Shown here: piece by piece, positions 1 to 34,377 of the stretch
How the letters are laid out: every line of letters begins with the position of its first letter
How positions within the stretch are numbered: position 1 is the stretch's first letter
Assembly (NCBI GenBank): GCA_028287925.1
Contig: JAQBOS010000161.1
Coordinates: 1-34,377, forward strand
From: Mucilaginibacter sp.
GTDB taxonomy: Bacteria > Bacteroidota > Bacteroidia > Sphingobacteriales > Sphingobacteriaceae
DNA: 34,377 bases
Reading direction: 5' to 3'
Notes under the pieces: model-generated
Seen by the model: the letters and a program-made list of their open reading frames with translations, nothing else
Database searches by the model: none
Told to the model about the DNA's origin: nothing
Program-made: the position numbers and the translations under genes

Positions 1-942
1 CGCAACGATTATTTCATTAACTTTTTACAAAACATTGCTGAAGCGGTCTTTTTCTTTAACCCGGGTTTATTATGGATCTCGTCTCTTTTAAAAGAAGAGC
101 GCGAGAATTGCTGCGATGATATTGCCTTGCAGCAAACCAATAATAAAATTGAACTTGTAAAGGCGCTTGTGAGCTTTAAGGAACACGAACTTTACGGTTC
201 AGCTTATGCCACGGCATTTCCGGGAAAAAAGAACTACCTGATGCGCAGGGTTGTGCGGATCATGCATAATAAAAATAAAATCTTCGGACGGAGTGAAAAG
301 ATATTTTTTATAACGAGTATTTTATTATTCGGCCTGATAGTAACAACTGCTGCCGTTGCCCGGATAAAAGAATATACAAAAGCATCGTTTAAAGAAGCTG
401 CTCCTATCAGCAAAACAACTGTTGAGCCGGCCAAGACTGTTATAGCCGAGATAACGACAAAAAGAGTAAGGTTGAACAAAAGGCACGGTAGTTTGCCGCT
501 CACATCAAAAATGACAAACGGAATACCTGGCATAAATAAAGATGAGGCTATTGAAGCCGCGGAAAGTGTAAAAGTTAACCGGGATGAGCCAGCAGATGCT
601 GTTAGTATTAAGCAACCGGAAATTATAAGGCAACAGCCCAATGACAGCAGGGCGCAGGCAGAAAAGGATAAGGCAAATGCTGAACAGGGCCGGGTTCAGT
701 CGGAACGTGACAGGAAAGAAGCGGAACAAAGCAGGATGCAGGCCATGAAAGACCAGGAACAGGCCAGGCTGGATAGGATCCAGGCAGAAAAAGACCGGGC
801 ACAGGCAGATCTGGATAGGGCACAAGCGGTGAAAGATCGTGCACAGGCTGATAAAGACCGCGCACAGGCTGTAAAAGACCGTGCACAGGCCGAGCTTGAC
901 AGGCAACAATCTGCTAAGAACAAAGCCAGTGTAAGTGAATAA
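1..942 (+). CDS. M56 family (BlaR1/MecR1-like) membrane peptidase, C-terminal part, 5' end outside the window
   Basis: The reading frame is open from base 1, so the gene starts upstream and only 313 residues are seen. The first residues (FFFNPGLLWISSLLKEERE followed by NCCDDIAL) match the region after the HExxH zinc site of M56 peptidases, where the conserved E-x-x-CD-D segment follows a helix; the HExxH itself lies outside. A single membrane segment follows (about bases 298-360, FFITSILLFGLIVTTAAVA). Beyond it is a low-complexity stretch and then about a dozen heptads of the form A-Q-A-x-x-D-R to the stop. In this family the peptidase relays a signal to a BlaI-like repressor, usually encoded just upstream; that gene cannot be seen here. 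The repeat tail is unlike canonical BlaR1, which ends in a penicillin-binding sensor domain. The family call is firm; the signal sensed is unknown. Confidence 0.85.
   Translation, partial: RNDYFINFLQNIAEAVFFFNPGLLWISSLLKEERENCCDDIALQQTNNKIELVKALVSFKEHELYGSAYATAFPGKKNYLMRRVVRIMHNKNKIFGRSEKIFFITSILLFGLIVTTAAVARIKEYTKASFKEAAPISKTTVEPAKTVIAEITTKRVRLNKRHGSLPLTSKMTNGIPGINKDEAIEAAESVKVNRDEPADAVSIKQPEIIRQQPNDSRAQAEKDKANAEQGRVQSERDRKEAEQSRMQAMKDQEQARLDRIQAEKDRAQADLDRAQAVKDRAQADKDRAQAVKDRAQAELDRQQSAKNKASVSE
647..921 (+). repeat. 21-bp coding repeat encoding RAQAxxD heptads (first gene)
   Basis: Degenerate tandem repeat of 21 bp, in frame, encoding units such as [14 protein letters not shown] and RAQAVKD. 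It is most regular between about 780 and 900. The same unit recurs in the next gene. The charge pattern (alternating K/E/D/R with Ala and Gln) predicts a long straight helix or coiled coil. Confidence 0.85.
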
Positions 943-1154
943 AATATTGGGATATAATTTAAATTCTTTTTAACAATTACAACCTTTTATACCAAGTAAA
1001 GAATAAACAGCTAAAAGAATAATACAGACGGCGCACCTGTATTAGCCATAAAGCCATATTTACATATCAACAAAACAGGCAATTTTTTAAAATAACCGCA
1101 AAAGCGGAATGAAATGCTATTGCCCAATTTTTAATCTTAAAATCAAAAAAGAAA

Positions 1155-2033
1155 ATGAAAACTAAATTTTTTAAATATAGTGTGCTGGTAATAGCCGCTA
1201 TGGCATGGGGTGTTTCGGTAAAGGCACAGGAAGTTAGCTCGGATACCTATTCTAATTACGATAGCCAAAAAGATTCGCATGGTAATTCCATTGAGCGTGT
1301 ACACACCTATACCAATGGTAAAGAATACAGCTTTAAGCTTATTAATGGTAAGGTATCAAACTTATATGTTGATGATGTAAAGATCCCGCCTGAAGAGTAT
1401 GCAAAATACAGTGTGGAGATTAATAAGATTAAAGAACAAATAAGATTAGACAGGATCCAGGCTGAAAAAGACCGTGCGCAGGCAAAGCTTGACCGTGCCC
1501 AGGCAGATAAAGACCGTGCCCAGGCTGAAAGGGACAGAGGGCAGGCCGAAAAAGACAGACAACAAGCTGAAAGAGATAGAACAGAAGCGATTTCAAGCAA
1601 GGGACAGGCAGAAAAAGACCGTGCCCAAGCCCAAAAGGACCAGGTGCAAGCAGGAAAAGACCGCGAACAGGCAGACAGGGATAGGGAACAAGCCGTAAAA
1701 GATCGTGCCCAGGCTGAGCTTGATCGTGCGCAGGCTGTAAAAGACCGTGCGCAGGCTGAGGTTGATCGCAAGCAAGCAGAGGAAGACCGGAAACTAATGG
1801 CCCAGATGATAAACGATTTGATAAATGATAAGATTATCCCTGATGAAGAAAGCCTGCGTGAGGTAACATTGAATGCTGATGAAATGACAGTAAACGGCAA
1901 AAAGCAATCGGAAGAGGTGTTTAAAAAATATAAAACAAGGTATAACCGCTTTGCCAATTACAATTTTTCGTACGGCAACAGTCCCGGAATTCACACCTAC
2001 AGGGGCATTCATATGAGCAGCCCAAGGCAATAA
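1155..2033 (+). CDS. Secreted protein with RAQAxxD heptad-repeat helix
   Basis: The 292-residue protein has a Sec signal peptide ([20 protein letters not shown], cleavage probably after KAQ near residue 24). A short globular part (about 25-95) contains the phrase [20 protein letters not shown]. Residues about 96-215 are some 17 heptads of the RAQAxxD type, and a C-terminal part of about 75 residues has no recognised fold. The ATG is preceded by an A-rich stretch (AAAAAAGAAA), a common Bacteroidota start context. The heptads are nearly identical to those ending the M56 protein upstream, so the two proteins may pair through coiled coils in the periplasm or may have exchanged repeats; both ideas are inference. 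A hairpin terminator follows 33 bases after the stop. The molecular function is unknown. Confidence 0.8.
1440..1796 (+). repeat. 21-bp coding repeat encoding RAQAxxD heptads (second gene)
   Basis: About 17 in-frame copies of a 21-bp unit (type: gcccaggctgaaaaagaccg). One irregular unit in the middle encodes TEAISSKG. Units near 1690-1760 are almost the same at DNA level as those at 820-900 in the preceding gene, which points to recent exchange or slippage. Confidence 0.85.
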
Positions 2034-2066
2034 AACAGATCTCAGCTGCATATTTGAGCTATAATA

Positions 2067-2105
2067 AAGGGGATTTCGGTTAAAATAACCGCTTTCCCCT
2101 TATTT
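2067..2105 (+). terminator. Rho-independent terminator after the heptad-repeat gene
   Basis: Arms 2067-2082 and 2086-2101 pair as 7 bp, a 3x3 internal loop and 6 bp around an AAA loop. The run TTATTTATTTA follows. It sits just after the stop at 2033. Confidence 0.7.
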
Positions 2106-2251
2106 ATTTATAGGTGTTTTTAATCCTTTTAGCAATTTTTTCATCAAACATGTAACCTTATCAAATTACGACCCGTAGAAGAGGACATAATTTGATAAAT
2201 TATATTACTGATAAATTAATTGATTACTAAAAGATTAAATCAACCCAAATC

Positions 2252-2404
2252 ATGGAACACAAATTGAACACCCTAAAAACTGATTTACAGAACGTTTTTG
2301 TTGAAGGAAATGCTAACTCTATTCAAATGGCAAGAGTATTTATTATCCTGGCTATTCCATTAATAACCATCTTTATAGTAGGTGCACGCCACATTATCTA
2401 CTAA
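2252..2404 (+). CDS. Small single-span membrane peptide, 50 residues
   Basis: The frame reads MEHKLNTLKTDLQNVFVEGN, a short linker, then a hydrophobic span (VFIILAIPLITIFIVGA) and ends RHIIY. A soluble amphipathic N-terminus followed by one membrane helix is a plausible real small protein. It has its own spacer on both sides and codon use like its neighbours. No family was recognised and no Shine-Dalgarno sequence is visible. The call rests on the composition and the isolated position. Confidence 0.5.
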   Translation: MEHKLNTLKTDLQNVFVEGNANSIQMARVFIILAIPLITIFIVGARHIIY

Positions 2405-3009
2405 CAACAAACAAAATTATTTAATACTGTTTTTGTAATACCAACAGCGTTAATAAAGGTTTATATGTGTGGAAATGCCTGGTGCATAATTAATAAATCC
2501 AGTTAACGTATAAACACAAAATTAACACCGCGTATATTAAAAAAGATAAAATGTTAGAGTTTTATAGCGCGAGGCTATGGGTAAAACTATGATGGATCAG
2601 GTATAAAAAGCAAAACAGCTGTTACATCGCGTAACAACTGCCTGCTCCCTAACTAAACTAACTAACCGTTTGTTTAACAACTATTTGCCGATTCATTACC
2701 GGGCAAATTGTAATTCTTAAAGGCTATAAGAATTATATATCAGTTATAATATATTACCCTCATCATTGGCTGACGGTGGAGTAATGAATTATTAAACAAA
2801 GGCAAAAATTTCATTCTAAAACCTGTTTGCTCGTTTGCAATATATACAAACCAATTTTGCAGGTATTGAAAACAATTTATCGCTTTCAATGATTCAAAAG
2901 TAGGCAGAGAATAATAAAACCTTATGAGGATTATTACGGAATTTGCATACGTAGTTTTACGTGATTTTGCCCCTGGAAGCGATAAATGTTTAATATTGTC
3001 TGGCGATAT
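2405..3009. other. 605-base stretch without a supported gene
   Basis: AT-rich spacer between the small peptide and the 3' end of the ABC transporter. The only structure seen is a hairpin at 2616-2640 (10-bp arms, one mismatch, loop ATCGC) without a T-run, and AT-rich dyads near 2725-2755. Open frames are 15 codons or shorter. Confidence 0.5.
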
Positions 3010-4848
3010 TTACCTGTAGCCCATAGCCTGCAGGTTAAACAACTCGGCATAACGGCCATTTTTCAGGATAAGTTCCTGGTGGCTGCCGATTTCAATGAGT
3101 TCGCCTTTTTCGAGCACGAGGATCCTGTCGGCCATTCTTACCGTGCTAAAGCGATGGGAAATAAGCACTGCCGACCTGCCTTTGGTAAGCTCGGCAAATC
3201 GTTCAAAAACGGCATATTCAGCACGGGCGTCAAGCGCCGATGTTGGCTCGTCCAATATTAATAGTTGTGCATTACGCATATAGGCGCGTGCCAGCGCTAC
3301 TTTTTGCCATTCGCCGCCAGATAGTTCAACACCCTGCGCAAAGCGTTTGCCTAATTGCTGGTCATAAGCATCAGGCAGTTTAGCAGCAAGTATATCCGCA
3401 AGGCTTTGTTTAGCGGAGGCTTCAATTAGCGGCCGGTTATCTATCTGGCTTATGTTACCAACGGCGATGTTTTGAGCAAAGGTCATCTGGTAGCGCAAAT
3501 AATCCTGGAAAATGATCCCCACATTAAAACGCAGATCAGTAAGATCATAATCGCGCAGATCTTCACCATCTAACAATATTCTTCCTTCTGTTGGGTCATA
3601 TAACCGTGCAAGCAGCTTTACCAATGTGGTTTTGCCGGCGCCGTTTTCACCAACAAGAGCCAGCTTTTCGCCCGGATAGAGGGTAAAGCTTAAGTGGCGG
3701 TTTGCCCATCGGTCGGAATTTGCATATTTAAAACCCACATCTTCAAATACAAAACCCTGCTGAATAACTTTTGGAAAGGGCAGGGGATTAGCCGCTGGTT
3801 TTATTTTAGGTTTGATATCGAAAAACTCAAAAAAATCGCGCAGGTAAATTGCGCCCTGCGATACGGAAGTAAAGCGGCTTAAAATACCCTCCAGCAAACT
3901 GCGCAATTGGCGGAATGATCCTGCAAGGAAAGCCAGCATCCCAATTGTAACGCTGCCATCAACTGCTTTTATAATAATAACCACGTATGCGGCATAATAA
4001 CCCATGCTGCCCATCATCGCAAAAAAAGTACCCCATAACGAGCGTTTTATTGACAAGCGTTTATTATCCAGGTAAAACTTACCGGATAGCTGCCTGAAAC
4101 GGTCGATAATAAAACCCGACAGATCGAAGATCTTTACCTCTTTAGCCGTTTCATCGCTGGCGCCCAGGTAGCGGATATAGTCCAGCTCGCGGCGTTCGGG
4201 TGTTTGTCCGCGGGTAAGGGCATAGCTTTGATCGTTAAAGTACGATTCGCCTAAAAATGCCGGGATAATAGCGATAAGCAATAAGATGATAAGCCAGGGA
4301 TTAAAAGCCATTAGCCCGGCAGCCAGGAAACCCATGGTGATCAGGTCCTGCACCTGTGCCATTACCTGCGATAGCAGCATGGTGCGCCCAATGGTTTGCT
4401 GACGCGCCCGTTCAAGCTTATCGTAAAATACCGAATCCTCAAACTGATCGAGATCAAGGATGGCGGCATGTTCCATTATTTTTACCGAAGTATGATTGCT
4501 GAAAAGATCGCCAAGCAGGGCATCAACCAGGGTGGTAGCGCGGCTAAGACCATCTGTTAAAATGGCCAGCGCAAATTCAAGCCCGACCAATTGCCATAAA
4601 TGACTGGTATTTGTATCGTGATGACGGCTTAGCGTAACAACATTATCAATAATAAGCTTGCCAACAAACAGCAAAGCCACCGGCATAGCCGAACGCAAAA
4701 GGCGGAGCAATGCGTTAATAATAGTAAATGTAGGGCTGGTTTGCCATACCAGTTTAAAAAATGCAGGCAGGTTATTAAGGGCTGCCAGTCGCTCTTTTAA
4801 AGTTAAAGGCTCGGTACGGGTATTTTTAGGGGGACGTGTTGGATTCAA
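3010..4848 (-). CDS. ABC transporter, fused permease and ATPase (half-transporter exporter type)
   Basis: The 612-residue protein has an N-terminal membrane domain with about six helices (roughly 40-345) and a C-terminal nucleotide-binding domain. Visible motifs are Walker A GENGAGKTT (400-408), the Q-loop glutamine in GIIFQD (448), the signature LSGGEWQK (509-516), Walker B LLILDEP (529-535) and the H-loop histidine in VLISHR (565). Length and order fit type IV exporters that work as dimers. The first in-frame start is TTG at 4848, preceded by GAGAAAG; the first internal ATG lies inside the membrane domain (residue 55), so the TTG start is favoured. It is monocistronic and faces the small membrane-protein gene at 4968. 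Substrate unknown; peptide, lipid or drug export are all possible. Confidence 0.9.
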   Translation of the reverse strand: MNPTRPPKNTRTEPLTLKERLAALNNLPAFFKLVWQTSPTFTIINALLRLLRSAMPVALLFVGKLIIDNVVTLSRHHDTNTSHLWQLVGLEFALAILTDGLSRATTLVDALLGDLFSNHTSVKIMEHAAILDLDQFEDSVFYDKLERARQQTIGRTMLLSQVMAQVQDLITMGFLAAGLMAFNPWLIILLLIAIIPAFLGESYFNDQSYALTRGQTPERRELDYIRYLGASDETAKEVKIFDLSGFIIDRFRQLSGKFYLDNKRLSIKRSLWGTFFAMMGSMGYYAAYVVIIIKAVDGSVTIGMLAFLAGSFRQLRSLLEGILSRFTSVSQGAIYLRDFFEFFDIKPKIKPAANPLPFPKVIQQGFVFEDVGFKYANSDRWANRHLSFTLYPGEKLALVGENGAGKTTLVKLLARLYDPTEGRILLDGEDLRDYDLTDLRFNVGIIFQDYLRYQMTFAQNIAVGNISQIDNRPLIEASAKQSLADILAAKLPDAYDQQLGKRFAQGVELSGGEWQKVALARAYMRNAQLLILDEPTSALDARAEYAVFERFAELTKGRSAVLISHRFSTVRMADRILVLEKGELIEIGSHQELILKNGRYAELFNLQAMGYR

Positions 4849-4967
4849 TAGCTTAACTTTCTCAATTAAATATAAGTAAAATTAAGAAATTTAAAGGATG
4901 AGCGGTCGTCCGGCGGTTTTTGTGAACAGGAGATGACAATGAAGCCGATACGGAAAATTGTAAAAGA

Positions 4968-5309
4968 ATGGCTAATTTGCTTGCACAAACGTTAACCATG
5001 CCTGAATTTATTGTATTTACCATAGTAGGACTAGGTATTATTATATTAAGTTGCCTTATCAAGTACAAAAAGATGGCCTACTTGATATCGGGTTATAATG
5101 AAGATGAGGTTGCCGACAAAGACGGTTTATGCAACTGGTTTGGAGGAATTTTAATTTGGCCCGGCGTTTATGCAATAATTACAGGCGGATTGCTGTGGAA
5201 GTATCCGGTTATCGTTTTGCCGGCTGTGTCATCATTTGGTGTATTTACAGTTGTTATTGTAATTATTGCAACAGCCGGATCAGCAAAGTATAAGAAAGGA
5301 CGGGATTAA
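4968..5309 (+). CDS. DUF3784-like small membrane protein
   Basis: The 113-residue protein has three predicted membrane segments (about 11-29, 56-75 and 80-102). Between the first two lies KYKKMAYLISGYNEDEVADK, which resembles the DUF3784 signature (a K-rich turn, YLIAGYN, then an acidic stretch). That family has no assigned function. Its last codons and stop (5301-5309) form the left arm of an inverted repeat, so the C-terminal GRD is repeat-encoded. Confidence 0.65.
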   Translation: MANLLAQTLTMPEFIVFTIVGLGIIILSCLIKYKKMAYLISGYNEDEVADKDGLCNWFGGILIWPGVYAIITGGLLWKYPVIVLPAVSSFGVFTVVIVIIATAGSAKYKKGRD

Positions 5310-5430
5310 TGGATTCAATAAATCCTGCGAATCAAGCTTTTTATTGTAAGTCAATCATATTAAACCTGAAATCCTACAAACTACCGTTCAAAAAAATATT
5401 CTGAAAAATCTCTAAAATCCATTAATCCCG
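5301..5430. repeat. Inverted repeat with 15-bp perfect arms, starting inside the preceding gene
   Basis: CGGGATTAATGGATT at 5301-5315 is matched in reverse complement at 5416-5430. Outside the core the arms stay loosely similar (AAATCCTG and AAAATC words). It belongs to the same style as the element at 9561-9650, built from ATCCTTTAATCC-like words. Confidence 0.65.
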
Positions 5431-5478
5431 GTACTTAAATCCCAAAATCGTGTTATTTTTGCCGCTTAGCAACAAAGC

Positions 5479-6123
5479 ATGAGCGCATCATTAAAAAACA
5501 ATTTCGATAGTATAATATTTGACCTTGATGGCACCCTCTGGGACAGCACCAATAATGTGGCCCTGGCCTGGCAGGCAGCATTAAACGAGGTTGATTATAT
5601 TGATGAGCTGATGACACAGGAAAAGGTGCGTTCCATAACCGGGATGACCTATGATTCCATATTTGATAAGCTGTTCCCCAATTTAACTGCAGTGCAGCGC
5701 GCCGAAGTTCAGTCGCTTTGTGGAAAACACGAGCTTGAAATACTGCATACCAAAGGCGGTGAATTATACCCCGGCCTTGACGAAACTTTAAAATATCTTG
5801 GAGGCAAGTACAGGCTGTTTATTGTAAGCAACTGTCAAAGCGGCTATATAGAGGTATTTTTTAAGATAAGCCAGATGGAGCATTATTTTATGGGTCACCA
5901 ATGCTACGGTACCAAAGGAAACCCTAAAGCCGAAAATATTAAGGATATTGTAATTGATCATAACCTTAAGGCCCCGGTGTATATAGGCGATACCATGGGC
6001 GATTACGATTCGGCAACCAAGGCAGGCGTTCCGTTTATTTTTGCTGATTATGGTTTTGGTAAGGTTGAAAACGGGCAGGTGGCCACCATTAGTAATTTTA
6101 GTGAGCTGACAGAATTGTTATAA
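5479..6123 (+). CDS. HAD-superfamily hydrolase, phosphoglycolate-phosphatase-like
   Basis: The 214-residue protein shows all HAD motifs: motif I IIFDLDGTLWDS with the nucleophile D15 and acid/base D17, motif II VSNC (S117), motif III lysine in GNPKAENIK (K150), and motif IV YIGDTMGDYDSA (D171 and D175). A helical cap occupies about residues 25-90, as in subclass I phosphatases of small sugar or glycolate phosphates. It stands alone. A TATTTTTG box at 5454-5461 could be the -7 element, but no good -33 box accompanies it. Substrate cannot be read from sequence. Confidence 0.85.
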   Translation: MSASLKNNFDSIIFDLDGTLWDSTNNVALAWQAALNEVDYIDELMTQEKVRSITGMTYDSIFDKLFPNLTAVQRAEVQSLCGKHELEILHTKGGELYPGLDETLKYLGGKYRLFIVSNCQSGYIEVFFKISQMEHYFMGHQCYGTKGNPKAENIKDIVIDHNLKAPVYIGDTMGDYDSATKAGVPFIFADYGFGKVENGQVATISNFSELTELL

Positions 6124-6168
6124 TCCAGGTAGAAGCAGGTATATTATTCTACTAATTATCTTATCAAT

Positions 6169-6429
6169 TTATTTGTAATGTCCTTTTAACGATATAACCC
6201 AAATTATATCGCCTTCAATTTTATAAACAATTCTATTTTCTTTATCTATCCGCCTGGACCAATATCCTGATAAATTGTGTCTTAATGGTTCAGGCTTGCC
6301 AACTCCCTTTTTTGGATTATCCAATATAGAAGCGAATAGTTCAGATATTCTTTTTAAAGTTTTTGAGTTATTGATCTTTTCCCAGTAAGCAAGGTCTTTT
6401 TCAGATTCTTCAATTAACCTTATTTCCAT
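6169..6429 (-). CDS. yoeB: YoeB/Txe-family toxin (mRNA endonuclease)
   Basis: The 86-residue protein has the YoeB fold signature GKPEPLRHNLSGYWSRRIDK near the middle, then ENRIVYKI and the C-terminal GHYK. Catalytic residues known for E. coli YoeB (E46, R65, H83 and Y84) have counterparts at E47, R66, H84 and Y85. The family cleaves mRNA at the ribosome during translation. The gene overlaps the upstream antitoxin by 10 bases, the usual coupled layout of a type II module. All active-site residues are present, so the toxin looks functional. Confidence 0.92.
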   Translation of the reverse strand: MEIRLIEESEKDLAYWEKINNSKTLKRISELFASILDNPKKGVGKPEPLRHNLSGYWSRRIDKENRIVYKIEGDIIWVISLKGHYK

Positions 6430-6617
6430 ACTTCAGAAGGAGTGATTTTTCTATATTTCCCGCTTTTTATCTGCTCCTCTGCTTTCTCCACTTTAGCCAA
6501 AAAAGCAGGATTATAAGGACTTTTTTCAGTTGTAAAATCAACCTTTAAAACCTTCATAACAGCTTTTAATGCTGCTAACTGTTCTTTATTTGCTGGTTTG
6601 GCAATTACTGTTTCCAT
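6420..6617 (-). CDS. Antitoxin partner of YoeB
   Basis: The 65-residue protein starts METVIAKPANKEQLAALKAV and ends KYRKITPSEVWK. I place the start at the ATG (6617); a TTG two codons earlier is in frame but less likely. The N-terminal half resembles the small helical proteins paired with YoeB in Bacteroidota rather than the Phd/YefM fold of Proteobacteria. The C-terminal end (SPYNPAF, then KSGKYRKITPSEVW) is the likely toxin-binding segment, an inference. It would neutralise the toxin and, with it, repress the promoter upstream of 6617. Confidence 0.82.
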   Translation of the reverse strand: METVIAKPANKEQLAALKAVMKVLKVDFTTEKSPYNPAFLAKVEKAEEQIKSGKYRKITPSEVWK

Positions 6618-6748
6618 ATACAAATTTAATGTATTTTAAATCGTAATTAAAATGGACGCTAAATATTGTGTTCACCGGAATGTTTTATAAAATTCTTATC
6701 CATATCAAAAATCATTAATTTTATAATGATTTAAATCTTTAACAGGCT

Positions 6749-7846
6749 ATGGCATCATCAAACAAATTTTCGCGTCGTAATTTTATCCGTACAGGTTCAA
6801 TAGGTATCGGGGCATTGGCTTTGGGGCCGGTGCTATCTTCATTTAAAGCGAAAAAGAAACTGGGGATTGCTTTGGTAGGCTTAGGCTCATACGCTGGCGG
6901 CCAGCTTGCCCCGGCCCTGCAGCATACTAAGGATTGCTATCTTGCGGGCATAGTAACCGGTACACCTTCAAAGGCGGTTGATTGGGCTAAGAAATATAAT
7001 ATCCCCCAAAAAAACATATACAATTACCAAAATTTTCATGAGATAGCCAACAATCCTGATATTGATATTGTATATGTAGTGTTGCCTGTGTTTATGCATA
7101 AGGAATATACCATAAAAGCCGCACAGGCCGGTAAGCATGTAATTTGTGAAAAGCCAATGGCCTTAAATGCCAGGGACTGCGAAGAGATGATAGCAGCCTG
7201 TAAAAAAGCCAACAGGCTGCTTTCCATAGGCTATCGCTTACATTTTGAACCGCATAATATGGAGATAATGCGACTTGGCCAGCAGCACATACTGGGCGAT
7301 ATTAAACACATTGATACCGGCAATGGCTTTACCTATAATGGCGACCCTAACGCCTGGCGCTTAAAAAAAGCAATGGCCGGCGGCGGTGGCTTAATGGATA
7401 TGGGCATTTACAGCATCCAGGGTACGCGATATACTTTGGGGCAGGAGCCTGTGGCGGTTAAAGCTACCCAGCAAAAGCTGCGTCCTGATTTTTTTAAGGA
7501 GGTAGATGAAACTGTGTTTTGGGAGCTTGAGTTTCCGGGAGGACTTAAAACCACCGGTAAATCGAGCTATAATAATGATTGGAGCTACCTCAAAGTAGAG
7601 GCCGAACAGGGCAACTTTGAGCTAGGTCCGGCTTATGGATATGGTGGAGTAGAGGGCAGCGTTAATGGTAACCCGATGAAATACCCGCAAATTGTACAGC
7701 AGGCGGCCCAAATGGATGATTTTGCCAAATGCGTAACCCTTAACAAAGCCAGCCGCGTACCCGGCGAAGAAGGCCTGAAGGATATGAAAGTTGTAGATGC
7801 CATTTATAAAAGTTTGGATTCGGGGAAGTGGGAGAGGATTGGTTGA
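6749..7846 (+). CDS. Tat-exported Gfo/Idh/MocA family oxidoreductase
   Basis: The 365-residue protein begins with a twin-arginine signal (SRRNFI at 8-13, then a hydrophobic stretch GIGALALGPVL). The NAD(P)-binding fold follows with GIALVGLGSYAGG (39-51). The family EKP motif is at 134-136 (HVICEKPMALN). The C-terminal sheet domain includes GGGLMDMGIYSIQG. It resembles glucose-fructose oxidoreductase, which also crosses the membrane folded with its bound cofactor. It is probably periplasmic and acts on a sugar or sugar derivative. The gene is monocistronic and is followed at once by an inverted repeat. Confidence 0.88.
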   Translation: MASSNKFSRRNFIRTGSIGIGALALGPVLSSFKAKKKLGIALVGLGSYAGGQLAPALQHTKDCYLAGIVTGTPSKAVDWAKKYNIPQKNIYNYQNFHEIANNPDIDIVYVVLPVFMHKEYTIKAAQAGKHVICEKPMALNARDCEEMIAACKKANRLLSIGYRLHFEPHNMEIMRLGQQHILGDIKHIDTGNGFTYNGDPNAWRLKKAMAGGGGLMDMGIYSIQGTRYTLGQEPVAVKATQQKLRPDFFKEVDETVFWELEFPGGLKTTGKSSYNNDWSYLKVEAEQGNFELGPAYGYGGVEGSVNGNPMKYPQIVQQAAQMDDFAKCVTLNKASRVPGEEGLKDMKVVDAIYKSLDSGKWERIG

Positions 7847-7848
7847 GG

Positions 7849-8012
7849 TTAGTGATCAGAGGTTAGAGACCAGAGATTAGTTGTTTTAATTTGAAGAAAA
7901 ATAATTATTATTGTTAATTAATCACTGTTCAATACCAATCAATATAAGAAAGCACAAGTCAAAATCGTTCATTTTTAACTAATCTCTAACCTCCAGCCTC
8001 TAATCACTAACA
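7849..8012. repeat. Inverted repeat filling the spacer between two genes
   Basis: The left arm about 7849-7884 (GTTAGTGATCAGAGGTTAG and on) and the right arm about 7977-8012 are imperfect reverse complements made of AGAGATTAG and AGAGGTTAG words. The element runs from just after one stop codon to the base before the next start. Confidence 0.65.
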
Positions 8013-8013
8013 A

Positions 8014-9300
8014 ATGCTATTTCCGGAAGATTTTTTGCATTATGTATGGAAGTTCAGGCTTTTTGAGCGGGCCGGATTGCAGACAACTGATGGCGAAGAA
8101 CTGGAGATCTTTTCGGCTGGAATGCATAATTCAGATTCGGGGCCTGATTTTCAAAATGCAAGGATCAGGATAGGGGATACGGTTTGGGCAGGAAATGTGG
8201 AAGTACACATCTCATCGTCCGACTGGCAAAGGCACGGGCATACTACTGATGATTCATATAGCAACGTAATACTGCACGTAGTTTATAATGATGATAAGCC
8301 GCTGGTATTGCCCAACGGCCGCCACGTACCAACACTTGAATTACAAAATCGCATTCCGGATGATCTGTATAACCGTTACCATAACCTGGTTTTTGGCAAT
8401 CAAACCATTATTCCCTGCGAAGCAAATATTGGTTCGGTAGATAGCCTGACCATGCACAATTGGCTCACCCGGGTATTGGTTGAGCGGTTGGAGAAACGTT
8501 CGGCAGCGGTAATTGACGCGCTTAATATTAATCGCGGCGATTGGGAAGAAACCTTTTACCAGTTTTTGGCCGCAAACTTTGGATTTAAAACCAATGCGCT
8601 GCCCTTTGAGCTGCTGGCAAAATCATTGCCGCAAATAACCCTGGCAAAACATAAAAATAATCCATTGCAAATTGAGGCCATGATATTTGGACAGGCCGGA
8701 TTTTTGAACGGAGATCTTAAAGATGAATACCCGCTAAAGCTTAAAAGTGAATATGAATTTCTGCAAAAAAAGTATAAGCTAATACCCATTGAAAACCATT
8801 TATGGAAGTTTATGCGGCTTCGCCCTCAAAACTTTCCAACAATAAGGCTGGCGCAATTTGCCGCGCTGGTGGTACATTCCAACCATTTGCTTTCGAAGGT
8901 GCTGGAGATAAAGGATGTAAAGGCTTTAAGAAACTTATTTTCGGAAATAAAGGTTAACCCCTATTGGGAAGATCATTACCGGTTTGATGTGGAATCAACC
9001 CCTTCGTCAAAAAATATGGGACCGGCCTCAATTGATATATTGCTGTTAAACACTTTGGCATTATTTTTATTCAGTTATGGTAAGCACAACCAAATACAAC
9101 ATTATATTAACCGTTGCTTAAAGCTATTGGAGCATTTACCAAACGAAAACAATAAAATTATAACAGATTTTGCTACCTTAGGGGTGAAAATAGATACCGC
9201 GTTTGAATCGCAGGCTTTGCTTGAACTGAAAAATAACTACTGTAATTATAAGAAATGCCTGCATTGCGGCGTTGGTAATAAGATACTAAAACTGGGCTGA
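8014..9300 (+). CDS. DUF2851 family protein
   Basis: The 428-residue protein has the DUF2851 N-terminus: MLFPEDFLHYVWKFRLF, then SGPDFQNARIRIGDTVWAG and VEVHISSSDWQRHGH. Family function is unknown. The conserved D/H residues in the latter segments look like a metal or nuclease-type active site, but that is inference. The C-terminus carries CNYKKCLHCGVGNKIL, a possible CxxC metal knuckle. Only one base separates its stop from the PspC-like gene, so the two are translated from one message. Confidence 0.85.
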   Translation: MLFPEDFLHYVWKFRLFERAGLQTTDGEELEIFSAGMHNSDSGPDFQNARIRIGDTVWAGNVEVHISSSDWQRHGHTTDDSYSNVILHVVYNDDKPLVLPNGRHVPTLELQNRIPDDLYNRYHNLVFGNQTIIPCEANIGSVDSLTMHNWLTRVLVERLEKRSAAVIDALNINRGDWEETFYQFLAANFGFKTNALPFELLAKSLPQITLAKHKNNPLQIEAMIFGQAGFLNGDLKDEYPLKLKSEYEFLQKKYKLIPIENHLWKFMRLRPQNFPTIRLAQFAALVVHSNHLLSKVLEIKDVKALRNLFSEIKVNPYWEDHYRFDVESTPSSKNMGPASIDILLLNTLALFLFSYGKHNQIQHYINRCLKLLEHLPNENNKIITDFATLGVKIDTAFESQALLELKNNYCNYKKCLHCGVGNKILKLG

Positions 9301-9301
9301 T

Positions 9302-9523
9302 ATGTTGCAAAGGATCCTAACTTTTTTTGAACGATACTCTTTTGGGGTTTGTACTTACCTGGGCGAAAAATTTAATGTTTCCATAGGTAAGATCAGGCTA
9401 TTCTTTATATACTCCTCTTTCCTGGCTGTTGGCTTCCCGCTTATATTTTACATATTTGCCGGCATCGTGCTTGATATCCGCAAGTTTGTAAAAAGGGTGC
9501 ATACCAGGGTTACAGATTTGTAG
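9302..9523 (+). CDS. PspC-like small membrane protein
   Basis: The 73-residue protein matches the PspC domain layout: FGVCTYLGEKFNVSIGKIRL, then a hydrophobic stretch SSFLAVGFPLIFYIFAGIVL and a basic end. In this family the first part lies at the membrane and the rest spans it. The gene is coupled to the DUF2851 gene upstream. The usual length for this stand-alone Bacteroidota form is 60-80 residues. A role in envelope stress is suggested only by the name of the family. Confidence 0.75.
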   Translation: MLQRILTFFERYSFGVCTYLGEKFNVSIGKIRLFFIYSSFLAVGFPLIFYIFAGIVLDIRKFVKRVHTRVTDL

Positions 9524-9560
9524 AGATTTCGGAATTCGGATGTTCGATTTCGGATTTTTT

Positions 9561-9650
9561 TTGAACCTTGATTCGCTTGATTAAAGGATTTCCTGATCCT
9601 TTACAGTGATAGGATCGTGAAAATCCTAAAATCCTTTAATCGTGGTTCAA
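9561..9650. repeat. Imperfect palindrome made of ATCCTTTAATC words
   Basis: TTGAACC..GATT..GATTAAAGGATTT at 9561-9591 pairs in reverse with AAATCC..AAATCCTTTAATCGTGGTTCAA at 9620-9650. It follows the PspC-like gene and could fold into a long hairpin in RNA. Confidence 0.6.
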
Positions 9651-9692
9651 AAAAATGCATGTTGAGAATTGGTTTTTCAATAAAATAAAAAA

Positions 9693-9787
9693 CATTACGG
9701 GGCACGCAGCAAACTCCCTAAATAAAGATCGCTGCAAGCTGACCGTTATTTGTTGGCCCATAGAAGTTTGCTTTGTACCCCGTAATG
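9693..9787. repeat. Palindromic element with 23-bp arms
   Basis: Arms 9693-9715 and 9765-9787 are reverse complements at 19 of 23 positions; both contain CATTACGGGG and AGCAAACT. Weak similarity extends outward into the TTCAATA words. It lies 3' of the DUF1493-like gene on the minus strand. Confidence 0.55.
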
Positions 9788-9806
9788 GTTTACCTGTATT
9801 GAAGGT

Positions 9807-10301
9807 TTATAATAACTTTCCCGTTATAACGGCATCCTGTAAATTGCTTACCCTGAACCGGGGTTTATAGATCCGGTTTGATAAACGTTTTACCCAGGTA
9901 GCTTTGTAACCAAACACGGTACGGATCACATTAACACTTGTTGAGCCTGTTGGATATCCGTATTTGTACCAGCTAAATTTTGATTGATCAACCCTGAATT
10001 TTTCAGCAAACTCTGCTAAAAACAGGTCTATCTCTATATCAACAATATCCAGATCCAGGTCAATGCTGGTATCAAGGCATAAAGCACCTGGGTCAACCTT
10101 CCTGATTTTGTACCTGGTACAATAATCAACTATAAAATCCTTTAATTGAGGGTGTATATCTTCCATCTGAATTAATAGTTTCGGTATCATTTGAGTTATA
10201 AGACGACAACTTTTCAGGAAGGTTGCATTAAATCTGCCCTTTTTTAAATCTGTATAAAATTTAGTTAGATAGAACTGGTAAAAAGGGTAACGTAATTGCA
10301 A
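9807..10301 (-). CDS. DUF1493-like protein (acyl-carrier-protein-like fold)
   Basis: The central segment DTSIDLDLDIVDIEIDLFLA followed by EFAEKFRVDQSKFSWYKYGYP resembles DUF1493, a small family with a carrier-protein-like helical fold but no phosphopantetheine serine. The 164-residue frame begins at a TTG (10301); ATG codons at 10190 and 10166 are alternatives giving 127 or 119 residues, closer to the usual family length, so the true start is uncertain. The C-terminal part (WVKRLSNRIYKPRFRVSNLQD) is basic. No partner gene adjoins it. Confidence 0.6.
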   Translation of the reverse strand: MQLRYPFYQFYLTKFYTDLKKGRFNATFLKSCRLITQMIPKLLIQMEDIHPQLKDFIVDYCTRYKIRKVDPGALCLDTSIDLDLDIVDIEIDLFLAEFAEKFRVDQSKFSWYKYGYPTGSTSVNVIRTVFGYKATWVKRLSNRIYKPRFRVSNLQDAVITGKLL

Positions 10302-10442
10302 CTTTCAAAAGTTCTAATAAATATACGAATAGTTTCGTATATTATTGTATGGTTGAGCTTATTTTTTATATTATGCTTATATACAGGTATTTAAATTGTA
10401 TTTATTTGATGTGAGCTGACTGTGATTTATAAGTGAAAAAGC

Positions 10443-10952
10443 CTAAATGCTTTTCTCCAGCACTACAAGCTCAATAGGTTGGCGTGCAACGCCAAACTTC
10501 TTTTCCACATGAAATGGTTGCATCTCGCCGGTAGCTTTGTAACCACGGCGCTCGTACCAGCATATTAACTCATGCCTTACGCTGATAACCGTCATAGTGA
10601 GGGTATTGATATTTGCCTGTTTTGCATGGGTTTCGGCAGCCAGCAGCAGATCCCGCCCGATACCTTTACCCTGTAATACCGGCGAAACACTGAACATGCC
10701 GATATACAATTTTTGGCCACGCAACTCTAAATAAACGCAGCCGTTTATGCTGCCGTTATCATCGGTATTTTTAAGGATAGTTATGGAAGGATCATCAAAA
10801 TAGCCGTTAAGCGTTTCTTCATCAATCCGTAAACCATCAAGCAAATCGGCTTCGGTGGTCCAGCCTTGTTTTGAAGTTTCGCCGCGGTAGGCGCTGTTCA
10901 CTAAAACATTAAGTTCGGGTATATCTGTTTGGATAGCTTTGGTTACAGGCAT
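10443..10952 (-). CDS. GNAT-family N-acetyltransferase
   Basis: The protein has the acetyl-CoA binding motif VSPVLQGKGIGRDLLLAAE and the downstream strand-helix region ELICWYERRGYKATGEMQPF. It has 169 residues from the ATG at 10952. A longer frame from TTG at 10973 exists, but the promoter at 10971-11001 would start transcription inside it, so the ATG is preferred. The family acetylates small amines, peptides or antibiotics; the substrate here is not evident. Confidence 0.85.
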   Translation of the reverse strand: MPVTKAIQTDIPELNVLVNSAYRGETSKQGWTTEADLLDGLRIDEETLNGYFDDPSITILKNTDDNGSINGCVYLELRGQKLYIGMFSVSPVLQGKGIGRDLLLAAETHAKQANINTLTMTVISVRHELICWYERRGYKATGEMQPFHVEKKFGVARQPIELVVLEKSI

Positions 10953-10970
10953 AATTTTATTATGAAACCG

Positions 10971-11001
10971 CAAACCTAAACTTTTTGATTTTTACCGCAA
11001 A
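10971..11001 (-). promoter_or_regulatory. Bacteroidetes-type promoter for the GNAT gene
   Basis: Read on the minus strand: TTTG at 11001-10998, a 19-base spacer, then TAGGTTTG at 10978-10971. This fits the -33 TTTG and -7 TAnnTTTG consensus. The start codon at 10952 lies 18 bases downstream, giving a very short leader. Confidence 0.65.
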
Positions 11002-11013
11002 TAATTTATGTAA

Positions 11014-11047
11014 AGAAGCAAGAGGTAAGAGGCAAGAAATCAAGAGA
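11014..11047. repeat. Short purine repeat (AAGAGGCAAGAG type)
   Basis: A run of AAGAAGCAAGAGGTAAGAGG and similar words just upstream of the GNAT promoter. It is non-coding simple sequence. Confidence 0.5.
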
Positions 11048-11084
11048 GCGTGGGCAAAATTTAACTTTTTATTTATCAATTAAG

Positions 11085-12254
11085 TTAATTTGAGAATATA
11101 ATATTGATATAATATTCCCCGCTGTTTGAAACCACAATATCTCCTTTTCCGTCGCCATTCAAATCAGCAATAGCAATACCATCCGGAAATGTGCCGGTTT
11201 TTACGGTATAGTTTGCTGCAACCCCATGCTTATTCATTATAAACACAGTAATGCTATTGCTTTTGTAATTGGCAACAGCAATGTCCTTTATCCCATCGCC
11301 ATTTAAATCACCCATAGCAACTCTGCTGGGGGATTCGCCGGTAGCAAAGGGTGATCCCGGCATGGGTTTAAATTTACCTGTTCCATCACCCATTAATATG
11401 GTTAATCCATCGCGCCCTTTATTTTCAGAGGTTATTGTTGGCGAATTGATGATGGCCAGGTCGGGATTGCCATCATGATCAATATCACCAACTGCTACGC
11501 CAAAAGGCGAGTCGCCACAGGCAAATGGCGAACCAGCAGCCTCTTTAAAATTCCCTTTTCCATCCCCTAACAAGATCGTGGTATTATTGCCATCAAGGTT
11601 TGTGGTAATAAGATCAAGGTTGCCATCCTTGTTTAAATCAGCTGATCTGATACTCTGGTAAGGGTTCTTGCCAACCTCAAGATATTTTACCGGAGTATTA
11701 AACCCATGGTTGTTGTTGCCAAACAATACAGCGAGGCGGTTATTCCCCCAACTATCAGTTACCAGGTCGATATTACCATCGCCATTAAAATCACCAGCTA
11801 CCAAACCGTGGGTATGTGGTTTAACTTCAACCGGGAAAGGCGATCCTTTTAAGGGTGTAAAGCTTCCTGAACCATCTCCGGTTAATATAGTTAAATATTT
11901 ACGGTCTGTGTTAGCAAAAGCAAGGTCGGGTTTGCCGTCTTTGTTAAAATCGGCTATCGCAATATCATTTGGCATGTAACCGGCCGTAAATGGTGAACCT
12001 TTTGCTTCGCTGAAGTTTCCTTTGCCTGTTCCTATAAGTATGGTTACACTGCTGTCTTCAACATTCGCAATAACCAGGTCTTTAATTTTGTCCCTGTTCA
12101 GGTCGGCAATTTCAACGCTGAAAGGTTTATTGCGGACCTTTAATTTTTTAACTTCAGGGTGCCAGGGATTGCTTATTTGAGAGTAATTGTTTTTAAACCC
12201 ATTGATGAAAATGCCACCGACAATCACCAAAAGAAACGATGCTATAGTTTTCAT
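11085..12254 (-). CDS. Secreted FG-GAP/VCBS repeat protein, probable seven-bladed propeller
   Basis: The 389-residue protein has an N-terminal signal (MKTIASFLLVIVGGIFINGF). Seven calcium-loop motifs of the form D-x-N-x-D-x-x-x-D follow at about 50-residue spacing, for example DFNKDGKPDLAFAN, DFNGDGNIDLV, DLNKDGNLDLITTN, DIDHDGNPDLAIIN, DLNGDGIKDIAVAN and DLNGDGKGDIVVSN; the first (DLNRDKIKDLVIAN) is degenerate. Each is followed by a TxLxGxGxGxF strand pair. Seven repeats fit a beta-propeller as in integrin alpha chains. The start lies 25 bases after the YceI stop, so it is the second gene of that operon. It is a likely surface or periplasmic binding protein; the ligand is unknown. Confidence 0.88.
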   Translation of the reverse strand: MKTIASFLLVIVGGIFINGFKNNYSQISNPWHPEVKKLKVRNKPFSVEIADLNRDKIKDLVIANVEDSSVTILIGTGKGNFSEAKGSPFTAGYMPNDIAIADFNKDGKPDLAFANTDRKYLTILTGDGSGSFTPLKGSPFPVEVKPHTHGLVAGDFNGDGNIDLVTDSWGNNRLAVLFGNNNHGFNTPVKYLEVGKNPYQSIRSADLNKDGNLDLITTNLDGNNTTILLGDGKGNFKEAAGSPFACGDSPFGVAVGDIDHDGNPDLAIINSPTITSENKGRDGLTILMGDGTGKFKPMPGSPFATGESPSRVAMGDLNGDGIKDIAVANYKSNSITVFIMNKHGVAANYTVKTGTFPDGIAIADLNGDGKGDIVVSNSGEYYINIIFSN

Positions 12255-12279
12255 ATCTATTTAATTGATGCTTAAATTA

Positions 12280-12876
12280 TTACGCTGCCTTAATTAAAAT
12301 ATGTAAAGTTATAACCGGACTTATGAATGCATTATATTTAAAATTTTCGGTTGCTATGTTCCAGTCACGGCGGTTAATGGAAGCGTCGGCGACAGCAACA
12401 AACTCCTGGCCTGAATTTTTTTGGATCCCGGTTTTAAAACTTATCTTTTTGGTTACTCCGTGCATGGTTAAGGTTCCGGTAATTAAGACCTTTCTCAGGT
12501 CTGTAATATCAACATAGGCTACATTGGTAATATCAAACCTGGCAACCGTATATCTGCCGGTATCAAAAAAATTGTCGCCTTTTAAGTTGTTCTCAAGTGT
12601 CTCTTTGTCGGGTGATGTAAGGTCGGTAACCTTCAGGCTTTGCATATCAACCAGTATAAAACCACCCAAAAGCTTTTTATCCTGAAAAGTCAACTTGCCC
12701 GAATATATGTTGATGCTGCCGTCATGAGTTCCTGTTGGTTTTTCGGCATGCCAGGTAACCTTACTTTGGGTCTTATCAACCTCAAGGCTGCTAACTTTGT
12801 CTGTTTTGATTTCTGAATTCCGGTTAAATACACTGCTGTTCACTAACAACAACATACATAAAATGAAAGTTTTCAT
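12280..12876 (-). CDS. YceI-family lipid-binding protein
   Basis: The 198-residue protein has a signal-like N-terminus (MKTFILCMLLLVNSSVF), then the YceI lipocalin-like fold: VDKTQSKVTWHAEKPTGTHD, FDTGRYTVARFDITNV, ITGTLTMHGVTKKISFKTG and NRRDWNIATENF. Such proteins bind polyisoprenoids or other lipids in the periplasm. The start has a strong Shine-Dalgarno for this genome, AAAAGGAGATCATATG on the minus strand, unusual in Bacteroidota and a sign of high expression. It leads an operon with the FG-GAP gene and is divergent from the LytTR regulator at 13085. Confidence 0.9.
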   Translation of the reverse strand: MKTFILCMLLLVNSSVFNRNSEIKTDKVSSLEVDKTQSKVTWHAEKPTGTHDGSINIYSGKLTFQDKKLLGGFILVDMQSLKVTDLTSPDKETLENNLKGDNFFDTGRYTVARFDITNVAYVDITDLRKVLITGTLTMHGVTKKISFKTGIQKNSGQEFVAVADASINRRDWNIATENFKYNAFISPVITLHILIKAA

Positions 12877-12950
12877 ATGATCTCCTTTTAGTTTTTATGA
12901 CAAGATTAGCACGTTACCTGATCATTTTAAATTAAAGTAGACTACATGCC

Positions 12951-13009
12951 AAATTAGTAGATGTACATTAATTAAATATTTGAAACAGATCCGTTTATCT
13001 ACTAAATTT
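12951..13009. promoter_or_regulatory. Inverted repeat in the divergent YceI-LytTR spacer, candidate regulator site
   Basis: AAATTAGTAGAT (12951-12962) and ATCTACTAAATTT (12997-13009) are reverse complements with one extra T. The first is followed at once by the palindrome ATGTACAT. The second arm overlaps the -7 box of the promoter for the LytTR gene, so a protein bound here could block that promoter. Which protein binds is inference. Confidence 0.45.
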
Positions 13010-13010
13010 G
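12979..13010 (+). promoter_or_regulatory. Bacteroidetes-type promoter for the LytTR gene
   Basis: TTTG at 12979-12982, a 20-base spacer, and TAAATTTG at 13003-13010 match the -33/-7 consensus exactly. The leader to the ATG at 13085 would be about 65-70 bases. Confidence 0.7.
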
Positions 13011-13084
13011 ATGTTGGTCTATTGGATTATCCGTTCATCTGATTTATGCTCATTTTTGAATAAATCAATTAAACAAACAGAAGT

Positions 13085-13870
13085 ATGAAGTGGCCAATAT
13101 TAAAACGATTATTATACCTGGGTTTCTGGATAATTATCACGCTGATATTTTTGTATGACAGGCTGTACCTTATTCAAAAGGCAGGGCTTGGTCATTTTAC
13201 AGAATGCACCGTAGTTAGGCTCGCATTAATTATTTCGTTGGCTTACCTGCATCTTTATTACCTGATCCCACGCTATTTTTCGAACAAGGAATACTTAAAG
13301 TATTTTACCTTTTTGGTTTTATCGCTGGGGTTGTATGTGAGCCTGCAAAGCCTTTATGATATTTACCTGTATGGCTTTGTTATTGGCGCGGTTAGCTATC
13401 GCGATTTTTGGTATTCGTTCCCGTTTAATTTTATTACTACCGCATGGTATTTGTTGCTAACCGTTGCTTTTAAGCTGAGCGTTGACTGGTACGAACAAAG
13501 AAATGAGGTTTTAAAATTGCAGGAAGAATTAAGCCGCGTGCCCGCTTTTGTTAATACTGAAAAGGACGGCGAATACCTGTTTTTAAAATCGGGTACCAAA
13601 AAATTAAAAACACCTATAGCAAGCGTTACCTACATACAGGGATTAAAAGATTATTCCGTTGTTTATACCGACGAGGGTAAAATAATAATAAAGGGCACGT
13701 TGAAAAGTGTTGAAGAATTATTCCCCGAGAAACATTTTACCCGGATCCATAAATCATACATGGTTACAAACAGTAAAATAAAGCTGCTGGAGAGCAATAA
13801 AGTGGTGCTGACAAACGGCACCAGTGTCCCCATTGGCCGCAGCTATAAGCACCTGCTTGATTTTTCATAA
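13085..13870 (+). CDS. Membrane-anchored LytTR transcription regulator (one-component)
   Basis: The 261-residue protein has four predicted membrane helices (about 8-25, 43-60, 75-93 and 113-130), a charged helix (WYEQRNEVLKLQEELSRV), and a C-terminal LytTR DNA-binding domain from about 160 (YLFLKSGTKKLKTPIASVTY, then HFTRIHKSYMVT and VPIGRSYKHLL). The membrane part resembles that of LytS-type kinases, but the PHFLFN box and ATPase domain are absent, as is a receiver domain. It thus joins sensor and DNA-binding parts directly. It is divergent from yceI and probably regulates that operon and itself through the shared spacer. Confidence 0.88.
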   Translation: MKWPILKRLLYLGFWIIITLIFLYDRLYLIQKAGLGHFTECTVVRLALIISLAYLHLYYLIPRYFSNKEYLKYFTFLVLSLGLYVSLQSLYDIYLYGFVIGAVSYRDFWYSFPFNFITTAWYLLLTVAFKLSVDWYEQRNEVLKLQEELSRVPAFVNTEKDGEYLFLKSGTKKLKTPIASVTYIQGLKDYSVVYTDEGKIIIKGTLKSVEELFPEKHFTRIHKSYMVTNSKIKLLESNKVVLTNGTSVPIGRSYKHLLDFS

Positions 13871-13894
13871 ATAGCCAGATGCTATAGCATTAAG

Positions 13895-14230
13895 TTACAA
13901 GCTCTTATAATCCTCGCGCGCCGGGCTAAAAATATCTATCAGCCTGCAATCGGTTATGGCCGTGCCGCCGTGCCATACATTTGAAGGCACTATGGCAAAC
14001 AAACCGGTATTAAGCAATTGCGGGATGTCATTAACCGTTAACTCAAATTCGCCCTCAATAACAAAGGAGCATTGTTCATGGATATGCCTGTGCCGGGGCA
14101 CCGAGCAGCCTGCTTTAACCTCAATAAAATTGATGGTATTGGTTTCGGTATGAATTAATTTAGAGAAAAAGCCGGGTGCTATCTCTTTGGTTTCAATATC
14201 GTCAAAATGGTGGAAAATGGATGTGTCCAT
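13895..14230 (-). CDS. Cupin-domain protein
   Basis: The 111-residue single-domain cupin carries motif 1 as GCSVPRHRHIHEQCSFVIEG with metal ligands H47 and H49 and probably E52 or Q53, and motif 2 with H87 in VPSNVWHGG. It is likely a small metal-binding enzyme or binding protein of unknown substrate. It converges with the LytTR gene (24-base gap), and its 5' side adjoins the MITE-like element. Confidence 0.85.
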   Translation of the reverse strand: MDTSIFHHFDDIETKEIAPGFFSKLIHTETNTINFIEVKAGCSVPRHRHIHEQCSFVIEGEFELTVNDIPQLLNTGLFAIVPSNVWHGGTAITDCRLIDIFSPAREDYKSL

Positions 14231-14265
14231 AGTTGTCTATATTTCAATTGTAAGGTTAGAACAAT

Positions 14266-14439
14266 CAATGTTGCTTAGTTAAGGAAAAACACAAAAATAA
14301 TGCTCCCCATAAGCATTGTAGCCCCACCCAACCCTCCCCTGAAGGGAGGGCTTTAAAAAGCGCGAAGCTAAAGTCTCCCCTACCGGGGGAGATTTAGAGG
14401 GGGCTTAATCATTAGGGTTTCCTTAACTAATAACATTTG
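14266..14439. mobile_element. MITE-like element with terminal inverted repeats and 9-bp target duplication
   Basis: The 174-bp element is bounded by the direct repeat TAGAACAAT at 14257-14265 and 14440-14448. Its ends are inverted repeats of 22 bp (14266-14287 and 14418-14439) that begin CAA and share TTAGTTAAGGAAA. Inside is a second palindrome (about 14319-14407) of C-rich and G-rich words (CCCTCCCC, GGGGGAG). There is no coding capacity. The layout is that of a non-autonomous transposon moved by a transposase in trans; a 9-bp duplication occurs in several IS families, so the parent cannot be named. Confidence 0.72.
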
Positions 14440-14542
14440 TAGAACAATATTAAAAATTAAAAAACATTTATCTTTAATAATTAAAAAACCGGAAGCATAA
14501 ATTAAGGTTTATCTTTATTATCGGTTTTTACAACCATTTACT

Positions 14543-15475
14543 ATGGCATTTATTGATTACTACAAGGTTTTAGGTGTTGATAAAAAGGCATCGGAAAAAG
14601 ATATTAAAAGCGCATACAGGAAGCTTGCCCGCAAGTACCATCCCGATTTAAACCCCAACGATGCGGAGGCTCACAAAAAATTCCAGCAACTGAACGAGGC
14701 TAATGAAGTGTTAAGCGATGCGGAAAAGCGAAAGAAGTACGATCAGTATGGCGAAAACTGGCAACACGGACCCGAATATGAGGAGGCCCGGCAGCAGCAA
14801 AGCAGGGGACCCAGCGGCGGTTTTGGCGGCGGCACATCTTCAGGTTTTGAAGATTTTGGCGGCGATGATTTTTCTGATTTCTTTCAATCCATGTTTGGTG
14901 GCGGAGGCGGGGCCGGAACGCGGGGAGCAAGACAGGCCAAATATCGCGGACAGGATTTTAACGCGGAGCTACGCCTCAGTTTAAGAGAAGCGGCCGAAAC
15001 GCATAAGCAAACGTTAACCGTAAATGGTAAAAACATCCGCATAACTATACCCGCGGGTATTGAAAATGGCCAGACCATAAAAATTGCAGGCCATGGCGGG
15101 GCGGGTGTTAATGGCGGTCCGGCGGGCGATCTGTATATTACTTTCCTTATTGCTGATGACCCCAGGTTTAAACGAAATGGCAGCGACCTGTATGCCGGCG
15201 CAAAACTTGATATATATACTGCGGTACTTGGCGGCGAGGTAACGGTTGATACGCTGGATAGCAAGGTAAAGATCAAAGTAAAGCCCGAAACCCAAAACGG
15301 TACAAAAGTGAAACTGAAGGGAAAAGGCTTGCCGGTTTACAAAAAAGAAGGCCAGTTTGGCGATCTTTATATTACCTATGAGATCCTGATCCCAACAAAC
15401 CTTACCGAAAAACAGAAAAAGCTATTTGAGGAGATTCGTGAAGATAGCCCCCCCAACCCCCTAAAGGGGGAGTAG
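14543..15475 (+). CDS. cbpA: Curved-DNA-binding-type DnaJ co-chaperone (CbpA)
   Basis: The 310-residue protein starts with a J-domain ([23 protein letters not shown] at 33-35), has a Gly/Phe-rich linker (about 90-130), then two beta-sandwich substrate domains (about 138-295). It has no cysteine at all, so the DnaJ zinc finger is missing, as in CbpA. CbpA stimulates DnaK and can bind DNA. The cbpM gene follows after 81 bases, supporting the assignment. The last residues (SPPNPLKGE) are encoded by a C-rich/G-rich intergenic repeat that has become part of the frame, so the C-terminus differs from the ancestral one. Confidence 0.92.
15446..15472. repeat. C-rich/G-rich repeat fragment inside the 3' end of cbpA
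   Basis: AGCC followed by a C-run, AACCCCCTAAAGGGGGAG. It forms a short hairpin (CCCCCTAAAGGGGG) and resembles the core of the MITE-like element at 14319-14407. It supplies the final codons of cbpA. Confidence 0.6.
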
Positions 15476-15504
15476 AAGTTGGCAGCAGAGGTTAATAAAC
15501 AATT

Positions 15505-15559
15505 TACCAATGAACCAATGACTAATAAACAAGTGAACCATTAAACCAATAAACCGATG
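15505..15559. repeat. AACCAATGA-type simple repeat before cbpM
   Basis: About six degenerate copies of AAACCAATGA words run up to the cbpM start codon, and the last copy supplies the ATG context. It may have replaced the original leader. Confidence 0.55.
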
Positions 15560-15832
15560 GTAAATTTAATAGCAACCAAAGAGATCTGCACCTATCATGA
15601 TGTGGAATATACTTTTATAAATTCGCTTGGAGAGGCGGGATTGGTGAAGCTAAAAGTGGTAAAAAAAGACACCTATGTCCCCGAAACAGAACTGCAAAAG
15701 CTGGAAAAAATGATCAGGATGCATCATGAGCTTGAGATAAACGTGGCCGGGATTGAAGCCATTATCCATTTACTTGACAGGGTTGAACAAATGCAGGAGG
15801 AATTGCGGGTGTTGAGGAACAGGGTGAGGTGA
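15557..15832 (+). CDS. cbpM: Chaperone modulator CbpM
   Basis: The 91-residue protein begins VNLIATKEICTYHDVEYTFI, with TELQKLEKMIRMHHELEINV and a C-terminal coiled coil (IIHLLDRVEQMQEELRVLRN). This matches CbpM, a MerR-like fold that binds the J-domain of CbpA and inhibits it. The position directly behind cbpA supports this. Confidence 0.9.
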   Translation: MVNLIATKEICTYHDVEYTFINSLGEAGLVKLKVVKKDTYVPETELQKLEKMIRMHHELEINVAGIEAIIHLLDRVEQMQEELRVLRNRVR

Positions 15833-15856
15833 AAGGATAACAGATTTTCACCACTA

Positions 15857-15970
15857 TGTCATTGCGAGCGCAGCGTGGCAACCGCACGCACGCATATCGG
15901 CCATGCAAGTTCTACACCTTTCTGTTCGCTCTGTATTGTATGCGATTGCCACGCTGCGCTCGCAATGGCA
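15857..15970. repeat. Palindromic repeat, TGTCATTGCGAGC family
   Basis: Arms 15857-15886 and 15941-15970 are reverse complements at 28 of 30 positions, both containing CATTGCGAGCGCAGCGTGGC, with a 54-base centre. A more degenerate member is at 29689-29779. This kind of REP-like sequence (CATTGCGAGG..GAAGCAAT) is widespread in bacterial spacers. Confidence 0.8.
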
Positions 15971-16001
15971 TATTTTAGATTGATCATAGAAGTCATCAAT
16001 A

Positions 16002-16034
16002 AGATTTACGAAGTTTTAAAAACTTCGTAAATCT
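16002..16034. repeat. Perfect 33-bp palindrome across the DUF2306 stop codon
   Basis: Arms 16002-16017 and 16019-16034 are exact reverse complements (AGATTTACGAAGTTTT) around a single base. On the minus strand the hairpin encodes the last codons and the stop of the DUF2306 gene. No clear T-run follows, so it is a poor intrinsic terminator; it may protect the mRNA 3' end. Confidence 0.75.
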
Positions 16035-16674
16035 GCTCCTGATCATTCACCACTACCAATTTAGTTTTATTTATATTGATAATAAACGCTGCAACTATAA
16101 GATTTGGCACCCAGCACAGCCACGAAACAATGCGATAAGCTGTAATAAACTCAATATGCATTGCAACCTGCATTAACGGCAGCCAGATGCGCAGGGTAAC
16201 TGCTGCAAAGGTAAGGGCGTAGTTAATGATCATCCATCTTTGGTGTTCGGCAATTTGCACCCTGCGGATGCTTGTATAAGCCCTTATTACTGTATAAAAC
16301 CAAAGCAGGGCCAAAATACCAAAGCCCGTTACACAAATTAAGCCACCGCTGGCAAACAAAGCAATATACATACCCGCGCCACTGCTTATTAAAACTGCAA
16401 TTACATATATTTTGCCTATCCACCGGTGCGTATTTAAATAACGGCTGCGCAGCTTTTTGCTAAACTGTGTCCACCCGGTTAACAGGGCAATACCGCCAAA
16501 TGAAATATGCAGGTAAAATACGGTGTGCCAAATCGGGTTGTTTTTTATTGCAGCAGGTTTTCCCTGTAAAAGCCCATTATTATTCATATCTGTCAAAAAA
16601 TATATAAGCGGATAGATGCCTACTGCAATTGCAAAAAATGCAAACGGGATCCAGGGCAGGTTTTTAAGCTTCAT
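16006..16674 (-). CDS. DUF2306 family membrane protein
   Basis: The 222-residue protein has six or seven membrane segments. Conserved family points are the His-rich phrases WHTVFYLHISFGGIALLTGW, LNTHRWIGKIYV and AEHQRWMIINYALTFAAVTL. The histidines could bind haem, but this is inference; the family has no proven role. Its start overlaps the stop of the serine hydrolase gene by one base (TAATG), so the two are translationally coupled. Confidence 0.85.
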   Translation of the reverse strand: MKLKNLPWIPFAFFAIAVGIYPLIYFLTDMNNNGLLQGKPAAIKNNPIWHTVFYLHISFGGIALLTGWTQFSKKLRSRYLNTHRWIGKIYVIAVLISSGAGMYIALFASGGLICVTGFGILALLWFYTVIRAYTSIRRVQIAEHQRWMIINYALTFAAVTLRIWLPLMQVAMHIEFITAYRIVSWLCWVPNLIVAAFIININKTKLVVVNDQEQIYEVFKTS

Positions 16675-17669
16675 TATTTTAATTGCTGATAAATTAATGG
16701 GAAGATTTTATCTAACAAAATAATAGAAGCTTTAATGGCTGTTGCATCATTAATGCTTTCATTAACATTTATAACAGCATTTTTAGCAGGGATAACAAAC
16801 GCATACTGGCCGCCCCAGCCAAGCCCATAGGTTATTGGAGTGCCTTTATAGTTATAATGATAAAAACAAAGTGCATAAGTTGAGGTTTGAAAACCCCAGT
16901 CGGTAGTATAAAAAACAGGCGGATTGAGGATTTGAGCTATCCATTTTTCCGATACTATACTTTTGCTATTAAAACGGCCTTTATGCAGCAATAACGAGGC
17001 AATCCGGTTCATGTCTGCCGTACTTAAATGTACGCTTAGCAATCCGCAGCCATCGTAATAACCATCTCTCATTTTGCCCCACTCCACATTTTTAATGGCA
17101 AGGGGACCAAACAGGTATTTATTGGCAAATTCAAGCGTGCTCATGTGTGTACTTTTGGTTAAAATAACCGATAGGATATGGGTGCCTGCATTATTGTAGT
17201 GAAACACCTTGCATGGTTCTGATACCAATGGCGCCTTTAATAAATAGCATGAGGGATCGGCAAGAGCAAAATATTTTCCAAGGTTAATAAGGTCCTCATG
17301 CCAAAGCCCCGATGCCTGGTTCATGATCTGTCTTATGGTGATATCCTGCTTTCTTTTATCGGTGTCCTGCGCCAGTTCGGGAAAGTACTTCACTATTTTT
17401 TCATCAACAGAAACTATATAACCTTTATCAATGGCTATCCCTATCAGTAGTGAAATTACGCTTTTGGTAAGTGATTGGTTGTTGAACAGATCGTGATTGC
17501 TTTTATCGTTGAAATACTTATTGTAAACAATCTTATCATTTTGCGAAACAACAATGGAATACAGTTGCCGGTTGTTTTTAATAACTGCAGCAGTATCAAT
17601 ATTTATTTGGGAATAGCTTGCGGTTATAACAAACGAGCTTATTAAAAATGCAAGTAAAGTTTTTTTCAT
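16674..17669 (-). CDS. Secreted serine hydrolase, beta-lactamase (class C) / PBP4-like family
   Basis: The chosen ATG (17669) gives 331 residues with a clear signal peptide (MKKTLLAFLISSFVITASYS); a longer frame from 17747 lacks one. The S-x-x-K motif is SLTK within FNNQSLTKSVISLLIG, and the Y-x-N motif is YNN in VFHYNNAGTHIL. A GLGWGGQ segment near the C-terminus takes the place of the usual K/H-T-G box. The enzyme is probably periplasmic and could be an esterase, peptidase or amidase. It is the first gene of the pair with DUF2306. Confidence 0.85.
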   Translation of the reverse strand: MKKTLLAFLISSFVITASYSQINIDTAAVIKNNRQLYSIVVSQNDKIVYNKYFNDKSNHDLFNNQSLTKSVISLLIGIAIDKGYIVSVDEKIVKYFPELAQDTDKRKQDITIRQIMNQASGLWHEDLINLGKYFALADPSCYLLKAPLVSEPCKVFHYNNAGTHILSVILTKSTHMSTLEFANKYLFGPLAIKNVEWGKMRDGYYDGCGLLSVHLSTADMNRIASLLLHKGRFNSKSIVSEKWIAQILNPPVFYTTDWGFQTSTYALCFYHYNYKGTPITYGLGWGGQYAFVIPAKNAVINVNESINDATAIKASIILLDKIFPLIYQQLK

Positions 17670-17775
17670 TATGCGTATTTTTTGTTTTGACGGATCCTGT
17701 TTGCAGATGTTACAAAGTATCAGGGATGAAATATAATCTCTGTGCATCCCTTACCGATGGTATTAAGTTAAAAAT

Positions 17776-17947
17776 CTTCTTCCCTCCTTCCGCGCAGTGA
17801 AGGGAGGGAGGTCCAGCGTATCATCGACCGGGTGGGTAAATATGCGAGCGATATTAACGCAAATGCATTACGTGAATGCATGGCGGTGTTGACTCACCCC
17901 GACGTCGCTTCGCTTGTCACCCCTCTCTGCTGCGCAAAGAGGGGAAA
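17776..17947. repeat. Degenerate palindromic element upstream of the acyltransferase
   Basis: The left part (CTTCCCTCCTTCCGCGCAGT at 17780-17799 and on) resembles the reverse complement of the right part (CTGCTGCGCAAAGAGGGGAA near 17927-17946). The inner words GACCGGGTGGG and CTCACCCCGACG also pair. It occupies most of the spacer between the divergent serine hydrolase and acyltransferase genes. Confidence 0.55.
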
Positions 17948-18090
17948 AGTAAGCGGTATCATTTCTAACCACAAAGATCGCCGAGGATATTAAAAGAAAA
18001 GTTCCTGTGGTCACCAAAAATCGTCCACTGATCAAAATAGTTTTGGTAAGTATTATTGAGAGGGTTTCTTTACATAAAAACAACAAAACA

Positions 18091-19308
18091 ATGGAAACCA
18101 CACAACGCCAAACCTATCTCGACTGGTTAAGGATCTTATCCATACTGGGTGTATTATTTTTTCATTCGGCCATGCCTTATGTAGCCGAGGATGGCTGGCA
18201 TATCAAGAACCACGAAACCAGCAACCTGCTGATGGAATCGAATAATTTTTTACACCTTTTTCGCATGCCGCTGCTCTTTTTCATTTCAGGTACAGTAAGC
18301 TATTACATGATGCAGCGGCGATCTACCTTAAGTTTCATCGGCTTACGTTTCCGCAGGCTTTTTATCCCATTGCTAGTGGGCATGTTCATCATAGTGCCAC
18401 CGCAAATTTACATGGAACGGCTGGCCCATGGTTACAAAGGCAGCTTTTGGGACTGGTACCCAAGTGTATTTAACTTTGTTCCGTATCCAAAAGGCGGCAG
18501 CTTTAGCTGGCATCACCTTTGGTTCATCGCCTACCTCTTTATTTACGATTTGATATTTGCACCCATTTTTGCCTGGATGATCTCACCCAAAAGCGATGCG
18601 TTTAAAGAGAAACTTGCCGGATTGGCAAAAGGCAGATGGATCTACCTATTGATGCTGCCGGGCATTATATGGTTTGCCCTGCTAAGCGAAAAGCTACCCG
18701 AAACCAATGACCTTGCTCATGACGGTTGCTACCTTGTTTACTGGCTGTTGTTTCTGCTGGCTGGTTTCATCTGCATTTTGCAACCAAAATTGATGGATAG
18801 CCTGGAACGAAACCGCCGCTTTACCTTAAGAATCGGGTTTGTGAGTTTGATGTTATGGGAATACATGCGCTGGAATAAGATAGAGCCTTTTCATGAGGCC
18901 TGGCCATTCCATAATATCATTTTCAATTACCTGTTTATCGCATTGCGTCCAACAATTGCATGGGGATGGGTACTAGCACTGGTGGGTTATGGCAAGCATT
19001 ATCTGAATCGTAAACACAGTATATTGAATTACCTGAACCAGGCAGTGTATCCGTTCTATATCCTGCATCAGACTATGATCGTATTGATAGTTTATTACAT
19101 TGTGCAAACGCAAAATGAAAGCATTCTGTCAAAATACATATATACGGTTGGCATCACTTTCTTTGTGACTGTACTCATCTATCATTTGCTTGTGCGCCCG
19201 TATGCCATTACCCGCTTTTTGTTTGGGATGAAGCCAAAAGATAAGCCTAAACCGATGATGCAGATTGAGAGTGAAGATTTGAAACCCGCTATTGGCTTAT
19301 CGGCGTAA
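18091..19308 (+). CDS. Acyltransferase family 3 membrane protein (OpgC-like)
   Basis: The ATG at 18091 gives 405 residues beginning METTQRQTYLDWLRILSILG. The following VLFFHSAMPY holds the catalytic-type histidine (H25). About ten membrane helices follow, with FLHLFRMPLLFFISGTVSYY and RFRRLFIPLLVGMF typical of the family. Members transfer acyl or succinyl groups to sugars or glucans at the membrane. A TAGTTTTG box at 18038-18045 could be the -7 element and supports this start over the frame extending to 18007. The kinase gene follows after 56 bases. Confidence 0.87.
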   Translation: METTQRQTYLDWLRILSILGVLFFHSAMPYVAEDGWHIKNHETSNLLMESNNFLHLFRMPLLFFISGTVSYYMMQRRSTLSFIGLRFRRLFIPLLVGMFIIVPPQIYMERLAHGYKGSFWDWYPSVFNFVPYPKGGSFSWHHLWFIAYLFIYDLIFAPIFAWMISPKSDAFKEKLAGLAKGRWIYLLMLPGIIWFALLSEKLPETNDLAHDGCYLVYWLLFLLAGFICILQPKLMDSLERNRRFTLRIGFVSLMLWEYMRWNKIEPFHEAWPFHNIIFNYLFIALRPTIAWGWVLALVGYGKHYLNRKHSILNYLNQAVYPFYILHQTMIVLIVYYIVQTQNESILSKYIYTVGITFFVTVLIYHLLVRPYAITRFLFGMKPKDKPKPMMQIESEDLKPAIGLSA

Positions 19309-19317
19309 ATTCTTTGT

Positions 19318-19345
19318 TATTCTTCACTATCGTTCAGAATGACAA
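19318..19345. repeat. Short repeat of the TTCTTCACT..GTTCAGAATGAC family
   Basis: The spacer between acyltransferase and kinase contains ATTCTTCACTATCGTTCAGA then ATGACAA. This sequence family is scattered widely in bacterial genomes. A single copy is seen here. Confidence 0.55.
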
Positions 19346-19364
19346 TAGTTCTTAATTTAGCTAT

Positions 19365-20411
19365 ATGAAATCTTTTCAGAAATACATATTCCCAGCATTG
19401 TATGGCCTGTTGGTATATTTTACCATCAGGCTGTTACACGATACCGATGTTGGCGAGCATTTTTGGGAGCGGCGTTTTTATATCAATGCCGTTGAAATGA
19501 CCTGCACAATAATAGTTGGCTATATAGCCATATACCTGTTTGAGCGGCTTTTTAAGTATTACGATAAACGCTGGCCTTTACAACTAAGCTATCGTGGCGT
19601 AGTGCGGGAACTGGTGATATTGGTAGGAGCTAACCTGGTATTGGTCAATGTGATATTCGTGCCGATGGATATGACCCTGCACCTGGGCGACTGGAAACCC
19701 TGGTGGATCTCCTGGGCCGATATAGCAGATATTAATATGATACCCACACTTTATGCTATTGTTTATTACGGCATTGCACGCAGCAGTACATGGTTAAGGG
19801 CCTACGTTGATAATAAAGTTCAGCTGGAAAAAGTAACTAATGATCACCTGGAAACCGAGCTTAAATTCCTGAAAGCGCAATATCACCCTCATTTTTTATT
19901 TAATGCGCTAAATACCATTTATTTCCAGATGGATGAGGACCTTGCCGGTGCAAAAAACAGTATCGAAAAGTTTTCGGAACTGTTAAGGTACCAGCTTTAT
20001 GATCAGCAGCAACAGGTGCCGGTAATAAACGAGCTGGAATACCTGCAAAGCTTTATCGACCTGCAAAAAATAAGAAGTACCGATAAGTTGAAAATGGAAG
20101 TTACGTTTGACAAGGCTTTAAACGGTCAGCAGGTTTACCCGTTGTTGTTTTTACCGCTTGTTGAAAACGCATTTAAGTTTGTTGGAGGCGATTATAGGCT
20201 GCAGATAGCCGCACAACTGGTAAATAACGAGATAACCTTTAGGGTTGAAAATTCTATACCTCAATTTAAGCAGCCCATCAGTAAGAGTAGCGGGATAGGC
20301 CTGGAAAATTTAAAGAGGAGACTCGATCTGTTGTATCCCGGTAAACATACCTTGCTTACAACTACTGATAATGATAGTTTTACTGCCGAATTAAAGCTGC
20401 AATATGAATAA
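19365..20411 (+). CDS. LytS-type sensor histidine kinase
   Basis: The 348-residue protein has four membrane helices (about 6-23, 42-63, 83-105 and 122-140). The His_kinase box is LKAQYHPHFLFNALNTIYFQ with the phospho-acceptor H176. The ATPase part has LPLVENAFKF (N box) and SGIGLENLKRRLDLLYPG (G box). It overlaps the regulator gene by 8 bases, so the two form a coupled pair. No extracellular sensor domain is present; the membrane helices must sense the signal. Confidence 0.93.
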   Translation: MKSFQKYIFPALYGLLVYFTIRLLHDTDVGEHFWERRFYINAVEMTCTIIVGYIAIYLFERLFKYYDKRWPLQLSYRGVVRELVILVGANLVLVNVIFVPMDMTLHLGDWKPWWISWADIADINMIPTLYAIVYYGIARSSTWLRAYVDNKVQLEKVTNDHLETELKFLKAQYHPHFLFNALNTIYFQMDEDLAGAKNSIEKFSELLRYQLYDQQQQVPVINELEYLQSFIDLQKIRSTDKLKMEVTFDKALNGQQVYPLLFLPLVENAFKFVGGDYRLQIAAQLVNNEITFRVENSIPQFKQPISKSSGIGLENLKRRLDLLYPGKHTLLTTTDNDSFTAELKLQYE

Positions 20412-21099
20412 CATAACCTGTATAATAACTGACGATGAGCCTTTTGCACGCAAAGGTTTGCAGGGCTACGTAGAAAAAATAAGCTTTCTTGATTTGAAAG
20501 GGGTATGTGAAGATGCCCTGCAGCTAAGCGATATGCTGCAAAAACAGCCCGTCGATCTGCTTTTTTTGGATATCCAGATGCCTCATATTTCGGGTGTTGA
20601 TTTTATAAAGGCATTATCCAGGCCCCCAAAAGTTATATTTACCACAGCTTTTGAACAATATGCATTGCAAGGCTTTGAACTTGATATAATAGACTATTTA
20701 TTAAAGCCCATAAGTTACGAGCGATTTTTAAAGGCCGCCTGGAAAGCCCGTGATTATTTTGCTTTACGGGAGAACACCTCCTTAACTACTATCCCGTATA
20801 TTTTTATAAAAGTAAACGGTAGGCTTGAAAAGATAAACTTTGACGAGATCTTGTTTATCGAAGGGATGGAAAATTATGTGGCCATTCACCTGTCAAACAA
20901 AAAGCTAATTACCCATAGCACCATTAAGTCCCTGTTTGAAAAGCTGCCGCAAGGGCAATTTATACAAACCCATAAATCATTTATTGCTGCAATAAATAAG
21001 GTGGATACCATTGAAGGAAATACCTTGCATATTAAACAGCACCAGGTTCCCGTAAGTAAATACCTGCGCGAAGCTGTTTTAGGGCAGATTGTAAAATGA
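20404..21099 (+). CDS. LytTR-family response regulator
   Basis: The 231-residue protein has a receiver domain with acidic pair D10/D11, phosphorylated D56 (LLFLDIQMP), T80/T81 and K101 (LLKP), then a LytTR DNA-binding domain (about 130-228, with IEGMENYVAIHLSNKKLITH and QTHKSFIA). It is phosphorylated by the kinase upstream and probably controls a few local genes such as the acyltransferase (inference). The stop codon is immediately followed by a 42-bp tandem repeat. Confidence 0.93.
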   Translation: MNNITCIITDDEPFARKGLQGYVEKISFLDLKGVCEDALQLSDMLQKQPVDLLFLDIQMPHISGVDFIKALSRPPKVIFTTAFEQYALQGFELDIIDYLLKPISYERFLKAAWKARDYFALRENTSLTTIPYIFIKVNGRLEKINFDEILFIEGMENYVAIHLSNKKLITHSTIKSLFEKLPQGQFIQTHKSFIAAINKVDTIEGNTLHIKQHQVPVSKYLREAVLGQIVK

Positions 21100-21328
21100 T
21101 GTGCGAATTTCGGATGTGCAAATGTGCGGATGAGAAGATGATGTGCGAATTTCGGATGTGCAGATGTGCGGATGAAAAGATGATGTGCGAATTTCGGATG
21201 TGCGAATATGCGGATGAAAAGACGATGTGCAAATTTCGGATGTGCGAATGTGCAGATGAATAAATAACTCTTATCATTCGCACATCTGCATATTTGCACA
21301 TCCGCATATCGTCTTCATATCTGCACAT
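21098..21328. repeat. Four 42-bp tandem repeats plus an inverted part, right after a stop codon
   Basis: Copies begin at 21098, 21140, 21182 and 21224 (start GATGTGCGAATTTCGGATGT in the first three). From about 21275 the sequence turns into the reverse complement of the same words (CGCACATCTGCATATTTGCA). The first copy shares two bases of the regulator's TGA. There are no unique spacers, so this is not a CRISPR array. A related block lies at 28641-28714. Confidence 0.88.
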
Positions 21329-21633
21329 CATTTTCTCGCCCAGGCAAGTGTTAACGCATCTTCCAGCATATCTCTTCGTACTTTATCAAGCTCAATAAAG
21401 GTGGCTCCTTTTAATCCCCATTTATTAGGAACCGGGTAAAATATGGCAGGATCAAATGTGTTAAATACAGATTGGTCTATGGGTGATAGTTTTACCATCA
21501 TGCGGTGCTCTTTTACCCATAGCGTTGAAAAGATCCGTTTATTAACCCGGAAGGACGGCATACCGAAATGATCCTGCTCTACAGTACCTTTTAAGCTCAA
21601 TGCAACCTGTCGTGCAGTTTCTATATCAACCAT
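21328..21633 (-). CDS. MmcQ/YjbR family protein
   Basis: The 101-residue protein has the MmcQ/YjbR layout: ETARQVALSLKGTVEQDHFG, FRVNKRIFSTLW, MMVKLSPIDQ, GLKGATFIELDKV. The family has a CyaY-like double-wing fold; DNA binding is suggested for it but a metabolic role is not established. The start lies 8 bases after the LysE-type stop, so they form one operon. Confidence 0.85.
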   Translation of the reverse strand: MVDIETARQVALSLKGTVEQDHFGMPSFRVNKRIFSTLWVKEHRMMVKLSPIDQSVFNTFDPAIFYPVPNKWGLKGATFIELDKVRRDMLEDALTLAWARK

Positions 21634-21641
21634 AAAGTCCG

Positions 21642-22274
21642 CTATCTTTTTGAAGTTAAAGCAATTTTAATCCCTAAGCCAATCAGAATAAAACCAGTGA
21701 TCTTTTCCTGTATCATCCATACTTTTGGGTTCTTGTTAAAAAAGTCTTTTGTTTTACCTAGTATACAAGCAACAATAATCAGTACCAGGGTTCCCTGCAA
21801 AGCAAACCATAGGCCTAATGTAAAGAGCTGCAGTTTAAATACCGGCGACGAAGCATTAATAAATTGGGGCAGAAAAGACAAAAAGAAAATAGCCACTTTG
21901 GGGTTTAAGGCATTTGTTAAAGCACCCTGTTTAAATAAGCTCAGGTAATTAGCCCTCCCGCTTTTTTCCTTTTTTGTTTCGATAACCTGTTTTGAGAGTA
22001 AGGCCTTGATACCAAGGTAAATTAAGTAAGCTGCACCCGCAAATTTAATTAGCTGAAATAGATAGGCTGATCTGGAAATTATAAGGGACAAGCCCAGTAC
22101 CGCCGCAAAAATATGTACAAAGCAACCTGCAAAAATGCCGATGGCTGATATAATACCTGCCTTTATGCCCTGCGAGATACTTCTTGATGCCACATATAGC
22201 ATATCATTACCGGGTGTAAGGTTTAACAGCATGGAAGTAACGAAAAACAGGCTGAGATTTTGAAAATTAAACAT
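21642..22274 (-). CDS. LysE/RhtB family amino-acid exporter
   Basis: The 210-residue protein has six membrane segments. The N-terminus MFNFQNLSLFFVTSMLLNLT PGND carries the family PGxD/N element, and GAAYLIYLGIKALLSK and ALNPKVAIFFLSFLPQFI are typical. It exports amino acids or similar small molecules across the inner membrane. The exact substrate is not visible. It is the first gene of the pair with MmcQ/YjbR. Confidence 0.9.
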   Translation of the reverse strand: MFNFQNLSLFFVTSMLLNLTPGNDMLYVASRSISQGIKAGIISAIGIFAGCFVHIFAAVLGLSLIISRSAYLFQLIKFAGAAYLIYLGIKALLSKQVIETKKEKSGRANYLSLFKQGALTNALNPKVAIFFLSFLPQFINASSPVFKLQLFTLGLWFALQGTLVLIIVACILGKTKDFFNKNPKVWMIQEKITGFILIGLGIKIALTSKR

Positions 22275-22376
22275 ACCCGTAAGCTAATTTAAAACACTAA
22301 AATAAGCTATTCTTAATTAATGACATGTTCACCGGAGTTTTAATTTAAATTTGACTACTCTTAATTACCAATTAAA

Positions 22377-23147
22377 ATGCAAGAAACCGATAACGGAAAT
22401 GTAAGCCTTAGCACCAGCCAGAATGGTATCACCACTATCAGCTTTTATCACCCTGCACAAAACTCATTACCCGCAGCATTGCTTGATGAATTGACCGCGA
22501 AAATAACAGAAGCCGGTAATGACGCTAAAACCCATGTTATTGTATTAAAAAGCGGGGGCGACCGCACTTTTTGTGCCGGGGCAAGCTTTGATGAACTGTT
22601 GCAGCTAAAGGATAAAGAAGCCGGCGCTATCTTTTTCTCAGGCTTTGCCAGGGTTATTAATGCCTGTCGTAAATCGTCAAAAATTATAATAGCCCGGGTA
22701 CAGGGAAAAGCGGTTGGAGGAGGCGTAGGCTTAGCCGCCGCGGCTGATTATTGCCTGGCTACCGAAGCCGCATCCATTAAACTAAGTGAGCTGGCTATTG
22801 GCATTGGGCCATTTGTAATATCTCCGGCCGTTACCAGGAAAATAGGTTTGCCTGCATTTTCGCAATTAACCATCAGGGCAACTGATTTTCAAACAGCACA
22901 GTGGGCTATGGAAAAAGGACTATACAGCGAAGTTTACCCTGATATTGCCACACTTGATGCGGCCCTTGAAATCCTTGCCGAAAAGCTGACGTCCTACCAT
23001 CCCGAAGCATTAAAAGGGTTAAAGGAAATTTTGTGGGAAGGCACTGCCAATTGGGATGAATTGTTACATGAACGCGCCGCCATAAGCGGCGAGCTGGTAC
23101 TATCTGAATTTACCCAGCAGGCACTGCATGGTTTTTTGAAAAGATAA
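22377..23147 (+). CDS. Enoyl-CoA hydratase/isomerase (crotonase) family protein
   Basis: The 256-residue protein has the oxyanion-hole segment RTFCAGASFDELL and the second one GKAVGGGVGLAAAADYCLAT. The glutamate in LSELAIGIGP is kept at the second catalytic position, but the first (GGGxEL in classical hydratases) is Gly in GGGVGL. Hydration by the usual two-Glu mechanism is therefore uncertain. A role in leucine or fatty-acid breakdown, such as methylglutaconyl-CoA hydratase, is possible. A TAAATTTG box at 22346-22353 may be the -7 element. Confidence 0.85.
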   Translation: MQETDNGNVSLSTSQNGITTISFYHPAQNSLPAALLDELTAKITEAGNDAKTHVIVLKSGGDRTFCAGASFDELLQLKDKEAGAIFFSGFARVINACRKSSKIIIARVQGKAVGGGVGLAAAADYCLATEAASIKLSELAIGIGPFVISPAVTRKIGLPAFSQLTIRATDFQTAQWAMEKGLYSEVYPDIATLDAALEILAEKLTSYHPEALKGLKEILWEGTANWDELLHERAAISGELVLSEFTQQALHGFLKR

Positions 23148-23403
23148 TATTTTATTTAAATACCTGTTTTTCATTTAATTGGCGTGTTTTCACGTAATAT
23201 CAAATGCTGCCTTAAATATTTGCCGGGTAAAACAACCGTTGTGTAACAACTTTTACCAAAATAAGTCCGTATAAACGCCTCGTTACGTAAGTGTTATTTT
23301 ACTTTTATTTGTATCGTTAACTATTGGTTATTGTTAAAGGTTTAATAGATTTACGTTGTGATTATTATGAGTTTATTTTAACACATTCTGTTATTTTTAT
23401 TAT

Positions 23404-25086
23404 ATGTTTTATTGGTTATTTACTGCTGTAGTTTTCGCCGCGATCCTGATTGGGTTTTACATATACAATTATTTCGATAAGCTTAATACCACAAGAAGAA
23501 ATTTAGAAAGGATTCAAAACAAGTGGGGCCGACCGGTAAACGCCAGGCGTAACTTTAAATTGATTGCCGCCTATTTAAATGCCTACGAAGGTCCCGGTAA
23601 AATAACCGGCACAATTGCTGATGACCTTGACCTGAACAATGTTTTTAACTATATTGACAGAACAAACTCCAAACCTGGTAAGCAATATCTTTACAGAAAA
23701 CTATTTACTCCTGATACTGATTTCGAATCGTTATTAAAATTTGATAAAAAGATAGATGCCCTGAACATGCCAAGGCCTGACCAGGAAAGGATTGAGCTGG
23801 AACTTGCAAAGCTTAACAGCCCCGATGCTTATTTTTTAGCTGAGCTATTTTTAAAGGAACATGAGTTTTTGCTGGTACCTTTAATGAGCTTTTACATCCG
23901 GATCTCGGGTTTAGCTATAATCGGGTTGGTCATTTCCTTATTTATAGTGCCAAACCTGGTATGCTTTATGGTGTTAATAGCATTGCTTATAGGTAATGTG
24001 GCTTTACATTATGGCACCCGTAATAAAATATCATCCTACACCCGGTCATTGCCTCAGCTAATGATACTGCATGGTGTGGCTAAGCGCATAGTAAAAAAGA
24101 TTACCCTTGAGAATGATGAACAGGTTAGGATCAGCTTAAACCTGTTATCGGGTTTAAACCGCACGTTAAACCTGGTAAGCTTTGAAAGTAAGATTGCAGA
24201 TAACCCTGATAATTTTAGCTATGCGGTTTATAAATTTATAAAATTGCTTTTCCTGCTTGAGCCGCTGATGTTTATTACATCGGTTAAACGGATAAACAAA
24301 TACCGTGGTGATATTGAGGTGCTTTACAAATACGTTGCCGAAATTGATATGCTGATAGCTATCCAGTCGGTAAGAGTAGGGCTTCCTCATTACAGCAAAC
24401 CTGTTTTTTATACAGAAAATATGCAAATGGATCTTACAGAAATGTATCATCCGCTTATTTATAACTGTGTGCCAAACTCTATTCATACCCGTACAGACGA
24501 AGGCGTGCTGATCACCGGGTCTAACATGTCGGGTAAAACCACTTTCATTAGGTCTATAGCCATCAATACGCTATTGGCGCAAACCATTTATACCACCTGC
24601 ACCAACGGCTATAAAGCGCCTTTGTTAAGGCTTCAAACCAGTATCAGAACTACTGATGATCTTGGCGAGCATAAAAGCTATTTCCAGGCTGAAGCATTAT
24701 CTATCCTTGATATCATTAATCAAAGCGGCGGGGACGAACCAGTTAAGAGCCTTATTATTATTGATGAGATCTTTAGGGGAACCAACACCATTGAACGCAT
24801 TGCGGCAGCGAAATCAGTATTGACCTATTTAACCGATAACAAAAACTTTGTATTTGTATCAACCCACGACCTTGAACTGGCTGAGCTGCTTGATAATGAC
24901 TATGCAGTATACTCGTTTGAAGAAACGGTAAATGATACCCGCCTGGTATTTGATTATAAGATGAAGACCGGTGTGCTTAAAAACAAAAATGGCATTGCCA
25001 TATTAGAAACCATAGGCTACCCTGAAACGGTTGTTGAAGATGCTTATATTGTAAGCGAGGAGCTGAGACGGAAATACGTTTTATAA
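23404..25086 (+). CDS. Membrane-anchored MutS-family ATPase
   Basis: The 560-residue protein has an N-terminal membrane helix (about 3-21) and further hydrophobic segments at about 157-201 and 279-293. The C-terminal third is a MutS ATPase: Walker A GSNMSGKTTF (372-381), DDLGEHKSYFQAEA, Walker B SLIIIDEIFRGTN (449-461) and the STHD loop (486-489). The mismatch-binding domain with its Phe-x-Glu motif is absent, and so is a nuclease Smr domain. It is a MutS-like protein of unknown role, not the repair MutS. It stands alone, ending before a repeat-rich spacer. Confidence 0.87.
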   Translation: MFYWLFTAVVFAAILIGFYIYNYFDKLNTTRRNLERIQNKWGRPVNARRNFKLIAAYLNAYEGPGKITGTIADDLDLNNVFNYIDRTNSKPGKQYLYRKLFTPDTDFESLLKFDKKIDALNMPRPDQERIELELAKLNSPDAYFLAELFLKEHEFLLVPLMSFYIRISGLAIIGLVISLFIVPNLVCFMVLIALLIGNVALHYGTRNKISSYTRSLPQLMILHGVAKRIVKKITLENDEQVRISLNLLSGLNRTLNLVSFESKIADNPDNFSYAVYKFIKLLFLLEPLMFITSVKRINKYRGDIEVLYKYVAEIDMLIAIQSVRVGLPHYSKPVFYTENMQMDLTEMYHPLIYNCVPNSIHTRTDEGVLITGSNMSGKTTFIRSIAINTLLAQTIYTTCTNGYKAPLLRLQTSIRTTDDLGEHKSYFQAEALSILDIINQSGGDEPVKSLIIIDEIFRGTNTIERIAAAKSVLTYLTDNKNFVFVSTHDLELAELLDNDYAVYSFEETVNDTRLVFDYKMKTGVLKNKNGIAILETIGYPETVVEDAYIVSEELRRKYVL

Positions 25087-25146
25087 AAGGGGGGATAAAA
25101 AAGTCTATCAATGCTTGCTTGCGAGGAAATAATTTAACTACTGCAA

Positions 25147-25310
25147 TTGCCCCATTAGGGGGGCAAAATATTGGTAGAATAAAAACAAACAGAAAAGTTC
25201 GTGCCGTAGGTACGTAACACCGCAATGCATAACCAATGGGTTACGTACCTACGGCACGAGGAATTTTTTCTTATCTTTTTCTACCAATATTAGACCCCGA
25301 TTGGGTCATC
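25147..25310. repeat. Nested palindromic element of about 165 bp
   Basis: The inner arms 25200-25218 and 25240-25258 (CGTGCCGTAGGTACGTAAC and its complement) are perfect over 19 bp. The outer arms 25167-25179 and 25279-25291 (AATATTGGTAGAA and complement) are perfect over 13 bp. The outermost words TGCCCCATTAGGGG and CCCCGATTGGGTCA pair roughly. It has no coding capacity and could be a MITE remnant or a structured RNA. Confidence 0.75.
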
Positions 25311-25415
25311 TAAGGAAGTCTATTTGTATTAACATGAGTACCGGGTTTAATAATGGTAACTCAAAGTAAAAAGCAGAGTCCTTTCCGGCCTCTAAATATC
25401 GCCATCATATAAAAG

Positions 25416-25444
25416 AAAAAGCAACGCCGTTAGCGTTGCTTTTT
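25416..25444. terminator. Bidirectional intrinsic terminator
   Basis: AAAAAGCAACGC, loop CGTTA, GCGTTGCTTTTT: a perfect 12-bp stem with T-runs on both strands. It lies 31 bases past the stop of the DUF3078 gene on the minus strand and also ends transcription from the MutS-like gene. Confidence 0.88.
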
Positions 25445-25475
25445 AAATATAACAATCAGGTTATGTTAATCCTGC

Positions 25476-26369
25476 TTAAAACTTATAGGTTAAACCTACG
25501 CCAAAGATCTGCTTGGTTTGTAAAAGCGAGTGGTATTCATTAACACCATTTTTCATTTCGGGTATTTGTGCTTTTGGGTCATTTATAAGCTCAACACCTG
25601 CGTTTACGGTTACAAGCTTGTTTACCTTCATGAAAATATTAGCGGCGTAATCCACATAAATATCTCCCGGTTTTTTAAGATAGTTAGAGTACACTTTCAA
25701 AATATTTTCGAATGAAATATTTTCAACCAAGTTTACTTTGTAATAAGCATCTAATGATGCTCCGAATTCAAAAAGGCTCTTATCGCCCGGTGTAACCCCG
25801 TATGAACCGATTGATGAAAGCGAATCATTCTGTACAATAGTGATGCGGGCCGCCGCAGGTGAAAGGTTGATCCTGAAATTATCAGACCTTTTATAAGCAA
25901 AGCCCGGCCCGAATGTTAGGTAAGCAGGCGCAAACGGTGCAGATAATAAAGTTCTGTTACCATCGGCATCGTAATTATAGCCTTTTGTAAACTGGGTTTG
26001 AAAGTTAGCATAAAAAGTATACAACCAGTATTTTGATGCCTGGCGACCCAATAAGCTGTTTAGAATAATACGGTCGTCGTTTTTACGCCAGCCTGTTCCG
26101 TTCTGCTTGCTGATACCGTAGCCGGCTATAGCTTTGTTATCCCAACTCCATACGCCTTTTTTATAATTAAAATCATAATCAAGCACAATGTTGGCTGCTA
26201 CAGAATTTACACCACCGGCTGCCCAGTTTGAAAACGAGCTTTGGTTTATCAATAGTGTATTTTGCCCGTGAATGGTCCATACTTTTGTGGTGTCTTTTGG
26301 CGGCGCCGCCTGCGAATAGCCTGCAAGGCATATAAATAAAAATGCCGCGATAAGTAATGTTTGTTTCAT
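25476..26369 (-). CDS. DUF3078 family outer-membrane protein
   Basis: The 297-residue protein has a signal peptide (MKQTLLIAAFLFICLAGYSQ), then the DUF3078 opening WTIHGQNTLLINQSSFSNWA followed by AGGVNSVAANIVLDYDFNYK. The rest is alternating beta strands ending VGLTYKF with a terminal aromatic residue, as in outer-membrane barrels. Function is unknown. It is monocistronic with its own terminator. Confidence 0.87.
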   Translation of the reverse strand: MKQTLLIAAFLFICLAGYSQAAPPKDTTKVWTIHGQNTLLINQSSFSNWAAGGVNSVAANIVLDYDFNYKKGVWSWDNKAIAGYGISKQNGTGWRKNDDRIILNSLLGRQASKYWLYTFYANFQTQFTKGYNYDADGNRTLLSAPFAPAYLTFGPGFAYKRSDNFRINLSPAAARITIVQNDSLSSIGSYGVTPGDKSLFEFGASLDAYYKVNLVENISFENILKVYSNYLKKPGDIYVDYAANIFMKVNKLVTVNAGVELINDPKAQIPEMKNGVNEYHSLLQTKQIFGVGLTYKF

Positions 26370-26401
26370 AAGGGATCTGCTTTAAATAATTTATAAAGTC
26401 A

Positions 26402-26430
26402 CAAATTTATAAATTACTCTTAAATACAAA
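26402..26430 (-). promoter_or_regulatory. Possible promoter for the DUF3078 gene
   Basis: On the minus strand TAAATTTG (26409-26402) matches the -7 consensus, and TTTG at 26430-26427 could be the -33 box. The spacer of 17 bases is shorter than the usual 19-21. Confidence 0.4.
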
Positions 26431-26623
26431 ATGAAAATTTTTCCAGTCCATTTTTATTTACTTGAAATAACCTTTCAACTATTGATAAATTATTAACATA
26501 AACGATAAAAGTCATATATAAAATAGTCAATTTTAAAGCTTACGTATCTTATTCTTTACATGTACAATTATATTTTATTTAGTGAATAATTAGTTCTAAT
26601 TTTAACTCATAAACCTAAAATAA

Positions 26624-27994
26624 ATGTCACAAAACAAATTTTTCGCCAAAGGCGGAGATAAGGTAACTCCCGAAAATCTGGGTGAGGCTATTCAACAGGC
26701 TATTGAGATTGAAATTGCAACTATCCCTGTTTATCTTTATACTTATTATTCCATTAACCGCTCGCCGGATCAGGATGCTATAAGCGGCTCGCTTGTGCAA
26801 AAGCTGGTAGCCAAAGGTAAAACAGCCAAAGAAGCAAGCGCAATTGCCTTAGACCTATCGGCCGAGCTCATGGTGTTTTCAAACAAAGCGGGGGCTTTGA
26901 TCATGAGCGTTGCGATAGAGGAAATGCTGCACATGGCGCTGTCATCAAATCTTAAGCAGGCGCTTGCCGGGCTGCCTGAACTGGTTGGCAAATCGCCCAG
27001 CGTATGGCCTACCTGCCTGCCTGGTCACGTTCCTCCGTTTAATATTGACAGGGCCAAACTTTCACAGGAACAGCTGATGACCTTCCTGAAAATTGAAAGC
27101 CCCGATCCGCTGCATGATCCAAAACTACTCCAGGTAATTGAGTACACCACCATCGGGAAATTTTATGAAATGATTGTTGATTGTATCGATAATAACGATC
27201 TGCAATACAGAACGTTTTTACCGCAGCTGATAGAGGGTAAAGGTTATTATGCACAGAATAACATTGATACTGTTTATTACGATAAGGAACATAAACCCCA
27301 CTTTACCAACCAGGATGATAGTGGCGACCTGGTTTATATAAGAGATAAGGCATCGGCAAAAAAAGCCATAATGTGTATTGTTGAGCAGGGAGAAGGCAGC
27401 AAAGCCCCGGGTTTAAATCCTGATAACTCGGTTAATTGCAGCGCAGTAGTTCCCGGTGATTTTGACGACCTTTCAAAAAAAGAATTGTCGCACTTTGCAA
27501 AGTTTGTTGAGATCTATTGTACTTACAAAACTTTAAATGCCAGGTTCCAAAGCCTTGACATCGGGGTTAAAGATATTAACGATTATTTTGTGGTTAACGT
27601 AGCCAAAAATCCACTTACAAAGCATTATCCCGCCAACATAGCGCCAGTTTCCGAACTGCTCAACGCAGTTTACACCTATATATTTGTAATGGTTGAGGAT
27701 TGCTACCTGAAATCGGGAAATACACAGTGGGAGATCTTTATGTTTGGGATCCATAAATCTATGATCTTTATCCTAAATTCTATTTGCGGGGATATAATGA
27801 AGCTTACCTACACAGGGCCCGACGGGGAGGTTTATTCAGCTGCGCCAACATTTGAGGACTATCCGTTCGGTCTTTTATCAAGCCCAAAATCGCAAATGAT
27901 AGACCTGTTCAATGCCGCAGTAGCTGTTTATCCAACCATCAGCTACCTGGGGCAAAGGATCCAGGATCTGCCGGATGTTCCATTGCATAATTGA
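26624..27994 (+). CDS. Ferritin-like protein of the VioB (iminophenyl-pyruvate dimer synthase) type
   Basis: The 456-residue protein has the ferritin-like N-terminal domain: EAIQQAIEIEIATIPVYLYT with E28 and E30, then IEEMLHMALSSNLKQAL with an ExxH at 100-103 and a second ExxH (ELSH) at 287-290. These residues can form a two-metal centre. The family is known from the VioB and RebD part of bisindole biosynthesis, but stand-alone members have no proven reaction. It is followed after 52 bases by the Cys-rich gene, so the two are very likely cotranscribed. It is a candidate oxidase or modifying enzyme of the cluster (inference). Confidence 0.8.
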   Translation: MSQNKFFAKGGDKVTPENLGEAIQQAIEIEIATIPVYLYTYYSINRSPDQDAISGSLVQKLVAKGKTAKEASAIALDLSAELMVFSNKAGALIMSVAIEEMLHMALSSNLKQALAGLPELVGKSPSVWPTCLPGHVPPFNIDRAKLSQEQLMTFLKIESPDPLHDPKLLQVIEYTTIGKFYEMIVDCIDNNDLQYRTFLPQLIEGKGYYAQNNIDTVYYDKEHKPHFTNQDDSGDLVYIRDKASAKKAIMCIVEQGEGSKAPGLNPDNSVNCSAVVPGDFDDLSKKELSHFAKFVEIYCTYKTLNARFQSLDIGVKDINDYFVVNVAKNPLTKHYPANIAPVSELLNAVYTYIFVMVEDCYLKSGNTQWEIFMFGIHKSMIFILNSICGDIMKLTYTGPDGEVYSAAPTFEDYPFGLLSSPKSQMIDLFNAAVAVYPTISYLGQRIQDLPDVPLHN

Positions 27995-28046
27995 GGATGA
28001 ATTTTAAGCAAACCCATTTAATCATTATTAAAAAATTTAGCACATT

Positions 28047-28640
28047 ATGGCTATCATAAAATATACACCAAACCTATCCTTATGCGGCGGTTCAGCACCT
28101 GCGCCTTCTGCTGCTCCACAAACCTGTGCTCCGGCAAGCGCACCATCAATTGAATTGCATGTTTGTATGGGGTTAAACGCATGCAAAGGGCATGACCGTT
28201 ATGGAACAAACAACTGCGCAGGGACCGGTTATTGCGCCACTGCCGAACAGCACAATTGTCAAACGTTAAACAATTGCCGCGGACAAGGTGGTTGCGGGCT
28301 TTATGGCGATATAGAGCAGCAGGAAAATCCCGGTAATAATGAATGCGCATGGCAAGGCAGTTGTGCCGTACCCATCCAGGCTGAGCGCTTCAGAACCTTA
28401 GGCCCTGAAAGAGGTAAAAGCGTATGGCTCCAGGCCCGCAAGCTGTTTGTGCAAAGGATGCACAAAGCAAAAAGAAGCTATGGCGATTCACCTTTTAAAT
28501 GCGGACCTCCTCAAAACTGGCTGATCTCTGTGTTAGGATCGTATGATTCATGTGGTAACAGCGGCGATAAGGTTTGTTCGTTCGGGTTTAATGATCCTGA
28601 TGATCATGCAAAGAAACTTTGTGAAGGGGAGAAAGAATAA
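28047..28640 (+). CDS. Cys-rich protein with CX5C ladder, probable MNIO substrate (precursor)
   Basis: The 197-residue protein has 15 cysteines at 13, 27, 40, 46, 57, 63, 71, 77, 83, 100, 106, 152, 169, 177 and 192. Five CX5C intervals share the form C-x-x-x-[N/G]-x-C: CMGLNAC, CAGTGYC, CQTLNNC, CRGQGGC and CAWQGSC. Such NACKG and CRGQGG words recall bufferin-type MNIO substrates, a comparison from memory. Residues 14-35 are Ala/Pro/Ser-rich; there is no Sec signal peptide or lipobox, unlike bufferins. A basic helix (about 120-145) and a second Cys group follow. The MNIO gene starts 91 bases downstream. Modification of these cysteines is inferred from the context; direct evidence would need mass spectrometry. 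Confidence 0.75.
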   Translation: MAIIKYTPNLSLCGGSAPAPSAAPQTCAPASAPSIELHVCMGLNACKGHDRYGTNNCAGTGYCATAEQHNCQTLNNCRGQGGCGLYGDIEQQENPGNNECAWQGSCAVPIQAERFRTLGPERGKSVWLQARKLFVQRMHKAKRSYGDSPFKCGPPQNWLISVLGSYDSCGNSGDKVCSFGFNDPDDHAKKLCEGEKE

Positions 28641-28714
28641 TGTGCGGATGCGTGGATGTGCGGATGAAAGGATGATGTGCGGATTCCGGATGTGCAAATG
28701 TGCGGATGAAAGAG
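28641..28714. repeat. Second copy block of the 42-bp repeat, after the Cys-rich gene
   Basis: Begins at the first base after TAA: a partial unit (TGTGCGGATGCGTGGATGTG) then a full unit (GATGTGCGGATTCCGGATGT from 28673). It is the same family as 21098-21328 and separates the precursor and MNIO genes. Confidence 0.8.
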
Positions 28715-28731
28715 TATAAAATAAATTTTGG

Positions 28732-29676
28732 ATGATTGAACAACGGGAAAAATATAGTGATTTGATAAAAAGCTTGCCTAATCCCGGGCTTGGCCTGGGG
28801 TTAAGGAGCAAGCATTTTAACTACATCCTGGAAAATAATCCCGAAGTGGATTGGTTTGAGGTGATCTCTGAAAACTTTATGGATTCGGGTGGCAGGCCGC
28901 GTCATGTATTAAGGCAACTGGCAGAAAGATATCCGGTAGTAATGCATGGGGTATCTCTTTCTATCGGCAGTACTGATCCGTTAAATAAAGAATATCTAAC
29001 CAAATTGAAGCTGCTTGCCGAAGAGGTAAAACCGCTCTGGATCAGCGACCATTTATGCTGGACAGGGGTTAACAGCCTGAACACACACGATCTGTTACCG
29101 GTAGTTTTGAATGAAGAATCACTTAAACATATCTGTAATCGGATCAACCAGGTACAGGACTTTTTAGAGCGCCCTGTTGTTTTTGAAAATCCAAGCACTT
29201 ACTTAACCTTTAAGCAATCAACCATTCATGAATATGGCTTTTTGCGATACATGACAGAAGAAACGGGCTGCGGTTTACTGCTGGACGTAAATAATGTATA
29301 TGTATCCGGCTTTAATAATGATTTTGACCCGGTACATTATATCCATCAGTTACCTCATGACCGGATCGTACAAATGCATATAGCAGGTCACCAACATTGC
29401 GGTACACATATTATTGATACGCACGACAGACAGGTTGTAAAGGATGTTTGGAACCTTTTTAGCCTCGCCTGGCAATTGACCGGTGGGGTTGCCACCTTAT
29501 TGGAATGGGATGGCAATATTCCTGAATTTGATGTGTATCACAATGAACTGTTAAAGGCAAAGCAACACATGAGCAGTATTTTAGTGGTTGATCAGGTAAC
29601 TGAAACACAGGAACACGGTGAAGAAGCCGTATCAAATCCTGTTGATTTTTTGGTGAATGATGTTGTGGTTAATTAA
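28732..29676 (+). CDS. DUF692 multinuclear iron-dependent oxidase (MNIO), MbnB/BufB-like
   Basis: The 314-residue protein has the DUF692 TIM-barrel with its metal ligands visible: H72 (MHGVSLSIGS), D106/H107 (WISDHLCW), E152/N153 (ENPSTYL), D185/N187/N188 (LLLDVNNVYVS), H216/H220 (QMHIAGHQ), D229/H231 (IIDTHDR) and E258/D260 (LLEWDGN). Known members use two or three iron ions to convert cysteines of a peptide into oxazolone/thioamide or thiooxazole groups. Gene order (Cys-rich, MNIO, DUF2063) matches such pathways. The likely substrate is the protein encoded just upstream. Length and motifs are complete, so the enzyme looks active. Confidence 0.92.
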   Translation: MIEQREKYSDLIKSLPNPGLGLGLRSKHFNYILENNPEVDWFEVISENFMDSGGRPRHVLRQLAERYPVVMHGVSLSIGSTDPLNKEYLTKLKLLAEEVKPLWISDHLCWTGVNSLNTHDLLPVVLNEESLKHICNRINQVQDFLERPVVFENPSTYLTFKQSTIHEYGFLRYMTEETGCGLLLDVNNVYVSGFNNDFDPVHYIHQLPHDRIVQMHIAGHQHCGTHIIDTHDRQVVKDVWNLFSLAWQLTGGVATLLEWDGNIPEFDVYHNELLKAKQHMSSILVVDQVTETQEHGEEAVSNPVDFLVNDVVVN

Positions 29677-29688
29677 TTTAAACAGATA

Positions 29689-29779
29689 TGTCATTGAGCG
29701 CAGCAACCGCGAACTATACCTATCCCATTTGCCTCGCGAATATGCACAGTTCGCGATTGCTTCGTACCTCGCAATGACA
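29689..29779. repeat. Degenerate palindrome between the MNIO and DUF2063 genes
   Basis: TGTCATTG..AGCGCAGCAACCGCGAACT (29689-29715) pairs with AGTTCGCGATTGCTTCGTAC..CAATGACA (29748-29779). It belongs to the same family as 15857-15970. It leaves 26 bases before the next start. Confidence 0.75.
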
Positions 29780-29805
29780 AGCGTATAATTTGTTATCATA
29801 GTTCA

Positions 29806-30639
29806 ATGGAGTCAAACATTTTTTCCTTAAAACAATTACAAAACTGGATGCAGGGCATGCTGGTGCATCATGAGCCGTTAGAAAATGGAAATGCTGAAGT
29901 GCCAGTAATGGTTGAGCATGTTGTTAATTCATCAGAACGGTTAAGCGCTGTAAAGCACCTTGATATTTACCGGTATAGTTATATTGCCCGGCTACGGGCC
30001 TGCATGCAAAGCCAGTTTAGTGCTTTGGCTTATGCTTTGGGTAGTGAATTGTTTGAGCTATTTGCCGATCAGTACCTTGACACTTACCCATCCGAAAGCT
30101 ATACATTGAATACTCTCGGTGAAAAATTCCCGGCCTTTTTAGAGGAAACCCGGCTCGATGCCAGCCAGGAGGAAAAAGAAACCTGGCCCGATTTTATGAT
30201 AGAGCTGGCGGGTTTTGAATATGCACTATCGGTAATATTTGATGAACGGGCAAACGAAAATAATACTGTTACACCTAATAATACCCCCGACGAATTATTA
30301 AAGCCGGCGCCTGTATTGCACCTGTTTCATTATCAATACCCCATTTGTGATTATTACCTGGAGTTCAGCCAGGGAAAAGAGCCGGAATTACCATTCCCCG
30401 AAGAAAGTTATTGTGCGGTTACCCGCCATAATTATAAGCTTGGCTTATTTACCATAAGGGGTGCGCAATACTATTTTTTAAAAAGCATGCAGCAGGGCAA
30501 CACCGTTGAAAATGCTAAGAATGACCTGATTAAAACCTTCAATTTTGCCCGGATCGAACTGGATAAGATCTGGCCGGAATGGAAGAAAAGTTTTATTGAA
30601 GCTGGATTTTTTGTAGCCAAAAATGTAAAAGGGCCTTAA
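29806..30639 (+). CDS. DUF2063 protein, MNIO partner (BufC/HvfC type)
   Basis: The 277-residue protein has the DUF2063 N-terminal domain (SLKQLQNWMQGMLVHH, then HLDIYRYSYIARLRACMQSQ and FADQYLDTYPSESYTLNTLG). Its C-terminal half (HNYKLGLFTIRGAQYYFLKS) matches the part proposed to hold the substrate peptide in such partners. Proteins of this kind accompany DUF692 oxidases and are needed for full activity in the studied cases. It is the fourth gene of the operon. A 159-base spacer separates it from the tyrosinase. Confidence 0.87.
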   Translation: MESNIFSLKQLQNWMQGMLVHHEPLENGNAEVPVMVEHVVNSSERLSAVKHLDIYRYSYIARLRACMQSQFSALAYALGSELFELFADQYLDTYPSESYTLNTLGEKFPAFLEETRLDASQEEKETWPDFMIELAGFEYALSVIFDERANENNTVTPNNTPDELLKPAPVLHLFHYQYPICDYYLEFSQGKEPELPFPEESYCAVTRHNYKLGLFTIRGAQYYFLKSMQQGNTVENAKNDLIKTFNFARIELDKIWPEWKKSFIEAGFFVAKNVKGP

Positions 30640-30739
30640 AACAAGGTATATATCAGGGCCTGCGTTTAAAGATATAATTAACTCATATATTTTTGATAAT
30701 TAACATTTTATATGTTAACTTAGTTCTGTTATCTAACGA

Positions 30740-30747
30740 TAATTTTG
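30740..30747 (+). promoter_or_regulatory. Possible -7 box of a promoter for the tyrosinase gene
   Basis: TAATTTTG fits TAnnTTTG and lies 51 bases before the ATG. No good TTTG -33 box was found at the right distance, so the tyrosinase may instead be read from the operon upstream. Confidence 0.35.
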
Positions 30748-30798
30748 ATAACGGGGCAGGGCTCTTATTTAAATTTTTAAACCTAAATTATTATCACC

Positions 30799-32298
30799 AT
30801 GATCAAATCAATCAAACTCACGGGTATTGTATTAATTCTTTTTATTTGTGCTTGTCAAAACAACAGCAATAGCACTACTGCAACAAAACCTGCAGTTAGC
30901 GGCAGTACGAGGCACATCAGGAAAAGCCTTTATTCTAAAGATGTTCAACAAGATGCGGACGATCTAAAAAAGGCGCTGGCCATAATGCGCAAAATGGATT
31001 GCGATTCAACCAGCAGCTGGTATTACCAGGGGGCAATGCATTGGGTGCCTGACACCATTTTAAAAAATCCGTTTTGCTCAAGTTATACCACCGCTCCTAA
31101 AGACTTGAAAGAAGCCTGGGATAATTGCACACACACGCCATCAGGTGCAGAGCAAATCCATTTTTTGGTTTGGCACCGTCTTTATATTTATCATTTCGAA
31201 AAAATAATCAGAAAATTATCCGGCGATTCAAGTTTTAGCTTGCCTTACTGGGGTTATACCGATACCACCAATATAGCCCAGGCCCGTGTAATGCCTGTTG
31301 TATTTAGGGATACAACCGCCAGTTTATACGAAAAAGCACGGCTTGACAGCATAAATAATGGATACCCTATAAGAGGTAAAGCGGTTACTAAACTAAGCCT
31401 TACCAAACTGTTTAAAAACACAACTTATGCAGGTTTTAATAGTAATATGGATGCCGCTCCGCACGGTGCCATGCATAACTATATTGGCTATGGAAACGAC
31501 CCTACCGGTAAAGCGATGTTTAGCCCTATAAAACAAAAAATTGACGACGGCGGCGGATTAATGCAGGACGTTGCTACCGCTGCATTCGACCCTATTTTTT
31601 GGGTACATCATGCTAATATTGACAGGGTATGGCAACAATGGACAAACTCGCCAAATGGTAAAAAAGTAACGCTTGATGAGCTTAATTCAGCACCATGGGT
31701 TTATACCTTTTTTGATGAGAACGGCAAAAAGGTAGTGTATTCACATGAGGAAATTATAAAAATAATTTACAACATGGGTTATGATTATGATGATACAAAG
31801 GTTTCTGAAAAAAGCGGTTTGCCGGATGAGTCAAAGACTATTAACCTGATAGCTCAATTGCCACAGCACGTTATTTCATCGCAAAAGCCTAATGTTACCA
31901 TAACTAAAAGTGTTACTACATTTAAGGTTCAAAATAACCTTAACAAAGCATTACTGGCTGCAAAGGATACAAAAAAGCCTTTGTTTATGAAAGTTACAGT
32001 ATCATTTATTAAACCGCCTAAAGGCAGCTATGAAGTTTATCTGAATTTACCTGCTAAAGTTATACCAAGTGTTGAAGGCGATTATTTTGAAGGGTTTATG
32101 ACGTTTTTTGGAGCAGGCCATCACATGAAGGGAATGGCCAATATGCCAGGCGCGCGAATCACAAAATCTTTTACGTTTGAAATTACCGGCCGGGCGGATG
32201 CATTAACCAAACCCGAATTTAATATTGAGGTATTAAAATTTGGCGGCCTGCCACAGGAAGAAATCAAAGTGGAGAGCGTTATAATTTTCAGACAATAA
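30799..32298 (+). CDS. Tyrosinase-family copper oxidase, predicted lipoprotein
   Basis: The 499-residue protein begins with a lipoprotein signal (hydrophobic VLILFICAC, lipidated C19), so it should sit on the outside of a membrane. CuA-type histidines: H81 (GAMHWV), and H121 and H126 in EQIHFLVWHRLYIYHFE. CuB-type: H222/H226 (APHGAMHNYIG) and H270/H271 (FDPIFWVHHANIDRVWQQW). Both sites look intact. A beta-rich C-terminal domain (about 370-499) resembles that of plant polyphenol oxidases, where it shields the active site. It is expected to oxidise phenols with O2. The gene follows the MNIO operon on the same strand and ends at a strong terminator. Confidence 0.88.
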   Translation: MIKSIKLTGIVLILFICACQNNSNSTTATKPAVSGSTRHIRKSLYSKDVQQDADDLKKALAIMRKMDCDSTSSWYYQGAMHWVPDTILKNPFCSSYTTAPKDLKEAWDNCTHTPSGAEQIHFLVWHRLYIYHFEKIIRKLSGDSSFSLPYWGYTDTTNIAQARVMPVVFRDTTASLYEKARLDSINNGYPIRGKAVTKLSLTKLFKNTTYAGFNSNMDAAPHGAMHNYIGYGNDPTGKAMFSPIKQKIDDGGGLMQDVATAAFDPIFWVHHANIDRVWQQWTNSPNGKKVTLDELNSAPWVYTFFDENGKKVVYSHEEIIKIIYNMGYDYDDTKVSEKSGLPDESKTINLIAQLPQHVISSQKPNVTITKSVTTFKVQNNLNKALLAAKDTKKPLFMKVTVSFIKPPKGSYEVYLNLPAKVIPSVEGDYFEGFMTFFGAGHHMKGMANMPGARITKSFTFEITGRADALTKPEFNIEVLKFGGLPQEEIKVESVIIFRQ

Positions 32299-32337
32299 GA
32301 ATTATTTGAACTCTTTGTGGTCTCTCTGACTTCTAGG

Positions 32338-32380
32338 TGCCCTCTGTGTTAAAAAAATAGCCACAGAGGGCATCTTTTTA
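32338..32380 (+). terminator. Rho-independent terminator after the tyrosinase gene
   Basis: Arms 32338-32348 and 32362-32372 (TGCCCTCTGTG and complement) form a perfect 11-bp stem, and TCTTTTTAT follows. It closes the plus-strand transcript 40 bases after the stop. Confidence 0.9.
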
Positions 32381-32406
32381 TAGCTCTTTTATTTATTAAA
32401 TGCCCA

Positions 32407-33696
32407 TTACAAAATGGTATAAAACATTGCTATTGCCGCTGCACCCATAGCTCCAAAAGTTATCCAAAGGATAGTTTTGGAAAGCCAGCCACTTTTAAAT
32501 TCGCCCATTATTTTTTCATCCCCCGAAATTTTAACCACCAAAAATAAAAGAGGAACTGCGGCCACGCCATTTAATACGGCTGCATACACCAGGGCCTTAA
32601 CGGGATCAATCCCGATGAAATTCAATATCAACCCCACAATGGTGGCTGCAATAATGATTGTGTAAAAGCCTTTGGCCTTGTTTAGCTTTAAATTTAAGCT
32701 CGCATTCCAGTTAAATGCTTCGGCAACAGAATAAGCTGCTGAACCGGAGAGCACCGGGATAGCCAGCATCCCCAGGCCGATAATCCCAATGGAAAAGATA
32801 AGCTTTGACAAAAAACCGGCATGTGGAAAACTATGCACCAGCGGCTCAATGGCTTTGGCAGCGTCAGCGGCAGTTTTTACATCATGCACGCCGCTGTTAT
32901 GTAATACGGTAGCACCTACTACTATAATGCTCCAGGTAGCAAACTCCGAAAAGATCATTCCGAAAGTATTGTCAATCCGCATTCGTTTTACGCTGATGTT
33001 GCTGATGGCAGGTTTGCCGGTGGTTATTAAATGCCTCTTCTTATCCTCTTCAACTTCCTGCGATGCTTCCCAAAAAAACATATAAGGCGATATGGTTGTA
33101 CCTAATACGCCCGTTATGATAAAAAAGAAGGCAAAAGTAAACTCAAAATGAGGTACTACAGATGCCTTTAAAATTGTTACCCACGGCTGATGAACAATAA
33201 AAAGCGTTATAGGATATGCCAGTAAAGTTATGGCCAGCCACTTTAAAATTTTTGAATAAACTTTATAATTGGTAAATACCTCAAGCAGTAATATAATAGT
33301 GGTGAATATTAATGTAAGCACCACAAAAGGAACGGGTACAAGCAATTGTGCTGCAGAGGCCATTGCCCCCAGGTCGGCACCAATATTAATCACATTAGCA
33401 ATAACAACAAGCATTACAACTGAATATAAAGTCCCGCGGCTGTATCGCTCCTTTACTATGGTAGTAATGCCCTTACCGGTAACCAAACCAATCCGTGCAC
33501 AGGCTTCCTGTACGGCGGTCATTAAAGGGAGCATGTACAAGGCTGTCCATAGCTGACCATAACCAAACTGGGCACCTGTTTGCGAATAAGTGGCAATGCC
33601 CGATGGGTCATCATCAGCTGCGCCGGTTATAAGGCCCGGCCCAAGGATGCGCCAAAACCCTTTGATTTTAGCAGCAGTCTCGGTTCGTTTTTTCAT
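32407..33696 (-). CDS. Divergent Nramp-family metal transporter
   Basis: The 429-residue protein has about 11 membrane helices. The first carries ITGAADDDPSGIATYSQTGA where canonical Nramp proteins have DPGN, and helix 6 has TTISPYMFFWEASQEVEE in place of the MPH methionine site. Both metal-binding sites therefore differ, so manganese or iron should not be assumed; related divergent Nramp proteins move magnesium or other ions. It converges with the tyrosinase gene, with the terminator between them. Its own promoter region is shared with the PAS gene at 33828. Confidence 0.87.
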   Translation of the reverse strand: MKKRTETAAKIKGFWRILGPGLITGAADDDPSGIATYSQTGAQFGYGQLWTALYMLPLMTAVQEACARIGLVTGKGITTIVKERYSRGTLYSVVMLVVIANVINIGADLGAMASAAQLLVPVPFVVLTLIFTTIILLLEVFTNYKVYSKILKWLAITLLAYPITLFIVHQPWVTILKASVVPHFEFTFAFFFIITGVLGTTISPYMFFWEASQEVEEDKKRHLITTGKPAISNISVKRMRIDNTFGMIFSEFATWSIIVVGATVLHNSGVHDVKTAADAAKAIEPLVHSFPHAGFLSKLIFSIGIIGLGMLAIPVLSGSAAYSVAEAFNWNASLNLKLNKAKGFYTIIIAATIVGLILNFIGIDPVKALVYAAVLNGVAAVPLLFLVVKISGDEKIMGEFKSGWLSKTILWITFGAMGAAAIAMFYTIL

Positions 33697-33827
33697 ATAA
33701 AATAGTAATAAGGTGAAGATAGGCTGTTTATTTTGCTTATTATGAAACTTGTTATCAAATTAATTTTGGTTTACAGTATTACTGCTTAAATTCATGTTTT
33801 TATCTATAAACCGATTTCACCATCCCT

Positions 33828-34377
33828 ATGAGCACCCGTATACCACCTGATTTGCCTGACGATATTTTCAAGATAGTGTTTGAAAAGTCGCCGGGTTCAT
33901 TATTAGTTAAAGGTGATGCGCCATGCTTTACTATAGTTGCCGCAAGTGATACTTACCTTGAAGTTACATCAAGCACCAGGGAAACCATTATTGGAAAAGG
34001 ATTTTTTGAAGCTTTCCCCGAAGACAAAACGCTTACCGATGATACAAATGCACGGATCATTTTTAATAAAGTAGTTGAAACGGGGCAAAAAATAGATGTG
34101 CCCGCTTATCGTTTTGATGTTTATAATCCCCAAACAAAAACTGCCGAGATAAGGTACTGGTCGTGCAATAACACACCTATTTTAAATGCTGATAAAAATG
34201 TTGCCTATATACTAAACACAGTTGTTGATATTACGAATGAAGTAAGGGCAAGAGAAGCCGTAGTTGAAAACGAAAACCGTTTGCGGATGGCAACCGAAGC
34301 CGCCTCAATGGCCACCTGGGATTTGGGCTTAAGTGACCTGGCGTTTATCTGTTCGCCGCGAATGAATGAAATTTTTG
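33828..34377 (+). CDS. PAS-domain sensor protein, N-terminal part, 3' end outside the window
   Basis: The frame is open from ATG 33828 to the window end (183 residues). A first PAS domain occupies about 12-140 (FEKSPGSLLVKGDAPCFTIV, then AYILNTVVDITNEVRAREAV). A second begins with ENRLRMATEAASMATWDLGL. Tandem PAS domains of this kind usually precede a histidine kinase; that part lies outside the window. A TAATTTTG box at 33761-33768 may belong to its promoter. Confidence 0.8.
   Translation, partial: MSTRIPPDLPDDIFKIVFEKSPGSLLVKGDAPCFTIVAASDTYLEVTSSTRETIIGKGFFEAFPEDKTLTDDTNARIIFNKVVETGQKIDVPAYRFDVYNPQTKTAEIRYWSCNNTPILNADKNVAYILNTVVDITNEVRAREAVVENENRLRMATEAASMATWDLGLSDLAFICSPRMNEIF

Follow-up and report, generated by a model that had tools for sequence, protein, structure and literature searches.

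The window, our name for the whole 34,377-nucleotide stretch of Mucilaginibacter sp. DNA analysed, carries a conserved module of four genes, FERR-CYS-MNIO-DUF2063, in which a cysteine-rich protein (CYS) is accompanied by a ferritin-like protein (FERR) and by a DUF692 oxidase (MNIO) with its DUF2063 partner. MNIOs are a large family of enzymes, known for turning cysteines into copper-binding groups; the products characterised so far are peptides, most of which bind metals. Here, the MNIO is likely to act on one domain or subunit within a ferritin-like metal protein of the cytosol, rather than on a secreted metallophore.

Results

Four genes form the conserved unit

The sequence-only reading had placed five plus-strand genes together, and all five ORFs are indeed present:

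26624..27994, plus strand: FERR, PF12902 ferritin-like protein, 456 aa (PF12902, 120 bits)
28047..28640, plus strand: CYS, Cys-rich protein, 197 aa, 15 Cys, likely MNIO substrate and FERR partner (alignment)
28164..28364, plus strand: CYS core, residues 40-106, nine Cys in CX5C steps, with a Buf2-like HxCxGxNxC motif
28732..29676, plus strand: MNIO (DUF692, MbnB_TglH_ChrH family), maturase, 314 aa (PF05114, 352 bits)
29806..30639, plus strand: DUF2063 partner of the MNIO, 277 aa, PME-type 1 by Pfam match (PF09836, 57.5 bits)
30799..32298, plus strand: tyrosinase, 499 aa, lipoprotein-like N-terminus, apparent bystander (PF00264, 108 bits)

The Pfam matches of FERR, the MNIO, the DUF2063 partner and the tyrosinase all exceed their own curated cut-offs (22.3 bits for PF12902, 25 for PF05114 and 22.6 for PF00264), while a Pfam profile search assigned no family to CYS. 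Promoter and terminator scans at the module gave counts near shuffled ranges.

The conserved unit is made up of the first four genes, with the tyrosinase outside it. In all 21 testable loci derived from the MNIO search, i.e. those whose contig extends upstream of the MNIO, FERR, CYS, MNIO and DUF2063 follow one another in this order on the same strand, and the association of a ferritin-like protein with an MNIO operon proposed earlier was thus borne out, FERR always occurring with the other three. The proposed five-gene order held only for these four, since a tyrosinase follows the module in just 1/20 MNIO-derived loci with DNA beyond DUF2063 (L004). In the window's genus, it lies 3′ of the module in 2 of the 25 testable module-bearing genomes, those of the window and of L129 (the same genome as L004).

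The module ranges from Bacteroidota to Alteromonas and Acetobacteraceae, with varying outer flanks. Strong matches to CYS (at least 190 bits) and FERR (at least 448 bits) fell in the same 7 of 395 sampled Bacteroidota genomes, and MNIO and DUF2063 are adjacent to FERR/CYS in each of the seven (the window and the 6 others, which were fetched). The chance of such a coincidence is 1/C(395,7) = 3.5e-15 assuming independent genomes; the actual seven belong to four genera and are not independent. Together, the constant gene order and this co-occurrence argue that the clustering of the first four genes is not due to chance. The phylum sample undercounts a fused form of the module, type II, which was missed there by the A1 profile; G363 and G379, unmatched by A1, score 1119 and 1114 bits with A7.

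Among 100 genomes of the window's genus, 26 have CYS, one copy each, as a separate gene in 11 and within a fused frame in 15. Most of the split genomes are also among the 23 MNIO-search loci and the two counts are not independent (duplicates include L123 = L012, L124 = L006, L125 = L010, L126 = L003, L129 = L004). A tblastn search of a plasmid collection with CYS gave no match. Further afield, only G495 itself was matched in its class (1/78) and only G827 in its family (1/9). In the class of G655, FERR matched 4/190 genomes: the fusions of G655 and G827, a PF12902 protein in G800 with C-terminal Fer4_19 and CDGSH iron-sulfur domains, and G904, with a weak N-terminal match only.

FERR has a predicted ferritin fold with conserved ligand-like residues

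FERR consists of a ferritin-type helical domain followed by a C-terminal extension. Its predicted model (pLDDT 84, pTM 0.88) best matches PDB entry 3hl1, the PF12902 ferritin-like protein CC_0557 (Z 23.1, rmsd 2.9 across 260 residues), which was also the sole Foldseek match at E < 0.001. Further ferritins and Dps proteins matched at Z ~9-11, meaning no more than 'ferritin fold' for the helical bundle. In the NCBIfam library, which may or may not include a VioB model, nothing matched FERR at E up to 0.05.

Residues E30, E100, H103, E257 and H290 are identical in all 30 aligned FERR sequences (L072, the same locus as L023, was omitted), and E287 in 28 of them. The two lacking E287 are the type II fusions in the alignment; type II proteins have an invariant Asp-His pair in its place (D363-H364 in L107 numbering). 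The model and the alignment support a ferritin fold bearing a Glu/ExxH ligand set, the ligand role of these residues resting on the fold.

CYS is a signal-less relative of the Buf2 bufferins, encoded before a BufB-type MNIO

The 22 aligned CYS proteins are 186-216 aa long and share 11 invariant cysteines. The nine cysteines of the core form pairs or steps (40/46, 57/63, 71/77/83 and 100/106), and their CX5C spacing is shared by five BufA2-like ORFs that have hydrophobic N-termini. Beyond the core, the split forms have a conserved C-terminal region, in which W127, A130-R131 and F134 are invariant in all 22. Weak matches to BufA2 were found for 20/22 members (best E 2.2e-5), the window's CYS scoring 21.4 bits against NF050166, below the 60-bit cut-off. 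We saw no export signal in CYS by hydropathy of the first 45 residues, a crude measure rather than SignalP: the best 12-residue window reached at most 1.22 in the 22 CYS proteins vs. 1.70-2.32 in the five BufA2-like ORFs. In fusions, where CYS follows the ferritin domain, the value was at most 1.55 in the 15 of the genus, and 1.94 in that of G495, at a doubtful upstream start. We rejected an ordinary Buf2 bufferin as the identity of CYS because of its score below the BufA2 cut-off and its lack of a signal peptide, while retaining the kinship. The predicted CYS model was poor (pLDDT 40), and a PDB profile search gave one match at E 0.6, which is not meaningful.

The window's MNIO scores 353 bits against NCBIfam MNIO_BufB (cut-off 310), and all 20 MNIOs match this model, with a best E of 3.5e-110 vs. 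9.5e-77 for the next family. In an alignment with 3bww (E 1.6e-54), H72, H107, E152, N187, H216, D229, H231 and E258, presumably the iron ligands, are identical to their counterparts, and they are invariant in the 20 MNIOs. The 17 aligned partner proteins (alignment A4) all match PF09836 (DUF2063), i.e. PME-type 1. The Pfam and NCBIfam matches and the weak BufA2 kinship of CYS agree with the earlier proposal that these three proteins resemble known pathways of MNIO, partner and Cys-rich substrate.

Many relatives have FERR and CYS as one fused protein

FERR and CYS form a single protein of 658-754 aa, followed by MNIO and DUF2063, in 15/100 of the genomes sampled from the window's genus, the fusion of L107 type having 693 aa. 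The same is seen in three genomes of Pseudomonadota (G495, 742 aa; G655, 658 aa; G827, 685 aa). The latter two come next in all 15 genus fusions, the DUF2063 gene of L121 being cut by the contig end, and the four fusions checked for PF12902 scored 81-143 bits. The fusion of the two proteins in many relatives suggests that FERR and CYS probably function as one metal protein inside the cell and, with MNIO and DUF2063 encoded directly after it, that the MNIO substrate is part of this protein rather than a metallophore.

In an MNIO tree, the type II fusions are recovered as a single clade (100/99), and the fused G495 groups with the split L023 (100/97), suggesting that split and fused states have switched at least twice. 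These are the two supported points used from the tree, whose 36 chosen rows include one very distant outlier (L002) and whose BufB branches are long; L023 is itself a long row of unsure placement, and L052 gave no MNIO for the tree. The type II Cys region is divergent, its register differing between two alignments. The sequence-only reading had missed the fusions.

Genes around the module

Across the 28 loci compared, in which most flanking genes are unannotated, there was no conserved fifth gene, neighbours being common to sub-groups only, and no DoxX was found in ten near neighbours scanned with Pfam. Enzyme-like neighbours occur at 3/28 loci: next to the module, L017 and L035 have genes for a flavin amine oxidase and for a TPP decarboxylase, and L107 has genes of the same clusters. 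Together with the PF12902-iron-sulfur protein of G800, these neighbours favour an enzyme role for FERR-CYS. Heavy-metal RND efflux genes (CusA/CzcA-type) are also found near the module at 3/28 loci: immediately upstream of it in L107 and, as judged by clustering, in L108, and in divergent orientation in L036. In 7/14 fused loci of the genus, the gene after DUF2063 lies on the opposite strand and encodes an MFS transporter. The efflux and transporter genes favour a metal-handling or export-linked role, against the enzyme reading.

Proposed explanation and alternatives

We propose that the four genes make an intracellular, MNIO-modified FERR-CYS metal protein, probably a redox enzyme, an explanation to which, as a whole, we give even chances. 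FERR would be a ferritin-fold di-metal protein, and CYS an enlarged, signal-less relative of the Buf2 bufferins, either docked on FERR or fused with it. Some of the CX5C cysteines in CYS would be oxidised by the MNIO and its DUF2063 partner, with 5-thiooxazoles as the most likely outcome, and the oxidised cysteines would create a soft-metal (copper) site beside the di-metal site of FERR. The finished protein would most likely be a cytosolic redox enzyme with a protein-made cofactor; this catalytic role is the weakest step of the explanation. In its most specific form, that the MNIO builds a protein-derived cofactor, an oxidised-Cys copper site, in a cytosolic ferritin-like di-metal enzyme and not a metallophore, the proposal is tentative and somewhat less likely than not.

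The bufferin kinship could also be read as cytosolic sequestration of copper or another soft metal, CYS being an intracellular bufferin and FERR its scaffold, a Cu(I)/Fe(II) oxidiser or a peroxide remover, with protection against metal stress as by bufferins. The BufB assignment of the MNIOs, the Buf2-like Cys pattern and the RND genes of L107, L108 and L036 are consistent with this, but CYS itself falls short of the BufA2 cut-off and shows no signal peptide, the efflux genes are rare, and a plain chelator needs no FERR partner, yet FERR is kept at every locus seen; we consider sequestration rather unlikely. FERR might instead act as a second tailoring enzyme, carrying the modification of CYS further as a di-metal oxidase and giving a doubly modified RiPP-like product, the fused form then being an enzyme-precursor fusion. 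Such fusions are known from the borosins, FERR belongs to the maturation operon at every testable locus and keeps its ligand-like positions, and the MFS transporter could export the product. However, the conserved C-terminal region of CYS suits a folded partner more than a disposable precursor, and outside the MFS sub-group no further gene recurs among the 28 loci with their mostly unannotated flanks, making this an unlikely reading.

The sequence-only reading took all five genes as one copper system, perhaps serving to supply or protect the tyrosinase. This idea draws on the same-strand tyrosinase after the module in the window and L004/L129, and on a distant tyrosinase (28%, PF00264) that is encoded upstream of the module, on the other strand, in L010/L125, which are a single genome. 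It is already largely refuted by the conservation pattern, and highly improbable: no tyrosinase lies downstream in 19/20 MNIO-derived testable loci, the 14 testable fused loci in the genus all lack one there too, and L003 has none although its FERR is 93% identical and its flanking synteny is common with the window. Moreover, the tyrosinase looks exported, with a strongly hydrophobic, lipoprotein-like N-terminus (MIKSIKLTGIVLILFICAC), whereas FERR and CYS have no such stretch in the hydropathy run on the three proteins. We rejected it as part of the system on its absence from nearly all testable relatives; it looks like a bystander.

Significance and comparison with known systems

If the proposed explanation of a modified FERR-CYS metal protein is correct, MNIO chemistry would widen from metallophores to the making of cofactors inside proteins, the module would represent a new class of cofactor-maturing system with a bufferin-type domain as permanent oxidase subunit, and PF12902 proteins would gain a new role. 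The module comprises four small, self-contained genes, and in its naturally fused form there is just one polypeptide to express. It has already been suggested that MNIOs may also modify proteins (PMC12452194); the module provides a concrete case, in which a predicted cytosolic ferritin-like metalloprotein has the likely substrate as its constant partner and, in many genomes, as one of its own domains. We found no description of the combination FERR-CYS-MNIO-DUF2063 in the literature searched, supplements being outside its scope.

Buf2 bufferin cassettes consist of BufA2-BufB-BufC, often with DoxX. The module resembles them in that a Cys protein with HxCxGxNxC and CX5C motifs is encoded ahead of an MNIO of BufB type and its DUF2063 partner, and CYS, with more than six Cys, contains the Buf2 six-Cys core with CX5C spacing. 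It differs from them in that CYS has no signal peptide by hydropathy, possesses an extra C-terminal region, falls below the BufA2 cut-off and, at every locus seen, has a PF12902 ferritin-like protein as its neighbour or fusion partner. Fusions of bufferin domains to other functional domains are known, as MerC-Buf2 and Buf1-cytochrome c-FGE (PMC12452194), but here the partner is a ferritin-like di-metal domain, predicted to be cytosolic, and split and fused forms alternate within one genus. The signal-less adjamnio-I precursors (122-293 aa, 8-21 Cys; PMC12452194, Table 2) are, like CYS, Cys-rich and encoded before the MNIO. Their partner, however, is PME-type 2 (PMC12452194), whereas that of CYS is DUF2063, PME-type 1, in 17/17 cases. 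This distinction is drawn from the described features of adjamnio-I, and CYS may yet belong to the same family. The module thereby departs from the stated correlation of signal-less precursors with PME-type 2 partners (PMC12452194). Lastly, other PF12902 proteins (3hl1/CC_0557, G800 and fungal members) share the family and fold of FERR, and some occur with other metal proteins or proteins with protein-derived cofactors, as do the fungal PF12902 genes near lodA/lodB-like genes (PMC4417212); the MNIO-associated Cys domain, seen in none of them, sets FERR-CYS apart.

A conserved four-gene module without the tyrosinase

The five open reading frames (ORFs) that the sequence-only reading had described exist in the window and correspond, by Pfam, to PF12902 (the ferritin-like protein, FERR), no family (the Cys-rich protein, CYS), PF05114 (MNIO), PF09836 (DUF2063) and PF00264 (tyrosinase). 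The window, contig C199, comes from a 675-contig assembly of 6.2 Mb. Outside this assembly, its MNIO has its closest relatives in Mucilaginibacter genomes (identity up to 90%), and the host is probably a Mucilaginibacter. A second, distant MNIO of the same genome (L002, G000:C24:8503-9087 (-); 121 bits, 25% identity to the window MNIO) sits inside a 502-aa open frame. GATGTGCGGATG-type repeats occur at 28639-28708, in the CYS-MNIO gap, as well as some 7 kb before it, at 21121-21310; allowing at most one mismatch, the window has 10 matches where 0.14 would be expected. The MNIO-DUF2063 gap contains a dispersed repeat. Its 18-mer at 29761-29778 has 51 genomic copies, many of them arranged in inverted pairs (reversed control, 0).

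Searching GTDB genomes with the window MNIO yielded 23 loci. FERR, CYS, MNIO and DUF2063 were found in the same order and on the same strand in 21/21 loci whose contig extends upstream of MNIO, although in three of them (L008, L020 and L024) the contig stops within DUF2063; the contigs of L013 and L025 start within MNIO and fall outside these 21. The first four genes of the proposed five-gene order recur in other genomes, whereas the tyrosinase does not belong to the system as had been supposed: it lies downstream of the module in only one (L004) of the 20 MNIO-derived loci with DNA past DUF2063. Of the 26 module genomes of the genus, 25 are testable, and two of these have it there (the window and L129, the latter being the genome of L004). 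In L010, a 28% tyrosinase homologue lies upstream of the module on the opposite strand.

Since the 23 loci were chosen by their MNIO, we also sampled the phylum independently of it. The CYS profile matched 8/395 genomes, 7 of them strongly (at least 190 bits), and the FERR profile 9/395, 7 strongly (at least 448 bits) and 2 weakly (43 and 21 bits); two strong-FERR genomes hold additional weak copies elsewhere. The strong CYS and strong FERR genomes are the same seven: one is the window's, and all four genes are side by side in the six others, which were fetched. The eighth CYS match (G192, 26 bits) is an ORF resembling the bufferin precursor BufA2; its N-terminus is hydrophobic, and the 16 kb fetched contain no FERR. 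In the phylum of Alteromonas G395, CYS matched 8/398 genomes, strongly in G395 and G495. The six weak matches comprise a fusion (G655), four BufA2-like ORFs with hydrophobic N-termini (L048, L049, L051 and L052) and L050, assigned to neither class. We conclude that the module is real and conserved, a bufferin-type MNIO set devoted to a ferritin-like protein.

FERR and CYS are fused in several genomes

In G495, a single 742-aa ORF consists of FERR (29% identity) and CYS (45%), followed by MNIO (63%) and DUF2063 (39%). The arrangement recurs in G655 (658 aa) and G827 (685 aa), where the parts have diverged further, and Pfam detected PF12902 in all three fusions. A CYS profile built to include such fusions matched 26/100 genomes of the window's genus, once per genome: 11 matches are separate ORFs of about 200 aa and 15 lie inside open frames of 699-767 aa. 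Each of the 15 fused genes is a single ORF (693-754 aa) whose alignment covers almost all of the G827 fusion; PF12902 was found in the one submitted to Pfam (L108). All 15 are followed by MNIO (56-59% identity to the window MNIO) and DUF2063, although the L121 contig stops within DUF2063. The window, G099 and the nine other split genomes all have the four genes; most of these 11 are also within the 23 MNIO-derived loci, so that the counts overlap. When the 395-genome phylum sample was searched again with a fused-form profile, two genomes (G363 and G379) matched strongly, which, with the seven found earlier, brings the module in either form to 9/395.

A tree of 36 chosen MNIO sequences places the 12 divergent (type II) fusions together in a single clade (100/99), whereas G495 groups with split L023 (100/97), a row flagged as long. 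The separation of these two groups indicates that fusion or fission occurred at least twice. When two proteins are joined repeatedly, this is classic evidence that they act as one.

CYS, FERR and the proposed chemistry

Eleven Cys are invariant in 22/22 CYS sequences, nine of them in CX5C steps, and seven remain invariant in a 30-sequence alignment. Because the two divergent fusions fall into another register in a second alignment, our claim for them is limited to motifs that are directly readable: HxCxGxNxC, GGCG and the NxC-5-CAVPI type. A C-terminal FPPST is common to 12/12 aligned type II fusions; the type II set comprises L071 7788-9764 (-), L077 5348-7405 (+) and L107-L121. By a crude export test, the hydropathy of the first 45 residues, no hydrophobic N-terminal stretch was found in CYS (at most 1.22), FERR (1.43) or the 15 genus fusions (at most 1.55), in contrast to 1.70-2.32 in five BufA2-like ORFs. 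The G495 fusion reaches 1.94, at a doubtful upstream start.

The AlphaFold model of FERR (pLDDT 84) has 3hl1 as its top PDB match (Z 23.1, 260 residues, rmsd 2.9, 24% identity). E30, E100, H103, E257 and H290 are identical in 30/30 sequences and E287 in 28/30, the two exceptions being type II fusions with an invariant Asp-His pair at that place. From the ferritin fold, we take these six residues to be metal ligands.

The window MNIO scores above cut-off as the bufferin enzyme BufB, which all 20 MNIOs matched; 17/17 partners matched DUF2063. For relatives it is established that HvfB, together with HvfC, converts Cys into copper-binding 5-thiooxazoles (-4 Da each, absorbance around 302 nm; PMC13419390). 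By analogy, our MNIO pair may modify some of the CX5C cysteines of CYS, and modified CYS would then be a copper-binding subunit anchored to a ferritin-like di-metal protein.

What a FERR-CYS complex might do

We favour a redox enzyme, as PF12902 proteins elsewhere bear added redox domains: that of G800 (L078 5557-7557 (-)) also contains Fer4_19 and CDGSH iron-sulfur domains in a fusion, and MNIO had no match within the 15 kb fetched. Three genomes carry a gene pair beside the module that hints at an amino-acid or keto-acid pathway:

L017 2407-5855 (+), flavin-oxidase-type and TPP-decarboxylase-type genes
L035 2962-6594 (+), flavin-oxidase-type and TPP-decarboxylase-type genes
L107 10408-14161 (+), flavin-oxidase-type and TPP-decarboxylase-type genes

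In L017 and L035, the flavin amine oxidase (top NCBIfam label VioA, 82 bits, cut-off 600) is two genes upstream of FERR and the TPP decarboxylase (top label indolepyruvate decarboxylase, 283 bits, cut-off 946, tested in L017) directly upstream. In L107, members of both clusters are downstream, the oxidase-cluster member having no Pfam match. Fungal PF12902 genes occur near lodA/lodB-like genes (PMC4417212).

Against a redox enzyme, CusA/CzcA-type efflux genes, which fit metal handling, immediately precede the module in L107 and L108, and in L036 such a gene is divergent. In addition, DUF2063 adjoins, on the opposite strand, a gene for an MFS transporter that could serve export in 7/14 fused loci (L112, L114-L117, L119 and L120; PF07690, 177-178 bits in the two tested). 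Informative neighbours are absent at most loci. Five of the 14 fused loci (L111, L114, L115, L117 and L120) have, directly upstream, a Dyp-peroxidase-type gene (64 bits in L114, under the cut-off of 100.5) together with another that encodes roughly 220 aa and has no Pfam match.

Relation to known MNIO systems

The sequence-only reading knew of no described pathway of this composition, and our literature search, which covered mainly openly accessible main texts, likewise found none: nothing relevant emerged for MNIO or DUF692 with ferritin, nor for PF12902, although a supplementary table may list such cases. In a DUF692 paper (PMC8224329), 'ferritin-like' appears in a reference title only. As far as searched, the FERR-CYS-MNIO-DUF2063 module is undescribed; it would be categorically new only if MNIO does build a copper site inside the ferritin-like enzyme. 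The main text of the MNIO cluster survey (PMC12452194) lacks the words 'ferritin' and 'tyrosinase'. It reports bufferin domains fused to MerC and to cytochrome c/FGE, suggests proteins as possible MNIO substrates and describes PME-type 2 partners accompanying signal-less precursors. Compared with the systems in that text, the present module has a different partner and a different fusion.
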